64,000 nt of DNA from Bacteroidia bacterium (lineage in GTDB: Bacteria; Bacteroidota; Bacteroidia; J057): assembly GCA_033391075.1 (NCBI GenBank), contig JAWPMV010000001.1, positions 1,798,001-1,862,000 on the forward strand, given 5' to 3'. The first letter of the stretch is position 1; each line of letters begins with the position of its first letter. A model generated the notes under the pieces. The model made no database searches and was not told the DNA's origin. It was given only the letters and a program-made list of their open reading frames with translations. The position numbers were made by a program, and so were the translations under genes. This document shows positions 1-64,000 of the stretch, in pieces.

Positions 1-26
1 TATTTCTTGTTGAATGATAGGGACAT

Positions 27-53
27 AAAAAAGGGGAAATCTGCGTTCCCTTT
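27..53 (-). terminator. Intrinsic terminator after the LytTR regulator
   Basis: An AAAGGGGAA arm (30-38) pairs with TTCCCTTT (46-53) across a 7-base loop with one bulged G. Read on the minus strand the second arm is followed by a run of six T, so it would stop minus-strand transcripts coming from the LytTR gene and the WD40 remnant. Confidence 0.55.
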
Positions 54-71
54 CCTAATTGCATATTTTAT

Positions 72-152
72 TTAAAAGCCCCAAATCATGATTCGCTTAT
101 CTCCTAAAGCCAATGCAAAGGTTTTCTGTCTTTCCTGCACACTGGATTTAAT
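72..152 (-). pseudogene. Decayed C-terminal end of a WD40-repeat gene
   Basis: Read on the minus strand, one frame gives KTFALALGDKRIMIW followed by two residues and TAA. This matches the C-terminus of the intact WD40 protein at 5586-6446 (KTLALASADKRIRIWEL). The nucleotides are also clearly alike (roughly 75-150 against 5590-5650). No start codon or upstream WD40 sequence remains, and the fragment overlaps the stop codon of the LytTR gene in another frame. It is therefore a gene remnant left by a duplication or deletion, not a coding gene. The similarity is seen directly; the history is inferred. Confidence 0.6.
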
Positions 153-864
153 CCAGGAAATTTTTCCGTAAAAAATCCTGAAAAGCAGCTTGATACTGTT
201 TGCTGACAGGAATGTAAATACTTCCCTCAAAAACGATGCGGTTTCGCTCAATGGTTTGTATCTGATCCTTTCGTACTATGTAAGACCTGTGAACCCGCAT
301 AAACTCATCAGCTGGGAGTTTCTCTTCCAGCTTCTTCATGGACATAAGAGACATGATAGCTTTACCTTCTCTTAGATGAAAACGGAGGTATTCTCGCATT
401 CCCTCTACATAACGGATATCAGCATAATTGACCCTGATGATTTTGTATTCAGATTTGATGAGTAAGAAATTATCTCCCTGTGTTGAAGCTGAATTCTTTT
501 GCTGCTTTAAACTAATAATGGAATTAGCCTTGCTAGCAGCTTTTAGAAACCCAGAATAGCTAATCGGTTTCAATAAATAGTCAAGGGCGTCCACTTTAAA
601 TCCTTCAATCGCATATTCACTATAAGCAGTAGTGAATATGACTTCTGGTCTTTGGGTCAGGGATTTTACAAAGTCCATTCCACTGAGGTCTGGCATATTT
701 ATATCCACAAACATCAAATCGACTTCCTTATCCTGTAGGTAATTGGCCGCATCAATTGCACTTTCGAAGCTTGCATCCAATTGAAGAAAGGAGGTTTTCT
801 CAATATATGCTTCCATCTGCCTGAGCGCCAGAGGTTCATCGTCTATGGTAATACAGTGGATCAT
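148..864 (-). CDS. LytTR-family response regulator
   Basis: This is a two-component response regulator of 238 residues. The receiver domain (about 1-120) has the acidic pair D8/D9, the phospho-acceptor D54 in the VDINMPD motif and K99 of the LKP motif. The LytTR DNA-binding domain (about 131-235) contains the typical YVEGMREYLRFHL and MRVHRSYIV stretches. It starts inside the stop codon of the upstream histidine kinase gene (4-base ATGA overlap), so the two are translationally coupled and form a kinase-regulator pair. Length is normal for the family. Its targets cannot be read from the sequence. The 3' end overlaps a WD40 remnant, so the last residues may have been altered by that event. Confidence 0.95.
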   Translation of the reverse strand: MIHCITIDDEPLALRQMEAYIEKTSFLQLDASFESAIDAANYLQDKEVDLMFVDINMPDLSGMDFVKSLTQRPEVIFTTAYSEYAIEGFKVDALDYLLKPISYSGFLKAASKANSIISLKQQKNSASTQGDNFLLIKSEYKIIRVNYADIRYVEGMREYLRFHLREGKAIMSLMSMKKLEEKLPADEFMRVHRSYIVRKDQIQTIERNRIVFEGSIYIPVSKQYQAAFQDFLRKNFLD

Positions 865-1955
865 ATGGGGATCAATAGATTTACGGTATAAATATCTTCA
901 TGATCATGTACATCCAGGATGTAATGCTTCGCATACAAAAGTTCGAGCCTTTTGCGTGTATTTTGTAAACCTATTCCCGAATAGTTTTCTTCTTGCGATT
1001 CCCGATGGTTGCTATTGCTAATCTCAAAGCTGAGGCTATTGGAGGTCCACTCCAGGCTAATGGAGATAAAGGAAGGATTTGAATAACTGATGCCGTATTT
1101 GAAGGCATTTTCAAGCATAGAGGTGAAAAGCAATGGAGGGATTTGTTTATCAGGGATTAGGTCTGGAATTTCAAGGAGGATATCCACTTTGCTGGGATAG
1201 CGAAGCTTCATCAGTTCCACATAGCTTTCGATAAATTCTACTTCCTTTCTAAGCGGTAAGAATTCCGCTTCAGAATCATAGAGCAAATGCCTCATCAGCC
1301 TGGATAATCGAATGATGGATTCCTTGGCTTCAGTCGTATCAATATCTATAAGGGCATGAATATTATTAAGGGTATTCATGAAGAAGTGTGGACTTACCTG
1401 ATTCCTGAGAAAAGCCAGCTGATTACTCACATTTTCTCGTTTTAATAAAGAATGCTCGCGTTCTTCGCGGGAAAGTTTAATGAAGGAATTCAGTCCGGTA
1501 TCTACCCCAATAATTAGTAAACACAAAAAGGAGGAGATTAGGTAACTAGGGAAGGGGCGATTGGGTCTTCCTGTTTGAAGAGGATTCCCAGGACCTTGTA
1601 ATGGAGGAGGCCCAGGAGGACGTTCATTTATCGTTTCAAATGGAGGGGGATTTAAATGTGCAGAAGGGCTTAAGAGGGATGTACCAAATGCAATCAATAC
1701 CACCAGCCCCAAAACAGCCAAAACATAAGACCATCTTCTTTGCTTAAAAAACAGTTTAGGCAAAAGAAGGAATCGATTGACCAGAAAGGCCAGAAAGAGC
1801 GAAATATTGGGCTTTGAAAGGGAAAGGGCTCTTTCCCAGCTAAGCCCCTCTTGAAAATCTGAAAATATAAAGGGCATAGAAAATATCCCTATCCAAAAAA
1901 TAGCGATAATAACATTCTCAATGTACTGGAGTCTATGTAGTTTAAACAAAGCCAT
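861..1955 (-). CDS. LytS/YehU-type sensor histidine kinase
   Basis: This 364-residue membrane sensor kinase is the partner of the LytTR regulator. Four hydrophobic segments lie at about 13-32, 50-68, 77-95 and 137-155. A proline-rich loop (about 100-135) separates segments 3 and 4. The His_kinase (PF06580-type) domain follows, with the phospho-acceptor H190 in NQVSPHFFMNTLNNIHAL and a C-terminal ATP-binding region containing the N-box (LENAFKYGI) and GIGLQNTRKRL. It has no recognisable periplasmic ligand domain, so the signal is unknown; sensing within the membrane or by the proline-rich loop is possible. It overlaps the regulator gene by 4 bases. Confidence 0.93.
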   Translation of the reverse strand: MALFKLHRLQYIENVIIAIFWIGIFSMPFIFSDFQEGLSWERALSLSKPNISLFLAFLVNRFLLLPKLFFKQRRWSYVLAVLGLVVLIAFGTSLLSPSAHLNPPPFETINERPPGPPPLQGPGNPLQTGRPNRPFPSYLISSFLCLLIIGVDTGLNSFIKLSREEREHSLLKRENVSNQLAFLRNQVSPHFFMNTLNNIHALIDIDTTEAKESIIRLSRLMRHLLYDSEAEFLPLRKEVEFIESYVELMKLRYPSKVDILLEIPDLIPDKQIPPLLFTSMLENAFKYGISYSNPSFISISLEWTSNSLSFEISNSNHRESQEENYSGIGLQNTRKRLELLYAKHYILDVHDHEDIYTVNLLIPI

Positions 1956-2030
1956 GCCTGCAAGCTAATATACGACTTCTAGCAGTCCGCGAAGTTTCCT
2001 GAGATGAGTATTGGGAAAATAGACAAAGAC

Positions 2031-2726
2031 TTAGGACTCTTTTTTCAAAGTCTTTATATCAGCAATGAGCTGACGAAGAGAGGTCTTACTTAATCCATTG
2101 TAAATACCTCGAATGTATCTTTGCTTGTCAATAAGAACAAAGTTTTCTGTATGCAGGAACTCATGTTCGTCTTTTTGAATACCTAAATTTTCCTCTACAA
2201 AATATTCCTTTCTCCCCAGCCGGTATATTTCTTCTCGTTTCCCTGTAGCCAAATGCCATTTTTTAGAAAGTATTCCTTTTTCCTCTGCATATGCTTTAAG
2301 CACTTTAACGGAATCCTTCTCGGGAGTCACGGAATGAGAGAGTAATAAGATTTCATCATCATTGATAAAGGCTTCTTGAAGAAGAGACATATGGTTAGTC
2401 ATTTTGGGACAAATGCCCGGACAAGTGGTAAAAAAGAAATCCGTTACATATATTTTTCCTTCAAAGGTCTTTTCGCTGATAGTTTCACCTTCCTGGTTGA
2501 TAAGTTCAAAAGGAGAAATTTTGTGAAAAGTATCCAGCTTAGAGGATGCTGATAACAACCAGTGAGGTTGGTAAGTCGCCTCCTTATAATAGGGTAAAAA
2601 ATCAACCCTGCTCGACAAAATTGAGCTGTGATCTTTCTTCACATTTTGTTTACATCCTCCCATAGCCATTAGGAAAAGGAAAAAGGGGAGAAAATTAATT
2701 GCCTTCATAATAGCTGATTTTTTCAT
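2031..2726 (-). CDS. SCO1/SenC-family copper chaperone lipoprotein
   Basis: This is a 231-residue thioredoxin-fold protein of the SCO family, which binds copper and helps mature the CuA site of cytochrome oxidase or acts as a thiol reductase. The copper ligands are C102 and C106 (TCPGICPKM) and H192 (LHTENF). An N-terminal signal ends in the lipobox AMGGC (C25), so it is an outer-face lipoprotein. The ATG at 2726 is used; a second in-frame ATG at 2708 would also give a good signal peptide. Both overlap the 3' end of the upstream MORN gene, which indicates one operon with the YHYH and propeller lipoproteins. Confidence 0.92.
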   Translation of the reverse strand: MKKSAIMKAINFLPFFLFLMAMGGCKQNVKKDHSSILSSRVDFLPYYKEATYQPHWLLSASSKLDTFHKISPFELINQEGETISEKTFEGKIYVTDFFFTTCPGICPKMTNHMSLLQEAFINDDEILLLSHSVTPEKDSVKVLKAYAEEKGILSKKWHLATGKREEIYRLGRKEYFVEENLGIQKDEHEFLHTENFVLIDKQRYIRGIYNGLSKTSLRQLIADIKTLKKES

Positions 2727-3327
2727 CTTCCAATCTATAGCATAACATGGCGCGTTTCAGGCCAAAAGATCTTCCATTTCTCGCTTCGTAATTCGCGTAT
2801 AGGGATCCATTTTCATTATAAGCCTTTTGCAACCCTACTTCCTTGCCCAAATCGTAGTTCATGTGCTTGAAAAGCTGACCGCTTTTATACCATTTTTTAT
2901 AGGAACCATGAGGCTTGCCCAGGTAATAATTTCGGATAGCCAGCGGGGGATGTCCCTGATTGCCAAACCAATTATGAACCCTTCCATGTACAAGATTTTT
3001 ATGATAAGGGGTAATGTGTTTCAAATGACCATCCGGATAATAGGCCCAGGATTTTCCTTGCTTTTTCCCTTGATAAAATCCAGTTTTCTTCTCCAACTTT
3101 CCATCAGGAAAGCGTTTGATTGAATAGCCTGAATAGGGAATTCCATGTAAACTCCAGCTTCCTGTACTCCGATTTAGTACCAAATCCTCTTCGGCTGTTT
3201 CTATTGCTGGTATTTCATAGGTGGGAAGCTCGGTAAGACCTGCTTTAGGCTGAGATGAAATTTGGATTCCAGCAGACCGATCACAAGCCCATACAGATAA
3301 CAGGATAAGCAGGAAGTAGATTCTCAT
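2695..3327 (-). CDS. MORN-repeat (YwqK-like) lipoprotein
   Basis: This is a lipoprotein of about 210 residues. The ATG at 3327 is preferred over the longer frame to 3453 because it begins a lipobox signal (MRIYFLLILLSVWAC). The body consists of MORN-variant repeats of the kind annotated as YwqK-family antitoxin: YPDGHLKHITPYHKN, GxPHGSYKKWYKSGQL and KAYNENGSLYANYEARNG. Such repeats form a curved beta meander; in Bacteroidota the antitoxin label is usually only historical, and there is no toxin gene here. Its 3' end overlaps the SCO gene by 32 bases, so the two are co-transcribed. A specific function is not known. Confidence 0.8.
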   Translation of the reverse strand: MRIYFLLILLSVWACDRSAGIQISSQPKAGLTELPTYEIPAIETAEEDLVLNRSTGSWSLHGIPYSGYSIKRFPDGKLEKKTGFYQGKKQGKSWAYYPDGHLKHITPYHKNLVHGRVHNWFGNQGHPPLAIRNYYLGKPHGSYKKWYKSGQLFKHMNYDLGKEVGLQKAYNENGSLYANYEARNGRSFGLKRAMLCYRLEDEKISYYEGN

Positions 3328-3391
3328 ATTTTTAATGTTGGAGGGGAATATCTGCCATAAGCCATTCTTATGGCAGATATGTGGGTTTCGC

Positions 3392-4276
3392 TTAAAAATT
3401 TCCTTGAAGATTAACAGAGAAAAGTGCGATATAATCAGCGACCAAAAAATCATTTATGATGTGATAGTGATAAAAATTCTCTGCATCACTATGTTGGGTC
3501 GTACTTGTATGTCCGCCCGAGCTATCAAGGTCAGAAGGATAATCTCCCGTAGAATTGCATTTTCTTCCATATAGGAGGAATCCATCTATCATAATCCCTG
3601 CAAGCTTTTCATCATCAAAAGAAAGACCTAAATCTGAACTTCTGGCTTCTGTATGATAGTGGTATCCCGTAGGTCCTCCATGACCACCCCCACAATCAAG
3701 GGTATTAGATAGTAATTCATCCAGGGCCATATTGTTGCCTTCCCGGTCATTGTAGATAGGAGCTCCTGAAGTACAAAGACCAATGGTTCCGAGGCCTGTT
3801 TCTGTAGGACTGGCTGCTAAAGTAGGTGCTGCATCCACCGTAAAGGAAAAACTCATGGTCTCATCATCGATCGTATGAGGAGTCGGCATTGTAGAGGTCA
3901 TACAAGCATCGTCTCCATTGTAAAGGGGATTGGTCGAGGCAAAGTAATAAGACTCATGATTGGGGTAGCCATTAGACTCAATCGAGATGGTGCTTCCATT
4001 AAAGGAAATGCTCACATTATCCGTATCAAACTCATCAAATGCGGAAGTAGGTGTCTCAGCTGCTCCGGATGTATTTCCGCTATCATCGGTATCCGAATTA
4101 TCAGCTACATAGCCATCGGGTTGTTCACAGGCACTTTGGCTAACTCCTGGGTTTCCCAATCCATCGCCATCCGCATCCTCATACCAGCTGGTTTCGAGGC
4201 AGCTACTTTCTTCGCAAGCAGAAAATGCTACAAACAGCCCTAAAAGTATGGGCAAGGAAAATTTTAAATGCTTCAT
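3392..4276 (-). CDS. YHYH-domain lipoprotein
   Basis: This is a protein of about 294 residues. The ATG at 4276 starts a lipoprotein signal (LLGLFVAFSAC) and is preferred over the frame that opens at 4342. After the signal is an Asp-rich, calcium-binding-like module (WYEDADGDGLGNP, then CEQPDGYV and DTDDS) shared with the gene upstream. The rest is a YHYH domain (PF14240 type): CGGGHGGPTGYHYH, then IMIDGFLLYG, GGHTSTTQH and a second YHYH near the C-terminus. The many His residues suggest metal binding, which would suit the SCO copper chaperone in the same operon, but that is inference. Confidence 0.85.
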   Translation of the reverse strand: MKHLKFSLPILLGLFVAFSACEESSCLETSWYEDADGDGLGNPGVSQSACEQPDGYVADNSDTDDSGNTSGAAETPTSAFDEFDTDNVSISFNGSTISIESNGYPNHESYYFASTNPLYNGDDACMTSTMPTPHTIDDETMSFSFTVDAAPTLAASPTETGLGTIGLCTSGAPIYNDREGNNMALDELLSNTLDCGGGHGGPTGYHYHTEARSSDLGLSFDDEKLAGIMIDGFLLYGRKCNSTGDYPSDLDSSGGHTSTTQHSDAENFYHYHIINDFLVADYIALFSVNLQGNF

Positions 4277-4332
4277 TGTTACTAAATTTTGTGTTTGAAA
4301 TTTTGTTGAATAGAGTTCAAAGATTGGAAGTG

Positions 4333-5370
4333 CTACTGACAAGTCAGATCGCTCCAGTTTAGGCGATATACAGAGGCTAGACCATTTAGGGCTCCTTGAG
4401 AATCAGCGATGTATACATATTCCTGATTGCTATCAAGGTAAATTCCGTCCGCTTGTTGGATATCTACCTCATCCCCAATGGTTATGGTACAGATGAGGCT
4501 GCCATCGGTAGAATATTTGTAAATGTTTTGATTGACATTTCCCCCACCAAAAGCTACCATATAAAGACTACCATCACTCCCGCCAAACAAACCTGAGGGA
4601 GAACTGGCTACCTCAAAAGAGGATAAGCTTTCGACTTTTTGGAAATCCGCTTGATTTTCTTCGGTTGCTGATAGGTGGAGGTCAAGCTGATATATTCTCC
4701 TTTCTTCCTGAATACCTGCGAAAAAATATCCATCGTAATAAGTAAGAGCCTCTATTCCTCGATCAGCGCTTGTGCTAATACCTATGTCTGCTAAATTCCA
4801 TTCGCGGCTCACAAGACCTGAAGTAAGGTCAAGTTCATAGATATAATTGTACTCATCACCGATATATAGCTTGTCTCCATCTTCTGCAAAACAAAGGGCT
4901 TCCATATCTACCTGCCGTCCGAGCGTCGAGGCATCAAAGGACCAGGCAGCAATAATTTCATCTGTAGCTAAGGATGCCTGAACGATGGATTTGGGATAAT
5001 AAGACTCATAATCTCCCATATTTACAGGATGTACACCATTTACGGCAAAATAGGATTGAGAAGACTCATCAATAACCAGTCCACTGATCCTAAAAGAATT
5101 ATCAATGCCGTTTCCGTCCCCCGCATCGATCTGATCTGCTAATGCATCTCCATAGGTTTGTACGCTACTACTTCCTGCATCATCTGTATCATTAGAATTG
5201 GAAACAAAGCCATCTGGCTGTTCACAAGCACTGATGCTATTATCTGGATTTCCCAGGCCGTCTCCATCCGCGTCTTCATACCAGTTGCTTTCCATACAAA
5301 CACTTTCTCCTTCGCATGCAGCGAGGAGGGTGAATAAGGCCAGGAGTAATGGCAAGAAATACTTCATCAT
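4333..5370 (-). CDS. Beta-propeller lipoprotein (SdiA-regulated-like)
   Basis: This is a 345-residue lipoprotein with signal MMKYFLPLLLALFTLLAAC. Residues about 22-65 carry the same Asp-rich module as the YHYH protein (WYEDADGDGLGNPDN, CEQPDGFV, NDTDDA). The remainder looks like a beta-propeller with repeated blades: VDMEALCFAEDGDKLYIGDE, GIEALTYYDGYFFAGIQE and ADGIYLDSNQEYVYIADS. The pattern resembles the SdiA-regulated / phytase-like propeller families, which sit on the cell surface. It is the first gene of the four-gene lipoprotein operon, 56 bases ahead of the YHYH gene. The enzymatic activity, if any, is unknown. Confidence 0.75.
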   Translation of the reverse strand: MMKYFLPLLLALFTLLAACEGESVCMESNWYEDADGDGLGNPDNSISACEQPDGFVSNSNDTDDAGSSSVQTYGDALADQIDAGDGNGIDNSFRISGLVIDESSQSYFAVNGVHPVNMGDYESYYPKSIVQASLATDEIIAAWSFDASTLGRQVDMEALCFAEDGDKLYIGDEYNYIYELDLTSGLVSREWNLADIGISTSADRGIEALTYYDGYFFAGIQEERRIYQLDLHLSATEENQADFQKVESLSSFEVASSPSGLFGGSDGSLYMVAFGGGNVNQNIYKYSTDGSLICTITIGDEVDIQQADGIYLDSNQEYVYIADSQGALNGLASVYRLNWSDLTCQ

Positions 5371-5534
5371 TGATTGATTTTTGGTTTAGTTGATCTTATC
5401 TGAATTCAAACTTATGGCAGATAAAGGCCTTCAAAAACAAAAATCAACGGAATACATAATTGTCTCAACAAATGGATAGAGTCTGTCAATGAATGGACTT
5501 CTATCCAGAAAAAACCAGAAAGCTGTAAACGAGA

Positions 5535-5568
5535 AAAGAGCCATTTCCAGTTATAGAAATGGCTCTTT
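5535..5568 (-). terminator. Hairpin terminator after the WD40 gene
   Basis: A perfect 13-base stem, AAAGAGCCATTTC (5535-5547) with GAAATGGCTCTTT (5556-5568), encloses an 8-base loop. It lies 18 bases past the WD40 stop codon and separates that gene from the propeller operon. A/T-rich flanks are present on both sides, so it may act in both directions. Confidence 0.75.
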
Positions 5569-5585
5569 CCTAGCAAATAAGTTGT

Positions 5586-6446
5586 TTACAACTCCCAAAT
5601 CCTGATTCGCTTATCAGCTGAAGCCAATGCAAGCGTCTTTTCATCCGGCGACCAGGACAGGCCGTAATTTCCTTTGGCTTCGCTTGTCAGAAGCTGCTTT
5701 TCTTCCAGGCTTTCAGCATCCAGGATTATGACCGCTTTATCCGCAGTGATGGCGAGTTCGTTTCTAGTAGGAGCATAACACATACCCATGACTCCTTTGC
5801 GATTCAGCCGGTATTGCTTTTTTAGCTCCCAACTCTGGGCATCCACTTGAAATACTTCTCCACTATAGTCCAATATCCAAAGTTGATTTTTTGTTTCTAT
5901 GACTCGGTTTATGGCTACTTGACCGATCTCCATTTCCTTGAGCAGATCAAAATCCGGCAGGGAAAATTTCCTGATTTTATTTCCAACTCCGGCGATGAGT
6001 ATATAGCTATTATCTGGACTAATCACTTTGACACTTTGATGGCGGGCGTCGGCTTTCAATTCATTCAGGATTTCGCCTTCTGCATTTCTCAAAACCGCCA
6101 TGCGTTTTTCGCCATAACTCAGGATAAACTGCTCATCATCACTCAACTTCAATCCATTGATCCCTTTTTTATGATCTTCATAGGTCTTGATCAGTTTCCC
6201 GCTTTCTTTTTCATACACATTGAGTTTCCCATCCAGAGCTCCACTCATAAGGCTATTTTCCAGTTCAAGCAATCCGTTTACGCTTTTGCTATGTCCATTC
6301 AAGTCTTGTAGATGACTCCAGTCGCTGCTGTTCCAAACTTTAAGTTCTCCTGAGAATCCAAAGGAATACAGTTTGCTGCCATCCTTGCTAAATGTTACTC
6401 CATTTACATGAGAGCTATGTCCGAGGATTATGTAATCTGCTTTCAT
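5586..6446 (-). CDS. WD40-repeat protein
   Basis: This is a 286-residue protein made of about six or seven WD40 repeats, without a signal peptide or membrane segment. Repeats are recognisable by GHSSHVNGVTFSKDGSKLYS, then ELKVWNSSDW, GHSKSVNGLLELENS, DHKKGINGLKLSDDEQFIL and the final LSWSPDEKTLALASADKRIRIW. A cytosolic propeller scaffold for protein-protein contact is the likely role. Its ATG overlaps the stop codon of the DUF4199 gene by 4 bases, so the two are translationally coupled. A degenerate copy of its last ~25 codons lies at the left edge of the window. Confidence 0.88.
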   Translation of the reverse strand: MKADYIILGHSSHVNGVTFSKDGSKLYSFGFSGELKVWNSSDWSHLQDLNGHSKSVNGLLELENSLMSGALDGKLNVYEKESGKLIKTYEDHKKGINGLKLSDDEQFILSYGEKRMAVLRNAEGEILNELKADARHQSVKVISPDNSYILIAGVGNKIRKFSLPDFDLLKEMEIGQVAINRVIETKNQLWILDYSGEVFQVDAQSWELKKQYRLNRKGVMGMCYAPTRNELAITADKAVIILDAESLEEKQLLTSEAKGNYGLSWSPDEKTLALASADKRIRIWEL

Positions 6447-6976
6447 GCCAATTTGCTTTCCAGGTTCTGTACCTTTTTGTTTTGGAGAATGAGAGAGGAG
6501 ATAACTGTGATGATAAATCCAATCAGGAATACAGTCATAAACATGGTTACTGTTTGGCCCTCTACCGTCATCCAGAATCCATAGGCTTCTTTCATTTGGG
6601 CAACTTGTTCTGCCATTTCGGGACTCCCTGCTTCCAGGCCACTAGAGTAGGCCAGGTATTTTTCGGTGAAATCCGGATCAATAACCAAAACATAAAGAAG
6701 ATTGTATAATCCAAATGCCAGACCTCCAAGAGCCGCTATAGCCGTTCCGATTTTCATCCCTTCTCCAAAACTCAATAGCCCTCCATTTTCTTCCTCTTTA
6801 AATGAACGGATAGCGAAGAAGATCAGGGCCATGGCAATTATTATGGTTGAATATCCTATTACCTCTCCGATTTGAAATGTTTCGGGTCCGGTTCCCATAA
6901 AGAAGATGCTCAGGAAAGGGATACCTACCATCAGGGCTGATCCTATTGCTGCGGTTTTTAAGATTCTTTTTTTCAT
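6443..6976 (-). CDS. DUF4199 membrane protein
   Basis: This is a protein of about 177 residues with four hydrophobic segments, of the DUF4199 family common in Bacteroidota. The ATG at 6976 (MKKRILKTAAIGSALMVG) is preferred over the longer frame reaching 7033, because the added residues are charged and unlike the family and because an inverted repeat lies there. The loop between segments 3 and 4 (FTEKYLAYSSGLEAGSPEMAEQ) is typical. The family has no defined function. It is coupled to the WD40 gene downstream and follows the LuxR-type gene, which may regulate it. Confidence 0.82.
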   Translation of the reverse strand: MKKRILKTAAIGSALMVGIPFLSIFFMGTGPETFQIGEVIGYSTIIIAMALIFFAIRSFKEEENGGLLSFGEGMKIGTAIAALGGLAFGLYNLLYVLVIDPDFTEKYLAYSSGLEAGSPEMAEQVAQMKEAYGFWMTVEGQTVTMFMTVFLIGFIITVISSLILQNKKVQNLESKLA

Positions 6977-7036
6977 GTCTATATATTTTTGTTGAACATG
7001 ATCCCAAGGACAGGATTTAATCGCTAAGGGCATTCA

Positions 7037-7072
7037 TACTTTCGTACCATTCTGCATAATCATACGAAAGTA
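7037..7072. promoter_or_regulatory. Inverted repeat between LuxR-type gene and DUF4199 gene
   Basis: TACTTTCGTA (7037-7046) and its exact reverse complement TACGAAAGTA (7063-7072) are separated by 16 bases. The dyad begins 8 bases beyond the stop codon of the LuxR-type gene and lies about 60 bases upstream of the DUF4199 start. No T run follows, so an operator is more likely than a terminator. Its binder is unknown; the adjacent LuxR-type protein is an obvious candidate. Confidence 0.45.
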
Positions 7073-7080
7073 CTACTGCT

Positions 7081-7512
7081 TTATGCTATGATATTCAGCT
7101 CTTTAGCTTTTGAGACAGCTTGTGTTCTTCGCTTTACATTCAACTTCACAAAGAGGTTTGAAACATGGGTTTTGATGGTGCTTTCAGAAATAAAAAGTTT
7201 TTCAGCTATTTCCTGATTAGATAATCCTTCAGCTATTAAGGCCAAAACCTCCATCTCCCGCTTACTTACATCCAGTTTGCTGATCATCTCCAGGTCAATT
7301 TCCTGTCTGGCAGGAGCGGTTTGTACCACTTTGACGGGAGCCTTTTTAGAAAGCCAACCCAAATATCCGCCTAATCCCAGCAAAAGGAGGGCACCGAGAG
7401 ACAAGATTAATTCTCCGGAAATTTCAGGTACAAAGGCAGAAGCTTTACTCAATTGAAAGAGGATGAGTAAAGCCAGAATGATCAGCGAGAATCGAAGTAT
7501 AGTCTTTATCAA
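7081..7512 (-). CDS. Membrane-anchored LuxR-type HTH regulator
   Basis: This 143-residue protein has two hydrophobic segments (about 6-25 and 33-52) followed by a LuxR/GerE helix-turn-helix (about 78-140). Characteristic motifs are LDVSKREMEVLALIAEGLSN, QEIAEKLFISESTIKTHVSN and LFVKLNVKRRTQAVSKA. There is no receiver or ligand domain, so it would act as a membrane-tethered DNA-binding protein. It sits directly upstream of the DUF4199-WD40 pair, with an inverted repeat between them. Inference: it may sense an envelope state and control that pair. Confidence 0.88.
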   Translation of the reverse strand: MIKTILRFSLIILALLILFQLSKASAFVPEISGELILSLGALLLLGLGGYLGWLSKKAPVKVVQTAPARQEIDLEMISKLDVSKREMEVLALIAEGLSNQEIAEKLFISESTIKTHVSNLFVKLNVKRRTQAVSKAKELNIIA

Positions 7513-7580
7513 GGCTTAGGTATTGCAAAAGAATGAATTTAGAACTTTCAGGTTGTATCTGGCAATAAATATGGCAAAAA

Positions 7581-7620
7581 ATAAAGGCTCGAAAGCTTTA
7601 AAAAGATTTCGAGCCTTTAT
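7581..7620 (-). terminator. Strong terminator hairpin after the TonB gene
   Basis: A perfect 14-base stem, ATAAAGGCTCGAAA (7581-7594) with TTTCGAGCCTTTAT (7607-7620), has a 12-base loop. It lies 14 bases past the TonB stop codon. The arms end in A/T tracts on both sides, so it could stop transcription in either direction. Confidence 0.85.
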
Positions 7621-7634
7621 TCTTATCTGGATGT

Positions 7635-8471
7635 TTACTTGCCTGAGAACTTGATAGGCAGGTTATAATAAACCGCTACCTCTTCTCCATTGTGCTTGCC
7701 GGGGATCCATTTGGGCATGCTTTTTACCAAAGATAAAGCCGCTTCATCACATCCATGGCCTAATCCTTTTGCAATCCGGGGACTTTGGATACTGCCATTT
7801 ACTTCCACGATGAATTGGACTTGAACCGTTCCTTCCACCTTTTTGGCTTCCTCAGGCACACGTAAACTTTTCTTGATATATTTTTTCAGAGCTGAATAGC
7901 CACCCGGAAATTTGGGCATTTTTTCTGCTGAGAATAAAATGCTGGCGGAAGAAAGTTCGGGGTTCTTTTTCATCCCTGTCCTGTCAGAAACTTTCTCAGC
8001 CATCGGCCCGCGAGCGATATCATATTGAGATTCTGTAATTTCCTGAATGGGATTTCCCTGGATAGCTGCCTCTAACTCATTTAAGTTTATGGGATCTTCT
8101 CCTTCCTCAGCTTGCTTTGAGGTACCCATATCTTCGACTTGAACTTCTATGGGAAGCGTGTTAGAGTCCAGGATGGCAGGAATTTTCTCCTCCTTTTTGT
8201 TTTCGGTATTCTCTTCTGCTACCATTACAGAGCTTTCCTCTAGCTCATTTTTTTCTGCTTCAGGACCATTTCCGGATTCTCCTCCCAGATAGATAGGAAA
8301 AGAGTCTGGAATGGAATTACTCACTCCAAAAATGGAAAAATATACACTGACAAGTACCACAGAGCTGGCAGCTGCGATCAGCAATCTCTTCTTAAGGCGT
8401 TTGTTGCGCTCCGCCTTGAACTGCCGCAGATATTCTTCATGGTCAGATTTGTTCAGGTAGGGTCTTACCAT
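7635..8471 (-). CDS. TonB-family energy transducer
   Basis: This 278-residue protein has a short cytoplasmic N-terminus, one membrane anchor (about 29-49), a long acidic, variable periplasmic spacer and a C-terminal TonB domain (about 180-278). The TonB domain is marked by MPKFPGGYSALKKYIKKSL, EGTVQVQFIVEVNGSI, GLGHGCDEAALSLVKSMPKW and a final YNLPIKF. It would pass proton-motive energy to outer-membrane receptors, possibly including the receptor at 13952-17329. It is monocistronic, bounded by a strong terminator. No ExbB or ExbD genes lie in the window. The spacer is Glu/Asn-rich rather than the Pro-Lys type of proteobacterial TonB. Confidence 0.9.
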   Translation of the reverse strand: MVRPYLNKSDHEEYLRQFKAERNKRLKKRLLIAAASSVVLVSVYFSIFGVSNSIPDSFPIYLGGESGNGPEAEKNELEESSVMVAEENTENKKEEKIPAILDSNTLPIEVQVEDMGTSKQAEEGEDPINLNELEAAIQGNPIQEITESQYDIARGPMAEKVSDRTGMKKNPELSSASILFSAEKMPKFPGGYSALKKYIKKSLRVPEEAKKVEGTVQVQFIVEVNGSIQSPRIAKGLGHGCDEAALSLVKSMPKWIPGKHNGEEVAVYYNLPIKFSGK

Positions 8472-8579
8472 ATATTAGCTTTTAGCTTCTATTTATGAGC
8501 ATGTATTATTCTAAAATACAGCTTCAACTGAATAAGAACTTTCTTTATATCTGTTAATTGTAAGGTAGTAAGGAATTCC

Positions 8580-10136
8580 TCAATTTTGTTTGATAAATTC
8601 TGAAAGAGCCTTCGCACAGCGCATACCATCAAGTGCTGCGGACATGATTCCTCCTGCATAACCGGCGCCTTCACCGCAGGGATATAAAGCATTGATTTGG
8701 GGATGCATCAGGCTTTGCTTGTCCCTGGGAATGCGTACCGGTGAGGAAGTTCTTGATTCTACTCCGAGGATGATGGCTTCATTGCTGAGGTAGCCTTTCA
8801 TTTTCCTACCGAAAGAACGAAATGCTTCTTGTAATCTTTTAGATACAAATTGAGGTAAAATGTCTCTCAAATCGGCACTATTTGTTCCAGGTAGGTAAGA
8901 GCAATCGGGTAAATTTTGGGAAAACTTACCCTTGACGAAATCTCCCAATCTCTGAGAAGGAGCTACTTGTTTGCCTCCTCCTGCTGCAAAAGCACGTTGT
9001 TCTATGCTTTTCTGAAATTCAACCGCTGCTAAAGGACTTTGGTTGGGGAGGTCAGATAGAGATACTTCGACTACCATGCCCGAATTGGCAAAAAAGCCGT
9101 CGCGCTTTGAGGGAGACCATCCATTTACGACCAGTTCTCCTTCAGCTGTACTGGCAGGACAGATGATTCCTCCCGGGCACATGCAGAATGAATAAACGCC
9201 TTTTCCCTGTACCTGCTGAACCAGGCTATAAGCAGCCGCAGGAAGTTCAGGGTGACGCTTGTCTTCGCATCGGTATTGAATTTTATCAATGAGGGCTTGT
9301 GGGTGTTCTACCCGTACGCCCATGGCAAATGATTTTGCTTCGAAGCTGATTTTATGGCGATCCAATAAATGAAAGATATCACGCGCAGAATGACCCGTAG
9401 CGAGGATAAGTGCATGTATGGCGATCCATTCTGCATCATTTATCTGAATATGGGAAATTTTCCCTTCGCTGATCCGTAAATCTGTCAAGCGGGAGTCAAA
9501 CTGGATTTCTCCTCCGCATTCTATGATGGATTCACGAATCTGCTGGATGATTTTCGGGAGTTTATTGGTACCAATATGAGGATGTGCATTGACGAGGATA
9601 TCCGGATTAGCTCCGTACTCTACCAATATTTCGAGTACTTCTTTTATATGCCCTCTTTTCTTGGCCCGTGTATAAAGCTTGCCATCTGAAAAAGTTCCTG
9701 CTCCTCCTTCTCCAAAGCAATAATTACTTTCTGGATTGACCAGTCCTTCTTTATTCAGTTTTGCAAGATCTCTTCTCCTTTCCCTTACGGCTTTCCCTCT
9801 TTCAATAATGACCGGTTTGATTCCTTGCCTGATGAGTTCTAATGCTGCAAACATACCCGCAGGTCCCATGCCTATGATATGAGCCTCTTGTGCATGGGTT
9901 ACATTTTGCAGGGGAAATTCCGGAAAGAGAGTCTCGGGCATTTCCTGATCTATAGCTACCTGCAGTTTTAAGACAAATTTTGGCTTGCCTTTGCGGGAAT
10001 CAATAGACCTCCTCAGTATCTCCCATCCACTGATTTGAGCAGCTGGAACCCTCAGTTCCCGGGCCGCGATTTTTCTGATGCCGTCCTCTTTAGATAGGGC
10101 TTCCGGACTTATTTGTATAGTACATTCTCTGAGCAC
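8580..10136 (-). CDS. FAD-dependent oxidoreductase (COG2509 type)
   Basis: This is a 518-residue protein of the NAD(P)/FAD-dependent dehydrogenase family called COG2509. After an N-terminal domain of about 80 residues comes the dinucleotide-binding motif HIIGMGPAGMFAALELI (GMGPAG at 89-94), then the E-R segment VIIERGKAVRERRRD and FGEGGAGTFSDGKLYTR. Further conserved parts are LILATGHSARDIF and, at the C-terminus, YPCGEGAGYAGGIMSAALDG, where FAD is closed in. The FCMCPGG motif is typical. The physiological substrate is not established. It is divergently transcribed from the methylglyoxal synthase gene. Confidence 0.9.
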   Translation of the reverse strand: MLRECTIQISPEALSKEDGIRKIAARELRVPAAQISGWEILRRSIDSRKGKPKFVLKLQVAIDQEMPETLFPEFPLQNVTHAQEAHIIGMGPAGMFAALELIRQGIKPVIIERGKAVRERRRDLAKLNKEGLVNPESNYCFGEGGAGTFSDGKLYTRAKKRGHIKEVLEILVEYGANPDILVNAHPHIGTNKLPKIIQQIRESIIECGGEIQFDSRLTDLRISEGKISHIQINDAEWIAIHALILATGHSARDIFHLLDRHKISFEAKSFAMGVRVEHPQALIDKIQYRCEDKRHPELPAAAYSLVQQVQGKGVYSFCMCPGGIICPASTAEGELVVNGWSPSKRDGFFANSGMVVEVSLSDLPNQSPLAAVEFQKSIEQRAFAAGGGKQVAPSQRLGDFVKGKFSQNLPDCSYLPGTNSADLRDILPQFVSKRLQEAFRSFGRKMKGYLSNEAIILGVESRTSSPVRIPRDKQSLMHPQINALYPCGEGAGYAGGIMSAALDGMRCAKALSEFIKQN

Positions 10137-10258
10137 GCTGCGAAATTACGCTTTATTCCCTAAATAATCCCCACTGCTCTGATAATGCTAAGAAGTGCTG
10201 TTTTCAATCCTATGCCAGGCAAGTTTTCCATATCCTGGCCTTTTCTTACCTTTCTGCT

Positions 10259-10702
10259 ATGGAAGAAAGAAAAACGATCGCATTGGTGGCTCATGACAAT
10301 CGCAAGCGCGACCTCATGGACTGGGTAGGATACAATTGGGAGAAATTGATCAAACATAAAATTGTAGCCACAGGTACTACTGGTAGAATGCTTGAAGGAG
10401 TACTGCTATCTAAAAGTATGGATGAAAAGCAGGAAATAGAAGTACTGAAATTGAGATCGGGACCTTTAGGGGGAGACCAACAATTAGGAGCGCTGATCGC
10501 AGAAGGCAAGATCGATATGTTTATTTTTTTATGGGACACAATGCAGGCTCAGCCTCATGATGTGGATGTAAAAGCTTTGCTGCGCATAGCGACTATGTAC
10601 AACATCCCAACAGCTACCAATCGTGCAACTGCTGATTTTATGATTTCTTCCCCTTTGTTTGAAACCGATTATCAGGCGGCCAGGCCTGACTTTTCCGCCT
10701 AG
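10259..10702 (+). CDS. mgsA: Methylglyoxal synthase
   Basis: This 147-residue enzyme converts dihydroxyacetone phosphate to methylglyoxal and phosphate, a bypass of lower glycolysis. The phosphate site and catalytic residues are plain: ALVAHDNRKRDL, the KIVATGTTG loop, SGPLGGDQQ with catalytic D73 (D71 in E. coli), and FLWDTMQAQPHDVDVKALLR with H100 and D101. The NIPTATNRATADF C-terminal segment also matches. Length is normal. A sequence TACCTTTC, close to a -7 element, lies just before the ATG, so the leader must be very short if it is used. No neighbouring glyoxalase forms an operon with it. Confidence 0.97.
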   Translation: MEERKTIALVAHDNRKRDLMDWVGYNWEKLIKHKIVATGTTGRMLEGVLLSKSMDEKQEIEVLKLRSGPLGGDQQLGALIAEGKIDMFIFLWDTMQAQPHDVDVKALLRIATMYNIPTATNRATADFMISSPLFETDYQAARPDFSA

Positions 10703-10804
10703 CAAAACCGAAAGCTTTGATTTTTACCACTAAAAATCTTCTACCGATTACTCAACTAAGTCCTCCAACCACTAGGAAAGCCTGCAATTAGTATAACTGT
10801 CGAA

Positions 10805-10812
10805 TAGATTTG
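10805..10812 (+). promoter_or_regulatory. Bacteroidota -7 element ahead of the acyl-CoA dehydrogenase gene
   Basis: TAGATTTG matches the TAnnTTTG -7 consensus and lies 29 bases before the ATG at 10842. A convincing -33 TTTG at the usual spacing is not seen. The 12-base string AATAGATTTGTC recurs upstream of the gene at 46619. Confidence 0.4.
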
Positions 10813-10841
10813 TCGCTATAACAAGCAGCAATTCTATCATT

Positions 10842-11972
10842 ATGACAAAGAACACAGCAATCAATCATTTCATCCTCTACCGCGATCTGGTAGATCAATT
10901 GGGAGAGGCTTTTGAGAAAAGAGCTCGCTCCTATGACGAACAAGCCTTATTTGTAGATCAAAATTATAAGGAGTTAAAAAAGTATCGCTTCTTTTCCCTA
11001 CTGGTTCCCCGTGAATTGGGAGGTCCGGGTCTGGCCTTCGAAGAGGTATCTTTGCTTCTGAGAAAAATGGCAGGCTATTGTCCCTCTACTGCTCTGGCTT
11101 TGTCAATGCATCAACACCTGATTGCCGCCAATGTATGGAAATACAAACAAGGCAAAGGAGGAGAAGAAATCCTGAGAAGGGTAGGGGAAGATCAGCTCAT
11201 TTTGGTAAGTACAGGTGCAAAAGACTGGCTGGATTCCAATGGGAAATTGGAGAAAGTAGAAGGTGGGTATCTCATGAGTGGAAGTAAATATTTTGCAAGC
11301 CAATCAGCGGTAGGAGATATGCTGGTTACTTCGGCTCCTTTTGAAGATGAAAATCTGGGAACACAAGTATATCACTTTGCCATTCCATTTGCTTCCGAAG
11401 GCCTGAGTTTGCTCGATGATTGGGATACTCTGGGTATGCGTGGGACGGGATCTCAAACGGTAAAGCTGGATAAGGTCTTCATCCCGGAAGCGGCGATCAA
11501 ATTGAGAAGAAAGCAGGGGGAATTTCATCCCGTGTGGAATGTAGTATTAGGTGTAGCCATGCCCTTGATCATGTCTGTCTACACGGGTATAGCAGAAAAG
11601 GCATTTAAGACCAGTTTGGAATTGGTAAAAAATGCTCCTCGTAGCAAGGCCTATACTTCTTCTTCCATCGGGGAAATGAGCAATCAATTGAGCCAGGTAC
11701 AGATCATGTTGGAAGATATGCTTCGCATCAATAACAATTTTGATTTCCAACCCAATGATGAAATTGCTCACAAGATTCTAAGTAGAAAGACCTTGTTGGC
11801 AGAAGGAGCCATAGAATTGTTAAGACAAAGCATGGAAGTATGTGGAGGCCTGGCCTACCGTAAATCACTTGGCCTGGAACGCTTGTTTAGAGATGTACAG
11901 GCAGCGCGATATCATCCCCTTTCAAAAAGAGATCAGCATGCTTTCTCGGGAAGTTATTTGCTGAGGAAATAA
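10842..11972 (+). CDS. Acyl-CoA dehydrogenase family protein
   Basis: This is a 376-residue flavoprotein with the three-part acyl-CoA dehydrogenase fold. The N-terminal helical domain (about 1-115) contains FFSLLVPRELGGPGL and CPSTALALSMHQH. The beta domain (about 115-225) contains STGAKDWLDSNG, GYLMSGSKYFASQS and DWDTLGMRGTGSQTVKLDKV. The C-terminal helices contain ELLRQSMEVCGGLAYRKSLGLERLFRDVQAARYHPL. The MRGTGS motif contacts FAD. Members oxidise acyl-CoA thioesters, but some act on other substrates (for example in sulfur or nitro-compound metabolism); the substrate here is not evident. It appears monocistronic, with a possible -7 element upstream. Confidence 0.88.
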   Translation: MTKNTAINHFILYRDLVDQLGEAFEKRARSYDEQALFVDQNYKELKKYRFFSLLVPRELGGPGLAFEEVSLLLRKMAGYCPSTALALSMHQHLIAANVWKYKQGKGGEEILRRVGEDQLILVSTGAKDWLDSNGKLEKVEGGYLMSGSKYFASQSAVGDMLVTSAPFEDENLGTQVYHFAIPFASEGLSLLDDWDTLGMRGTGSQTVKLDKVFIPEAAIKLRRKQGEFHPVWNVVLGVAMPLIMSVYTGIAEKAFKTSLELVKNAPRSKAYTSSSIGEMSNQLSQVQIMLEDMLRINNNFDFQPNDEIAHKILSRKTLLAEGAIELLRQSMEVCGGLAYRKSLGLERLFRDVQAARYHPLSKRDQHAFSGSYLLRK

Positions 11973-11980
11973 AGAATTTG

Positions 11981-12075
11981 GACTTATGGTAAAGGCATTT
12001 CATTGAACAGTATATCACATTACATTTCAGTAGTGTGGGAACTTCATAATGTAGAGCATTCTTTTGCCATAAGTC
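11981..12075. other. Long-range inverted repeat downstream of acyl-CoA dehydrogenase gene
   Basis: GACTTATGG (11981-11989) is exactly complementary to CCATAAGTC (12067-12075), enclosing about 77 bases, and the second arm is followed by TTTTATC. It starts 8 bases past the stop codon and could be part of a terminator structure, although the large loop makes that uncertain. Confidence 0.3.
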
Positions 12076-12148
12076 TTTTATCTATCAGCATAATTCTCTG
12101 AGATTAGCCCTATTAGGAATTCTATAGCCTTTCCAATAGATTTAGTAA

Positions 12149-12748
12149 ATGGAGGAGTGGAAAGACATAGAATTGTTTTCGGCAATTAAGGGTGGGGATA
12201 AAAAGGCATTATCTGTACTTTTTTTGAGACATTACGATTTTCTTAAGCATTATGGATTACGAATTTCTCCTTCTCCTGAAGTAGTTGAAGAATGCGTACA
12301 AGAGTTGTTTCTCTATATTTTCGAAGCCCATGATCGTTTGGGTGATGTAAAACAGCTAAAAGCCTATTTATTTAGTTCCCTCAGACGGCGAATACTTGAA
12401 AAACTGAGCAAGGAAAGAAAGCAGAAAGATGCAGGCCTGGAATTACCTGTTCTTACAGCTATTCAGTTTTCAGCGGATGACCTCCGTATGCAGGAAGCAA
12501 GCCAACAACATATTCAAGAAGCATTAACTCAAGCTTTGAATGAGTTACCCTGGCGTCAAAGAGAAGCCATATATTTGCGTTATTACAATGGCCTGCGTAC
12601 CAAAGAAATTGCCGAAATCATGGGGGTAGCAAATCAGACCATCTTGAATACGCTCTACCAAGCCTTGAAAAAAATTCGAAAGAACAAGCAGCTAAAAAAA
12701 TTCTTTGGGATCACCTCCTCATTATTAGTGATTCTGGGCCTGTCCTAG
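12149..12748 (+). CDS. ECF-type RNA polymerase sigma factor
   Basis: This is a 199-residue sigma-70 family factor of the extracytoplasmic-function class. Region 2 (about 18-85) has LFLRHYDFLKHYGLRI, VEECVQELFLYIFEAH and QLKAYLFSSLRRRIL. Region 4 (about 135-185) has LPWRQREAIYLRYYNGL, TKEIAEIMGVANQTILNTLY and QALKKIRKNKQ. A hydrophobic C-terminal tail (FFGITSSLLVILGLS) is unusual and may associate with the membrane. It heads the sigma - FecR - TonB receptor - beta-helix locus. In such loci, signals from the receptor release the sigma factor from FecR and induce the receptor operon. Confidence 0.93.
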   Translation: MEEWKDIELFSAIKGGDKKALSVLFLRHYDFLKHYGLRISPSPEVVEECVQELFLYIFEAHDRLGDVKQLKAYLFSSLRRRILEKLSKERKQKDAGLELPVLTAIQFSADDLRMQEASQQHIQEALTQALNELPWRQREAIYLRYYNGLRTKEIAEIMGVANQTILNTLYQALKKIRKNKQLKKFFGITSSLLVILGLS

Positions 12749-12883
12749 ACGAATTTTCCCCACTCGATTAGTTTTCTCATTTTTTTTCCAAAAAACAATA
12801 GTATAAAAAGGGACCAAGTCCTTCTTATTAAATAACCCGTCTATCTAACACGGCGGGAATGACTATTGGCTGGATTAAAAAAC

Positions 12884-13915
12884 ATGAATTTAAACGAGGA
12901 GCAAAAAGTACTACTGGAACAATGGCTTGAAGACCAAAGCTTCATCAATTGGGCTTTGCAAAGAGACGAAAAAGACGCTTCAATGTGGGAACACTATTTC
13001 AATGATCATCCGCATCACTGGGAACTGGCAAAGGAAGGTAGAACCTTGGTATTGGGTATTCCTTTTAAAGACATTCAGGTTGATCCAAGCTCAGGTCAAG
13101 AAGCTTTGAACCGCTTAATAAATCGAATAGAAGATAGCCCTTCTGCACATATACAGCCTCTTAAACCCCAAACTGTCAGCTTATGGAAACCCTGGACATT
13201 GGTGGCCTCAATCAGCATTTTTATGCTTTTTTCTGGCCTTGCCTATTTCCAGTTTTTCCATCACACAGAAATCATGTTGGCTACGACATACGGCCAGCAA
13301 TTGGAAACATACCTTCCTGATGGATCTAAGGTTACCCTTAATGCCAATTCCAGCCTGAGATACAATACGCGAAATCCCCGAAGAGTATGGTTGGAGGGAG
13401 AAGCCTTTTTTGAAGTAAAAAAAATTCCGGAAACCGATGAAGATTTTCAGGTACTGACAGAGGATTTGACCGTGAATGTGTTAGGAACTTCCTTTAATGT
13501 TAATACCCGAAATGACCAAACCAAAGTATTTCTAGAAGAAGGAAAGGTAAGGCTGAAAGTTGAGAATCCTGCTACAGATTTCATTGAAATGGATCCGGGT
13601 GATCTCATTGCCTATTCCAAGAAGCAAAATAAGCTCAAGGAGAACCAAAAAAATGCTTCTGTGCTTGAAAACGCTTACTGGAAGGAAGGTACGTTGATTT
13701 TCAATGATACGCCTTTACCCCATGCCTTATTCGAAATAGAAGACATATATGGAATCCAGTTTGTGTGGCAGTCTGAGGAGCTCAAAAAAGAGATTATTTC
13801 CGGAGGGGTTCCCATCAAAGATTTGGACGTAACTCTGCAAACCTTGAGTGAAGTCTATGGGATCAGGATAAGATCGGAAGGGAAAAGATATTTCATCGAC
13901 AAAAAAGCTGAATAA
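12884..13915 (+). CDS. FecR-family anti-sigma factor
   Basis: This protein of about 343 residues is a transmembrane anti-sigma regulator. The ATG at 12884 is preferred over the TTG that opens the frame at 12866. The cytoplasmic N-terminus (about 1-100) would hold the sigma factor. One membrane segment lies at about 102-124. The periplasmic FecR domain follows, with TTYGQQLETYLPDGSKVTLN, RRVWLEGEAFFEVKK and VNVLGTSFNVNTRNDQTKVF. The C-terminal DUF4974 part includes HALFEIEDIYGIQFVW. It would sense the receptor's N-terminal STN domain across the periplasm. It lies between its sigma factor and receptor genes. Confidence 0.94.
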   Translation: MNLNEEQKVLLEQWLEDQSFINWALQRDEKDASMWEHYFNDHPHHWELAKEGRTLVLGIPFKDIQVDPSSGQEALNRLINRIEDSPSAHIQPLKPQTVSLWKPWTLVASISIFMLFSGLAYFQFFHHTEIMLATTYGQQLETYLPDGSKVTLNANSSLRYNTRNPRRVWLEGEAFFEVKKIPETDEDFQVLTEDLTVNVLGTSFNVNTRNDQTKVFLEEGKVRLKVENPATDFIEMDPGDLIAYSKKQNKLKENQKNASVLENAYWKEGTLIFNDTPLPHALFEIEDIYGIQFVWQSEELKKEIISGGVPIKDLDVTLQTLSEVYGIRIRSEGKRYFIDKKAE

Positions 13916-13951
13916 TACTTTTACGACTACTATTAAATAACACCTAGACGT

Positions 13952-16900
13952 ATGGAGAAAAAACTACTACATCGGCGATTTTTTAAAAAATCATGGTTAT
14001 TAGTATTCCTGTTTTGGATGTTAATGGTCCCCCTAGATGCCAAAACCATCAGGGCTCAGCTACAACCCTTAAGTGAAGTAATAGATCAGATCAGCGAAAA
14101 ATACCAGGTGATCATAACGTATGATTCCAGGTTATTGTCCAAAATCAACATTCACTTTGAGTTTAGAGAGGGAGAAGAAATAGAGTCAGCTGTCAATCGC
14201 TCTTTAGAAAAAACAGGATTGAAGTACAAACAACTTACGGATAAATATTATATCGTCTTTAAAGAGGATCAAACAAGCCAGAAGAAAATAAGGAAAATAG
14301 CACGCAAATTTGAGCAAATCCAGAAAATCGAGGAGAGCGAGTCTCTTATTGTACAGAAAAGTACCAAAGATTCTATAGCTTATCTGAGTAAGGTAATTCT
14401 TCCAGCGAAAAAACAGGTTTCTGCGCGGACAATCTTTGGGGCAGTTAGCGCAGAATTGGGCAATATTACAGGAAGCGTTGTTGACAAAGTTTCCGGGGAA
14501 AATATTTCATTTGCAAATGTTCGATTGGAGGGAACAAGTCTTGGAGCATCTACGGATGTTGAAGGTGCATTCATTATTCAACGGGTTCCTGCTGGAGATT
14601 ATAATTTGATTACCACATATATTGGTTATATAGATCAAAAAACACCCGTTACTGTTGTTGCAGGTACCCCACTAAAAATTAAGGTAGAATTAGAGTATGC
14701 CGGTGTTCAAACTGAAGAAGTTGAAATATCTGCCCAGGTTTCAGGCCAGATGAATGCTATCAACGAACAGTTGTCCTCAAATACGATCAAAAATGTGGTG
14801 TCATCAGATCGAATACGAGATGTTCCAGATCAGAATGCTGCAGAATCAGTATCAAGGTTGCCCGGATTATCTTTGATCAGAAATGGGGGAGAGGGCCAAA
14901 AGGTTGCCGTTCGGGGTATATCTCCCCAATATAATGTGACGATGGTAAATGGGGTGCGTATGCAGTCAACTGACCGCAATGATCGCAGTGTGGATTTGAA
15001 TATGATCGCTCCCAATGTGCTTAGTGGGATTGAAGTTACCAAAGCCTTGACTGCGGATATGGATGCAGATGCAGTGGGGGGAACAGTTAACCTAAAAATT
15101 GCAAAAGCCAGAGATGGGGCACAAGGTAATATTTCTGTGCAAGCTGGCTATGGCTCGACGGGAGATACCTATGGGAATTATAGAGTAAGTGGTTTCCTAA
15201 GTAATCGATTTTTCAAGAAGAAATTTGGGATTCAGGTTAATGGTTATTTGGATAATTCCAATAGAAATTCAGATAACCTAAATGTCGGATATGCAATAAA
15301 TGAAGAAGATTCCTTGGAAGCAGGTTTTATTCCGATCGACCTTAATCGAGTGAGCATAAGCGACCGCGTTACGGATAGACAAAGATTAGGAGGGGGATTG
15401 ATTCTTGACTACCAATTTAAAAATGGCTCACTCCTTATGAATAATTTCATAAGCAATCTTTCTCAAGATCAGGTAGAACAATCAAATTCTCTTTCACTCA
15501 TCGGTAATCAGTGGTCTGGATTTGCAGCAGTAAGAGAATTTAGCAATACGATGCTTAGCAATGCGATTCAGGGGGAATTTAAGTTTGCAAAGTTTAGCAT
15601 GGATTTTTCTGTCTCAAATTCTATTTCCAAACAATATACGCCGGGTGATCTGCGCATGAATATTGGCATAGCTCAGAACGAAGCTGGATTTACAACTCCT
15701 TCATTGACTGATCCGCTTAAGGCATCACCCGGTGAGTTGCTAAATGCCGCTGTGATTATACCAGAACCTAATGCGAAGCGTGTGACCCGTTTTTACACCC
15801 TGGAACGGGATGTGGTTGAATCCGCTCAGGAAGCCGTTCTAAATTTCCAGGTTCCTTTTAGCTTTTCAAAAGCAGTTTCTGGTACATTAAAATTTGGGGG
15901 AAAGTATGTCCGCAACTCCAGAGACAATGATGAGACACAAAATTTTAGTCAGCCAGACAGGAACTTCCTGGGGGAAGAATTTGTACGAGTATTGAAAGAT
16001 TCTCTTTGGACGGATTTGGGGCTTACAAATCTTGATCAGAACCTGGGCATCAGGGCCTTTTTGTTTGAACAACCCAGCTATGATGTTGGGGATTTTCTTT
16101 CTGGAAATGAGGGAATTAATAACTTCTTTTACAAAGCTGATATCCAGAAGATGAAGCGATATGAAGAATTAGCCATTTATAGTGGTTACTATCCCATTGA
16201 CGGAAAAGAGTCCGCGCAGTATGATTATCTTTATGAAAGAGATTTGTTGGCATTTTATGGGATGGCAGAGATTAAAGTTGGTAAATATGTCACGCTTTTT
16301 CCCGGTATACGGTATGAAGATTTTGCCTTCCTTTACAATTCATTCTTTACAGAAAGGTTTGGCCCTAATCCAGAAGATTTTAGCAATGAAGCCTTAGAAT
16401 CAAATGATATTAATGGCCAAAACTGGTTTCCGCAGCTTCATGTCCGTGTAAAACCTACAGATTGGCTGGATATCCGTTTGGCCAGGACCAAAAGTATTAT
16501 ATATCCAGATTACCGGGCCATTTCCCCTTATATATATTTTGATTCCTTCAGCAGCCCTGCCCTGGAATTAGGAAATCCTGAACTTGTACCGGCCCTATCA
16601 CAAAATTATGATATTTATGCTTCGGTTTATAAAAATAAAATTGGATTATTTACAGCCGGATTTTTTTACAAGGAAATAGACAATCTGATTGTTAGATCAA
16701 GTTTTAGGAGCAAAGATTCTGAAACAGTCAATGATAGGTTCTCTTTGCCACAAACTCAGCAGACCGTCATTAACACCTGGATCAATTTGGATGCGACCTC
16801 TTCCGTAAGGGGCTTTGAGCTGGACTGGCAAACACATTTTTATTATCTGCCTTCTTTCCTCAAAGGCTTTGTGCTAAATGTGAATTATACACATATCAAC

Positions 16901-17329
16901 TCTAAAACCAGCTATCCCTTTCAAACTTCCGTCAAACTTGGATCGGGTCCATTTGCACAAACCGTATTTGTTGATTCCACAAGAGCCGGCAGGATGCCCA
17001 ATCAGCCGAATGATGTGTTTAATTTTACCTTAGGCTATGATGTGGGGGACTTCTCAGCACGCTTATCTTTCGTTTACCAGGATAATATTCTTACGGGGAT
17101 AAATAGAACCTATGACGAACTAGATTCATATACGGCTGCATATAGGCGTTGGGATTTCACTGCCTACCAGAAACTACCCTGGCTTAACAAACGGCTGCAG
17201 CTGTTTGTCAATGCCAACAACATTACCAACACTGCTGACCGTTCATTTATTAGCACATTACAAAAAGTTTCTTCCGTACAATATTATGGTAGGACTGTGG
17301 ATATTGGTATTCGTTATGGCTTTGATTAG
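13952..17329 (+). CDS. TonB-dependent outer-membrane receptor with STN domain
   Basis: This 1125-residue receptor begins with a signal peptide (about 1-31), then an STN signalling domain (about 38-105), a linker, a carboxypeptidase-regulatory-like domain (about 172-250, GSVVDKVSGENISFANVRL) and the plug (about 265-385). The plug resembles Caulobacter/Xanthomonas-type receptors: VPDQNAAESVSRLPGLSL, VAVRGISPQYN and ALTADMDADAVGGTVNL. The barrel fills the rest and ends in an aromatic-rich VDIGIRYGFD. The STN domain fits control by the neighbouring FecR/sigma pair. No SusD gene follows, so it is not a standard SusCD pair. The ligand is unknown; the beta-helix gene downstream hints at a polysaccharide. 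Confidence 0.93.
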   Translation: MEKKLLHRRFFKKSWLLVFLFWMLMVPLDAKTIRAQLQPLSEVIDQISEKYQVIITYDSRLLSKINIHFEFREGEEIESAVNRSLEKTGLKYKQLTDKYYIVFKEDQTSQKKIRKIARKFEQIQKIEESESLIVQKSTKDSIAYLSKVILPAKKQVSARTIFGAVSAELGNITGSVVDKVSGENISFANVRLEGTSLGASTDVEGAFIIQRVPAGDYNLITTYIGYIDQKTPVTVVAGTPLKIKVELEYAGVQTEEVEISAQVSGQMNAINEQLSSNTIKNVVSSDRIRDVPDQNAAESVSRLPGLSLIRNGGEGQKVAVRGISPQYNVTMVNGVRMQSTDRNDRSVDLNMIAPNVLSGIEVTKALTADMDADAVGGTVNLKIAKARDGAQGNISVQAGYGSTGDTYGNYRVSGFLSNRFFKKKFGIQVNGYLDNSNRNSDNLNVGYAINEEDSLEAGFIPIDLNRVSISDRVTDRQRLGGGLILDYQFKNGSLLMNNFISNLSQDQVEQSNSLSLIGNQWSGFAAVREFSNTMLSNAIQGEFKFAKFSMDFSVSNSISKQYTPGDLRMNIGIAQNEAGFTTPSLTDPLKASPGELLNAAVIIPEPNAKRVTRFYTLERDVVESAQEAVLNFQVPFSFSKAVSGTLKFGGKYVRNSRDNDETQNFSQPDRNFLGEEFVRVLKDSLWTDLGLTNLDQNLGIRAFLFEQPSYDVGDFLSGNEGINNFFYKADIQKMKRYEELAIYSGYYPIDGKESAQYDYLYERDLLAFYGMAEIKVGKYVTLFPGIRYEDFAFLYNSFFTERFGPNPEDFSNEALESNDINGQNWFPQLHVRVKPTDWLDIRLARTKSIIYPDYRAISPYIYFDSFSSPALELGNPELVPALSQNYDIYASVYKNKIGLFTAGFFYKEIDNLIVRSSFRSKDSETVNDRFSLPQTQQTVINTWINLDATSSVRGFELDWQTHFYYLPSFLKGFVLNVNYTHINSKTSYPFQTSVKLGSGPFAQTVFVDSTRAGRMPNQPNDVFNFTLGYDVGDFSARLSFVYQDNILTGINRTYDELDSYTAAYRRWDFTAYQKLPWLNKRLQLFVNANNITNTADRSFISTLQKVSSVQYYGRTVDIGIRYGFD

Positions 17330-17434
17330 CATAAAGTTTAAATACTAAACAGGTAATCAATGAAGTGAGATTGAGTGTCATACTTACCTCCCAAAAATAA
17401 AACTCCAAAACCTTAAACAATTAAAAAACTTATT

Positions 17435-19126
17435 ATGAAAAAAATCACTACACTTTTCCTAGTGTTTATTGTTGGGCTGTTCACCGTTTCGACTGCACAA
17501 ACAGCTCTGGATCCAGGGCAGACTGTAAACACTCAAATCATTGGCCCAGGTGTTTACACAGTAGAGGCTGGTAAATATTATGCTTTTGACGGCCGTATCG
17601 ATTTGGACTTTGAGATAACGATCGAAGGACCTGACAACGGCTGGGTGATGGATGCCGATAGTCTTCCTGTATTGCTAAATACACCGGCAATGGATGGCTC
17701 AGCTAGAGATTTCTTTGAACTTAAAGCAGGAGGATCTATAACCTTCAGAAATGTTCTGCTTAGTGGAACAAACAGCTCTGGTGAAGTTAGCGGTACTTTC
17801 GTAGCAAATACTGGTGGGAGCAAAATGATCGCGGATAACTGTGTATTTACTGACTGGACGAATTTCGCCCTGAGGAACCAGTTCAAAGGCGATACCATTA
17901 GCATCACCAATTGTGTGTTCATTAATGGAGTTCGACTAAGTAATTCTCCCTGGGGCGGCTTCCCACTCCGTATGGATGTTGCTTGTTCTTCTGTAACAAT
18001 TGAGAACAATTCGGTTGTCAACTCCGGGCGTTTGACGGGCAACAGTGGCCCCTGGCATAATGCTAATGTTCATGAGATGCATAACACCTACATAAATCAA
18101 ACGGTAAATGGACATGAGCAGCGTGCAAATGAGATGATTACGGCAAATAATATTTACTATAACTACCACATACGAGGCCGTAAGAATGACAATTCAATGA
18201 ATCCTAATAATACCTACGATTCCTATTTTACCACCTGGAATTATTTTGCCGATTCAAAAGATTCCCTGGATAAGATTTCTTTGTATTTAGGCCAAAACCT
18301 CTTTTTTCGTGAGCAGGAAATTCTGGATTGGTATACGGGTGTACCTGGTGATTCCATGTCTGCCAGTCTCTTGTGGGAACATCCTGACGTAGATTCATTT
18401 ATCGTTGCTGATACAAACTACACCATAGGTACAAACTATGCAGATGTAGATCCCGAATTTACTATGCTACCCGGGAAGACCGATTCAATTCTAAAGTGGT
18501 TAAATTATCATTGGAACGTTAATGCTCCAGCTGAATGGCCTGATTGGCGGGTTCCACCACCCGTATCCTTTGATGGAGGGGGGCAGCCTTCACTGAGTTG
18601 GCCACCAGCAATTGATTTGACTTATGCAAATGTATATATGCAAACAGCCGGAACAGACGGTTTACCACTCGGCGATTTGAATTGGTTCTCGGATAAAAAA
18701 ACAGAATTTTTAGCTAGCAGAGATGCGATTGTAGCAGCAATAAGAGATTCAATGGTAAATGCTATAGCTGTTTACGATCCTAATACTATGGATGCCACGC
18801 CAATGATTACCCCATGGACTACGTCTATTGAAGCAAAGCTTCCGGAGCAAATATTTGCGTTAAGCAACTATCCAAACCCATTTGATCAAACCACTAGCAT
18901 CCAATTTGGCTTAGTTGATCCTTCGAGAATTACCTTGACGGTATCTAATACTTATGGGCAGAAAGTATTTGAGATGACAACTGAAAATATATTGGCTCCG
19001 GGGGAACATGAATATAAATTTGATGCTTCCAAGCTGAGCAGCGGTATATACATTTATACAATTACAGGAACAGCTACAAACGGACGAAGTTATGTTGCTT
19101 CTAAGCGAATGATTCTCTCAAAGTAA
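17435..19126 (+). CDS. Secreted parallel beta-helix protein with T9SS sorting domain
   Basis: This is a 563-residue secreted protein. A signal peptide ends near residue 21 (VSTAQ). Residues about 30-320 have the repeating hydrophobic and Asn pattern of right-handed beta-helix proteins: ITFRNVLLSGTNSSG, MIADNCVFTDW, ISITNCVFING, VTIENNSVVNSG and ITANNIYYNY. This fold is typical of pectate and alginate lyases and of chondroitinase-B-like enzymes, but no catalytic motif is certain. The C-terminus (about 485-563) is a type A T9SS sorting domain: NYPNPFDQTTSIQF, GIYIYTITGTATNGRSY and a final SKRMILSK. It is the last gene of the sigma/FecR/receptor locus and is followed by a terminator. Confidence 0.85.
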   Translation: MKKITTLFLVFIVGLFTVSTAQTALDPGQTVNTQIIGPGVYTVEAGKYYAFDGRIDLDFEITIEGPDNGWVMDADSLPVLLNTPAMDGSARDFFELKAGGSITFRNVLLSGTNSSGEVSGTFVANTGGSKMIADNCVFTDWTNFALRNQFKGDTISITNCVFINGVRLSNSPWGGFPLRMDVACSSVTIENNSVVNSGRLTGNSGPWHNANVHEMHNTYINQTVNGHEQRANEMITANNIYYNYHIRGRKNDNSMNPNNTYDSYFTTWNYFADSKDSLDKISLYLGQNLFFREQEILDWYTGVPGDSMSASLLWEHPDVDSFIVADTNYTIGTNYADVDPEFTMLPGKTDSILKWLNYHWNVNAPAEWPDWRVPPPVSFDGGGQPSLSWPPAIDLTYANVYMQTAGTDGLPLGDLNWFSDKKTEFLASRDAIVAAIRDSMVNAIAVYDPNTMDATPMITPWTTSIEAKLPEQIFALSNYPNPFDQTTSIQFGLVDPSRITLTVSNTYGQKVFEMTTENILAPGEHEYKFDASKLSSGIYIYTITGTATNGRSYVASKRMILSK

Positions 19127-19161
19127 TTAGAAATTATACGTCTTTAAATAAGTACTTTATT

Positions 19162-19193
19162 AGCTTTCCCATAATCTATGGGGAAGCTTTTTT
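19162..19193 (+). terminator. Intrinsic terminator after the beta-helix gene
   Basis: AGCTTTCCC (19162-19170) pairs with GGGGAAGCT (19180-19188), one G-T wobble, followed at once by six T. It lies 36 bases past the stop codon and ends the sigma/FecR/receptor transcript. Confidence 0.85.
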
Positions 19194-19311
19194 AGAATTC
19201 GAGATTCTTAGGTCGGGAGAATTATTTTCGCAAATACTTTTTCTACATACAAACTTTTGAAAATTAACTTCCTTTGCGTTTGAACTTGAAGCTTGAATTT
19301 GCACTTCCTTC

Positions 19312-20190
19312 TTAGGAATAACTATGATCCTCCTGGTTCTTGTTTAGTTGAAGCCCAACCACTTCCTCTGTATGCTTCCAGATTCTGAGGGCAAAAATCT
19401 CATCGTAGCTGTCACGAGAAGTTTTTACTTCTTTGCATTCTTCATTCCAGTATTTACCATTTACTCCTTTTAGCTCACCAGAAGTAGCCAAATGCACCTG
19501 AACCTTGCTTGCAGCAGAGGCAGCTAGCTTTTTCTGGCTCCAGTCAAGCAGTCTCGAACCAAAGGAACGCTTCTTAATGCTGTCAGTAAGATTGGTCTTC
19601 GCATAACCGGGATGCAGGCAATTGATGCTTATGTGGGTATTTTCCAGTTTTTTGGCGAGTTGGTAGCTGGAGCTGATCATCGCCAATTTAGAATTGGCAT
19701 ATGCCAGCAAGGGATTGAAGTTCTTCTCACAGTTTATATCTGTGAGATCCAGTTTAGCCTGCCTGTGATCTTCCGAGGCTACATTGATGATCCGGGGTTC
19801 GGGGCTATTGCCCAAATGATCCGCGAGAAGGTGAGTCATGAGAAACCAGGAATAGTGATTGGTAGCAATGGTTTTTTCGTGTCCTTCCAAGGTATATTCG
19901 AGGGTAGGGCAAATCACACCTACATTATTGATCAGGACATCCAAACGATCGTAAAATTCACTAAAAGTTTCAACAACTCTCCGGACTTCACTCATCAGGG
20001 AAAGGTCTGCAGCAAGGTAATCTATATTGGGATTTTGTGTGCTTCTATTTAGTTCCTGTCGAACTTCGTGCAGTTTATGTTCACTTCTATCCAATAAAAT
20101 AGTAGTTGCCCCCATCAAAGCAAGTTTGTGGGCGGTTGCATAACCGATGCCTGAAGCGGCACCGCTTATCATGACGATTTTATCTTTCAT
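19312..20190 (-). CDS. Short-chain dehydrogenase/reductase (retinol-dehydrogenase-like)
   Basis: This SDR enzyme has about 292 residues when started at the ATG at 20190 (MKDKIVMISGAASGIG), which places the Rossmann motif at the normal distance from the N-terminus; the frame is open to 20229. The cofactor motif is SGAASGIG, followed by the LINNVGVI segment. The catalytic Ser lies in INVASEDH and the YxxxK pair in LAYANSKLAM. The length and the NCLHPGYAKTNL segment resemble retinol- and WW-domain-type dehydrogenases. The substrate is unknown. It is the last of three co-directional genes after the sialate esterase and VOC genes. Confidence 0.9.
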   Translation of the reverse strand: MKDKIVMISGAASGIGYATAHKLALMGATTILLDRSEHKLHEVRQELNRSTQNPNIDYLAADLSLMSEVRRVVETFSEFYDRLDVLINNVGVICPTLEYTLEGHEKTIATNHYSWFLMTHLLADHLGNSPEPRIINVASEDHRQAKLDLTDINCEKNFNPLLAYANSKLAMISSSYQLAKKLENTHISINCLHPGYAKTNLTDSIKKRSFGSRLLDWSQKKLAASAASKVQVHLATSGELKGVNGKYWNEECKEVKTSRDSYDEIFALRIWKHTEEVVGLQLNKNQEDHSYS

Positions 20191-20247
20191 GTCTATTTCC
20201 TGAGCTATACCCCAAAGGGTTTTGACCAAATTCCGTCAAATATGTTC

Positions 20248-20691
20248 TTAGGAGCTCTTATAGCCTCCATCTACCAAGCGAGTGGAAATCCACCAATAGT
20301 TCCCAAAGGGATCCTGTACACCTCCTTGTCTGTCACCATAGGGCATATCCATGGGTTCAAATTCGGAGCTACACCCATGTTCCATGGCCCGATGATAAAT
20401 CGCATCTGCATCTTTGACATACAGATAATAGGCTGTGGGCATATGGGTGAATTTATCCCGCGCCTGAGCCACCATAAAGCAGCTATCCCCAACTTTCAAG
20501 ACGCAGTTTCTGATAACTCCTTCATCTTCAGTTCGACTCAATTCCTTAGCTTCAAACACCTTTTTTGCAAAGGCGATGAATGCTGGAGGATCTTCCATCA
20601 TAAGGTAAGAGTTCAAGGTCCCAAAACCTTCAGGTATGAAGGTGTTATACATTTCTTGCATATAAGGAGCTTTGTTACAAATTATAGACAT
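20248..20691 (-). CDS. VOC-family (PhnB/glyoxalase-like) protein
   Basis: This is a 147-residue single-domain protein of the vicinal-oxygen-chelate superfamily, closest in style to PhnB-like proteins. The pattern includes FGTLNSYLMMEDPPAFIAFAKK, CVLKVGDSCFMVAQA, AYYLYVKDADAIYHRAMEHG and PYGDRQGGVQDPFGNYWWIST, the last being the typical VOC C-terminal motif. Members include glyoxalases, dioxygenases and resistance proteins; the substrate is not known. It lies 32 bases after the esterase gene and 57 bases before the SDR start, consistent with one transcript. Confidence 0.88.
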   Translation of the reverse strand: MSIICNKAPYMQEMYNTFIPEGFGTLNSYLMMEDPPAFIAFAKKVFEAKELSRTEDEGVIRNCVLKVGDSCFMVAQARDKFTHMPTAYYLYVKDADAIYHRAMEHGCSSEFEPMDMPYGDRQGGVQDPFGNYWWISTRLVDGGYKSS

Positions 20692-20723
20692 TTTGGGAGA
20701 TGGACAAATAGATTGCAGATTCT

Positions 20724-22673
20724 TTAGTTCTTTTTATCCGTTCTAAATGGAGAAGCCGGCAATCCTTCGCTATTATAAAGGTTGGCATCATCCGGATTGT
20801 CTGCCCATCCATAGCGAACATGCCTGGGATCGGCAATTTCATCTGCCCAGACTTTCACCCGCCTGTCTTCTATCAGGGCTTTGGCCCATACAAACTTCCC
20901 ATCTGCACCAGCAATGGCAAATCCCTTGAGATAGCCATATTTATCTTTCGCCCATAAAGCTGTACCGATATGATCAAAACTTAGATAAATCGCTCCTTCT
21001 TTTCTTTCCATGTCTTTATAAGCTGGACCTGAGTAAACCAGGTTTTCGCCATAGGCCATTTTCCGTGCGGCCAGGGAGAGTCGCAAGCCTACATCCTGTT
21101 TATTTCGAGGATGAATATCGTCTGCCTCTCCTATGTCAATGATCACAGCCTGTCCAACATTTTTTAGCTGTGTAGTTGCATCCTGAGATTCGCGCAGTAA
21201 AGCCCAGTTACTTTCCGAAGGTTGGTTTTTTGCAGGCATGAAATTGGCCAATTGTACAAAAAGGAAAGGAAACTCTCCGACACCCCATGAGGTCCGCCAT
21301 TCTTCAATCATAGATTTAAACAAGCCGGCATAGGCAATCGCATCTTTCTCATTTCCTGCATTTGATTCTCCCTGGTACCAAAGGGCTCCCTTGATGGGAA
21401 AATTCAAGAGGGGATGAATCATCTTGTTATATAAAACACTGGGAATCTGGTTTACTGCAAAATTCCCTTTACGCATTTTTGTAACTGTCATTTTCCATTC
21501 TCCTGCCAGGGAAACATATTCTCCTCCCTTGATCAGATAGAGACCATCTGCACCTCCATGGATTCCACCCCCACCCCCTGTATCTTCGATTCGTATGGCA
21601 ATGACATTTCTGCCGCTTTTTAGAAACTTTGCCGGAACCTGATAAACTCGATTCTTATTGTAGGATTGGTTCATTTTGCCCACTTCAAAGCCATTTACGA
21701 AAGACAAATCAGAATCATCAATTTTACCTAGCCCCAATTCCAAATCCTGTTTGGACTCTGCCTCTGTCAAGTTAAAATCTTTGCGATACCAAACCGTTCC
21801 ATCCAATCCTTCATAGCCCTGTTCTTCCCATAAACCGGGGGCATGTATAGCTTGCCAGTTAGCCGTCGAAAGGCTGGGCTCTGACCAATTCTTTTCCGGA
21901 CCTATGGGCTTTTTTCCCAGATGAGGAAACTTATCACTAAAGCGTTTCAGATTATCCTGATGCTCCCTTTCTGTTTTTTCTTTAAAGGCTGCAAAACTGC
22001 TTCCTTCATATCCCAATTCGGATAACTTTTGAGCACTCATCCAGGGTTCGAGTCTACTTCCTCCCCAGGAAGTGTTTAGCAACCCTATGGCTACATTCTG
22101 ATGCTTTCTGATCTCGCGGGCAAAGAAATACCCTACTGCTGTAAATCTCCCAACAGTTTCCGGACTTGCTTGTTTCCAACTTCCACCTGCCAATTGAGAC
22201 TCGGGACTTTCTGCATAGGTTCTGGGTACTTTGAAGTGGCGAATCAAAGGATCATTAGCTGTCGTAATTTCTTCTTCAAAATTATTGGAATTTTCTACCG
22301 TCCACTCCATATTGGATTGGCCCGAACAGATCCATACGTCTCCCAGCATGATATCCTTGATCTGAATGTTTTCTTTCTGTCCCTGTATTTCCATTTCATA
22401 GGGCCCGCCTGCTTCCTGGGCAGGAATCCTAAGCATCCATGTCCCATCATTTTCGGCTTTCCCTTTATAGGTTTCTCCTTTGAAACTAAGGCTGATCTTT
22501 TCTTTTGCATTGGCCCATCCCCAAACCCGTATTTCCTGTCCTCTTTGGATTACCATATGGTCTCCATAAAGCTTTGAGACTTTTAATTGTGCCAGAGAAT
22601 TATTGGAAATGGAAAGGCAAAATAGTAAGAGTATTATGGCGGGAAAGTGTAGTCTGAAGCTTTGGGTCTGCAT
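20724..22673 (-). CDS. Sialate O-acetylesterase
   Basis: This secreted esterase has about 649 residues. The ATG at 22673 is preferred (MQTQSFRLHFPAIILLLF) and gives a signal peptide ending near residue 29; the frame extends to 22715. Family hallmarks are GDHMVIQRGQEIRVWGWA, the catalytic Ser in WICSGQSNMEW (S120), the LLNTSWGGSRLEPWMS segment, LWYQGESNA, and the late Asp-His part IGEADDIHPRNKQDVG. The enzyme removes O-acetyl groups from sialic acids or other sugars. A beta-sandwich insert (about 260-390) is normal for the family. It points to use of host or algal glycans and is divergent from an esterase gene. Confidence 0.93.
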   Translation of the reverse strand: MQTQSFRLHFPAIILLLFCLSISNNSLAQLKVSKLYGDHMVIQRGQEIRVWGWANAKEKISLSFKGETYKGKAENDGTWMLRIPAQEAGGPYEMEIQGQKENIQIKDIMLGDVWICSGQSNMEWTVENSNNFEEEITTANDPLIRHFKVPRTYAESPESQLAGGSWKQASPETVGRFTAVGYFFAREIRKHQNVAIGLLNTSWGGSRLEPWMSAQKLSELGYEGSSFAAFKEKTEREHQDNLKRFSDKFPHLGKKPIGPEKNWSEPSLSTANWQAIHAPGLWEEQGYEGLDGTVWYRKDFNLTEAESKQDLELGLGKIDDSDLSFVNGFEVGKMNQSYNKNRVYQVPAKFLKSGRNVIAIRIEDTGGGGGIHGGADGLYLIKGGEYVSLAGEWKMTVTKMRKGNFAVNQIPSVLYNKMIHPLLNFPIKGALWYQGESNAGNEKDAIAYAGLFKSMIEEWRTSWGVGEFPFLFVQLANFMPAKNQPSESNWALLRESQDATTQLKNVGQAVIIDIGEADDIHPRNKQDVGLRLSLAARKMAYGENLVYSGPAYKDMERKEGAIYLSFDHIGTALWAKDKYGYLKGFAIAGADGKFVWAKALIEDRRVKVWADEIADPRHVRYGWADNPDDANLYNSEGLPASPFRTDKKN

Positions 22674-22843
22674 GGATAGTAGTCTTAAAAATTGTCGGAA
22701 ATTCTTGATTATCACAATATAAACAATTCAAGGATTTGAGTCAGCTAGTGCTAACTCTCAGACTTTTGTCACATTTCCCCTATTCCTGTGTCAAATAAGA
22801 AAGCAAGATCCTCCAAAGCAGCTGGAACCTCTAATTTCAGCAA

Positions 22844-23563
22844 ATGAAAACTACTTTTATATTTTTCTTTATGGCCATCCTAAACGGCTTTCTACCTGCC
22901 CAAAGCCTGGAAATAAAACTTTCGAGTAAAATTCTCGAGCGAGATATCGAAGTTTTTATCTATCGGGAAGAAGGTAAGCCGCTAGATGGCAGAATACATT
23001 ATTTCACAGATGGGAGAAAGGTCATTGAAAATGGTGGCCTGCAAAAGATCAAGGACTTGATCCGAAGAAAAGCAATTCCCGCTTCCACCTATGTATTTGT
23101 GAGTAGCCAGGACCCCGAAAGCAAAAAAGATTTCAGAAACGAATACTTCTTCAATAATCCGGATTACATCCATTTCTTTCGGGATGAATTGATACCGGAA
23201 GTTGAGGCGCGTTTACAAAGAAATTTTGAAGCTACGATGAGAAGCCTGATCGGAATCTCTTTTGGGGGATTAAATGCTGCCTATTTCTCGGCAGAATCCC
23301 GACTATTCAAAAATTATGCACTGCTTTCGCCCGTTACCTATCCAAGACCTGCTTTATCCCAGTATATCGCCTTCTCCTCAAATAAAGATTTGAAGATCTT
23401 TATTTCTACAGGAAAGAATGATGCAGAAAGATATGTAGGACCTTTGAAGGAGCTGTATGAAAGCAAAAATTATGAGATTGAGCTAAAAAAGACGCAGGGA
23501 GGCCATGATTTTGACAATTGGAATCGACAATGGGGAAAATTGCTCAATTTTCTGTCTGACTGA
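22844..23563 (+). CDS. Secreted alpha/beta-hydrolase esterase (PF00756-like)
   Basis: This 239-residue protein has a signal peptide (MKTTFIFFFMAILNGFLPAQ) and a compact alpha/beta-hydrolase fold of the putative esterase (esterase D/Fes) family. The nucleophile elbow is GISFGG (S139); the catalytic His is in QGGHDFDNW near residue 222. An acidic residue near GKNDAERY would complete the triad. Such enzymes cleave feruloyl, acetyl or siderophore esters. It is divergent from the sialate O-acetylesterase gene and may share its intergenic control region. A hairpin follows it. Confidence 0.82.
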   Translation: MKTTFIFFFMAILNGFLPAQSLEIKLSSKILERDIEVFIYREEGKPLDGRIHYFTDGRKVIENGGLQKIKDLIRRKAIPASTYVFVSSQDPESKKDFRNEYFFNNPDYIHFFRDELIPEVEARLQRNFEATMRSLIGISFGGLNAAYFSAESRLFKNYALLSPVTYPRPALSQYIAFSSNKDLKIFISTGKNDAERYVGPLKELYESKNYEIELKKTQGGHDFDNWNRQWGKLLNFLSD

Positions 23564-23597
23564 TGTCGCCTCATCAATGAGAGTCCTAATTAAGGGC

Positions 23598-23648
23598 GAG
23601 GCAATCTCTTTGAATGCATGTAATTTTTGAATTCAGAGAGATTGCTTC
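23598..23648. terminator. Bidirectional hairpin between convergent genes
   Basis: An 18-base arm beginning GAGGCAATCTC (23598-23615) pairs with ATTCAGAGAGATTGCTTC (23631-23648), with only two non-Watson-Crick pairs. It lies between the convergent stop codons of the esterase (23563) and the DJ-1 protein (23679). No strong T tract follows, but position and stability suit a shared terminator. Confidence 0.6.
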
Positions 23649-23678
23649 GGTGCCTACGGAATGTTAGAAGCATTTCCT

Positions 23679-24755
23679 TTAGTCCAACTTTTTATAGCTG
23701 TCATTCTCTGTGGCTAAAGAATACGAACTTACCTTTCCTGAGCCATCTCTTTTAAATATTATCAAGTCTCCCTGGAGATTACGGAATTGATCTTTTTCAT
23801 CCTGAAAGAGGGGATAGTTCATTCCTTCGACTCTTGCAAAGAGGCCTCTTTCTTCTTTATCAGCAAATATTTCAATCTCGCTGCCTGCCAGATATTGATA
23901 TTTCCCTTCATAATCAGAGAGTTCAGAAAGGGAAAGTAATCCCTCATAGGGATTGTCCGGACTTAGAATCAAGCCTTCTCCTGCCAGCCATTTGTCATAT
24001 TCCATATGGTAAGCAATTTCGCGAGCTTTGTTTACTCCCTCCAGTTTGGCGACCAGATGCAAGGCTCCATCTATGCCTGCCGAAATTCCTGCGGTCGTTA
24101 TCACTTTGCCATTGTCCACAAACCGAACATCTTTTCTCACATCAATACGGGGATAGTTTTCTTCCAGACTTTCGAGTGCATTGTGAAATGTTGTGGCTGT
24201 TTTTCCATCCAATAATCCACTTTCTGCCAGGGCAAAGGCACCCGTACATACAGAAAAATAGGTTTCGACCTCCTTTTGATTTTTTATCCAATTCTGAACG
24301 GCTGGCTCTCTCAGAGTAGGCCACGCATTTCCTCCGAAAAAAGCTAGAATATCTGCCTCCGGTGCATCTTCTACACTAAAATCCGGCTGTACTTTCAAAA
24401 TACCCTGAGAGATGATAATCTCTTTTTTCTCTGAAACCGTAAATACTTCATAGCCTGCATAGGAAAATACTTCCATCGGTCCGGCGAAATCTAATACCTC
24501 AATGCCGGATTGTAGATAAAAGGCAATTCGCTTTTTGCTTTCCTGATTGAATCTTTTTAGCTCAGATTCCTTGATAAGTTCCATATTGCAATGGCTACAG
24601 TTTCCTGCTTCTGAAAAGGTGAGCTTATCACAATTGCTATTGCAAGGCGGACAAACATATAGTTCTGCTAATTTGGAATCCTGTCCTTGTGTCCTGTTTG
24701 GAAAACTAGATAGGATGAGGAGAAATACTCCGATAATCTGTGCATATTTGTTCAT
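23679..24755 (-). CDS. Secreted DJ-1/PfpI protein with Cys-rich N-terminal module
   Basis: This protein has about 358 residues from the ATG at 24755 (MNKYAQIIGVFLLILSSFP), which gives a signal peptide. Residues 31-62 form a small Cys module (C35, C38, C42, C53, C56: VCPPCNSNC and NCSHCNMEL) like heavy-metal-binding domains of copper-efflux proteins. A DJ-1/PfpI domain follows (about 75-255), with the nucleophile C170 in FSVCTGAFALAESGLLDG. The last 100 residues resemble a small beta-rich C-terminal domain. It lies about 70 bases after the GlxA-type gene, whose DJ-1 half it closely resembles, so the two are tandem paralogs. Export of a DJ-1 domain is unusual. Confidence 0.83.
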   Translation of the reverse strand: MNKYAQIIGVFLLILSSFPNRTQGQDSKLAELYVCPPCNSNCDKLTFSEAGNCSHCNMELIKESELKRFNQESKKRIAFYLQSGIEVLDFAGPMEVFSYAGYEVFTVSEKKEIIISQGILKVQPDFSVEDAPEADILAFFGGNAWPTLREPAVQNWIKNQKEVETYFSVCTGAFALAESGLLDGKTATTFHNALESLEENYPRIDVRKDVRFVDNGKVITTAGISAGIDGALHLVAKLEGVNKAREIAYHMEYDKWLAGEGLILSPDNPYEGLLSLSELSDYEGKYQYLAGSEIEIFADKEERGLFARVEGMNYPLFQDEKDQFRNLQGDLIIFKRDGSGKVSSYSLATENDSYKKLD

Positions 24756-24826
24756 ATGGCTCATTATTATGTATGCCACAAATTAGGCCCAATTGGGCAG
24801 GATGAGAAGGACAAGTAGGCGCAGGA

Positions 24827-25783
24827 TCAGGACAAAAACAGATCGGTGGGAAGTATACCTTTATGTTTCTTCAATAGATTTCTTAACTGATTTTCACTTT
24901 TTAGGCCACATTTTTCTGCTACAAACGCTACCTTATTTCCCTCTGAAAGTAGCTTTACCGCTCTTTCCACCCTAAGCTTTTCTATATAAGCTCCTAAAGT
25001 GATACCAGTAGTCTTTTTGAATAAACGGGTCAGGTTTCGACTGCTGGTATGAGCAACCTCTGCTAATTCATTCAGTTGGGGAGCATTCGCCAATTCTTTG
25101 CGTAAATGATCCTGGACATCATGTATGCGTTTTTCGAGGTGATTTCGATATTGGAGGAAGATGCTGAGCTGGGGATCTGATTCACTTCTTCGAAAGTAGA
25201 TGACCACTTCTTTCGCCAACTCCACCACAAGAGAGGAACCAAAGTTTTGTTCGAGTATATAGAGGGATAAATCAATTCCTGAAGACATGCCGGCACTGGT
25301 ATAGATTCCTTCATTTTCGACAAATAGTCTATTTTTTTGTATAAGAATTTGAGGAAACTGATGAGCAAAATCATCCAGGTACTTCCAGTGAGTAGTACAG
25401 CTTTTGCCATTAAGGAGACCAGATTCTGCTAATAAAAATGCACCGGTACAAATAGAACAGATTTGCACTTCTTTTTTATGTTGCAGTTTCAACCAATCCA
25501 GAAAGTCTTTTACTTCTTCCAGAAAATTTTTCTCACGTAATAAGGTGTAATCCAGGCCAGGAATAAAGATCAGATCTCCTTTCTGTGGATGGCTTTGAAA
25601 GAATACCTGGAGTTTGGAAAAGTAGAGGCCGGCACTGCTCTCTATTTCAGTTGTTGTACCTAAACTCAGGAAATGCAAGTTGAGATCCGCACCATATTCC
25701 TTTGCTTCATAGAATATTTGGGCAGGCCCGGTAATATCCAGCATATGAAGCTGAGGCGGTATGACAAAGTAAATGTTTTTAAT
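24827..25783 (-). CDS. GlxA-type AraC-family regulator with DJ-1 domain
   Basis: The N-terminal half is a DJ-1/PfpI domain with the Cys nucleophile in ICSICTGAFLLAESGLLNG; the C-terminal half is an AraC helix-turn-helix (LNELAEVAHTSSRNLTRLFK, AVKLLSEGNKVAFVAEKCGL). The first ATG is at 25744 (MLDITGPAQIF), but the in-frame sequence upstream encodes KNIYFVIPPQLH, which is the conserved start of GlxA proteins. No ATG, GTG or TTG precedes it before a stop at 25814. The start is therefore placed at an ATT codon (25783); if that is wrong, the protein starts at 25744 and lacks its first beta strand. It probably controls the secreted DJ-1 gene downstream. Confidence 0.82.
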   Translation of the reverse strand: MKNIYFVIPPQLHMLDITGPAQIFYEAKEYGADLNLHFLSLGTTTEIESSAGLYFSKLQVFFQSHPQKGDLIFIPGLDYTLLREKNFLEEVKDFLDWLKLQHKKEVQICSICTGAFLLAESGLLNGKSCTTHWKYLDDFAHQFPQILIQKNRLFVENEGIYTSAGMSSGIDLSLYILEQNFGSSLVVELAKEVVIYFRRSESDPQLSIFLQYRNHLEKRIHDVQDHLRKELANAPQLNELAEVAHTSSRNLTRLFKKTTGITLGAYIEKLRVERAVKLLSEGNKVAFVAEKCGLKSENQLRNLLKKHKGILPTDLFLS

Positions 25784-25857
25784 CTCTGATTTGCTTGCTT
25801 TATTGTAAGGATATCACTTTTCTCCCGACAAGTAGAACAAAGGAACGTAAATCCTCT

Positions 25858-26625
25858 ATGTTAAAAAAGATTCTTATCTGGACAGCTGCTATTCTCCTTT
25901 TATTTTTGGGAGTTTTTGTCATCAGTTTACTCTCTCCAAGTTTGTTTTATTCCCATGCGCAGGCATATGGGCAAATTAGAATTTTGCACAATCAGGCACT
26001 TGAAGAAGGTTGGGAAAATCAAATCGATACAGCTTTGCAGGCTATAGAAAGTAGCGTTTTGTATGATCCCAATTTCCAGATAGAACTTTGTTTGCAAGAT
26101 GGATCAAGCTATCCTCAATTTGTTGAGCTTGTTTTTGGGGAGGCTTTTGCTTTTGGCTTTGCGAGTAAAGCGGTATTGAATATGCCGGTACAGCCGGAAT
26201 CAGGGTATATAGAGAAGAATGGAAAAAGGCGAGACCTGGCTGAATTGCTGGCTCATGAGTTTATCCATAATTTCCAATACCAGAAATACGGATTTGCCAC
26301 CTTGAATTTCCCCTTCTGGAAATTGGAAGGATATGCAGAGTATATGATGCGAATGGAGAAAGATGACTTAGACCTTCGATATGCCATTTCCCATCTTCTG
26401 AAATATGAGGAGAAAGGTTCTTATAATTATGATTGGGTGGAATGGGAAAATGAAATTGGCACTCCACATATTTACCTCAAAAGCAATATCATGGTCCAAT
26501 ATCTCATGGAGATTGAAGGATTGACATATGATGAAATAGTCAAAGATCAGAGGAGTACTGAAGCTGTTTTTGAGGAGGTACTTGCCTGGTATGAAAAGAA
26601 TCCCATGCCTGCACTCTTTCCCTAA
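25858..26625 (+). CDS. Membrane-anchored HExxH metalloprotease-like protein
   Basis: This protein has about 255 residues from the ATG at 25858 (MLKKILIWTAAILLLFLGVF); the frame upstream opens only with a TTG at 25795. One N-terminal membrane segment (about 5-27) is followed by an extracytoplasmic domain. The zinc-binding motif HEFIH (133-137) and E157 in the LEGYAEY segment, 20 residues on, fit the gluzincin pattern HExxH...E. I do not recognise the exact family. The start codon lies only about 75 bases from the likely start of the divergent GlxA gene, so the promoters must overlap. Confidence 0.65.
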   Translation: MLKKILIWTAAILLLFLGVFVISLLSPSLFYSHAQAYGQIRILHNQALEEGWENQIDTALQAIESSVLYDPNFQIELCLQDGSSYPQFVELVFGEAFAFGFASKAVLNMPVQPESGYIEKNGKRRDLAELLAHEFIHNFQYQKYGFATLNFPFWKLEGYAEYMMRMEKDDLDLRYAISHLLKYEEKGSYNYDWVEWENEIGTPHIYLKSNIMVQYLMEIEGLTYDEIVKDQRSTEAVFEEVLAWYEKNPMPALFP

Positions 26626-28094
26626 GCCAGGATATCGTGGACCACTTTCCCAAATTGATCTGTCAAACGAAAATCCCTGCCTTGAAAATGATAGCTAAGT
26701 TTTTCATGGTCGAATCCCATTTGATGCAGGATGGTTGCCTGTAGATCGTGTACGTGAACCCGATCCTTTACTCCCGCATAGCCGATTTCATCTGTTTCCC
26801 CAAAGGACATGCCTCCTTTGATGCCTCCGCCCGCCATCCAAATGGTATAAGCTTCGGTTTGATGATCTCTACCAACAAAAGGATTTTGTTTCCCGCCCCG
26901 ATTTTCCATCATAGGAGTCCTGCCAAATTCCCCTCCCCAAACGACCAGGGTTTCTTCCAGCAAACCTCTTTGTTTGAGGTCGGTCAGTAAGGCGGATACT
27001 GCTTTATCTGTCTCTTCACATCGCCTGATAAAGCCTCCATTTAATGCTTCACTTTCTCCAGCTCCATGTGCATCCCATCCCCAGTGAAAGAGCTGAATAT
27101 AGCGGACATCTCTTTCTGCCAAACGCCGAGCTAACAGACAATTATTGGCGAAGGAAGTTTTGCCGGGCTCCGTTCCGTATAGTTCGTGGATGTAGTCGGG
27201 TTCGTCGGAAATATCCATGGCCTCTGGTACGGATACCTGCATTTTGAAAGCCAGTTCGTATTGGGAGATACGGGTTAAAATCTCCGGGTCCTGAAAAGTC
27301 TCGTATTGTTGCTTGTTGATTTCATTGATGGCATCGATTGAGTGTTTTCGTAGGTCGCGGCTCATTCCTTTAGGATCGGAAACATAGAGAACCGGATCTC
27401 CCTGAGACCGACATTGTACGCCCTGGTGAATAGAAGGAAGAAAACCACTTCCCCAAACACTTTTACCCGCATCCGGAGTCTTTCCCCCGGAAACCAGTAC
27501 CACATAGCCCGGTAAATTCTCATTCATAGAACCCAAGCCATAACTGACCCAGGATCCCATACTGGGCCTACCCAGGCGACCGATACCCGTGTGGAGGAGA
27601 AGTTGAGCCGGAGCATGATTGAATTCATCGGTATGCATGGCTTTTAGGAAGCAGATATCGTCTGTCTGTTTAGCCAAATTGGGAAGGAGGTCCGAAACCC
27701 AGGCACCAGATTCTCCCCTTTGCTCAAATTTTGCCTGATGGCCGAGCATATTTGGAGTACCTGAGATAAAGGCAAAACGTTTGCCTTCCAGAAGAGAAGC
27801 CGGGCAGGGCTGTCCATGGAGTTTATTCAGGGCTGGTTTGTAGTCGAAAAGCTCCAATTGGGAGGGAGCTCCGGCCATGTGAAGGAAAATGACTCTTTTG
27901 GCTTTTGGGGCATAATGAGCTGCTTGTTTTCGGATGCTATCTTCAAGAGTTTTCTCTGAAAACAAATCTCCTGTCTGACAAGACAGCAAGGAAGCCAGGG
28001 CAATGCCTCCCAAACCTGTGGTGCAGCTTTTAAGAAAATGCCTGCGAGTATTGAACTCTACTTCTTTATATCGAGCTTCCTTGTGGATTTTCAT
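26622..28094 (-). CDS. DUF1501 (sulfatase-like) secreted protein
   Basis: This is a 490-residue protein of the DUF1501 family, related to the alkaline-phosphatase/sulfatase fold. It begins with a twin-arginine-like signal (NTRRHFLKSCTTGLGGIALASLL). Motifs include RVIFLHMAGAPSQLELFDYKP, FNHAPAQLLLHTG, RPSMGSWVSYGLGS, LVVWGGEFGRTPM and HNHT-like GRDHQTEAYTIWMAGGGIKGG. DUF1501 genes are almost always paired with DUF1549/DUF1553 cytochrome genes, as here (4 bases downstream of it). The pair is abundant in Planctomycetes and some Bacteroidota and thought to act in polysaccharide or sulfated-compound use; the reaction is not known. Confidence 0.92.
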   Translation of the reverse strand: MKIHKEARYKEVEFNTRRHFLKSCTTGLGGIALASLLSCQTGDLFSEKTLEDSIRKQAAHYAPKAKRVIFLHMAGAPSQLELFDYKPALNKLHGQPCPASLLEGKRFAFISGTPNMLGHQAKFEQRGESGAWVSDLLPNLAKQTDDICFLKAMHTDEFNHAPAQLLLHTGIGRLGRPSMGSWVSYGLGSMNENLPGYVVLVSGGKTPDAGKSVWGSGFLPSIHQGVQCRSQGDPVLYVSDPKGMSRDLRKHSIDAINEINKQQYETFQDPEILTRISQYELAFKMQVSVPEAMDISDEPDYIHELYGTEPGKTSFANNCLLARRLAERDVRYIQLFHWGWDAHGAGESEALNGGFIRRCEETDKAVSALLTDLKQRGLLEETLVVWGGEFGRTPMMENRGGKQNPFVGRDHQTEAYTIWMAGGGIKGGMSFGETDEIGYAGVKDRVHVHDLQATILHQMGFDHEKLSYHFQGRDFRLTDQFGKVVHDILA

Positions 28095-28098
28095 ATCT

Positions 28099-30903
28099 CT
28101 ATTCTTTCATTAAAAAACCATCGAGATTCATGATGGCATTGGCAACTACGGTCATAGGTTCCTGCAGCTGGAATTCCTGATTCTTCTTCTGATCATTGAC
28201 TGCGACAGCCACTTCCGATGAAGACTCAAGCGCTTTCTCTGCTTGCTGATACAAGTCTCGCAATACCTTCAGGCCTGCCTGATCGAGCTCCTTCGATAGT
28301 GCCAGGAAATAGCCATATTTTAGGGCTTCATCGAGCTCCCCCTTTCCTTTTGCTTCCATCCGTTTGGCCAGAGCTTTTGCTGCTTCCAGGTAAACCGGAT
28401 CATTGAGGGTAACCAAAGCTTGTAAAGGAGTATTGGTTCTGATGCGCCTCGATACACAGTATTCCCTACTGGGAGAATCAAAACTCACCATAGAAGGGTA
28501 GGGGGAAGTTCGTTTCCAATAGGTATATAAGCCCCGACGGTATTTTTGATTGTCTTCCGGAGTGATCCATTGCTGATTATTATATACTACTGCCCAGACT
28601 CCATCGGGCTGTTGAGGCATCACGCTTTTTCCCCCGATGCTGTCATTTATCAAGCCACTCACTGCCAATGCCTGATCCCGAATCTGTTCAGCAGATAAGC
28701 GGAAGCGTGGACCTCGGGAGAGTAAGCGATTATAGGGGTCTTTCTCAAGTTTTTCAGGCGTAATTCTGGATGCTTGTCTATAGGTAGCGGAAAGCATTAT
28801 TTCTTTAAGCAGAGATTTGACACTCCAATTATGTTTATGCATAAAACTCAAGGCCAGATAATCCAGAAGTTCCGGGTGAGAGGCTTCCAGGCTTTGTGTG
28901 CCGAAATCTTCCAATGACTCAATGATACCTGTTCCAAATATTTGCTCCCAGAATCTGTTTACAATTACTCGGGCTGTAAGGGGATTTTCTTTATTAACCA
29001 GCCATTGGGCAAATTCAAGTCTATTGTGGGCTTGCTTGTGATTTCCCAGTAAGGATTCGGGAACTTTCGCCTTCATTTCATCCGTCTGTACCAGCCAGTT
29101 CCCTCTTTCAAAGAAGCGGGTTTTTCGTCTAAAGGTAGAAGATTTCTCCTGCATGATAGGCGTTTCATCAGCTTTCGCCCTCAATCCAATTAAGTCTTTT
29201 TTCAACTCCCTCAGTTTAGTTGAAGAAGAATGTTTGTCTGTATACTGAAGCTCAATCAAGGAAATATTTAGCATGCCTTCGGGAATGCGTCCTGTGGTAT
29301 TGATGAGTTTAAAAATGAGATCATGGGTACCCGATTTAGCTAAGACCGGGCTTTTTATGGATTTGAAATTGGACGCATTCCATCTGTTAAGTTTTACATT
29401 GGGGAAATCTGTTTTACTAATCTGTTGGCCGCCCACGCTATCCAGAAAAACTTCGATTCGGGCATCAGCTCCCTCTGTAGCAAAGCGATAGGAAATAGAT
29501 TCCAGGCCTTCCATGGGGATGTCATCAAATTTTAGGTAGAATTTCCTCTCTCCGATAGATTGAAGGTTAGAGGTCCAATTTGAGACTACACCATTTCCAC
29601 CAAAGGTTACGTGCAAAAAATCCTGGCTTTTATTGGGAAGCAATTGTGGGAAAATAGCCTCGGCTATCTGATCATCTATCCAGGAGTCCTGATTTACACG
29701 GGTATGTTTATCCAATTCCTCTATTTCAGCAATGATCTCTTTAATTCTGTTTTCATCTTCTGCCTGGTAATGATAGATGGTAGGATTTTCTGGGGTCAGA
29801 TCGTGGTCCAGGCTGTGATTGAAGATATCCATGACCTGGTAGAATTCTTCATGACGGATAGGATCATAGGGGTGGCTATGACATTGTACACAACTAAGGG
29901 TTGTGGCTTGCCAAATCTCGAAGCTGGTGTTCATGCGATCCATGACAGTAGACAAGCGAAATTCCTCATCGCTCGTGCCCCCTTCGGTATTGGTCATGCT
30001 ATTTCTATGAAAGGCAGTAGCAATCAGTTGCTCGCTGGTAGGGTTTGGAAGGAGATCTCCAGCCAGTTGCTCAATCGTAAATTGATCGAAAGGCAAGTCT
30101 TGATTAAAAGCCTTTATCACCCAATCCCTATAGCGCCAGATATTTCGATGGAAGTCGGCTTCATAGCCTTTCGAATCTGCATATCTGGCGAGATCCAGCC
30201 ACATCGCAGCCCATCTCTCGCCATAATGCCGAGAGGCCAGTAATTGATCTATGGCTTTCTCAAAAGCTTCTGGTGATTCATCTTCCTGGAAAGCTTCCAA
30301 ATCCTCTATTTTTGGAGGAAGACCTGTCAAGTCAAGACTGGCTCTTCGAAATAAGCTTGTTTTATCTGCTTCTGTTTCTGGCTGTAGGCCCGATGCTTCC
30401 AGTTTGTTGTAAATATAAAAATCGATGCCATTCTGCATCCATTCGCCACTGATTTTTGGCTCCCTCTCAAGTTTTGGAGAAATATAGGCCCAATGTTCTT
30501 CCCATTTTGCCCCTTCATTGATCCAGTCAGCAATGAGTTGTTTTTCAGTTTCAGAAAGTGGCTGTGCATCCTTGGGCATGCGAAGATCCAGGTCGTGATG
30601 GGTGATTCTTGTGTAGAGCTCGCTTTCCTCTGCTTTCCCGGGAATGATGGCCACTTTGCCAGACTCTGTGGGCTGAAAGGCTTCTTCTTCGAATAGTAAG
30701 CTAAACTCTCCCATCTGCCTCACTCCTCCATGACAAGCAAGACATTTCTTGTTAAGGATGGGACGAATATCTTTGTTATAGCTTATGCTTTGGCGACTGC
30801 TAGTACATTGGTTGATAAAGGGAAGGGAAATGAGTAAACAGCCACACAGGATGAGGAGACTTTTTTTTCGGGTAAGCGAAAGGATGGCCCTGGCCATAAG
30901 CAA
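28099..30903 (-). CDS. PSD1 / planctomycete cytochrome C protein (DUF1549-DUF1553)
   Basis: This 934-residue protein has an N-terminal signal or anchor with a possible lipobox (about 12-33, FINQC), then a planctomycete-type cytochrome c domain (heme motif CLACH, distal region DLRMPKDAQPLSETEKQLI), DUF1549 (FRRASLDLTGLPP, HYGERWAAMWLDLARYADS), a central beta-sandwich insert (about 430-560) and DUF1553 (NPLTARVIVNRFWEQIFGTG, RLSAEQIRDQALAVSGL, TPLQALVTLNDPVYLEAAK). Only one heme motif is present. It would be extracytoplasmic and act in electron transfer with the DUF1501 protein. Start could also be the ATG at 30897. It is a complete, typical-length member. Confidence 0.93.
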   Translation of the reverse strand: MLMARAILSLTRKKSLLILCGCLLISLPFINQCTSSRQSISYNKDIRPILNKKCLACHGGVRQMGEFSLLFEEEAFQPTESGKVAIIPGKAEESELYTRITHHDLDLRMPKDAQPLSETEKQLIADWINEGAKWEEHWAYISPKLEREPKISGEWMQNGIDFYIYNKLEASGLQPETEADKTSLFRRASLDLTGLPPKIEDLEAFQEDESPEAFEKAIDQLLASRHYGERWAAMWLDLARYADSKGYEADFHRNIWRYRDWVIKAFNQDLPFDQFTIEQLAGDLLPNPTSEQLIATAFHRNSMTNTEGGTSDEEFRLSTVMDRMNTSFEIWQATTLSCVQCHSHPYDPIRHEEFYQVMDIFNHSLDHDLTPENPTIYHYQAEDENRIKEIIAEIEELDKHTRVNQDSWIDDQIAEAIFPQLLPNKSQDFLHVTFGGNGVVSNWTSNLQSIGERKFYLKFDDIPMEGLESISYRFATEGADARIEVFLDSVGGQQISKTDFPNVKLNRWNASNFKSIKSPVLAKSGTHDLIFKLINTTGRIPEGMLNISLIELQYTDKHSSSTKLRELKKDLIGLRAKADETPIMQEKSSTFRRKTRFFERGNWLVQTDEMKAKVPESLLGNHKQAHNRLEFAQWLVNKENPLTARVIVNRFWEQIFGTGIIESLEDFGTQSLEASHPELLDYLALSFMHKHNWSVKSLLKEIMLSATYRQASRITPEKLEKDPYNRLLSRGPRFRLSAEQIRDQALAVSGLINDSIGGKSVMPQQPDGVWAVVYNNQQWITPEDNQKYRRGLYTYWKRTSPYPSMVSFDSPSREYCVSRRIRTNTPLQALVTLNDPVYLEAAKALAKRMEAKGKGELDEALKYGYFLALSKELDQAGLKVLRDLYQQAEKALESSSEVAVAVNDQKKNQEFQLQEPMTVVANAIMNLDGFLMKE

Positions 30904-30964
30904 GGAGTTTTTAGTAGTAGTATAGGTTTTATCAAGTTATCAAAAACTGACTAATATGGAAAGC

Positions 30965-32305
30965 CTAGTCCTCCTCAATGTATGTAAGCAATTTTTCATT
31001 GTCAGGATGCGGAAGGAATTTGTCAAATTCCATAAAATAGCCGGCTGGATCATAGCCTACAAAAGCATTGTATTTTTCTTCTGGTCCGGTTTCAAATTTC
31101 CCTGTTCTCAATTCAAAGACTTCCTGCTTTTTGACATATTCATACCAGCCTTTAACATCTTCCACTAAATAAGAAACGGTTACCGCCTTTTCTTCGCTAA
31201 AGTCATGCATGCCCCGGGCTTCGTCCACAAGTCCGATAAATCCATAATCACTTAGCTGATAGATTTTCGTCCAACCCTGATCTGCTACCAATTCAAGACC
31301 CAATACTTCTTCATAGAAATGCTGCATAGCCAGGACATCCTTATAATACAACCAGGTGATGCTTCCGTTGAATCCCAGACCGGAGGGGACATTTTCTGAT
31401 TGTGCGGGAGCAGTTGTATTCTTTTTGAGCAAAGGGATGAACTTCTCATTTTCTGAATGCTGCTTGAATAACTCGAATTCCAGCAGGTAACCTTCCGGAT
31501 CTATGGCCACGAAGCCATCATGCGGCCCTCCCTCTTTTGGTTTATAGGTATATTTTATTTCTACTCCGGATTTCTGCAAGTATTCCCACCACTGGCTGAG
31601 TTCATTTGTTAGCAAAGCCAGGGCTACAGTTTTTGGCTCATCTGCGCTATGCATACCTTTCTCCGCATCAACTAGGATCAAAAAAGAATCTCCAGCTATG
31701 CGGAAAATAGTAGCCATCTGGTAGTCTGCTAGCATTTCCAGTCCCAGGATTTCCTGATAGAATTTTGTGGCAGCTCTGAGGTCCTTGTAATACAAAAATA
31801 CATTGCTTCCCTCTATCCCAAAATCTTTCAAGGTCCTGAAATTCGTATTGCTTGCCAGAAGTTTATTGATTCCTTGAGGGGTATAGCTCAATAAACGCCC
31901 AAAGCGTCTGGCGATCTCTTCTCTATTCTTTCCCTCATATTCTTTTTTCTCCAATAAAGCAGCTTTATCTGCTTTCAGCTGTTCATATTCCCTCAGAACA
32001 GTTCCCTGATATAGAAGTAATACATCTTTTCCGCTTGCAACATTTTCGGGGAAAAGTGAAGTGGTAATCAGCTCGGACTCCCTGTAAATCTGAACCCCAT
32101 ATTTTTCGGCTTCTTTTTGTGCTAAAGGCAGGAAGGAATCCATTTCCTCCGGAGACATAGGGCTACTTAAGGCCAAACGCTTTACGCCGGAATTTACCAG
32201 TTCAGCAAAACCCGAGACCGTGCCCAACTCATATTGATAGGGAGATTGAGAACAGGAAGAAAGCATAAAACAGACAATTGCGAAGAGTACTAGTTTTTGA
32301 GTCAT
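30965..32305 (-). CDS. Double-VOC-domain lipoprotein
   Basis: This lipoprotein has about 446 residues. The ATG at 32305 (MTQKLVLFAIVCFMLSSC) gives a lipobox signal; the frame opens at 32332. After an N-terminal region of unknown fold (about 20-165, rich in charged helices) are two VOC/glyoxalase-like domains: one with GSNVFLYYKDLRAATKFYQEIL and DPEGYLLEFELF, and a second with GSITWLYYKDVLAMQHFYEEVL and DPAGYFMEFDKF. Tandem VOC domains form a complete active-site pair, suggesting a dioxygenase- or glyoxalase-like site on the cell surface. Surface-exposed VOC proteins are uncommon. The function is not known. Confidence 0.82.
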   Translation of the reverse strand: MTQKLVLFAIVCFMLSSCSQSPYQYELGTVSGFAELVNSGVKRLALSSPMSPEEMDSFLPLAQKEAEKYGVQIYRESELITTSLFPENVASGKDVLLLYQGTVLREYEQLKADKAALLEKKEYEGKNREEIARRFGRLLSYTPQGINKLLASNTNFRTLKDFGIEGSNVFLYYKDLRAATKFYQEILGLEMLADYQMATIFRIAGDSFLILVDAEKGMHSADEPKTVALALLTNELSQWWEYLQKSGVEIKYTYKPKEGGPHDGFVAIDPEGYLLEFELFKQHSENEKFIPLLKKNTTAPAQSENVPSGLGFNGSITWLYYKDVLAMQHFYEEVLGLELVADQGWTKIYQLSDYGFIGLVDEARGMHDFSEEKAVTVSYLVEDVKGWYEYVKKQEVFELRTGKFETGPEEKYNAFVGYDPAGYFMEFDKFLPHPDNEKLLTYIEED

Positions 32306-32443
32306 GATAAAATAATGAATGCGCTCATGCAAGCTAAGGCCAAATGTTTACAGGATCAATACACCCGCAATAGAATGACTCAAAGGGATTATTTAAACCA
32401 CTTCCTGAAGAATAGCCAGATTTGTTGTTGAATATCCAATATG

Positions 32444-32478
32444 AAAATGCTTCTGGACAAAGCCCAGAAGCATTTTTT
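32444..32478. terminator. Intrinsic terminator between VOC lipoprotein and glycosyltransferase genes
   Basis: A perfect 13-base stem, AAAATGCTTCTGG (32444-32456) with CCAGAAGCATTTT (32464-32476), has a 7-base loop. The T run (six T) follows on the plus strand; on the minus strand the arm itself ends in TTTT. It closes the subtilase-glycosyltransferase transcript about 150 bases past its stop codon and may also serve a plus-strand transcript. The rest of 32306-32623 shows only a 38-codon plus-strand frame of doubtful value (32315-32431). Confidence 0.8.
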
Positions 32479-32623
32479 GGATACAATAATTCTCGGAATA
32501 GCTCGAAGATTTCCTGAGCCTGGAATGAGGGGATTCCTAAGGAATCCATTATCTCAACTCATGGCAGTATTTTTTCCTGATTCCGACACTTGATGTATGC
32601 TTCAAATTTGATATTGAAGGCCA

Positions 32624-33544
32624 TCAAGTGAAGTGAGAAATTACGGATGGTTTCCCCTGCAATTGAAAACTTTGAAAAAACCAATCATCATCTCTTACCC
32701 GCACTTGATTTAGGGCTTTTCGCATTTCAAATACATCACTTTTCTGAATGCGATCCATAACCTTCTTTAAGTGAGGATATGAAGCCAGTGTCTCCATGAT
32801 TTTGTCAATACGCTTTTTGGAAAAATGAAAATTTATCAGCCTAAGAAAATTGTAGACTACATCTTCTTGTAGAACCTCAAAGCTGCGAGATTGACGAAAA
32901 TAATGCTGGATGGTAATTTTGGGATCTACTAATACGGAGTATCCCAATACCCAACTTCTTAAGCAGATTTCTAAATCTTCAGATCCCCAACTCTCAAATC
33001 CATCATCATACTGTCCTATGTTGAAGAAAGTATCTTTCCTAAATGCCTGGCAGCCACCAGGAGTTAAGGCCATTTTATAGGGTTCATCAGCATCTATCGG
33101 AGTAAACCAGGTAAATCGCATGGCCTTATCGTTTACCCACATCATGCCACATCCTTTGGGTTCAGTAGCGTCTAATTTTGTAAATGTAGGTCCAACAACA
33201 GCTACTTCCCTTCTGTTCAAACTTGTGGCAAAACGATCCAGCCAATTGCTGGATACCTTGCAATGAGCATCTAAAAAAAGCAGATATTCTCCCTTTGCAT
33301 GTTTGGCTCCTAAATTTCGTGCTTTTGCGACTCCCTGGTTTTTCGTTCTGATTAAGCTGATGTGCCTTTCATCAGCTTCATATCGATCACAACTGCCATC
33401 AGTAGAACCATCATCAACAATTATAATTTCAAATCCTGCAGGATAATCTGTATTACTCAATATGCTATCAACAGTCATATGTAGCATTTTGCCTTCATCC
33501 CTGGTCGGAATGACAATGCTGAAAAATTTAGCTTTGGTCTGCAT
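32624..33544 (-). CDS. GT27-like (polypeptide GalNAc-transferase-type) glycosyltransferase
   Basis: This is a 306-residue soluble GT-A fold glycosyltransferase, annotated by family as GT2. Its motifs follow those of animal polypeptide GalNAc-transferases: IVIPTRDEG, VDDGSTDGS (D44/D45), the DxH metal motif in LFLDAHCKVSSNWL (D92, H94), TPGGCQAFRKD (162-170), ESWGSEDLEICLRSW (E185 onward) and HYFRQS (H214). The ricin-type lectin domain of animal enzymes is missing; a helical tail of about 85 residues replaces it. It lies 10 bases after a subtilase gene that carries a Thr-rich tandem repeat, so O-glycosylation of that repeat is the natural hypothesis. No signal peptide or membrane segment is present. 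Donor sugar is unknown. Confidence 0.85.
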   Translation of the reverse strand: MQTKAKFFSIVIPTRDEGKMLHMTVDSILSNTDYPAGFEIIIVDDGSTDGSCDRYEADERHISLIRTKNQGVAKARNLGAKHAKGEYLLFLDAHCKVSSNWLDRFATSLNRREVAVVGPTFTKLDATEPKGCGMMWVNDKAMRFTWFTPIDADEPYKMALTPGGCQAFRKDTFFNIGQYDDGFESWGSEDLEICLRSWVLGYSVLVDPKITIQHYFRQSRSFEVLQEDVVYNFLRLINFHFSKKRIDKIMETLASYPHLKKVMDRIQKSDVFEMRKALNQVRVRDDDWFFQSFQLQGKPSVISHFT

Positions 33545-33554
33545 ATATCAGAAA

Positions 33555-35219
33555 TTATAATGATTTAAGAATAGATTGTGAGAGTCCGACATAGTAGGAT
33601 GCCTTTTCTTGACTTCCCACAATATTTGCTAATTCACTGAGGTCTTCTGAGGCAATTTCGTGCAAGTAATTCAGTTTGTTTGCCTCAAAAAGCCCCTGTA
33701 CTTCCTTGAATTCATCAAACTTGTCGATTTGAATATCTGCAAGTTCAAATAGCTTGTTTTTGAAGCGAATAAAAGGAGTTACATCTGAAAAGACTGTAAA
33801 GGGAGTTAGGGGAGTAAAGGGAGTGAACCTGGTAAAAGGTGTTAATCTTGTAAACTGAGTGAAGGGAGTGAATTCAGTAAAATGTGTAAGTTCCGTGATA
33901 GAAGTAAATGCTGTGAAGAAGGTAAATGGGGTCAAAAAGCAGAAGGTATAAATTTCGATACAGGATACCGCTTGATAGGCATCGACTCTTCCATTGCCCC
34001 AGGAATTGTTGAAGGTTCCAGGACCTAATTTGACAGCAGTATCAATAAGACACTGGCGAATAGAACTGTTGCTAAGGAAAGATCTTCTGGACCACATCAA
34101 AGCGATTAGCCCAGTCACCAGCGGGCATGCCATTGAGGTACCACTATAAAACTCATATTCCAGATCACCTGCAGCTGTTACAGAATAGGTGGGAGTAGTT
34201 GACAAAATGGAGTTCCCAGGAGCTACGACTGTTATCTCAGGACCAATATTTGAAAAATTAGATACTGTATCATCTGAATCCGTAGAACCTACTGCGATGA
34301 CTGCATCGAAATCCAGGGAGTAGGCTGCTGGAAATATTACATCTCCTCCAAAATCATTTCCGGCAGCAGCACATAGAATCATGCCATTGTCATCTGCATA
34401 TTGACAAGCATTCATTTTCGTAACATTATCTCCACCACCAGCACTGTAGTTTATGACTACTTTTAGATTGTTGAGCAAGGCATAGTCAACAATTTCTTCT
34501 ACAGCATCAGCAAAATCTGCAGAACTGCCATTTCCGTTAGCGTTTAGGGTCCGGCAAATGTAAGTGGGCGCTAGCCAGTTCATTCCCGTTACCCCTCTGC
34601 AATTATTACTTTCTGCCGCTGCAATTCCAGTTACATGTGTGCCATGTCCACGCAAATCTCTGGGGGTACCTCCATCAACAAAGTCAGTTCCCAGGATATA
34701 TCTGGATGAATTCAGGTCTTCATGGTCCAGGGCATTATTGGTAATAGAAATTCCACTATCAATTATCCCTATCAATATTCGATCAGAAGTGCCGGTCGTG
34801 ACGTCCCAGGCTCTTTCAGCATTTACCATTTCCAGGGCCCATTGCTCATTGTATCTTGAATCATTAGGTAGGATCAGCGCATCTTGGTCTACATAATCTA
34901 ACTCTGCATATTCAACTTCCTCTCTCTTTGAGAGTTCTTTGGTGAGTTTCTCTAAATCAGCTTTTTGAGATACTTTGAATAATACTCGTCGAGAAGCTTC
35001 TGTTCTGGGATAGCGAAGTACTTGTCCTCTGGGGATGACCTCACATATTTTTTGGCAAAGCTCTTCGATATTCAGGCTTTCTGATTCTTCCGGTTTTTTT
35101 AGTCTGACGATGATGCGATCGGCAAAATATTTAACCTTTCTGCGTTTCTTATCCTTTTTATTCCGGACCGTAATTTCTTTAATGTTTGCTGAGTCTTTTT
35201 GTTGATCTTTTCTTAGCAT
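33555..35219 (-). CDS. S8 subtilase with C-terminal [F/L]-T-x triplet repeat
   Basis: This protein has 554 residues from the ATG at 35219 (MLRKDQQKDS); the frame opens at 35294, but the extra 25 residues look like untranslated leader. There is no signal peptide. Residues about 1-115 form a fervidolysin-like prodomain; the subtilisin domain (about 120-425) has D154 (GIIDSG), H192 (RGHGTHVTG), N288 (AAAGNDF) and S362 (SGTSMACP). Residues 429-485 are nineteen triplets of the form F/L-T-x. A helical tail of about 69 residues follows. The glycosyltransferase gene begins 10 bases downstream. All catalytic residues are present, so it should be an active protease. Confidence 0.9.
   Translation of the reverse strand: MLRKDQQKDSANIKEITVRNKKDKKRRKVKYFADRIIVRLKKPEESESLNIEELCQKICEVIPRGQVLRYPRTEASRRVLFKVSQKADLEKLTKELSKREEVEYAELDYVDQDALILPNDSRYNEQWALEMVNAERAWDVTTGTSDRILIGIIDSGISITNNALDHEDLNSSRYILGTDFVDGGTPRDLRGHGTHVTGIAAAESNNCRGVTGMNWLAPTYICRTLNANGNGSSADFADAVEEIVDYALLNNLKVVINYSAGGGDNVTKMNACQYADDNGMILCAAAGNDFGGDVIFPAAYSLDFDAVIAVGSTDSDDTVSNFSNIGPEITVVAPGNSILSTTPTYSVTAAGDLEYEFYSGTSMACPLVTGLIALMWSRRSFLSNSSIRQCLIDTAVKLGPGTFNNSWGNGRVDAYQAVSCIEIYTFCFLTPFTFFTAFTSITELTHFTEFTPFTQFTRLTPFTRFTPFTPLTPFTVFSDVTPFIRFKNKLFELADIQIDKFDEFKEVQGLFEANKLNYLHEIASEDLSELANIVGSQEKASYYVGLSQSILKSL
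33765..33935 (-). repeat. Tandem 9-base repeat encoding 19 [FLIV]-[TSI]-x triplets
   Basis: The stretch encodes LTPFTFFTAFTSITELTH, then FTEFTPFTQFTRLTPFTR, then FTPFTPLTPFTVFSDVTP and FIR. A hydrophobic residue (mostly Phe or Leu) is at position 1 and Thr at position 2 of every triplet, with one Ser and one final Ile as the only exceptions. Position 3 varies and is often Pro. The DNA unit on the plus strand is roughly GTAAAnGGn but has diverged by silent and position-3 changes, so the period is conserved at protein level. A three-residue period could put Thr, Phe and the variable residue on separate faces of a polyproline-II-like helix. Confidence 0.93.
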
Positions 35220-35546
35220 GATTAAAAAGTTTGAGTTTGTTTGTAATTCAAAAAGGAGTAGAGGGATTTCTATCCCACCAGGGATTTTTTTCATTGATTT
35301 TAACCCTCATAAGAATCAATGAGGATATCGTAATCAATTTTATTTGTATACAAATTGATAGCAGGAGATAGCGGAAAACTATTCCTTTAGGAGAAGCAAC
35401 TATTAGTGGGGAGGGAAATTTCTGAAATGTTTAAATTCCAATTTTATCAGCACCAAGACTAACACAATTGTTACAACTTGGGTATTATTCCTAAATGGAA
35501 TTAATATATAAAACAAGAATGATATGTGGGGCCTATTTTACCTAAA
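35220..35546. other. Intergenic leader of the subtilase gene
   Basis: No gene is seen in these 327 bases between the TolC-like and subtilase genes. On the minus strand the leader holds two small hairpins: CCTCAT/ATGAGG (35306-35325) and ATCAATTT/AAATTGAT (35334-35360). The stretch 35480-35520 is very A/T-rich and is a likely promoter area. There is no clear terminator after the TolC-like gene, so read-through from the export trio is possible. Confidence 0.4.
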
Positions 35547-36770
35547 CTAGTTGAGCAAATAATCCATATAGGCATCCGTCCGAGTCAGTCCTATTTTTTG
35601 GAGGAGATCAATATAGGCTTCATAGATACTTTCCTCCATCTCAAGCATATCCAGTTTCCTATCCACCAACTGGGCTTTTCGGAAGAGCAAAAGTTCTGGA
35701 TTTTTCCACTCTGGTTCCGGGCTGTTTTCCTCCAGTTTTTGAAAATTTGCTACATTTTCCTCGAGCAATTGGTTTGAAAATTCCCAGGTGCTGATTTTTT
35801 CGAGGAGTTCGGCAGCATTCTTCTCAATTTCCAGAACGAGAAGTTGACGCTTGCTTTTTGCCTCCTGCTCACTTTTCCATTTCTCAATATTGAGTTCCCG
35901 GATTTTTGTTTTGCGAGAGCCCGAACTGGGAATTTCTATTCCGAGGCCAATGGAAAGTCTCTCCTCCAACAAATCTTCCCTGGGTCCTTGATATCGGACT
36001 TGTAAGAAATCTATGATGCGATTTTTTTCTGCTTTTTCGAGCTGTATTTCAGCATCTATGATCTCTTGTTCCAGTTGGCTTTGTTCATCTTTCAGATAGG
36101 AAGATTTTTGGTCGATTAGTAAGGATACAGATTTGCCGATCTCCTTGATCAGGATAAGTTCATTCAATTGAGGAAGAGCGAGGCCTCCGCTCAGACGCTC
36201 CAGATTTTTCTCATCTTCAAAGATTCTAAGATTGAGTTTGAATAAATCATCTTCAATATCCATGAGTTTACGCGGATTGTAGTCAGGATCCTGAAGGAGT
36301 CTGCGTGCCAGGGTTTGCTGGTCTTCCAGGATGAGTTTGAGCTCTTCTTGAAGTTCGGTTTTTCTCTTTAGCTGCTGGATATCTACAAGCTCATCTAAAA
36401 CCAGGTTTGCAATCTCCTCTTGCAATTCCTGTTGATAGAAATTGGCATCCGCCTGATTGAGCTGAATGATTCTCTTTTGAGCGCTCCGGATTGCAGGGGT
36501 AGCAGGGGTAATTCTGAAGAGGTATTCCTGGCGAGGTAAACTAAATTCATCAGTTTCAGTTCGGAGTTCCAACTTTTCAAACCAGGATGGCTTAAACTTA
36601 CCTTCCAGCAGGCTTTGTTCAAAGGCGCTTGAAATGATGCTTTCTTTTTGAATAAGCCAATCCTTTAGCGAAGGCTCATCCTGAGCGCTGGCTATTTGCA
36701 GGGAAGTGAATAGGAGCAGAACCCCCAGGATTATACTTCGCCCGGAGAATTCTTGTGTAGAAAAAAACAT
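35547..36770 (-). CDS. TolC-like outer-membrane efflux protein
   Basis: This 407-residue protein has a signal peptide (about 1-29, ending IASAQ) and long heptad-rich helices typical of TolC/OprM channel proteins: FYQQELQEEIANLVLDELVDIQQLK (about 115-140), LEQEIIDAEIQLEKAEKNRI and a C-terminal KAQLVDRKLDMLEMEESIYEA. The GLGIEIPSSGSRKTKIRELN segment is a typical outer-membrane strand region. It is slightly short for the family. It lies 21 bases after the HlyD-like gene and is the last gene of the DUF4956-HlyD-TolC trio, in which no transporter ATPase or RND pump is present. Confidence 0.78.
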   Translation of the reverse strand: MFFSTQEFSGRSIILGVLLLFTSLQIASAQDEPSLKDWLIQKESIISSAFEQSLLEGKFKPSWFEKLELRTETDEFSLPRQEYLFRITPATPAIRSAQKRIIQLNQADANFYQQELQEEIANLVLDELVDIQQLKRKTELQEELKLILEDQQTLARRLLQDPDYNPRKLMDIEDDLFKLNLRIFEDEKNLERLSGGLALPQLNELILIKEIGKSVSLLIDQKSSYLKDEQSQLEQEIIDAEIQLEKAEKNRIIDFLQVRYQGPREDLLEERLSIGLGIEIPSSGSRKTKIRELNIEKWKSEQEAKSKRQLLVLEIEKNAAELLEKISTWEFSNQLLEENVANFQKLEENSPEPEWKNPELLLFRKAQLVDRKLDMLEMEESIYEAYIDLLQKIGLTRTDAYMDYLLN

Positions 36771-36791
36771 CTGCTTATTGTTAATGGCCGC

Positions 36792-37790
36792 TTATTCAAT
36801 GATTTCTAAGCCTACTTTTTCTTTTTGGAGGAAATTGTTATTTGAGGGAATGCTTACCAAAATTTCCCTGCCATAGGTTTTCAGGTCCGGGATTTTTCGG
36901 AGTCTTTCCGGGATTTCAACTATCCGGGATCCCAATCCATTTACTCTACCTTTGCAATAGATATCTTCATCCTTGGTCGAGCGGATGATCAGGGAATCCG
37001 CTAATCCTACTTCCAGAATTTGATCTTCGTGTATATAGCCCTTGACCTGCGTAGGATTGGGTTCGTAAAAAATCATCAAGGTCTTGAATGAAGGAATATG
37101 TTCGGCTCTTTTGCAATAAATATTCCCAATCACTCCCTTAGCGGGAGCCTTTAGTTCAACCTCAACTACTTTATTATTCTGCTCAAATACATGCTCGGCT
37201 TCCAATCGTCGAATTTCAACCTGGAAAGGATTCATGCCCAGCTTTATTTCTTCCTGGATATTTTTGATCTCCAGATCAATATTTTTAAGACTCAATTGTT
37301 TTTGCTTTTCCAGAGATTCGATTTTGTCAGAGATTGGAGTATAGGTCAAATTGCTACTATCAATGCTTTTTAGGTCTTTGTATAAGCCTTCTTTAAATCT
37401 ACGTTCCTCTTCCAACTTATTGAGCTCTGTTTCAAACTCCAGGACTTTGAGTTTTCGTTTGCTTTCCAATAATGCCTGCTCACCCATTTTCTCTCTTTGC
37501 CACTGACGGGCTTTGGCAGAGAGTTCTTCAATTTGGAAATCATGATCCTCCATGCGCTCTTTGGGTTTTACCCGCTTTAGCTTGAGCAAAGGAGTTCCTA
37601 TTTCCACCTCCTGGCCCGGGATCACCATGATTTCATCCACAACGACCGGATAATTGAAATTTATTTCCGTTTCCTTATTCTCTGCAAAGCCAAAGAAAAA
37701 TACTGTCTCGCTGGTCATGAAATGGTTGAAGATGAAAATCCCTATTCCCATCACAAAAGCAACTACATAATATAGATTGAAGTATTTCAT
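36792..37790 (-). CDS. HlyD-like periplasmic adaptor
   Basis: This 332-residue membrane-fusion protein has one N-terminal anchor (about 7-26), a split biotinyl-lipoyl-like domain (VVVDEIMVIPGQEVEIGTPLLKLK and later VVEVELKAPAKGVIGNIYCK), a long coiled-coil hairpin (about 85-205) and a beta-barrel part (about 240-330, LIIRSTKDEDIYCKGRV). Such adaptors join an inner-membrane transporter to a TolC-type channel. Its ATG overlaps the stop of the DUF4956 gene (TAATG), so the two proteins are made together. That coupling suggests DUF4956 is the inner-membrane partner. Confidence 0.8.
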   Translation of the reverse strand: MKYFNLYYVVAFVMGIGIFIFNHFMTSETVFFFGFAENKETEINFNYPVVVDEIMVIPGQEVEIGTPLLKLKRVKPKERMEDHDFQIEELSAKARQWQREKMGEQALLESKRKLKVLEFETELNKLEEERRFKEGLYKDLKSIDSSNLTYTPISDKIESLEKQKQLSLKNIDLEIKNIQEEIKLGMNPFQVEIRRLEAEHVFEQNNKVVEVELKAPAKGVIGNIYCKRAEHIPSFKTLMIFYEPNPTQVKGYIHEDQILEVGLADSLIIRSTKDEDIYCKGRVNGLGSRIVEIPERLRKIPDLKTYGREILVSIPSNNNFLQKEKVGLEIIE

Positions 37791-38542
37791 TATAGTTCAG
37801 GATTAGGAATGGAAAATCTTAAACGGGCGTTTTTTATACCTGGTAAGGCATAAATCATTTCCATTAATTTAGGAGCCTCTTGCTGATCTCTCATCCAGAT
37901 ATGATAGGTAATTTCCTTGTTGTGATTGATGATGAGACTGACAGGATTTAAAAGGGGAATATTTTCGTCATCCTCCTCAGCCTGTGATTGTTGCTCGCTT
38001 GAATTGATCCGAAACTGATCAATCTTGAAGCGTTTGCAAAATTGCTGTAACAATTTCTCTACTTCTTCTTCACTGGAGTCTTTCAGGTCCAGATTGATGC
38101 GGAGATTTCCCCTGAATTGCTCTGTCCCCCAAAAGGGAGAAATGTGAAGTAAGATGGCAGCCAGACAAAAGGTAAAGGTGCCTGCGAAAGCAATGGTAAA
38201 ACCAAAAACGCCGCAGGATATACCCACAGCCAGGGAGGCAAACATATAAGTGATACTTACAGGATTGTCTAGATTGGTCCTGAATCGGATAATTGCGAGG
38301 GCTCCCAACATACCGAGGCCTCGCGCCAGCGAATCTCCCACGGCTTGCATGACAGTAGCCGCTACTATAGAAATCAGGGCCATCGCAATCATGAAATTGG
38401 CTGATTTCCCTTTGTTCCTATGGGTATATTCGTAGGTCAGGACGATCAGAGACGAAAGGAAAAAGGAACAGACTACCGCAATGATGATGCTTGTAGAAGT
38501 AGCTTGTTCTGAACTGTTTTGGGAGAAAATCGCGTCAAACAT
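37790..38542 (-). CDS. DUF4956 membrane protein
   Basis: This 250-residue protein has four predicted membrane segments within the first 135 residues and a cytoplasmic C-terminal domain (about 140-250). The family signature is clear: AVGDSLARGLGMLGALAIIRFRTNLDNP and MFASLAVGISCGVFGF. DUF4956 genes often lie beside VTC-type polyphosphate polymerase and CotH-kinase genes; here the VTC gene is absent and the only CotH gene is 10 kb away. Instead it is fused by overlap to an HlyD/TolC pair. An acidic loop (QAEEDDENIP) interrupts the C-terminal domain. The function of the family is not established. Confidence 0.85.
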   Translation of the reverse strand: MFDAIFSQNSSEQATSTSIIIAVVCSFFLSSLIVLTYEYTHRNKGKSANFMIAMALISIVAATVMQAVGDSLARGLGMLGALAIIRFRTNLDNPVSITYMFASLAVGISCGVFGFTIAFAGTFTFCLAAILLHISPFWGTEQFRGNLRINLDLKDSSEEEVEKLLQQFCKRFKIDQFRINSSEQQSQAEEDDENIPLLNPVSLIINHNKEITYHIWMRDQQEAPKLMEMIYALPGIKNARLRFSIPNPEL

Positions 38543-38759
38543 TCATTAGCTTATTCGTTCCTCTCCGCATAAATGAATTGAGGAATACCGGAACAATTTA
38601 GTATATGGGAGACAATTTCTATGCGGAAATCCCCCATTTGGGCAGAAAGTAAAACATTTTTTTTCTACTGAAAAAAGGAATTTGTTTTCTTACAAGACAA
38701 GTCTTTTATCTTCTGCCAGCTGAATAGACGATGAATCCTGTTAATTCCTTCGCCTGAGG

Positions 38760-39869
38760 CTAAAAAATTATGTTATTCAATTGCTCCCATATCTCTTCCT
38801 GGAATAATAAAGGAACCAGGGCATTCTCGGGATTGCCTCCCAGCCTTACCAGCACCAGACCTTCAGAAGGAACAATGCTAAGGTATTGGCTATTTTTTCC
38901 GATCGCAGAAATCATGTCCGCAGGTGCCCCCGGATGAAGGTTTCCATTGAATACTTGCTGGCTTTGGGGAAGCATGAAACTCCCTTTCCCATTTAACCAC
39001 CACAAATAGCCATAACTGGGATTGATTTCCTGAGAGGGAGTCGTCATTTCCAGAAAATAGGTGTTATCTGTCATTATCGGAGTCTCTTCCCAACTGCCTT
39101 TATTCTGGATGAGTAGACCAAAGCGAGCCATGGATCTTGCTGAACTGAAATATACATGATTTCCATTCGTCCATAACCAGTTTCCATCCATGCCGATTTT
39201 ATTCTTAAGAACTTTGTCAAAATAGCTATCAAAGTCTTCTCCTACAGCTGATTCTACCACTTGATCCAAAAGAGTATAAGGAGCATTGTGATAGGCCCAT
39301 CTGCTACCCGCACTGCTTTTGAAAATAAGATCCTGAGATTCGAAACTGTTGCTATTGCTGACTCCATCATCCAGACCACTGGTCATAGTCAGCTGATTCC
39401 ATATCTTAATCTCTGCCTCCTGACCTGAACTCAGACTCGTCCAGCCTTCTCCCAGATAATCAGAACTCTTATCCTGAATGTCCAGTAAGCCTTCTTCCTG
39501 AGCCATGCCTACCGTAAATGCCGTCAGGGTTTTGCCTGCAGATGCCCAATACCAAAGGGTATTTTTCTCGAAATCAGCTGTGTTGAGCAAGTTCCTTCCG
39601 AAATAAGCCTCAATGACTATCTTGCCATCCTTCAGTAATAGGAAAGCCCGACTATCATTGTCTTCAAGTAATTGTAAAAGCTTTGGAATCTCTTCCTCTT
39701 TCCATCCCAGTTCTGCAGGACTGATTGTTTCCCATTCTTCACTATTTACAGGAGGAAAGTATAAGTCGGGATTTAGAGAAGGAGGTTCAGGATCTGGATC
39801 AGGAATTTCCTTTCCTTCTTCACAAGCAAAAAAAGGAAGCAAGAGGAAAATTAGCAGGAGCTTTTTCAT
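38760..39869 (-). CDS. Serine hydrolase lipoprotein (class C beta-lactamase fold)
   Basis: This 369-residue lipoprotein has signal MKKLLLIFLLLPFFAC (C16), followed by a Pro/Asp-rich linker. The penicillin-binding/beta-lactamase-like domain contains the SxxK motif SAGK (S110-K113) and the YxN motif in WAYHNAP. Near the C-terminus, HPGAPADMISAIG takes the position of the KTG-like motif. Members of this group are esterases, D-amino-acid peptidases and other hydrolases more often than beta-lactamases. It is presumably displayed on the cell surface. It appears monocistronic. Confidence 0.86.
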   Translation of the reverse strand: MKKLLLIFLLLPFFACEEGKEIPDPDPEPPSLNPDLYFPPVNSEEWETISPAELGWKEEEIPKLLQLLEDNDSRAFLLLKDGKIVIEAYFGRNLLNTADFEKNTLWYWASAGKTLTAFTVGMAQEEGLLDIQDKSSDYLGEGWTSLSSGQEAEIKIWNQLTMTSGLDDGVSNSNSFESQDLIFKSSAGSRWAYHNAPYTLLDQVVESAVGEDFDSYFDKVLKNKIGMDGNWLWTNGNHVYFSSARSMARFGLLIQNKGSWEETPIMTDNTYFLEMTTPSQEINPSYGYLWWLNGKGSFMLPQSQQVFNGNLHPGAPADMISAIGKNSQYLSIVPSEGLVLVRLGGNPENALVPLLFQEEIWEQLNNIIF

Positions 39870-39919
39870 CGACGCGTATTTACTCCTTAGACTGAAGATT
39901 TACAAGAAAGTTTAATCCC

Positions 39920-40654
39920 TCAGTTTATTTCTTTCAACCATCTTAGCATTAAGTCCTGATTATCCGTCAAATTTCCTAAATAAAAAGCTTCTGAACTTCG
40001 GGCGGAATAGGATCTACTCATCAATTCCTTTTGTACCTCATCAGAAAAATAGTCGGAATGAATGAAGAACAATCGCTGATCCTTCCGAACAACAAAACCG
40101 ACATGGTAGTCAAGGCCCAGGAGGTAAACTTCATCTTCTTCCTTCTCTTCCAGGTATTCAGTCATTTTATCAAAGTCGGTAAATCTTCGAATACTTTTGG
40201 GTTTACTCAATTGTTTTAGGATATCATAGGCAGCCATTTGAGCCAGGCGATAGCGATTGAGTTTTATCCCCATATGCTTCAGTGTAGTTGATACAAAATA
40301 ACCACAGGCAATTTGCCCCGTTCTGGGAGTTTCTGTAATGCCATTGAAATCCCAATCTGTTCCATACCAATAGGGAAAAATAGAGTCTACCAATTGATGA
40401 AAAAACTGCTGTTTAATTTCACTTTGGCTAATTCCTGAAATTCGCTTGTTTAGCCTGGATTTCCTTTTGCTTATTCGTTTTCTCAAGGCTTCATACTCTT
40501 CTATATGCTGTTTGGGATCAAAGCGGGGCTCCAAGTCTGCCTCTGCTGCGACAAAGTGAATATCAGGAGGCGAATCTTGTTCAGGGCTTTGTCTTTGTTG
40601 ATTGCAGGAGAAGAGGAGCAGGATCGGGATAAAGCTTAGCAGAATCTTTTGCAT
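39920..40654 (-). CDS. Lipoprotein with NlpC/P60-like Cys-His pattern
   Basis: This 244-residue protein has a lipobox signal (MQKILLSFIPILLLFSC, C17) and a charged helical segment at about 45-90. The rest may be a papain-like cysteine-peptidase or amidase fold: C117 in TGQIACGYFVSTTLKHMGI, H184 in LGLDYHVGFVV and H199 in FFIHSDY. The order Cys, then His followed by a beta strand, fits the NlpC/P60 or CHAP superfamily, but I do not recognise a named family. A cell-wall or peptide amidase role is therefore only a suggestion. It lies just upstream of the serine hydrolase gene. Confidence 0.6.
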   Translation of the reverse strand: MQKILLSFIPILLLFSCNQQRQSPEQDSPPDIHFVAAEADLEPRFDPKQHIEEYEALRKRISKRKSRLNKRISGISQSEIKQQFFHQLVDSIFPYWYGTDWDFNGITETPRTGQIACGYFVSTTLKHMGIKLNRYRLAQMAAYDILKQLSKPKSIRRFTDFDKMTEYLEEKEEDEVYLLGLDYHVGFVVRKDQRLFFIHSDYFSDEVQKELMSRSYSARSSEAFYLGNLTDNQDLMLRWLKEIN

Positions 40655-40723
40655 TTTCTACTTAAGTAGTTCCTTTATTCCGATCCTCCCAAGCTAGACT
40701 GTATGAAACTTCCTTTTCACTCC

Positions 40724-41893
40724 CTAAAGCTTGCTTGTCACTAAGTCTTTAGATTTTAGAGCCACGGGCTTTTGAGCCCTTTTTAGTCCGAATAATGGTC
40801 CAATAAAAGGTATCCTTCTAATCAAAAACTCATAGAGTAATAAGCTGATGCCAAAGGTTCCCAGACTCAGTATGAAAAATTTAGCGCCCAATCCCCAATC
40901 GAGATTCATGAGATAATAAGCTAAAACGACAGTAACTGTTTGATGCAAAATATAAAAGGGATAAACTGCCTGATTAGCGTAGCGGAGTATAGAACTTTTT
41001 TTATTGAGGTATTTAGCTCCATATCCCAAAATAGCGAGTATCCACATCCAGATATTCAGTACTTTGAAAAATGCTTCTGTGAAATGGACGAGAACACTAT
41101 CCTCGATATTCCAATAGAAGATCATGATTCCGAATGTTAGTATTCCCATCCATAGGGCTTTGCGCTTAATCTGATCCACGGATTTCCAAAATGTATCCCC
41201 CAGAGAGATGAGGACAAAGCCTGAGAAAAACAAAAAGAGGGAAGAAGTAAAAGTAAACCAGTCATCTACCAGGGCATGAGTAACCGGGAAAAAGGGCTCA
41301 ATAAAAGCTTCTGCCAGGTAAAGAGGTGCAATGAACAGCAATAAGCCCCAGGGTTTTTGGACAGTTCTTTTTATGAAACTCAGGAATTGATTTTCTGGAA
41401 GATCTCGGAGATACAAAAAAGCAGGAATGAGAATCAATGAAAAGATAAGTAGGTAGGGCAAAAACCATAGATGATGCCAGCTAAAGTTTCCTTCCGGGTA
41501 AATCCCCTTAAATATTTCTGCAGGGAAGAAGTCGAGATAAGAACCCAAAAACTGAGCCTTGGCGATGCGTTCGATATAAACCTGAGGAGGGACGATGAGA
41601 ATCATGCCGACTGCCAGGGGAATGAAGAGTCTTTTGATTCGTTCCCAGGCGAAGGTTTTTCCACTACGAAAGGAAAGGGCATATCGAGTTCCCATACCTG
41701 AGATCACAAATAGAATGGGTAACCTCCATTGATTGACAAATAACATAGGCCAGGTCAACCAATCATAGATGACATTGTTTTTGATATGCCAGCCCCAGGG
41801 AACAAAGAACATCCCCACATGGTAGAAGATCAGGAGCGCAAAAACCAGCACTCTCAAGCTATCCAAATCGTGTCGTCGAATTTTTTGTGTCAT
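40724..41893 (-). CDS. Acyltransferase family 3 membrane protein
   Basis: This 389-residue protein has about ten membrane segments and belongs to the Acyl_transf_3 family, which moves acyl groups (such as acetyl or succinyl) from a cytoplasmic donor to sugars or lipids in the envelope. The start is typical: HDLDSLRVLVFALLIFYHVG, with the R and H of the active site, and later LPILFVISGMGTRYAL, SWHHLWFLPYLLIFSLIL and YPFYILHQTVTVVLAYYL. The acceptor is unknown. A perfect 22-base palindrome lies upstream, and the next gene upstream is an AraC-type regulator on the same strand. Confidence 0.9.
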   Translation of the reverse strand: MTQKIRRHDLDSLRVLVFALLIFYHVGMFFVPWGWHIKNNVIYDWLTWPMLFVNQWRLPILFVISGMGTRYALSFRSGKTFAWERIKRLFIPLAVGMILIVPPQVYIERIAKAQFLGSYLDFFPAEIFKGIYPEGNFSWHHLWFLPYLLIFSLILIPAFLYLRDLPENQFLSFIKRTVQKPWGLLLFIAPLYLAEAFIEPFFPVTHALVDDWFTFTSSLFLFFSGFVLISLGDTFWKSVDQIKRKALWMGILTFGIMIFYWNIEDSVLVHFTEAFFKVLNIWMWILAILGYGAKYLNKKSSILRYANQAVYPFYILHQTVTVVLAYYLMNLDWGLGAKFFILSLGTFGISLLLYEFLIRRIPFIGPLFGLKRAQKPVALKSKDLVTSKL

Positions 41894-41968
41894 TTTTTGT
41901 TGTATTAGGTGGACGACACAAAAGTGAAGGATAGAAGCGCTCAGGCCTAATTTTTCGAGTGTTTTGAA

Positions 41969-41990
41969 GTTCTGAATTGCAATTCAGAAC
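41969..41990. promoter_or_regulatory. Perfect 22-base palindrome upstream of the acyltransferase gene
   Basis: The half-site GTTCTGAATTG is followed directly by its reverse complement, without a loop. It lies 76 bases upstream of the acyltransferase ATG and 16 bases past the AraC-type stop codon. The lack of a loop and of a T tract argues for an operator of a dimeric regulator over a terminator. Confidence 0.45.
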
Positions 41991-42005
41991 CAGGAAGAGT
42001 GGGAT

Positions 42006-43172
42006 TTAGCCTTTTTCTTTAACAAATGCTGCCGGAGTAGCGCCTGTATGTTTCTTAAAGGCTGTATAAAAGGCAGATTTTGAACGGAAGCCTACACTAT
42101 TTCCAATTCCTTCAATGCTTAGGTGTTGGTAAGCAGGATCGAGTAGTCTGGTTTTTGCTTCTTCTATTCGGTGGCTATTGATAAACTCATTGAAGTTTTG
42201 TTTCAATTGGCTGTTGATACTTTGACTGAGGTAATTTGGGGCTAAGCCTAAAGCCTGAGCCAAACCAGATAAAGAGGCATCTTCTTGCAGGTGATATTTG
42301 TCTTCCTGTAAAAATTGGCGAATCCTTTCCAGGATTTGAATCTGATCCGTATTTAAGCCGGAGGTTTCATATTTCTCTGCAATCCATGACTTTTCAAATA
42401 GTCGAGACTCCGAAAGCATGAAGAAACTACTGCTGAAAATAGATAAGGATATCAGAATAATGATGAAGTGGTCCCCCAGATCATTTTCGTAATTCAAATA
42501 AACTGTCAGGATCAGGCTACCTGCTAATACAAAAAATAAGAAAGTGTTTCGAGTAATGAGGTATTTACTGCCAATTTTTTCGCTCGAAAAATTGGCTCCC
42601 AATTCCTTTCTGTATCGGTAGATGAGTTGGGTGGAAAGGATAAAATATAGGGCGAAACTCAGGAGGTTGAACCAACGATCATTGTCCCGGAAGAAGAAGA
42701 ATTTCCATAAAACACTATACTCCAGTTCCAATCGCGGGAGTTCCGGATAATAGCTTCCAACATAAGCATTGAGTTTAAAGGCATCTGGCTGCAGCATAGC
42801 TGCCCATTGGAACAGAAAATAAATGGCTGGTAAAACAAAATGCGGCCAATCTCTTTTCCAGGAAATCTCCTTACGCTCAAGCAAACTTCGAATAAAAAAA
42901 TAGATGAGTGGGCCTAGCAGTAAGACGATAAATTCTGTGCTGTCATTTAGAAATAGCACATATTTTATCAAGCCTGAATAGCATAGATAGACATCTGTAG
43001 AAAGGAGACTCAAACACAATGTCAACCAGCCCAAAATCCGGATTGAGTAATTTTGCCTACTGCTCCTGAGGGCAATGACCGAACACAAAAGATATCCCTG
43101 CACAATCCCTAATACCATGATAAAGGAAACCAGATTCTGGCGTATAGGAATTTGTGAGAGGATTTCGTCCAT
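42006..43172 (-). CDS. Membrane AraC-family regulator
   Basis: This is a 388-residue protein with about seven N-terminal membrane segments (residues 15-260) and a C-terminal AraC/XylS helix-turn-helix domain (about 285-385). The DNA-binding part contains QEDASLSGLAQALGLAPNYL, SQSINSQLKQNFNEFINSHR and SIEGIGNSVGFRSKSAFYTAF. This architecture is frequent in Bacteroidota, where a membrane sensor acts directly on DNA. The signal is unknown. It ends 113 bases ahead of the acyltransferase gene on the same strand and may control it through the palindrome between them. Confidence 0.9.
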   Translation of the reverse strand: MDEILSQIPIRQNLVSFIMVLGIVQGYLLCSVIALRSSRQNYSIRILGWLTLCLSLLSTDVYLCYSGLIKYVLFLNDSTEFIVLLLGPLIYFFIRSLLERKEISWKRDWPHFVLPAIYFLFQWAAMLQPDAFKLNAYVGSYYPELPRLELEYSVLWKFFFFRDNDRWFNLLSFALYFILSTQLIYRYRKELGANFSSEKIGSKYLITRNTFLFFVLAGSLILTVYLNYENDLGDHFIIILISLSIFSSSFFMLSESRLFEKSWIAEKYETSGLNTDQIQILERIRQFLQEDKYHLQEDASLSGLAQALGLAPNYLSQSINSQLKQNFNEFINSHRIEEAKTRLLDPAYQHLSIEGIGNSVGFRSKSAFYTAFKKHTGATPAAFVKEKG

Positions 43173-43183
43173 GGAAAAGGGTA

Positions 43184-43268
43184 GAAGTGTTTTAGTGTTG
43201 TAATGAGGAAGTTCTCTAAAGATAGAGAATTTGTTTAAGTCATCTACACTACAAAACTACAACACTTC
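43184..43268. repeat. Intergenic inverted repeat, copy 1
   Basis: The 22-base arm at 43184-43205 (GAAGTGTTTTAGTGTTG plus five more) pairs with 43247-43268 with three mismatches. The right arm ends 4 bases from the stop codon of the SDR gene at 43273. It belongs to a family with copies at 44242-44332 and 45616-45675. Confidence 0.6.
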
Positions 43269-43272
43269 TTCA

Positions 43273-43971
43273 TTACTTCGCAGGAGGAATCGCCGGCCGT
43301 ACTTCTACCTTGCTAGGCAAGGTTCGGGGATTCATATTCAGGAGATCAACAACCAGTTTGCCGATGTCTTCGGGTTGAATTTTCCAGGCATCAGCATCAG
43401 AAGGATTGTGGTTATTAAAATTGGTGGCAACGGAACCGGGCATAATGGTGCTTACCTTGATGCCATGTTCACGGAGATCCAGCATGATGGCCTGGCTAAA
43501 TCCTACCAATCCAAATTTACTGGCATTGTAGGCAGAGCCGTATTTGAAAAAATTGGTGCCTGCCAGGCTGGCAATGGTGATAATGTAACCTTTAGATTCT
43601 TTGAGGGGAGGTATGCTGGCTTTTACACTGTGAAACACTCCAGTAAGGTTGACATCAATCACATCTTTCCACTGATCCACCGTCATATCTTCTATGGAAG
43701 TAAATATGCCAAGACCTGCATTGGCTACACAGAGATCCATACGTCCCCAGGTAGCCAGGACTTGCTGAACAGCTTCCTTTTCTTCCTCAAAATTCCGGAC
43801 ATCAGCTTGTATGGCCAGGACATTTTCGGACTTCAGTTCATTAACTGCTGTATCCAGGGCTGATTGATTTCTTCCCGTGATAGCAACCTTATATCCGATT
43901 CCTAAGAGTGATTTTGCGATTCCGAGGCCAATTCCTTTTGAGCCTCCCGTGATGTATGCGACTTTATTCAT
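43273..43971 (-). CDS. Short-chain dehydrogenase/reductase
   Basis: This SDR has about 232 residues from the ATG at 43971 (MNKVAYITGGSKGIGLGIA); the frame opens at 44049 but the added part is unlike the family. The cofactor motif is TGGSKGIG; NAG occurs in LCVANAGLG. Catalytic Ser lies in ITIASLAGT and the Tyr-Lys pair in SAYNASKFGLVGFSQ. This group reduces aldehydes or ketones with NAD(P)H. A NemR-like operator copy lies about 145 bases upstream, which suggests control by the TetR-family regulator nearby. An intergenic repeat follows it. Confidence 0.92.
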   Translation of the reverse strand: MNKVAYITGGSKGIGLGIAKSLLGIGYKVAITGRNQSALDTAVNELKSENVLAIQADVRNFEEEKEAVQQVLATWGRMDLCVANAGLGIFTSIEDMTVDQWKDVIDVNLTGVFHSVKASIPPLKESKGYIITIASLAGTNFFKYGSAYNASKFGLVGFSQAIMLDLREHGIKVSTIMPGSVATNFNNHNPSDADAWKIQPEDIGKLVVDLLNMNPRTLPSKVEVRPAIPPAK

Positions 43972-44114
43972 TAAGCGTAATTTTCTGAATTTGAGTAAAT
44001 TATGAGTTTTGTGAAAACTTTGTTCTTGAGAAATCAAACTATGTACCAAAGTACAGACTGTGTCAGGTATAGCTAAATAGTCAAGAAATTTATGCTCTCT
44101 TTATTCTTCTTTCA

Positions 44115-44131
44115 CAAGTAAACCGGCTTAT
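44115..44131. promoter_or_regulatory. NemR-like operator, copy 3 (upstream of SDR gene)
   Basis: AAGTAAACCGGCTTA is nearly identical to the reverse complement of the operator at 45681-45701 (AAGTAAACCGGTCTAA). It lies about 145 bases upstream of the SDR start at 43971. The remaining part of 43972-44335 holds a hairpin repeat (44242-44332) and no gene. Confidence 0.45.
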
Positions 44132-44241
44132 TCGATAAATGTTGAAGATCTGCCAGTATCCTTATAAGAGAAGGAGGCACAGCTCAATGCTGTACCTCGC
44201 TGTGCATGTAGAATCCTAAAACTATTTTTTTGGGGATTTTG

Positions 44242-44332
44242 GAAGTGTTGTAGTGTTTTAGTTGGAAAGTTTGATTCATTTTCTAGCCTTAAATCACAAC
44301 ACTAAAACACCACACCACACCACAACACCTCT
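44242..44332. repeat. Intergenic inverted repeat, copy 2
   Basis: The left arm GAAGTGTTGTAGTGTTTTAG (44242-44261) is imperfectly complementary to 44295-44332, where the element has expanded by repeated CACAC units. It ends 4 bases from the stop codon of the SDR gene at 44336. The arm sequence matches copy 1. Confidence 0.55.
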
Positions 44333-44335
44333 CCC

Positions 44336-45085
44336 TTAGACCTGCGTCATTCCTCCATCTACAGGAATCTCTGAACCTGTGATATAGGAAGCATCATCAG
44401 ATACGAGAAACAGGGCGGTTCTTGCAATTTCAACTCCCTGTCCGAATCGACCCAAAGGAACCTGGCCGGAGACTCCTTCTGCAAAGCCACTGATTTCTTC
44501 CTGACTCAGATTGGTTTTCCCCCATAAAGGCGTTTCAATTGGGCCTGGACTAACGGCATTTACGCGGATGTTTTTCTCCGCGAGTTCTGTGGCAAGTGTT
44601 CTTACGATCGAACGCAAAGCAGCTTTACTTGAACCGTAGATAGAAACACCGGGCATTCCTTTTACATTGGAAGCAGAGGTGTTGAAGAGAATAGAAGCTC
44701 CTTCATTGAGGAAGGGTACGGCTTCATTTACGGTGAACAAAGGCCCCTTGACATTGATGTTATAGATTTCATCAAATGTTTCCTCTGAAAGCAAACCGAT
44801 TGGTAAAGCTTTGAAAACTCCGGCATTTAGAAAAAGAATGTCGATTTTTCCATATTTCTCCACCGTGGTAGCGATAAGGGCCTTACTATCCACCAGGCTG
44901 GAAGCATCAGCTTTTACCAAAAGGTAATCTCCCTCCAGCTGATCCTTGAGTGCATCCAGTTTTGCTTGCGAGCGACCTGTGATTACTACTTTTGCTCCTT
45001 CTTGTAAAAAGAGTTTTGCTGTATCCAGTCCCATGCCACTGGTGGCTCCTGTGATGATAGCGGTTTTTCCTGCTAGTTTTGACAT
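44336..45085 (-). CDS. Short-chain dehydrogenase/reductase (FabG-like)
   Basis: This 249-residue classical SDR has the cofactor motif TGATSGMG, the NAG-type segment LFLNAGVFK, a catalytic Ser in LFNTSASNVKG, the YxxxK motif in SIYGSSKAALRSIVRTL and the C-terminal ITGSEIPVDGGMTQV. All active-site residues are present. It lies 35 bases after the SRPBCC gene and is probably co-transcribed with it from the promoter that overlaps the operator at 45681. A role in reducing reactive carbonyls would fit the NemR-like regulator, but substrate is unproven. Confidence 0.94.
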   Translation of the reverse strand: MSKLAGKTAIITGATSGMGLDTAKLFLQEGAKVVITGRSQAKLDALKDQLEGDYLLVKADASSLVDSKALIATTVEKYGKIDILFLNAGVFKALPIGLLSEETFDEIYNINVKGPLFTVNEAVPFLNEGASILFNTSASNVKGMPGVSIYGSSKAALRSIVRTLATELAEKNIRVNAVSPGPIETPLWGKTNLSQEEISGFAEGVSGQVPLGRFGQGVEIARTALFLVSDDASYITGSEIPVDGGMTQV

Positions 45086-45120
45086 TGAATTTTGTAATTA
45101 AAAATGATAGCTATAATGAA

Positions 45121-45573
45121 TTAGGCGAGACTGAGCTTTTTCTCTGCTGCCCAGAGCTTTTCCAATCCCCGCAAAATGCTGGGGGCGGCGAAAAAGCGGA
45201 ACATGAGATACATCACAGGTGTGAGGAAGGCATACTTTGGCACCATGCTCATATCCATGAAAGCTTCCGTCTCGTTTGCTGAAATTTCTTTTACTCCCAG
45301 AGTAGCTCTGGCATTTTTGATAGGCATAGAGGTTTCGTATATATCTACTGTGTAGTGTGAACCCTCTTGCAGTCCTGTAACTTTTTCCTTGATATAGGTC
45401 CCGCCCTTAAAATCACATTGACGGGTGGTCCCCATTTGACAAGAACTCGCTCCTTCTATGTAAGAAGATCCATTGAGCAGGGGATGAAAGCGGTAGATGT
45501 TGTTGAAATCGGCCAAATATGCCCAGAGCTCATCTTTGGGTGCATTAATCTTTCTTGAAACCTTGATGTTCAT
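45121..45573 (-). CDS. SRPBCC-superfamily (START-like) protein
   Basis: This 150-residue protein has the helix-grip fold of the SRPBCC superfamily (polyketide cyclase/Bet v1-like). It opens with MNIKVSRKINAPKDELWAYLADFNNIYRFHP, the typical ligand-pocket start, and ends with a long C-terminal helix (ILRGLEKLWAAEKKLSLA). These proteins bind hydrophobic ligands and sometimes catalyse reactions. It is the first gene after the NemR-like operator at 45681 and precedes the SDR gene by 35 bases, which suggests a stress-induced operon. Confidence 0.85.
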   Translation of the reverse strand: MNIKVSRKINAPKDELWAYLADFNNIYRFHPLLNGSSYIEGASSCQMGTTRQCDFKGGTYIKEKVTGLQEGSHYTVDIYETSMPIKNARATLGVKEISANETEAFMDMSMVPKYAFLTPVMYLMFRFFAAPSILRGLEKLWAAEKKLSLA

Positions 45574-45615
45574 GAGTTTTGAATTTTAAAGGTGTTTATG
45601 TGTGGGAGTTTTAGG

Positions 45616-45675
45616 GTGTTGGAGTTAATAGCTTTTGCTTAAAACCAGGACCTCAATACACATCAACTCCAACAC
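45616..45675. repeat. Intergenic inverted repeat, copy 3
   Basis: GTGTTGGAGTT (45616-45626) is exactly complementary to AACTCCAACAC (45665-45675). Read outward, the right arm gives GAAGTGTTGGAGTT, close to the GAAGTGTTGTAGTG arms of copies 1 and 2. It lies 45 bases past the TetR stop codon. Confidence 0.5.
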
Positions 45676-45680
45676 TTCTT

Positions 45681-45701
45681 TAAATTAGACCGGTTTACTT
45701 A
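45681..45701. promoter_or_regulatory. NemR-like operator, copy 1 (upstream of SRPBCC-SDR genes)
   Basis: The site contains TTAGACCGGTTTA, one base from the palindrome TAGACCGGTCTA known for NemR-type regulators. It shares TAAATTAGACC with the site upstream of the TetR gene. It lies about 110 bases upstream of the SRPBCC start and 20 bases past the TetR stop. Confidence 0.6.
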
Positions 45702-45720
45702 TTTTGTGTGACAAAAAAAA

Positions 45721-46302
45721 CTAAGTTTTTATCAGACCAAAGGTCAATTTCAGCCATTTGTTTAAATAAACGGGGTTTCTGTTGACTTTCATTCTTGTTA
45801 GTGCGCCAAAGAATCCACTGTGTAGATACTCTGCAAGTTCATAAGGATCCTGGTCTGTGCTGATTTCTTCTTTTTTCTGAGCTTCTTCAAGCACTGAGCC
45901 GATCACATTGACCAACTCCATAAACTTCTCATTTGTATGAGCAGATAGGCGATCATGTGTTCCCCCCAATTCGACTGACAAATTCCCGATTAAACATCCC
46001 TGGCTACAGCCTTCAGAAATGTTGTCCTGAATCATCTGTTTATACATGCCTTTGACGCGGGCTAGGGGAGAGGAAGACTTTTTCCCCAGCAAAGAGCTTA
46101 TATACTTGATACTGTCCTGCGAGTATTGCTCGATTACCTGGACAGCAAAATCTTCTTTGCTTTCAAAGAAATTGTAAAAAGAACCTTTGGGGATCTTGCA
46201 TGACTTGAGGATATCATTGATGCCCACATTATGATAGCCTTGCTTCCGAAAAAGCTGGCTTCCTGCCAGGACGATATCTTCTTTGTTATGTTTATATCCC
46301 AT
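45721..46302 (-). CDS. NemR-like TetR/AcrR-family repressor
   Basis: This 193-residue regulator has an N-terminal TetR helix-turn-helix (about 12-55: LFRKQGYHNVGINDILKSC and KIPKGSFYNFFESKEDF) and a ligand domain with the NemR-type motif GCSQGCLIGNLSVELGG, in which C99 and C103 could sense electrophiles. In E. coli NemR a cysteine at the equivalent GCL position responds to hypochlorous acid and reactive electrophiles. Operators of the TAGACC/GGTCTA type lie before its own start, before the SRPBCC gene and before an SDR gene, which supports autoregulation and a small local regulon. All these genes are on the minus strand. Confidence 0.92.
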   Translation of the reverse strand: MGYKHNKEDIVLAGSQLFRKQGYHNVGINDILKSCKIPKGSFYNFFESKEDFAVQVIEQYSQDSIKYISSLLGKKSSSPLARVKGMYKQMIQDNISEGCSQGCLIGNLSVELGGTHDRLSAHTNEKFMELVNVIGSVLEEAQKKEEISTDQDPYELAEYLHSGFFGALTRMKVNRNPVYLNKWLKLTFGLIKT

Positions 46303-46303
46303 G

Positions 46304-46330
46304 ATAAATTAGACCAGTCGGTTTAAATTT
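46304..46330. promoter_or_regulatory. NemR-like operator, copy 2 (autoregulatory, before TetR gene)
   Basis: TAAATTAGACC, then AGT, then CGGTTTAAATTTA form a dyad with the TAGACC and GGTTTA half-sites. It lies 2 bases upstream of the TetR ATG, so binding would block its transcription. The remaining 46331-46618 is A/T-rich leader without a gene, apart from the -7 elements noted. Confidence 0.55.
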
Positions 46331-46569
46331 ATATATACTAATACTCTAAAGCCAAATAAAGGTTCAGGTTTTTTTAATTTTTTTTTGAGATAAGAGATTA
46401 AATATTGAAAACCTCCTCCCTATATACATCTTCAGCTTCATTCTTTTTGAAACGTTAATGACTTTCCACTCAAGAAAAATTGTATGTGGTATATGAGAAA
46501 AAATGAAATTTTTGAAGCCTAAAAACAAGGGAAAACGAATATGTAGTCTTTTCATGAGCATTCGTCTAA

Positions 46570-46577
46570 TAGATTTG
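46570..46577 (+). promoter_or_regulatory. Bacteroidota -7 element ahead of the barrel-protein gene
   Basis: TAGATTTG fits TAnnTTTG and lies 42 bases before the ATG at 46619; TAAATTTG at 46591-46598 is a second candidate. The string AATAGATTTGTC is shared with the acyl-CoA dehydrogenase promoter at 10803-10814. Confidence 0.4.
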
Positions 46578-46618
46578 TCTAGGCTTATGGTAAATTTGAC
46601 CTTTACTCAAAAATTGCT

Positions 46619-47872
46619 ATGAACCCCTTATTTAGTAGAGCTTGTAAAGCCTTCCTTTTTCTCTTCCTGTTTTGTATTACTTTCCTCCCTGATGCATCAG
46701 CTCAGGATCCTTCTGCTTTGAAAGTATTTCTGAACTGTTCCGTATGTGATAAAACCTATTTGCGAAGTGAACTGAATTATGTTGATCATGTTCGTGATCA
46801 GAGTTTGGCAAATGTCCAGATTTTCATCGTGAGAACAACAAATGGCAGTGGAGGACGGACTTATGAAATGGAATTTGAGGGTTTTGGGGAATTTGATGAT
46901 ATCCATCACAAACAGATTTTGGAAATCTTACCTAATGCTACCAGAGATGAAATTCGATCAGCCATGCGTAAGCGGATAGAAATAGGACTCCTTCTATATT
47001 TGCTACGAACGGATTTGTCAGAGGGAATAAGTGTAAAGGTAAAAGCTCCAGCGGGGGAAAGAATTTCTAGCAATCAAGATAAAGACCCCTGGAATTTCTG
47101 GATTTTTAGAGCTTATGGAGATTTCGATATAAATCAACAAAGTGTTCAAAGTCGTAGTTTCTGGCAGCTGGGCTTTCGTGCCGACAGAGTAACCGAAGAA
47201 TTGCGGATACGAACAAATGGAGAGATAAGTAAACGGCGAAATAAATTCATTGTTGATGAGCAGGAAATTTTTAGTAGAAGAGATTTGAATTATTTCAATG
47301 GAAGTTTGGTCAAGAGCCTGTCAAACCATTGGTCGATGGGCGTCTTCAGTGGAGTCTCACACAATACCTATGATAATAGAGATTTCTCGACTTATATCAT
47401 GCCGGCAATTGAATTCAGTTTTTTCCCCTATTCAGAAGTAATCAGAAAAGAGGTAACGGCTGCCTATCGAGTGGGCTATGTCTTCAATGATTACCTTGAG
47501 GAAACCATTTATATTAAAGACCAGGAGCATCTTTTCAGACAAACCCTGGCATTAACGGCCAGATTCAATCAGGATTGGGGAAGAGTCTGGTCTACCATAG
47601 AGGCCTCTAGCTTTATGCATGATTTTAGCAAAAGAAGCCTCGAAATGGATGGGAATATTTCTTTCCGGGTATTTCGGGGCTTGTCGGTACGAGTTTCAGC
47701 AGAATTCGAGCTGATCAATGACCAATTGTCATTGCCCAGAAGAGATGCTACGGTTGAAGAAATCCTCTTGCGGCAAAGACAATTAGCCACCAATTTTGAC
47801 CTTGGGCTTGGACTGGGGATCAGTTATACCTTTGGATCTATGTTTAATAATGTCGTGAATACCAGATTGTAA
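46619..47872 (+). CDS. Predicted outer-membrane beta-barrel protein
   Basis: This 417-residue secreted protein has a signal peptide (about 1-29, ending ASAQ). Residues about 35-130 form a mixed domain with CSVCDKTYLRSEL, which contains a CxxC pair. From about 145 onward there are alternating hydrophobic/polar strands separated by short turns, for example FWQLGFRADRVTEELRIRTN, SMGVFSGVSHNTYDNRDF and RVFRGLSVRVSAEFELIND, ending in a GLGLGISYTFGS strand. This is the pattern of an outer-membrane barrel of roughly 12 strands. I do not recognise the family. It is convergent with the next gene, with one base between stop codons. Confidence 0.75.
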   Translation: MNPLFSRACKAFLFLFLFCITFLPDASAQDPSALKVFLNCSVCDKTYLRSELNYVDHVRDQSLANVQIFIVRTTNGSGGRTYEMEFEGFGEFDDIHHKQILEILPNATRDEIRSAMRKRIEIGLLLYLLRTDLSEGISVKVKAPAGERISSNQDKDPWNFWIFRAYGDFDINQQSVQSRSFWQLGFRADRVTEELRIRTNGEISKRRNKFIVDEQEIFSRRDLNYFNGSLVKSLSNHWSMGVFSGVSHNTYDNRDFSTYIMPAIEFSFFPYSEVIRKEVTAAYRVGYVFNDYLEETIYIKDQEHLFRQTLALTARFNQDWGRVWSTIEASSFMHDFSKRSLEMDGNISFRVFRGLSVRVSAEFELINDQLSLPRRDATVEEILLRQRQLATNFDLGLGLGISYTFGSMFNNVVNTRL

Positions 47873-47873
47873 T

Positions 47874-48386
47874 CTAGTCGGAAGCTTTCTTATAGATTCC
47901 TTTGAATAGCTGACGTAATTGCTTTCCCTCTTCATCCAGGACCAACCAAAGCTGTATGACAGAACCATCTGCTTGTTGTTCCCAGCTGATTTGGTTGAAA
48001 GCCATCTGGCCATTGCTTTGCTTGCTAAGCGCATCTCGCATAACCATTTTTCCTTCGGAGAAATTCCCTTTAAGAACCAAAGGGTTTCCTCTATTGTCTA
48101 CCCATAGCTGATTCCAACTATTGTCCTGCTGATTGTAATAATTGTAGCTGGTTCCTGTACTATTGGCAGAGGTCCAATTCTCCTGCAGTACACAGTGATT
48201 TTGCATGGACAAGATTTTGTTTTCACCAATCTTGTTTCCCGTGGTATCATATACCACCCAGTCTCCCATCCAGAAATCAAAGGCTTTTTGGGCTTCCGAA
48301 CAACAATTGCAATCTGCCGGATCAGTTTGGCTAAACGAGAAGCTAATTATCAACTGAGAAAGTAAAAGAAGTAGAATCTTTTTCAT
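47874..48386 (-). CDS. Secreted lipocalin-like protein (DUF1579-like)
   Basis: This 170-residue protein has a signal peptide (about 1-19) and then a Cys-rich start (DCNCCSEAQKAFDFWMGDW). The FDFWMGDWVVYD motif, the repeated strand pattern (QNHCVLQENWTS, NQLWVDNRGNPLVLKGNF) and length fit the DUF1579 / heme-binding lipocalin-like group common in Bacteroidota. It is presumably periplasmic or surface exposed. Ligand unknown. It is divergent from the large CotH gene. Confidence 0.72.
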   Translation of the reverse strand: MKKILLLLLSQLIISFSFSQTDPADCNCCSEAQKAFDFWMGDWVVYDTTGNKIGENKILSMQNHCVLQENWTSANSTGTSYNYYNQQDNSWNQLWVDNRGNPLVLKGNFSEGKMVMRDALSKQSNGQMAFNQISWEQQADGSVIQLWLVLDEEGKQLRQLFKGIYKKASD

Positions 48387-48642
48387 AATGAGTCTTTGCT
48401 GTAGGTGTGATTATATGTTTAAAACGTCGGTACTTGGCGCAAGGAAGCCTATGATTTTTTATGATGACATAAAATATAACACTGTTAAGGGGAATTTTTC
48501 GACTCAATCCTGAGAATAAACTCCTATTTGCTGCCGGAAGGGATTGCAGATTTTCCTAAGCAAGATCCTTTTTTGTCCCAAGAATAAGCTCAGGATTTAT
48601 GTATATTTAAGCACCTAAAAAATCGGAACTACTCCAATCTGT

Positions 48643-51600
48643 ATGTTATTGTCTCGGATTCCGCGTATAAAAAGCGCATGCTTTTTCCTCCTTTTTACCC
48701 TATTATTTAGTCTGACTTTTGCTCAGGAAAATTCCTTTCCGGTGAGTATTCAAAGCAGTATTTCAGACCCTCTGGATGATGTTGAAGAAAATCAGGCAGG
48801 AGAGATTTATTCTACAAGCTCAGACCTGGAACTGGTCAACGATGGTGGAGAACAAACAGTGGGTCTTCGTTTCAATAACATCAATCTACCTCAAGGAGTT
48901 CAAATTGATCGGGCGTATATCCAGTTCTCTGTGGATGAAAGCAGCTCCTCTTTTTGTCAGGTAGAGTTACGGACAGAACAAATAGATAATGCAGCAGCTT
49001 TTGAGGAAATCAATCAGAATGTGACGAATCGGGATTTTAGTGGTGCTGCGGTTGTCTGGCAAATTTCTCCCTGGAATTCTGAATTTGAGCAAGGAGCTGC
49101 CCAGCGAAGCCCGGACCTAAAGGATATCATTCAGGAAATCGTCGATCGGTCCGGATGGCAGGGAGGAAATTCAATTGTAGTGGGAATTACAGGGAGTGGA
49201 ACTCGAACTGCAATATCCTACAATCGAGATCCGGATTTTGCACCTGTACTGCACATTGAAGCGCAAATCCCCTTACCCAATACTCCCATCAATGATTTAT
49301 ATATCAATGAGCTGATGGCATCAAGTACCCGTGTACTGGATGATCAGGGAGAACCGGAAGATTGGGTAGAGATCTACAATGCCGGAAGTGAATCCCAAAA
49401 CCTGGCAGGTTTATATTTGAGCGATGATCCTGCTGATTTGCAGAAATGGCGAATCCTGGCGCCAATAGAAATTCCTTCCGGAGGCTTTGGAATTTTGTGG
49501 CTGGATGGGGAAACAGAACAAGGAAATGATCATGGACCTTTTAAGCTGGATAAAGAAGGAGAAGACTTGATTCTTGTGCAGGTTTTGGATGATCAGGAAA
49601 TTGTCCTGGATCAAATTGCTTTCCCTGAGCTTGAGCAAAATGTTTCTTACGGAAGAGAAACGGATGGAGGAGCAAGTTGGATAAAGTTCTCCGAATATAG
49701 TCCTAAAGAAAGCAATAATGGAAAGGGCCAATACCTGGCCGCAAAAGTCAGTTTTTCTCTGGATGGGGGGTTTTATGCCAATAGTGTAGATGTAAGCATG
49801 ACTAGCAGTGATCCGGATACAGATATCTATTACACCCTGGATGGAAGCGAACCGGGAACTGGTGATATTCTTTATACGGGTACGATCAATATAGCCGAAA
49901 CTCGTTTGCTACGCGCACGAGCATTTAAAACCGGATTTGCAGGTGGTGAAACAAAAGCTGAAACCTATTTTATCAATGAGAATCATAGTCTTGCAGTACT
50001 CGATATACAAACCGAACCTGAAAATCTCTTTGATAATGAAATAGGCATTTATGTGAGGGGCACAAATGGGATAGATGGCTTTTGTAATTTCGAACCCAGA
50101 AACTGGAACCGGTCCTGGGAGCGACCGATAAGGCTGAGTATGTATGAGTCAAATGGTACCCAGGCCTTTTCAGTAAATGCAGGAATTAAGATCGGAGGAG
50201 GTTGCTCCAGAGGGAGTAAAATGAAACCCTTGAATTTTTATTTCCGAAAAAATCTATATGGAGATGGGAAGGTAGAATATCCGGTTTTCCCTCAATTGGA
50301 TGTTGAAGAATACAATCGCTTAAAAGTAAGGAATAGTGGGAATGATTTTGAGCAAATGGGATTCAGAGATGGGGCCATACAGAGTATGCTGTATAAAACC
50401 ATCGATCTGGATATCATGGCATACAGGCCCGTGATTGCTTATATAAATGGAACGTATTGGGGTTTGTATGGCTTGAGAGAATTATACAATGAAGATTATA
50501 TAGCTTCCCACCATGATGTTGACCCCGATAATCTAGATATCATTTCAAATCCCTATGCGGGAGGTGAGATACATGAAGGAGATCGAGTAGCCTTCGAGCA
50601 AATCCAAAATTACATTGATAATAATGACTTGAGCATTCCTGCAAACTATGAATTTGTAAAATCTCAGGTAGATATCAATGAATTTCTGAATTACCATATT
50701 GTTCAGATTTATCTGGCAAATTATGACTGGCCAGCGAATAACCTCAGGGTTTGGAGAGAAAGAAAAGCGGGAGCAAAATGGAGGTGGATGCTGTTCGATC
50801 TGGATGCCACAAGTGGATTTGCAGCCTGGAGCCAATCGACCGTTACCCACAATACCCTGGACTTTGCCACAACTACCAATGGAGATTGGTGGCCCAATGG
50901 CCCTCATAGTACCCTTTGGTTGAGAAAGTTGTTGGAGAATGAAGAATTCAGGAATGAGTTCGTTCAAAGAACCTCCACTTATGCTGAATTGGTTTTTAAC
51001 ACGGATAGGGTAAATCACATAACAGACAGTATTCAGGCAATGATTTCGCCTGAAATAGATCGTCATCAAGCCCGCTGGACCAATAACTACTGGGAATGGG
51101 GCTGGGGACAACCTGCAGGAGGAAGTAGACAAAGCTGGCAAGGATATATCCAGACTTTTAAAGAATTCTTCAGAAGAAGGCTATCTGTTATGCTCAGCCA
51201 TACTCGATTTAAGTTTGGACTTAGCGGAGCGAGGAGCCTGCGCTTCAATCATACAAATAATAAAGGAGGCAAGGTCTTCCTCCACGATAATGAAACCGAA
51301 ATTCCTCCACAATTTTCTTCTCAGTACTTTGTAGATATTCCCTTAAAAGTTAAGGCTGTGGCGAATCCCGGCTATGTCTTTTTGAAATGGGAGGAAACGG
51401 GCGACAGCAATCCCGAGATAGAATTCATGTCCGATGGCTATGAGACCCTGACTCCTGTTTTTGTCCCGCTGCAACCCAGTATTACGGAGATTCATTACAA
51501 TCCAGAAGAAGGACAACAATATGAGTTTCTGGAGATTCACAATCCCGGTGATAATGAACTGGACCTGGGAGGCTATCGTTTTGAAGAAGGAATCGAATTC

Positions 51601-52206
51601 ACCTTTCCTGAAAATACCCGCTTGGGTTCAGAGGAATTTTTGATTTTGGCTAAAGACAAAGGCTTATATGCTTCTATAGATTGCCAGGTCTTGCAATGGG
51701 ATGCTGGCGAACTTGCCAATGAAGGAGAGATTCTGAGCCTAGCTATGCCTTCCGGGGAGATAATCGATCGAGTGATTTATTCTTCTGGTACTCCCTGGCC
51801 GGTTGAGGCAAATGGGGGAGGTTCGTCCTTGTCTTTAATAAAAGCCTACCTGGACAATTCTGTGGTAGAAAACTGGGAAGCTTATTTTGCACAAGGAGGA
51901 AGTCCCTGTGGGCAAAGTTCACCTGTTCTCAATGGGGGACTAGCTGATAATTTTAGTGTAAAGCTTTATCCCAATCCTGCCAAAGATGAACTGAATATAG
52001 AGTATTCAAGCATAAGTGTGGACCCTTTGAAAGTAGAAGTATTCAACCTGATGGGCCAAAAGGTAGCTGTTTACGAATTGGCACCCAGTCCATTTCAGAG
52101 GAAAGAAGTTATCTCTCTCTCCGACATAAGTCCGGGTACTTATGTCTTTTCTTTTGGGGATGAAAGCATGGGGCTGGAACAGAAAATGGTCATTGTTCAG
52201 GAGTAG
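48643..52206 (+). CDS. CotH-kinase T9SS protein with lamin-tail domains
   Basis: This 1187-residue secreted protein has, in order: signal peptide (about 1-27); a beta-sandwich with LRFNNINLPQGVQIDRAYIQF (about 30-195); a lamin-tail domain (about 219-345); a chitobiase-C-terminal-like module (about 366-440, IYYTLDGSEPGTGD); a CotH kinase domain (about 446-860, with NSGNDF, YWGLYGLRELYNEDYI and WRWMLFDLDATSG); a second lamin-tail domain (from 944, ITEIHYNPEEGQQYEFLEI); and a T9SS sorting domain (1099-1187, LYPNPAKDELNIEY). CotH kinases phosphorylate secreted proteins in spore coats and elsewhere. Its cell-surface substrate is unknown. Confidence 0.93.
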   Translation: MLLSRIPRIKSACFFLLFTLLFSLTFAQENSFPVSIQSSISDPLDDVEENQAGEIYSTSSDLELVNDGGEQTVGLRFNNINLPQGVQIDRAYIQFSVDESSSSFCQVELRTEQIDNAAAFEEINQNVTNRDFSGAAVVWQISPWNSEFEQGAAQRSPDLKDIIQEIVDRSGWQGGNSIVVGITGSGTRTAISYNRDPDFAPVLHIEAQIPLPNTPINDLYINELMASSTRVLDDQGEPEDWVEIYNAGSESQNLAGLYLSDDPADLQKWRILAPIEIPSGGFGILWLDGETEQGNDHGPFKLDKEGEDLILVQVLDDQEIVLDQIAFPELEQNVSYGRETDGGASWIKFSEYSPKESNNGKGQYLAAKVSFSLDGGFYANSVDVSMTSSDPDTDIYYTLDGSEPGTGDILYTGTINIAETRLLRARAFKTGFAGGETKAETYFINENHSLAVLDIQTEPENLFDNEIGIYVRGTNGIDGFCNFEPRNWNRSWERPIRLSMYESNGTQAFSVNAGIKIGGGCSRGSKMKPLNFYFRKNLYGDGKVEYPVFPQLDVEEYNRLKVRNSGNDFEQMGFRDGAIQSMLYKTIDLDIMAYRPVIAYINGTYWGLYGLRELYNEDYIASHHDVDPDNLDIISNPYAGGEIHEGDRVAFEQIQNYIDNNDLSIPANYEFVKSQVDINEFLNYHIVQIYLANYDWPANNLRVWRERKAGAKWRWMLFDLDATSGFAAWSQSTVTHNTLDFATTTNGDWWPNGPHSTLWLRKLLENEEFRNEFVQRTSTYAELVFNTDRVNHITDSIQAMISPEIDRHQARWTNNYWEWGWGQPAGGSRQSWQGYIQTFKEFFRRRLSVMLSHTRFKFGLSGARSLRFNHTNNKGGKVFLHDNETEIPPQFSSQYFVDIPLKVKAVANPGYVFLKWEETGDSNPEIEFMSDGYETLTPVFVPLQPSITEIHYNPEEGQQYEFLEIHNPGDNELDLGGYRFEEGIEFTFPENTRLGSEEFLILAKDKGLYASIDCQVLQWDAGELANEGEILSLAMPSGEIIDRVIYSSGTPWPVEANGGGSSLSLIKAYLDNSVVENWEAYFAQGGSPCGQSSPVLNGGLADNFSVKLYPNPAKDELNIEYSSISVDPLKVEVFNLMGQKVAVYELAPSPFQRKEVISLSDISPGTYVFSFGDESMGLEQKMVIVQE

Positions 52207-52216
52207 GGGAGAAGCC

Positions 52217-52744
52217 TTAGGTAAATTCTATTTCATCTTTCACTTCCTGATGGATATTCCTTTGCTTGAAGATATAATACCAACCCATAAGTTTCCAGAA
52301 GGCTTTGGCGTACCAGGCCAGGGTATGATTCTGTAATTCTGCCGTTTCTCTGACTCTTGTCCTGTCAAAATCATCATAAAACTCCAGGCGAAAAAAGATG
52401 TCAATACCCAGATGCTTTTTCATGAAGATAAAAGTCTCGGCATCATCTTCCAGGCTACTATCACTTTTATCTACGATATCGGTAAACTTGATCGAAAGAT
52501 CTATCAATACCTCTTCTTGTATTTCCAGGGTTTCTATTTCATAGGAACTGATAGATTCTCGGTCTCCAATCACGAGTTCCATTTTTTCTCCTTCTTCCAA
52601 ATAGGGATTGTCTTCATCAGAATTGAGTACTACCTCATCCGAACTGTCTTTGAAGAAACGGATTAAATAGGCTTTCTGAAGAAAGTATTCATATACTTTG
52701 CTCAGATCCTGTTTGAAGTGATAGGTGTACTCGTAAAATACCAT
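52217..52744 (-). CDS. Hypothetical SRPBCC-like protein
   Basis: This 175-residue acidic protein opens with MVFYEYTYHFKQDLSKVYEYFLQ and has alternating strands (EKMELVIGDRESISSYEIET, VLIDLSIKFTDI, GIDIFFRLEFYDDFDRTRV) followed by a C-terminal helix (AWYAKAFWKLMGWYYIFKQ). This is the order of the START/SRPBCC helix-grip fold, but the similarity is by pattern only. It precedes no gene on the same strand within a short distance; it lies 2 bases after the kinase gene, so the pair is likely co-transcribed. Confidence 0.68.
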   Translation of the reverse strand: MVFYEYTYHFKQDLSKVYEYFLQKAYLIRFFKDSSDEVVLNSDEDNPYLEEGEKMELVIGDRESISSYEIETLEIQEEVLIDLSIKFTDIVDKSDSSLEDDAETFIFMKKHLGIDIFFRLEFYDDFDRTRVRETAELQNHTLAWYAKAFWKLMGWYYIFKQRNIHQEVKDEIEFT

Positions 52745-52746
52745 AT

Positions 52747-53307
52747 TTATAATTGGAAATGCTGCGCTATCTGTTTTGCAGCTTCTTCGGGATTTAAGTC
52801 ATTATTGTTGATTTTGAGATATTTTTTGCCTTCAAACTCTCCTTCATGGCTATTGAAACGATACTGCTCTTCATGTTTAAGCAATACCATTTCGCTTCTT
52901 TCTACATCTCTCTTGGAGGCTTTTTCAGCCAGCCTTAGTGGATGCCGATTTCTAATAAGCCGCGTATCAAGGTCTGCCTCCAGCTCTACATAAATCACAT
53001 CAGCTCCCTTTTGTTCATAAATTTCAATAAAATCATCCAGGTAGGCTTTATCTGAAGGATCGTCCAGGGCCCATACAAAGGTGAAGACTACCCCTTTTAG
53101 ATCACTTTCCGCAATTTCCCTTAGAATCATTTCACGTATGCCTTTATTCAAATTCTCAAAACCTCCTTCATCAAAGTCAAAGAAGTTTAGCACCAATTCA
53201 ATGGACATGTGGTTATGAAAGAGTTTAAGCCCAGTTTTTTCCGCTAAAGCCTTTCCCACAGACATCTTTCCTACAGCAGGTGGTCCAAATAGAATTAAAA
53301 AAGTCAT
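52747..53307 (-). CDS. P-loop nucleotide-kinase-like protein
   Basis: This 186-residue protein starts with a P-loop (LILFGPPAVGKMSVGKALAE, GPPAVGKMS at 8-16) and belongs to the adenylate/shikimate-kinase-like AAA group (AAA_18/AAA_33 type). It has a NHMSIELVLNFFDF segment, a Walker-B-like VVFTFVW and an RLIRNRHPLRLAEKASKRD lid-like region. It probably phosphorylates a small molecule; the substrate is not evident. It sits between an AhpD-like gene and a hypothetical gene on the same strand, with 11 and 2 bases between them, so all three are probably one operon. Confidence 0.82.
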   Translation of the reverse strand: MTFLILFGPPAVGKMSVGKALAEKTGLKLFHNHMSIELVLNFFDFDEGGFENLNKGIREMILREIAESDLKGVVFTFVWALDDPSDKAYLDDFIEIYEQKGADVIYVELEADLDTRLIRNRHPLRLAEKASKRDVERSEMVLLKHEEQYRFNSHEGEFEGKKYLKINNNDLNPEEAAKQIAQHFQL

Positions 53308-53318
53308 ATTTTCTATGA

Positions 53319-53924
53319 TTAGCTATGTCCCCAACTATTGGGATCGTCGCTGTTGTTTGGGGAAAGACCGATGATATCACCTTCTGTATTTACCCCAAGA
53401 CCGACTACCATCCGATTGACATAATTGAAGTAGCTGACAACCTGGTTTATTTCCAGAATTTCTCCATCAGAAAATCCCGCTTGCCTCAATGCCTTTATAT
53501 GGTCCTCTTTGATATCATAATGAGCAAGTGTCAACATCCGGGCATATTGGATGCCAGCCAGATCTTTAGCCGAAAAGGCTATATCCATCTGATCTTTCTT
53601 GACGGCTTGCATAATCTCCAAAGACCGTTGATCATCATCAATCAAGCGCTTCATGCCTATATAATGATGAGCGACACAATAATCGCACCTATTCAAATAA
53701 CTCGTATAGACCCCCAGGGCTTCGAGATACCATTTGGGAAGGCTATTATTGCTATTGTGCAGGACGTTTTTGTACAAGGTCATATGTCCCAGCATACTAT
53801 GAGGACGCAGGCTATGTACACTCAATACATTGTCAATATTATTGTTGGGTCCTTTAACCCGATCATACAATTTTTTTAAGGCTCCCTTAGCTTCTTCGTA
53901 AGGTATTTCTTCTATCCAGCTCAT
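53319..53924 (-). CDS. Carboxymuconolactone decarboxylase/AhpD-family peroxidase-related protein
   Basis: This 201-residue helical protein has the AhpD-type motif CDYCVAHH: C80, C83 and H87 form the redox/proton-relay centre of peroxidase-related enzymes. It begins MSWIEEIPYEEAKGALKKLYDRV, the common start of this family, and includes LEALGVYTSYLNRC and SDGEILEINQVVSYFNYVNR. Likely function: thiol-dependent reduction of peroxides, or an undefined decarboxylase-like step. It is the first gene of a three-gene minus-strand run with the kinase and hypothetical genes. Confidence 0.9.
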   Translation of the reverse strand: MSWIEEIPYEEAKGALKKLYDRVKGPNNNIDNVLSVHSLRPHSMLGHMTLYKNVLHNSNNSLPKWYLEALGVYTSYLNRCDYCVAHHYIGMKRLIDDDQRSLEIMQAVKKDQMDIAFSAKDLAGIQYARMLTLAHYDIKEDHIKALRQAGFSDGEILEINQVVSYFNYVNRMVVGLGVNTEGDIIGLSPNNSDDPNSWGHS

Positions 53925-53991
53925 ACTATTTATTGAGTGGACAAACTATTTAAAAATGATGAATAACGGTAATCCTTTTTCCAGCAAATAC

Positions 53992-55461
53992 TCAACGGCT
54001 GAGAAATTTTTCTATTTTTTCCGGATCTGAAATAGATAGTATCGGAATGCCCCTTTTGGTATTATGCTTTAAGCCTTTAGGTATGCTGATCTTCAAGTCC
54101 AGGATTTCCCCTCTCACTATATACTTTTCAAAAGATGCCATTGCCTTGGGACCGAGGTATTTATTCAGGACATCTTTAAATAGATTATGATCAAATTTTG
54201 CATCATCAAGCCTATGGCATCTATCTAGGATTTCCCGCATGATATCATCCAGGCTTTTATCCTCATGGTTTTGCTTCATGAGGTTGTCCAGATGAAAGGC
54301 ATAGATCATTCCTCTCCTATATGGCAATTTCTCATAATTTCTATCTGACCAGAACTTTTCATAGGTAATGCTATCATTTCTAGCTTCTCTGACCGGCGAG
54401 CCATAATGGGGGCGCAGGACTTCCTCATTCATGAGTTTTATGTATTCTTTTAGGCTAATAACTCCATTTCGGAGCATCAGCTTATAGGTATAATAGTCTG
54501 TAAAGCCTTCGCTAAACCAGTATTGCAATTCTTCATCCCGGTTTTCAATCTTGTGTCCGATCCAGTTGTGAAGTAGCTCGTGGAAATAGAGATACTTTAC
54601 CCTCCAGAACTCTACATATTTATTATTGCTGACGAAAGTAGCAAAGGATTGACTCAAACCTGTACCTCCCAGAGAGTAGCCTCTTTTTTCATTTGTAGGG
54701 ATCATGGTCACGGAAAACATACTGTCTGTATAATCCTGCCAGAAATCTTTATGGGAACGGATCGCAATATTGAGGACTTCATTTACCTTATCTTCTTCAA
54801 AGGGTATCCAATCTCCTCGCGTGACAAAATGGATGTCATTTCCATTGATTACACTGGTGTATCTCCGGAAGTCTCCTCCTACGAAAATGGAAGAACCTAA
54901 TTCTGCCTGGGTAAGTTGTAGCCTCTGACATTTTTCTGTTCCAAAGCTATTGTGAATGAGGTATCCTTCAGGTACATTCCAATCGAAGATGAAATTTACT
55001 TCTGATGAATCGAAATCAAAGCTTCCATAGGGGTATATAAAAAGACGATTACCAAAGGTGTGAAAATAAGTTTCCTGAATGATAGGGCGATAGGTGTGAT
55101 GATTCATGATTATTCCCCCTTTATCCTGAATGGATTTATAGGTAAAGGTGAACTTCTGATTGGGCTTATGCCGAATGAAGATCATATTGCTATCCGGCTT
55201 GGCTTCAATTTCGAGAGCAGGAGGAAAACTTTCCAGTCCTGTTAGCGTTCTGTACAGGCTGTCTTCACCCCAGCGATTGTCCTGAAAGTTTAGACGAACA
55301 ATGCCTTGCTCATCGGCTTCAAGATCAAGAGATACGGATAAAGCATGCATCCCATCCTCTTCAGTGGGTTCAATGGTATAATGATAAGTGGTCTCTTTTT
55401 TTATTTCCTGGCATGATAAAAACAGGACCAGGAATAGTAGATAGCTTAGGGCCTTCTGCAT
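53992..55461 (-). CDS. M61-like metallopeptidase lipoprotein
   Basis: This lipoprotein has about 489 residues from the ATG at 55461 (MQKALSYLLFLVLFLSC, lipobox C17). An N-terminal beta-sandwich (about 25-220) precedes a catalytic domain with the zinc motif HELLHNWIGH (H294, E295, H298) and the third ligand E318 in YWFSEGFTDYY. The order and spacing match the M61 glycyl-aminopeptidase and M1 group (gluzincins). A GYSLGGTGLSQSF segment supplies the loop before the helix. It would act as an aminopeptidase at the cell surface. It is monocistronic. Confidence 0.85.
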   Translation of the reverse strand: MQKALSYLLFLVLFLSCQEIKKETTYHYTIEPTEEDGMHALSVSLDLEADEQGIVRLNFQDNRWGEDSLYRTLTGLESFPPALEIEAKPDSNMIFIRHKPNQKFTFTYKSIQDKGGIIMNHHTYRPIIQETYFHTFGNRLFIYPYGSFDFDSSEVNFIFDWNVPEGYLIHNSFGTEKCQRLQLTQAELGSSIFVGGDFRRYTSVINGNDIHFVTRGDWIPFEEDKVNEVLNIAIRSHKDFWQDYTDSMFSVTMIPTNEKRGYSLGGTGLSQSFATFVSNNKYVEFWRVKYLYFHELLHNWIGHKIENRDEELQYWFSEGFTDYYTYKLMLRNGVISLKEYIKLMNEEVLRPHYGSPVREARNDSITYEKFWSDRNYEKLPYRRGMIYAFHLDNLMKQNHEDKSLDDIMREILDRCHRLDDAKFDHNLFKDVLNKYLGPKAMASFEKYIVRGEILDLKISIPKGLKHNTKRGIPILSISDPEKIEKFLSR

Positions 55462-55560
55462 GGATCGGTATGTGTTGCTTATCATACCCTTACGCGATCA
55501 TGCCGTTTCTGTTGTGCCTTTCTGTAAAATGAAGGAGGAATTAAATAAAATTTAACAGAT

Positions 55561-56235
55561 TTAGCCTCCTACAAAATGTCTGCACATGTCTTTGATCTTG
55601 TCGACGCTGATCTCCAGGGCTTGTTCTGACTTATAAAAAATACGGATTCTTGTTGCTATCCCCTTCATGGTATAAGAGGGGAATCTGTGTTCCATCCGCA
55701 GGATCAAACCGCCATCTGCTTCTGAACCATAGAATTGCCAATTGTACGCTATATGATCCTTATAGGTCTTGGGAGATATCTTGATCTCTTTACTTACCAT
55801 ATACTGATTCCACATCTGTTTGGACTTGTATTCTATGACCTTGCAGCTATGCTGCATAACCTCTTCATTTGTTTCATAGATGTTGAAATATATGATAGAG
55901 TCTGTTGGAACTCCATAATCCAGACAATTGTCTTCAAATCGTGAATTTGTCTGACTTAAAGCAGAATTTGTTTCACTTAGGTAATAATAGCTAATGGTAT
56001 CTTCTGCAGAAAAGAAGCGACTCTGGTAATTGTCGAGGTCATAGCGGAAAACCCCTTTCTGAGGTTTTGCTGCTGATAGCGAATCCTTATCCAGTATATC
56101 GCTTTCGTAGCTATATTGATACTCGATCTCTCCCTGAAAATATGGGAAACTTTCCTCATAAGCTTTTTGCGTACAGGAAAATAGTTGGAGGACCAATAGT
56201 AGTTGCAGTACAGGAATGATTGCTTTGCCAGCCAT
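55561..56235 (-). CDS. Hypothetical lipoprotein
   Basis: This 224-residue protein has a signal MAGKAIIPVLQLLLVLQLFSC with a lipobox. The remainder is rich in beta-strand segments (GEIEYQYSYESDI, GVFRYDLDNYQSRFF, DSIIYFNIYETNEE, GGLILRMEHRFPSYT), as in GLPGLI-like or lipocalin-like periplasmic proteins. No catalytic motif is visible and I do not recognise the family. It stands alone, upstream of the hydroxyacid dehydrogenase gene's end. Confidence 0.65.
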   Translation of the reverse strand: MAGKAIIPVLQLLLVLQLFSCTQKAYEESFPYFQGEIEYQYSYESDILDKDSLSAAKPQKGVFRYDLDNYQSRFFSAEDTISYYYLSETNSALSQTNSRFEDNCLDYGVPTDSIIYFNIYETNEEVMQHSCKVIEYKSKQMWNQYMVSKEIKISPKTYKDHIAYNWQFYGSEADGGLILRMEHRFPSYTMKGIATRIRIFYKSEQALEISVDKIKDMCRHFVGG

Positions 56236-56423
56236 GAAGAATTTACTTCTTTTGGTTCAAATATATTGCTTATTAGAGCCAGACGTCCAATTCTATGGTT
56301 TAGAAGGCAAGAATACTACCTAACTAGTCCAATTTATCTGCCGAATAGACCGGTGCATCGTAATAAATATATCTCCTTTAGCGATTTTATTATTTGATGA
56401 ATAATTTAGCTGGAGGTCACAAT

Positions 56424-57389
56424 CTATAACTTCACGGGCCAGAGAAACTCTTTGGTTTTCAGGAAATGTTCGATCTGTTGAACACTCTGCTCGGATTTTC
56501 TCTCAACTCCTTCTTCCGTATTAAAGGCATTGTGAGGGGTGCAGATTACGTTGCCATGCTTGGTCAGTTCGAGGGTAGCCTGCACACCAGGATTATCGCT
56601 GGAAGTTCCTTCTCGAAGTGCAACCCCCAGAGCTTTCTCTTCATAGTAAGCATCCAGTGCAACACCACCTAGGTGTCCTTCTTCAATCAATTTCAACAAA
56701 ACAGGACTTGGAGAAAGTTCTCCTCTTGAAATGTTGATGAAAAGAGTGCCTTTTTTCGCCTTTTTCAGGAGATCATAGGTAAAGTAGCCTTCATTTTCCT
56801 GGCGTAGGTCCATCGCACAAACAATGATATCTGCCTGGCTGATTCCTTCCTCAACTTTTACATAAGTCTCATTGGGATATTTTACTTCAAGATCCACACA
56901 AAGAACCTTCATGCCCATACCATGACCTATATTCACGACTTGCCCTCCGATATTCCCTACTCCAACAACCAAAAGTGTCTTTCCTTCTGTCTCCTGACCT
57001 GTAATGCCATCTCTATGGAAAGTTTTGAATTGCTCTACTTGTTGGACAAACTTCCTTTGCAGCGCCAACCACATCAGCAAAGCCTGCTCAGCCACTGCTC
57101 TATGACAATAAAGGGGAAGATGACCACATGCCAATTCTTTCCCAGTCAATCTCATATAGGCTTTCAAATGGTCAAAACCAGTACTTCGAGAAAGAATCGC
57201 ATCAAGACTATCCGCCCATTCAGCAGGAATACTGGATTGGGTACGAATACTAATGATGGGTGCGGGAGGAGTATCAGCGCCATATTCCTGAATAGTCTTC
57301 CAGGTAAATCCGGCTTTGATATGATCGGGGAGGTAGTGTTTTAGAGCAGCTTGTTCTTCTTCAAATGCTTCGTAGAAAAATACGTCCAT
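56424..57389 (-). CDS. D-isomer-specific 2-hydroxyacid dehydrogenase
   Basis: This 321-residue NAD-dependent dehydrogenase has the Rossmann motif VVGVGNIGGQ, the catalytic Arg in INISRGELSP, the Glu/Asp segment ALDAYYEEKALG and the catalytic His in CTPHNAFNT. The YCHRAVAEQALLMWLALQR segment is the family's conserved helix. It would interconvert a 2-hydroxyacid (such as D-lactate or a related acid) and 2-oxoacid. It follows the Sua5 gene by 84 bases on the same strand. The exact substrate is not predictable from sequence alone. Confidence 0.9.
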   Translation of the reverse strand: MDVFFYEAFEEEQAALKHYLPDHIKAGFTWKTIQEYGADTPPAPIISIRTQSSIPAEWADSLDAILSRSTGFDHLKAYMRLTGKELACGHLPLYCHRAVAEQALLMWLALQRKFVQQVEQFKTFHRDGITGQETEGKTLLVVGVGNIGGQVVNIGHGMGMKVLCVDLEVKYPNETYVKVEEGISQADIIVCAMDLRQENEGYFTYDLLKKAKKGTLFINISRGELSPSPVLLKLIEEGHLGGVALDAYYEEKALGVALREGTSSDNPGVQATLELTKHGNVICTPHNAFNTEEGVERKSEQSVQQIEHFLKTKEFLWPVKL

Positions 57390-57473
57390 GGGAAATTGTG
57401 TATGTGCTTAATATGATGCAATAAAGCAATCAGGAATGGTTTTACCTAACTCCCCGGAGGATTCTCTGCAAGA

Positions 57474-58442
57474 TCAAAGGATTCTGGTCTCAGCGGCTCT
57501 CCGCAGACGATCATTGATCGCTTTTCCCAGACCGGTATCTGGCACTTCTTCTGCCAGGATTATTTGAAGCCCCATATTGTCTAGCTCACGCATAGTAGCA
57601 AAAAGTTCATGGGCCGCTTCATGAAGATCTCCGGTTATGGAAAGGGTTCTTTGGTTTTGTGCCGGAACTCCATCATACATTTTGCTGAAAGAAAGGACTC
57701 CGGTTTTGTTTGCGTTTATTCGAGGGATGGTAGTGGCTATATCACAAAGCAACAATTGAGTGTTAGGCGCATAGTGACTTTTGAGCATACCGGGTGCTTG
57801 AGGCTTTCTGCTAGCTACCAGTTTCATATTCAAGGGTCCGACGATAGATTCTATATCTTCCATAGGAGTTCCTCCAAATCTGTACACCTCGGCTTGGCCT
57901 AACTCATTAAAGCCAATGATGGTAGATTCTATGCCGATTGCGCTGGGGCCTCCATCAAGGATATAGGGTATTTTATCCCCCAATTGCTCTTGTACATGTC
58001 TAGCATTGGTGGGGCTTATATAGCCAAATGGATTTGCACTGGGAGCTGCCAGGGGAAATTCTATAGCAGAAAGCAATTCCAGGCTCATCGGATGATTAGG
58101 GATGCGGACAGCTACCAGAGGGCTGCCGGCTGTTACAAGATCAGGAATGATCTCATTTCTTTGAAGTAGCAAGGTAAGGGGCCCTGGCCATAAAGCATCG
58201 GCCAAATCAATGGCAACCTGTGGAATTTCCTTTACAAAATTCCTGATTTTATCCAGACTATTGGTATGTACGATAAGGGGATTAAAACTGGGCCGATCTT
58301 TCACTTCGAAAATTCGGCTGATCCCATGTACGTCATACGCATTACCTGCGAGTCCATATACGGTCTCTGTCGGGATTGCCACAACTTTTCCCGAAGCCAA
58401 AAGTACCGCAGCTCTATCTATGTCTCTTCCAATTTCCGCCAT
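57474..58442 (-). CDS. L-threonylcarbamoyladenylate synthase (Sua5)
   Basis: This 322-residue enzyme makes threonylcarbamoyl-AMP from threonine, bicarbonate and ATP for t6A modification of tRNA position 37. The YrdC domain (about 1-200) contains GKVVAIPTETVYGLAGNA, KDRPSFNPLIVH, WPGPLTLLL, RIPNHPMSLELL and APSANPFGYISPTNA. The C-terminal Sua5 domain (about 215-322) makes it the long Sua5 form and not the short TsaC form. It lies 6 bases after rpiA and 84 before the dehydrogenase, so it is in an operon. Confidence 0.94.
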   Translation of the reverse strand: MAEIGRDIDRAAVLLASGKVVAIPTETVYGLAGNAYDVHGISRIFEVKDRPSFNPLIVHTNSLDKIRNFVKEIPQVAIDLADALWPGPLTLLLQRNEIIPDLVTAGSPLVAVRIPNHPMSLELLSAIEFPLAAPSANPFGYISPTNARHVQEQLGDKIPYILDGGPSAIGIESTIIGFNELGQAEVYRFGGTPMEDIESIVGPLNMKLVASRKPQAPGMLKSHYAPNTQLLLCDIATTIPRINANKTGVLSFSKMYDGVPAQNQRTLSITGDLHEAAHELFATMRELDNMGLQIILAEEVPDTGLGKAINDRLRRAAETRIL

Positions 58443-58448
58443 TTGGCA

Positions 58449-59120
58449 TCACGATTTTTCCCACGTTTTTAAGGTGCCATCTGGCTGTGCCATGATGACT
58501 TTTGTTGCCATGTCTATAAATAGACCTGTTTCTACTACGCCTAAGAGTAATTTTAGTTGCTTGTCCAAAACTTTAGGGTCATCTATCAGACCAAAATCAC
58601 AATCGAATATCAAATTGCCATTATCTGTTTTGAATAATTGACCCTCGATTTTGCGGATGTTCACCTTCCCTCCCAAAGCTTCAATTCTCCTTTGGGTTAT
58701 TTCTGATCCAAAGGGTACTACTTCCACAGGCAAAGTGAAAGCCCCCAATTTCTCTACATATTTCCTGGGATCTGTGATGATGATCAACTCTTTGGAGATT
58801 GATGCCACAACTTTTTCTCTGTAAAGGGCTCCTCCACCTCCTTTGATCAATTGGAGGTCATCCGTAAATTCATCTGCTCCATCTATGGTCAAATCCAGCT
58901 TGTCCAGTTCTTTAAGGCCGACCAAAGGAATTCCTTCTGACCTGGCCAGATCTTCTGTCGCTTTTGAAGTAGCTGTAGCAAGGATCTCAAGCCCTCCTCT
59001 TACCATCTCTCCCACTTTTTTTACCATAAAATAAGCGGTAGATCCGGTTCCCAGACCTATTTTCATCCCGGATTGGATAAATTCAGTTGATTTTTCTCCT
59101 GCCAGCTGCTTTGGATTCAT
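58449..59120 (-). CDS. rpiA: Ribose-5-phosphate isomerase A
   Basis: This 223-residue enzyme interconverts ribose 5-phosphate and ribulose 5-phosphate in the pentose phosphate pathway. Family motifs are GLGTGSTAYFMVKKVGE, TIDGADEFTDDLQLIKGGGGAL with the catalytic Asp and Lys/Glu region, EKVVASISKELIIITD, LPVEVVPFGS and TDNGNLIFDCDFG. Length is normal. A small 7-base hairpin with a tetraloop (59144-59161) lies in its leader. The Sua5 gene follows 6 bases downstream. Confidence 0.96.
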   Translation of the reverse strand: MNPKQLAGEKSTEFIQSGMKIGLGTGSTAYFMVKKVGEMVRGGLEILATATSKATEDLARSEGIPLVGLKELDKLDLTIDGADEFTDDLQLIKGGGGALYREKVVASISKELIIITDPRKYVEKLGAFTLPVEVVPFGSEITQRRIEALGGKVNIRKIEGQLFKTDNGNLIFDCDFGLIDDPKVLDKQLKLLLGVVETGLFIDMATKVIMAQPDGTLKTWEKS

Positions 59121-59143
59121 GTATCAGAATACGTTAGTCTTAT

Positions 59144-59161
59144 GCGCTTTTTTCAAAGCGC
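59144..59161. other. Short hairpin in the rpiA leader
   Basis: GCGCTTT (59144-59150) pairs with AAAGCGC (59155-59161) around a TTTC loop. It lies 24 bases upstream of the rpiA ATG and 85 bases past the photolyase stop. No T tract follows in the minus direction, so it may be a leader element or weak attenuator. Confidence 0.3.
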
Positions 59162-59245
59162 GAATATAGCCAAAAGGAATGGCAATCCCAGTAGAATTCC
59201 TACCACTTTGACTTTTAAAACTTACTTGTGGAAAAAAAGCCAGAG

Positions 59246-60562
59246 TTAGGCTTTTGACTCTGCTCGTCCAAGGGCCATTTTGTAGGCATCCAGGCAACGT
59301 TCACGAGCGAATTTATGTTCCACCATAGGTTGAGGATAAAGAGGTGTTCCATACTCAGGAACCCATTTTCGGACATACTTTAGTTTGGGATCAAATTTTT
59401 TCATCTGGGATTCGGGATTGAAAATCCGAAAGTAGGGAGCTGCATCGGTTCCACAGCCGGCTGCCCATTGCCAACCTCCACTATTTGAAGCCAATTCGAA
59501 ATCAAGGAGTTTCTCAGCAAAATAAGCTTCTCCCCATTGCCAGTTCAGAAGTAAATGCTTGGTCAGGAAACTGGCTACTACCATCCGCACTCGATTATGC
59601 ATATGTCCTGTCGCATTAAGTTCGCGCATACCGGCATCTACCATCGGATATCCTGTTTTCCCTTCACACCACTTTTTAAAATCTTCTTCCTCCTTTCTCC
59701 AGGGAATAGCTGCATAGGTAGGACGAAAAGGTTGGTACACAACATGCGGGAAATTCCAGAGGATTTGACTGTAAAATTCTCGCCAGATGAGTTCATTGAG
59801 ATAGGTGTCATTTAGCGCTTTTGCAACTCTTGCCAGCTTACGGATACTCATGGTCCCAAAACGAAGGTGAACCCCTATTCTAGTCGTTCCTTCTTCTGCC
59901 GGGAAGTTTCTTTTCTGATCATATACTTTTATGATTTCTTTATCCGGAATTTTTGGGGGAAAGCTAAGCCCACTGCTTTCAAATCCAATATCCGCCAAAG
60001 TAGGTAATTCAATTTTATGGCTTTTCCAGAAGTTTCCGAAATGAACTTCTGTGCCTACATCATTGAGTCTATCTTTGGTCAATTGAGACCTCCACATCCG
60101 GGAGTAGGGAGTAAAAACAGTATAAGGTTTATCTGACTTGCTGAGTACTTCATCTTTTTCAAAGATTACGTGATCCCTGAAGTCTTTAAAAGCTATGCCT
60201 CGTTCCGCCAGGAATTCGGAAATCTCTTTGTCTCTTTTGATGGCATAGGGTTCGTAATCTCTGTTGGTATAAACTTCGGCTACAGGATATTTTTCCAGCA
60301 ATTCCTTCCAAACTTCCTCAATGCTTCCATGCATTACCACTAAACTGCTGCCCATCTTAAGCAAGGAAGCCTGGAGATCTTGCAAACACTCATGGATAAA
60401 TTCTACGCGGCCATCGTTTTTGGGCAATTCATCCAGAATTTCAGGATCGAAAATGAAAATGGGTAAAACCGGATGACCAGAAGTAAGTGCATGAAAGAGC
60501 GCGCGATTATCATCTAATCTCAGATCCCTTCTAAACCAATGTATGCTCAGCTTTGTCGACAT
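59246..60562 (-). CDS. phrB: Deoxyribodipyrimidine photolyase (cryptochrome/photolyase family)
   Basis: This 438-residue flavoenzyme repairs pyrimidine dimers by light. The antenna-binding photolyase domain (about 1-165) begins IHWFRRDLRLDDNRAL. The FAD-binding part contains LIWREFYSQILWNFPHVV, GYPMVDAGMRELNATGHMHNRVRM, ASNSGGWQWAAGCGTDAAPYFRIFNP and WVPEYG. These match class I CPD photolyases closely and the Asn of the SNSGGWQW segment is a photolyase feature. It is divergent from ubiX and probably light- or oxidative-stress related, though no such control site is seen. Confidence 0.93.
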   Translation of the reverse strand: MSTKLSIHWFRRDLRLDDNRALFHALTSGHPVLPIFIFDPEILDELPKNDGRVEFIHECLQDLQASLLKMGSSLVVMHGSIEEVWKELLEKYPVAEVYTNRDYEPYAIKRDKEISEFLAERGIAFKDFRDHVIFEKDEVLSKSDKPYTVFTPYSRMWRSQLTKDRLNDVGTEVHFGNFWKSHKIELPTLADIGFESSGLSFPPKIPDKEIIKVYDQKRNFPAEEGTTRIGVHLRFGTMSIRKLARVAKALNDTYLNELIWREFYSQILWNFPHVVYQPFRPTYAAIPWRKEEEDFKKWCEGKTGYPMVDAGMRELNATGHMHNRVRMVVASFLTKHLLLNWQWGEAYFAEKLLDFELASNSGGWQWAAGCGTDAAPYFRIFNPESQMKKFDPKLKYVRKWVPEYGTPLYPQPMVEHKFARERCLDAYKMALGRAESKA

Positions 60563-60664
60563 GAATGTGTAGTTTTTTTGTAAACTGTTAAGGGCTTTGA
60601 TTTGTTAGGAATTAAAGCACTTATTATTCAGAGAGTTTATCAATCCCAATTTTGAAGATAGTTT

Positions 60665-61216
60665 ATGAAGAAAAAGGTCGTACTGGCAATCACAGGAGCA
60701 AGTGGAAGTATTTATGCTAAACGGATGTTGGATCATCTGGAAAAAGAGTCCAATCTCGAATTAGGTATTGTTCTTTCTAAAAATGCCCCGGATGTGTGGA
60801 AACATGAATTGGGAGAAGATTTCGATAGCAATTTCCCTGTCTTCGAAAGGAGTAATTATATGGCACCTTTTGCTTCGGGTTCCGCTAAATATATGCACAT
60901 GGCTATCGTTCCCTGTTCTATGGGTACGCTGGGACGCATAGCTTCCGGCTTTTCAGATGATTTGATTACCCGGGCTGCTGATGTGGTTTTGAAAGAAAGA
61001 AGGCAACTGATTTGTATGGTCAGAGATACCCCCCTCAATTTAATCCATATCAATAATATGAAAACAGTCACCGAAGCAGGAGGAATCATCCTGCCAGCCA
61101 TCCCATCGTTTTATTCCAGGCCTAAGAGTCCTGAAGAAATAGTCGATACAGTGGTCCACCGTATATTAGACCTCATGGGTATAGATCCTAAGACCTATCG
61201 ATGGGGAGAAGAGTAA
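60665..61216 (+). CDS. ubiX: Flavin prenyltransferase UbiX
   Basis: This 183-residue enzyme attaches a dimethylallyl group to FMN, giving the prenyl-FMN cofactor used by UbiD-type decarboxylases. Motifs are AITGASGSIYAKRML, GSAKYMHMAIVPCSMGTLGRIASGFSDDLITRAADVVLKE (given as one conserved region near 75-115), and MVRDTPLNLIHINNM with MTEAGGIILPAIPSFY-like ending TEAGGIILPAIPSFYSRP. No ubiD gene is in the window. It would serve menaquinone or aromatic acid metabolism. Confidence 0.95.
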   Translation: MKKKVVLAITGASGSIYAKRMLDHLEKESNLELGIVLSKNAPDVWKHELGEDFDSNFPVFERSNYMAPFASGSAKYMHMAIVPCSMGTLGRIASGFSDDLITRAADVVLKERRQLICMVRDTPLNLIHINNMKTVTEAGGIILPAIPSFYSRPKSPEEIVDTVVHRILDLMGIDPKTYRWGEE

Positions 61217-61305
61217 AGCAGATGAATAATTAGAAGGACAAAAACCGAGTCATCAAGATCCTGATGGAGGACTCTCAATCCTGTGCTTAAATAAGGAGGC
61301 AAATG

Positions 61306-61330
61306 AAAAAGCCGAAGCCTAAGCTTCGGC
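61306..61330 (-). terminator. Minus-strand intrinsic terminator without an evident gene
   Basis: GCCGAAGC (61311-61318) pairs with GCTTCGGC (61323-61330) around a 4-base loop, and on the minus strand the stem is followed by TTTTT. It thus serves minus-strand transcription, yet no full minus-strand gene lies just upstream of it; the nearest is a short remnant ending at 61374. Confidence 0.75.
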
Positions 61331-61373
61331 ATCATTGGAATAAATTGTCGTCGTATGTACTTCTTATTCTTAG

Positions 61374-61451
61374 TTAAGTAATGAATTCCAGAGTTTGGCC
61401 TGGGTAGATACGCAATACTTTTTGCCATGCACATTGAGGCTTAAGCCTCAA
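61374..61451 (-). pseudogene. Possible remnant of a LysM-type gene end
   Basis: The minus-strand frame reads QKVLRIYPGQTLEFIT followed by TAA (stop 61374-61376). The YPGQTLxI pattern resembles the last strand of LysM domains. The frame is closed by another TAA at 61452-61454, so only about 25 codons are left and no ATG is present. The terminator at 61306-61330 lies at the right distance and orientation to have belonged to it. The assignment rests on a short motif. Confidence 0.25.
61434..61451. other. Perfect 18-base palindrome downstream of ubiX
   Basis: TTGAGGCTTAAGCCTCAA is its own reverse complement, and on the plus strand is followed by an A/T-rich stretch with TTTTATTT. It may terminate the ubiX transcript about 220 bases past the stop codon. 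With the terminator at 61306, the -7 element at 61554 and the LysM-like remnant, it accounts for most of the gene-free stretch 61217-61574. Confidence 0.45.
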
Positions 61452-61553
61452 TTATATTCCTTTTATTTAGTGAATAAACTCAAGGTAGGCGCTCTGCTTT
61501 CCAGCCTCTAACAGTATTGTATCACTTTCTGGAATTCTGGGATTTTAATTAAA

Positions 61554-61561
61554 ATATCTTT
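61554..61561 (+). promoter_or_regulatory. Bacteroidota -7 element ahead of the DUF3467 gene
   Basis: TATCTTTG matches TAnnTTTG exactly and lies 13 bases before the ATG at 61575, which implies a leader of only a few bases. Confidence 0.5.
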
Positions 61562-61574
61562 GTAGTTTTGCCCT

Positions 61575-61901
61575 ATGGACGATCAGCAAAACAAAGCCAA
61601 CAAAGGACAACAAATCAATATTGAACTTTCCCAGGAAATGGCCCGGGGAGTTTATAGCAATCTTGCCGTAATTTCTCATTCCCACTCTGAATTTATCTTT
61701 GATTTCATTCAGGTATTATCCGGAACCCCCAAGGCTGAAGTCCGTTCACGAGTAATCATGACTCCTCAGAATGCCAAGCGTTTGATGATGGCACTAAAGG
61801 ATAATATGGAGAAATTTGAGCGGGCTCAGGGAGAAATTACCATTCCTGAAAAAGAGATTCAGCTTCCTCCCAATTTTGGTGGCCCCACTGGCTACGCTTA
61901 A
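61575..61901 (+). CDS. DUF3467 protein
   Basis: This 108-residue protein belongs to the DUF3467 family. The start MDDQQNKANKGQQINIELSQ and the core GVYSNLAVISHSHSEFIFDF, then SRVIMTPQNAKRLMMALKDN and the Pro-rich C-terminus IQLPPNFGGPTGYA, follow the family pattern. It is a small cytosolic protein conserved across many Bacteroidota and other bacteria; its role is not established. A -7 element lies directly upstream. It is convergent with the TPR gene, with six bases between the stops. Confidence 0.92.
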   Translation: MDDQQNKANKGQQINIELSQEMARGVYSNLAVISHSHSEFIFDFIQVLSGTPKAEVRSRVIMTPQNAKRLMMALKDNMEKFERAQGEITIPEKEIQLPPNFGGPTGYA

Positions 61902-61907
61902 GACTAG

Positions 61908-63080
61908 TTATTTCAATCTTTTAAGTCTTGCGCGGACTTTTTCGCGGATATCTTTGTTCTCTTCCAGGTCCAAAGCTGTCTCGTAAGCGATTATTGCTTC
62001 TGCTAAGAAGTCCAGTTTTTCCTGACAGAGTCCCAAATGGTACATATTGGCGGGAAGATGAGGATCAGCCTCTACTTTCGCCAACTCTGCCATTTTCATA
62101 CTTTTTTCAAAGTAGTCAGAAGCTGTTTCATAGTCGAGTTGCTGGCGCATTTTACAGAGTCCGAGATAATGATATACCCGCATCATCAGCAAAGAGGTGT
62201 ATCGAGACTTGACACTCGTTACCTGATTCTGGTCGAAACCTGACTGGGCTTCAAAATTCCCTTCTATTTTCAATAAAATGCTTGATGCTTTCGAGTATTG
62301 ATTCGAAAAGATGAGACTTCTTGCATAATCTGCTGCAAACCAGGTGTTGCGGGGATATTTTTTGCTTAGTCGAGCCTTGAGCTTCAAGGCTTCCTCAAAA
62401 GATTTCTTTTCCTCCAGATAAATATCACTGAGGTAAAACAAGGCCTCTATCTGTGTAAAATTCTGCGCATCAGAAGCTTTATGCAATTCTTCCAATCCCA
62501 ACTTTTCATCCCCATCCGGAAAGAATACCATGAAAGGACGGACGTAGCTGTGATCTTCGGGATAAACTGCTGCATAATAATGATAGATTCCTGAGCTAAA
62601 GTAAAATTCTGGTGCCTTTGTTCGGAAATCAAAGCCTTGTTCCAGATACTTCAAAGCTTTTCTTCCATTGTTTGCTGCCTTCACCCATTCTCGCTGAAGA
62701 ATATGTAATCGGGTTTTAAAGGCATAGCCCATGTATTGGAAAAAAGTGTATTCCAGGGCATGATTCTCTCTCTTCTCAAAAGCTTCATTGAGTTCGAGGG
62801 AAGTGTTTAATTGTTTGAGGATATACTCATGATAAGCAGGAGTAGTCGAAATATAACTCTGCCACCAGCGATTGAGTGCCAATAAGAAATAAGGACCTGG
62901 GTGATCCTCGTATTTGTCTTTAAGTCTGCTGAAAATTTGCTCCCCGGCTTCAAACTCCAGATTGTAAACTTTATCCAATCCTTTCTTGACCTCTCCTCTA
63001 AAATACTGATCCTCAAAGACCTGAGCAGGACTTTGAATCGAAAAAAGGAGGAGATATATATAAATAAGCAGCTGACGCAT
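61908..63080 (-). CDS. Secreted tetratricopeptide-repeat protein
   Basis: This 390-residue protein has a signal peptide (MRQLLIYIYLLLFSIQSPAQ) and helical repeats of the TPR type throughout: VYNLEFEAGEQIFSRLKDKY near the start, EEALKLKARLSKKYPRNTW, YLGLCKMRQQLDYETASDYF and a C-terminal TPR (MYHLGLCQEKLDFLAEAIIAYETALDLEENK). It lies in the periplasm or at the cell surface and would serve as a scaffold for protein contacts. The start MRQLL is preceded by a divergent control region shared with the next gene. Function is unknown. Confidence 0.86.
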   Translation of the reverse strand: MRQLLIYIYLLLFSIQSPAQVFEDQYFRGEVKKGLDKVYNLEFEAGEQIFSRLKDKYEDHPGPYFLLALNRWWQSYISTTPAYHEYILKQLNTSLELNEAFEKRENHALEYTFFQYMGYAFKTRLHILQREWVKAANNGRKALKYLEQGFDFRTKAPEFYFSSGIYHYYAAVYPEDHSYVRPFMVFFPDGDEKLGLEELHKASDAQNFTQIEALFYLSDIYLEEKKSFEEALKLKARLSKKYPRNTWFAADYARSLIFSNQYSKASSILLKIEGNFEAQSGFDQNQVTSVKSRYTSLLMMRVYHYLGLCKMRQQLDYETASDYFEKSMKMAELAKVEADPHLPANMYHLGLCQEKLDFLAEAIIAYETALDLEENKDIREKVRARLKRLK

Positions 63081-63250
63081 AGAAGCTTTTTATAGGTAAA
63101 CGAAAATTTGAGGATTTATTCCAAAAAATGCGCAAAATTTTTACAAAAAGAGGCAGGATTCAACAGATGTTGGATTAGAAGAGGAAGCGGAACCTCAATT
63201 GATATGAATAGTGGTAAATTTTAATTCGTAAAAAATACGATTTATTAGAT

Positions 63251-64000
63251 ATGCTTCAGGCCCGAGAACCGAAACAGATTCGGCAGCTCCTAATCCTTTC
63301 TCTCATACTTTACCTGTTTTCGTCTCATGTAATGGGACAGAATACCAAACGCATTCTTGACCCGGAAACTACTAAGGGCGACAGAGCCTTTCTTTATCCA
63401 GATCGTCTCACTAAAAATGATACCTGGTCGCCCGAATTTTCCTATAGCCTTTCCGATAGCCTCAATCCGTCTCAACCAATTACCTATCTCCAGGGAATTT
63501 GTTGGACGGGCTCGGAATATTGGATTGGTATATGGGGAGGGAGTTATCAGGGCAGCATTTTCCGGGTCGATGCTCAGGGAAGGCGTATTGGTGGATTTAG
63601 TATCATAGGGGTAACGGGGATTACAGGTCTTACTCGTGCAGGAGATAAGGTTTATGTAGTAAATGAGAGCGATAAGATATATGAAATCCATAAAGACACT
63701 CGACAGCGACTTTCAACTATCACTATCAATGGAAATGCCCGTCCGACTTTTCTCACCTTTTCACCGGAAATTGACAATGGAAACGGAGGCTTTTTTGCAG
63801 GAAATTTTGAAATAAATTCTCCTCTGTATGAGATTTCCATGCAGGGCGAATTATTAAAGATCATTCCACCGGAAATACATCAGCAGCGAGTGATGACCGG
63901 GGCTGCATATGATACAGTCAGTGCAGGTGGTCCTTATCTCTGGGTTTTTAATCAGGAAGAACCGGGCAATCCATCGGAAGCAGTCATAACGCAGCTGGAT
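63251..64000 (+). CDS. Secreted protein, cut by the right edge of the window
   Basis: An open frame of 250 codons runs from ATG at 63251 to the window end with no stop. A signal peptide (about 1-30, LILSLILYLFSSHVMGQ) is followed by QITYLQGICWTGSEYWIGIW-like text (ITYLQGICWTGSEYWIGIW), RAGDKVYVVNESDKIYEI and FLTFSPEIDNGNGGFFAGNF. Blade-like strand repeats ending in YEI or FRV suggest a beta-propeller, as in many surface proteins with C-terminal sorting domains. The C-terminus is outside the window, so a T9SS domain cannot be checked. Divergent from the TPR gene. Confidence 0.8.
   Translation, partial: MLQAREPKQIRQLLILSLILYLFSSHVMGQNTKRILDPETTKGDRAFLYPDRLTKNDTWSPEFSYSLSDSLNPSQPITYLQGICWTGSEYWIGIWGGSYQGSIFRVDAQGRRIGGFSIIGVTGITGLTRAGDKVYVVNESDKIYEIHKDTRQRLSTITINGNARPTFLTFSPEIDNGNGGFFAGNFEINSPLYEISMQGELLKIIPPEIHQQRVMTGAAYDTVSAGGPYLWVFNQEEPGNPSEAVITQLD

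What the first reader, a model, noticed from the sequence alone, without database searches (positions are those of the whole stretch)
32624..35219. Candidate bacterial mucin-type O-glycosylation module: Thr-repeat subtilase plus GT27-like transferase
Seen: an intact subtilase carries nineteen F/L-T-x triplets, and a glycosyltransferase gene follows 10 bases later, both bounded by a terminator. The transferase has the set of motifs of animal polypeptide GalNAc-transferases (DAHCK, PGG, WGSEDLE, HYFR) but no lectin domain. Known: GT27 enzymes modify Thr/Ser near Pro, and many repeat threonines here are next to Pro. Inference: the transferase glycosylates the repeat, which may protect, anchor or control the protease. 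The absence of a signal peptide means modification would occur in the cytosol. I know of no described system of this exact make-up.
Basis: partly seen in the sequence, partly recalled or inferred. Interest (0 to 1): 0.88.

Follow-up and report, generated by a model that had tools for sequence, protein, structure and literature searches.

The report
Bacterial mucin-type transferase beside Thr-repeat protease
A bacterium carries, side by side, a protease with a strikingly regular threonine repeat and a sugar-attaching enzyme whose closest solved relatives are the animal enzymes that start mucin sugars, which hints that this kind of protein decoration has bacterial and viral cousins.

Summary
An intact subtilase (33555..35219 or ..35294, -) carries 16 consecutive [F/L/I]-T-x triplets (longest in 10,000 shuffles: 4), with synonymous sites as mixed as free codon choice, so the protein pattern is constrained. 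A 306-aa GT-A enzyme follows 10 bases later, before a strong hairpin. Its best solved relatives by sequence and Foldseek are GT27 polypeptide GalNAc-transferases; two bacterial GT2 controls do not behave so (sequence). It keeps DxH, the metal His, W-G-x-E, HxFR and, by sequence, the three aromatics that read Pro near the acceptor Thr, but has no lectin domain and keeps the xED Asp that the GT27 rows lack. With a Cytobacillus protein (34%, near full length) and viral-contig enzymes it forms one side of a tree (100/99) that includes animal GT27. In three viral contigs such an enzyme directly follows a Thr-rich gene (3 of 16 against 0 of 179 other GTs), but a fresh set gave 0 of 9. No second subtilase pair was found. 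Best reading: a cytosolic GT27-like enzyme O-glycosylates the repeat; unproven. Precedent for the arrangement: SgtA-BclA3. New variant of a known kind.

The parts
33555..35219 (-). Subtilase (peptidase S8) with fervidolysin-like N-terminal prodomain and no signal-like stretch; the frame is open up to an earlier ATG at 35294
33759..33938 (-). Thr triplet repeat, 20 triplets in register; unbroken [F/L/I]-T-x run of 16 at 33792..33935
33555..33758 (-). C-terminal tail of the subtilase after the repeat; no Pfam match to the last 76 residues
32624..33544 (-). GT27-like GT-A glycosyltransferase, 306 aa, no lectin domain
32432..32484 (-). Strong hairpin downstream of the GT gene, possible terminator
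   Evidence: not listed by the scanner

Best explanation
The two genes form one unit. The GT is a soluble, metal-dependent (DxH plus His) enzyme from a prokaryotic and viral branch next to the animal polypeptide GalNAc-transferases. In the cytosol it attaches single sugars, probably an N-acetylhexosamine, to threonines of the period-3 F-T-x repeat near the end of the subtilase encoded just before it. With a period of three the threonines can line up on one face and Phe/Leu on another; the glycan coat would keep this greasy segment soluble and extended, spacing or shielding the protease or marking it for a partner. Shown: genes, repeat, constraint on the repeat, GT27-like sequence, predicted fold and tree position. 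Inferred: operon, acceptor, sugar, stereochemistry, site of action, role of the glycan.
For: phmmer against PDB: 15 of the 17 distinct sequences at E up to 1e-14 are GT27, best 2.2e-21, the other 2 chondroitin synthase. Controls: the GT2 of L070 has no GT27 among 29 matches; that of L104 has chondroitin synthase at 6.1e-34 and GT27 only from 4.9e-7. AF2 with 64 rows: pLDDT 73.9, pTM 0.75; the 50 Foldseek rows shown (of 641 with E up to 0.001) are GT27. hhalign to four GT27 rows 99.7%. Trees: window GT + 4 GT27 at SH-aLRT 96 with 99 rows and 98/96 with 33 rows; with prokaryotic and viral rows 100/99; AU p 0.03 against placing it in either half of the GT2 rows (halves named after seeing the tree). 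Residues D92, H94, H214, W186, E189, R217, F144-x-W146, F216 sit in the columns of the GT27 motifs; by motif spacing these are D224, H226, H359, W331, E334, R362, F280, W282, F361 of GalNAc-T2, whose roles are from passages of PMC4432651 and PMC6994419; GalNAc-T2's own alignment was not printed. Cytobacillus spongiae homologue, 34% over 94% of the query, E 7e-49, itself GT27-first (best 16 of 27). Viral contigs L279, L283, L233: GT27-like gene directly after a Thr-rich gene, 3 of 16 against 0 of 179 other GT genes, p 4.6e-4. Repeat constrained at protein level. Precedent: SgtA puts beta-GlcNAc on Thr of the GPT triplets of neighbouring BclA3 (PMC7157674, abstract and passages).
Against: No second genome with this pair (BLAST's low-complexity filter was on in 110). 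In searches of its family, order, class and phylum no other genome had a GT27-type match at the limits set (only five candidates per genome were scored in 15 and 92). Fresh test of adjacency: 0 of 9 GT27-like against 0 of 67; first locus-level test p 0.26, 7 against 73 loci. The subtilase's densest stretch has 14 Thr in 40, under the 16 used in those tests. VIA-align ties GT27 (Z 22.7) with plain GT2 enzymes (Z 23.4), so the fold alone does not decide. The F-x-W match lies in model residues 125-151 of pLDDT under 50, and a MAFFT alignment with far GT2 rows places it differently; one of the four GT27 rows (T10) lacks F-x-W itself. The repeat is far more hydrophobic than mucin repeats.
Confidence: 0.52

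Rival explanations
1. The GT acts on a peptide, but by inversion and with another sugar (beta-GlcNAc or the like), as SgtA does; it is GT27-like only by ancestry. (A variant of the best reading rather than its opposite.)
For: D190 keeps the xED Asp that serves as base in inverting GT-A enzymes, where the four GT27 rows have N or Q (role from PMC7185993 passages); the Cytobacillus enzyme has it too. SgtA makes a beta-linked product from UDP-GlcNAc on peptides (PMC7157674).
Against: Some retaining families keep this Asp without using it, and DxH is reported there as replacing DxD in GT27 and GT60, both polypeptide enzymes (PMC7185993 passages). Viral relatives have E or Q at the place.
Confidence: 0.3
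2. The GT modifies something else (a surface glycan or another protein) and only happens to stand beside the subtilase.
For: The genome has 35 GT2-type matches; no conserved pairing; the Cytobacillus homologue stands among spore-coat and sugar genes with no Thr-repeat protein directly beside it in the listed genes.
Against: 10-base spacing; acceptor-pocket aromatics by sequence; Thr-rich neighbours in some viral contigs.
Confidence: 0.27
3. The repeat is a naked structural or aggregating element (an extended rod, or a membrane or partner contact), and the GT has nothing to do with it.
For: In 20 in-register triplets the hydrophobic place is kept in 20 and Thr in 17, so the greasy face is, if anything, the stricter one.
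Against: Thr is never replaced by Ser or Val within the 16-triplet run (one Ser follows it), although packing alone would allow this (inference).
Confidence: 0.16
4. The repeat is a recent 9-nt DNA expansion without function.
For: Such 9-nt repeats exist in related genomes in short frames.
Against: Synonymous positions are fully mixed while F/L/I and T stay fixed.
Confidence: 0.03

Closest known systems
GT27 polypeptide GalNAc-transferases of animals and Toxoplasma
   Same: Best matches by sequence and Foldseek; DxH, metal His, W-G-x-E, HxFR, F-x-W and F of the Pro pocket.
   Different: No lectin domain, no membrane-anchor-like stretch, xED Asp kept (D190), 28-36% identity to four GT27 fragments; donor and chemistry unknown.
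SgtA-BclA3 of Clostridioides difficile (PMC7157674, abstract and passages seen)
   Same: Bacterial GT gene next to a gene for a protein with period-3 Thr repeats; the enzyme adds single sugars to those Thr in vitro.
   Different: SgtA uses UDP-GlcNAc and forms beta links; its target is a collagen-like spore protein, not a protease; its gene lies upstream of its target. SgtA's sequence was not compared here.
GT2 chondroitin polymerase (K4CP) and GT7
   Same: Grouped with GT27 and GT60 in one clade of the published GT-A tree (PMC7185993 passages); K4CP is the next best solved match; Pfam Glyco_transf_7C matched.
   Different: Enzymes acting on sugars; weaker match than GT27.
Cytobacillus spongiae glycosyltransferase WP_233812127.1
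   Same: 34% over nearly full length with DAH, PGGC, WGHED, HLFR.
   Different: On a 690-kb plasmid record among spore-coat genes; no subtilase among the 15 listed neighbours.
Polypeptide N-acetylgalactosaminyltransferase predicted in the archaeon Methanobrevibacter smithii (PMC10939349, passages seen)
   Same: An earlier structure-based suggestion that a prokaryote has such an enzyme (cluster u24).
   Different: Its sequence was not compared here; no Thr-repeat neighbour is mentioned in the passages seen.

Membership tests
GT27 (polypeptide GalNAc-transferase) | DxH metal motif and C-terminal metal His | tested here: met
   D92-A-H94 and H214 in the columns of the GT27 rows
GT27 (polypeptide GalNAc-transferase) | Aromatic acceptor pocket: F-x-W, and F of HxFR | tested here: met
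   F144, W146, F216 by phmmer, Smith-Waterman and hhalign; sequence only: low model confidence there, one MAFFT alignment differs
GT27 (polypeptide GalNAc-transferase) | xED Asp lost (WGGEN or WGGEQ) | tested here: not met
   WGSED, D190; the 4 GT27 rows have N in three and Q in one
GT27 (polypeptide GalNAc-transferase) | C-terminal ricin-type lectin domain | tested here: not met
   306 aa, five Pfam families, none a lectin
GT27 (polypeptide GalNAc-transferase) | Common clade with GT27 | tested here: met
   SH-aLRT 96 (99 rows), 98/96, 100/99 with prokaryotic and viral rows; only four GT27 fragments; long-branch GT2 rows L011, L021, L027, L035 (also L013, L025) were left out but were
GT27 (polypeptide GalNAc-transferase) | Retaining transfer of GalNAc to Ser/Thr | not testable with these tools
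   needs biochemistry
Ordinary GT2 (polysaccharide or lipid directed) | DxD motif and best sequence match to GT2 structures | tested here: not met
   DAH; GT27 first by sequence while two GT2 controls are not; fold comparison by VIA-align ties
Peptidase S8 (subtilase) | S8 domain with Asp, His, Ser motifs | tested here: met
   PF00082 4.7e-45; D179, H217, S387
GT60 | DxH polypeptide enzyme of the GT60 family | not tested
   no GT60 sequence was compared
SgtA-BclA3-like pair | GT next to a period-3 Thr repeat protein that it glycosylates | tested here: inconclusive
   arrangement met; glycosylation not testable here

The most novel reading that the evidence does not exclude
Prokaryotes and their viruses hold a family of compact, lectin-free GT27-like enzymes that glycosylate Thr-rich repeats often encoded next to them, and the animal mucin-initiating GT27 enzymes arose from within this family.
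Probability: 0.3. Interest if true: 0.88.

Novelty: new variant of a known kind. Interest (0 to 1): 0.65.

Why it matters
To my knowledge mucin-type O-glycosylation is described as an animal and protist trait (recalled), although a structure-based annotation has named such an enzyme in an archaeon (PMC10939349, passages). A bacterial and viral clade that groups with GT27 and in part stands next to Thr-rich genes would give the family an outgroup, make its origin testable, and supply small enzymes for making O-glycopeptides. A protease whose tail is a dedicated O-glycan carrier in a bacterium would be new to me (recalled; not searched for exhaustively).

Tried and rejected
Chance or DNA-repeat origin of the F-T-x array: rejected. 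Weak matches to repeat or tail in relatives (26 of 60 genomes at E up to 1, own included): a pattern scan of the 100 loci then held found triplet runs outside the own gene only in L072/L097, L074 and L076; loci L072, L073, L082, L093, L099, L101, L102 were read and held nothing related; the rest were not read one by one. In the phylum search the six other genomes with a match held 9-nt simple repeats or, in G308, a 773-aa frame with GTGFTR repeats whose 7.3-kb contig shows no neighbour that I recognise as such a GT (by eye). Single-sequence AF2 of the GT: useless (pLDDT 38). Close relatives in viral contigs by single-sequence scan: none for subtilase, GT or Cytobacillus GT; the one GTDB scan gave one ordinary GT2 (exact 8-residue patterns, insensitive). 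Motif check of relatives: of 27 non-self rows and 124 HSPs, DxH occurred only in L011, which lacks the W-G-x-E and HxFR motifs and looks like another GT2 group. Scoring with a GT27 HMM of four rows against a broader GT2 HMM ranks even the window GT as GT2 (95 against 174 bits); the GT2 model was built from this GT's own BLAST relatives and is richer, so I do not use it, but it is a result against. Tail resembling helix-hairpin-helix domains: an impression only; Pfam gave nothing. PADLOC: generic subtilase model only. Viral enzymes L283 and L279 in phage records: no match. Thr cut-offs were tried in series (four for T, four for S+T; all p under 0.02); one search used fixed ones and found no adjacency. 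For the alignment behind the structure job, 63 of 76 candidate references were used. VIA-align: families not listed there are not taken as excluded. Literature: the rows listed by searches include no paper whose title or abstract start describes a bacterial GT27-like enzyme acting on Thr repeats; surveys that count GT27 in bacteria by annotation exist (PMC12741103 passages), as does an archaeal prediction (PMC10939349 passages). Passages only were seen of PMC4202792, PMC4432651, PMC7185993, PMC6994419, PMC7157674, PMC12741103, PMC10939349; PMC11074326 only as a listing.
Full report
Observation. The window lies in an unnamed 9.49-Mb genome of five contigs; its phylum was not established here. 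On the - strand a subtilase of 554 or 579 aa and a 306-aa glycosyltransferase lie 10 bases apart. Upstream, 252 bases (from the first ATG) separate the subtilase from the next gene; downstream a hairpin with z -6.5 lies between the GT gene and the next one, with only a short U tract on this strand. The repeat holds 16 consecutive [F/L/I]-T-x triplets and four worn ones. Shuffling the protein 10,000 times gave at most 4 in a row. The codons of the fixed places are as varied as draws from the window's codon usage, so the pattern is old or kept by selection on the protein. Look-alike peptides in other genomes come from nearly identical 9-nt repeats.

What the transferase is. Pfam sees Glycos_transf_2, close relatives and Glyco_transf_7C. 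Against solved structures the best hits are GT27 enzymes: 15 of 17 distinct sequences at E up to 1e-14, best 2.2e-21. Two of its nearest bacterial GT2 relatives, used as controls, do not do this: no GT27 among 29 matches for L070, and 4.9e-7 at best for L104 against 6.1e-34 for chondroitin synthase. A model from a 64-row alignment (pLDDT 73.9, pTM 0.75) gives GT27 entries in the 50 Foldseek rows shown, although VIA-align ranks plain GT2 enzymes level with GT27 (Z 23.4 and 22.7), so the fold by itself does not settle it. Two home-made HMMs, of unequal breadth, scored the window GT higher as GT2 (174 against 95 bits); I hold that comparison to be biased but report it.

Residues. D92, H94, H214, W186, E189 and R217 sit in the GT27 motif columns. 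F144-x-W146 and F216 match the places of Phe280, Trp282 and Phe361 of GalNAc-T2, key for the Pro-x-Pro motif of acceptor peptides; mutation of Phe361 or Trp282 nearly abolishes activity there (PMC4432651, passages). This match is supported by phmmer, pairwise and profile alignment but not by one multiple alignment with distant GT2 rows, and the loop is poorly modelled. One feature is unlike GT27: the xED Asp, D190, is kept where the four GT27 rows have N (three) or Q (one). That Asp is the base in most inverting GT-A enzymes, and DxH replaces DxD in GT27 and GT60 (PMC7185993, passages). So the enzyme may be inverting. With the missing lectin domain this keeps it outside GT27 proper, while it may still work like GT27.

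Relatives. In 60 relatives, 13 genomes of its family, 22 of its order, 395 of its class and 395 of its phylum, numbers that include the own genome and overlap, ordinary GT2 matches abound but at the stricter limits only the own gene and three others passed (L010, L069, L070), none with DxH; the one other DxH row, L011, is of another group. In some searches only five candidates per genome were scored. The first true relative came from plasmids: Cytobacillus spongiae, 34% identity over 94% of the query, E 7e-49, itself GT27-first (best 16 of 27 matches), in a stretch with cotE, coiled-coil proteins, a second galactosyltransferase-type gene and a protein with TPTPTPTG stretches. Viral contigs add tandem or single DxH enzymes (20 frames besides the window's and counting Cytobacillus); L199 is GT27-first too (best 13 of 22). 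A careful tree of 35 rows puts the window GT, Cytobacillus, nine viral domains and four animal GT27 rows on one side at 100/99, with GT27 inside that side. Earlier trees gave 98/96 (33 rows) and SH-aLRT 96 (99 rows) for window plus GT27, and AU tests disfavour placing the window GT in either half of the GT2 rows at p 0.03. Branches are long, only four GT27 fragments were used, long-branched GT2 rows were left out, and the halves for the AU test were named after the tree was seen.

Pairing. A broader pairing appeared by surprise. In viral contigs L279, L283 and L233 a GT27-like gene directly follows a gene for a protein with dense Thr tracts (in L283 a run of 48 Thr); in L199 several Thr-rich genes stand nearby; in L294 the GT frame itself holds a Thr-rich part. 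Tests: first set, 7 DxH against 73 other loci, near-copies included, p 0.26; after a further scan and removal of near-copies, 10 against 109 loci, 3 against 1 with at least 16 Thr in 40, p 0.0017, several cut-offs tried; adjacency 3 of 16 GT27-like genes (2 of 14 by DxH alone) against 0 of 179 others, p 4.6e-4 (0.005). With the criterion then fixed, a last scan gave 44 unseen contigs with 0 of 9 against 0 of 67; pooled 3 of 25 against 0 of 246, p 7e-4. L233 lacks DxH. The window pair itself has 14 Thr in 40 and would miss the cut-off. I read this as a lead, not as proof.

Mechanism. The arrangement has a biochemical precedent in another GT: sgtA stands next to bclA3 and its enzyme adds beta-GlcNAc to Thr of the collagen-like GPT triplets (PMC7157674, abstract and passages). 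By analogy, and from the acceptor-pocket residues, I think it most likely that this GT glycosylates Thr of the F-T-x repeat in the cytosol: by hydropathy neither protein has a signal-like stretch, while four nearby gene products do. The glycan would turn a very hydrophobic segment into a soluble one. Which sugar, which anomer, whether the protease depends on it, and whether the protein ever leaves the cell are unknown.

Verdict. I file it as a new variant of a known kind: a GT27-like, probably protein-directed glycosyltransferase outside GT27 proper, with a probable neighbouring target. On re-checking I lowered interest from 0.66 to 0.65 because an archaeal enzyme of this kind has already been predicted, and raised the 'naked element' rival slightly because the hydrophobic place is kept more strictly than Thr.

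Noticed in passing
window 35547..38542 (-): Three genes upstream: a TolC-like protein and a HlyD-like adaptor (both by eye, no Pfam match) and a DUF4956 protein; possibly part of an export set, which could bear on how a signal-less subtilase leaves the cell.
   Followed up: partly
L279 6374..9896; L283 6414..8975; L233 7298..8948; L199 1761..9518 and 11751..14312: Viral contigs in which GT27-like transferase genes stand beside or near genes for proteins with mucin-like Thr/Ser tracts.
   Followed up: partly
L294 7386..8978: A DxH transferase frame that itself contains a stretch with 23 Thr in 40 residues.
   Followed up: no
L196 8983..13998: Cytobacillus spongiae: GT27-like gene in a stretch with cotE and sugar genes on a 690-kb plasmid record; a nearby protein has TPTPTPTG stretches.
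   Followed up: partly
L195 273..2594 (genome G308): A protein that looks CHAT-peptidase-like by eye with about ten GTGFTR repeats in its middle; no family search was run on it.
   Followed up: no
window 35297..35360: By eye, inverted repeats just upstream of the first subtilase ATG, one with the ATG inside a stem, and a TTTGTATACAAA palindrome; not folded or tested.
   Followed up: no
L101 4215..4904 (own genome): A frame made of two long near-identical repeats (VSGISQSPNETVSYTCSFEVYSIARRQ...), not identified.
   Followed up: no
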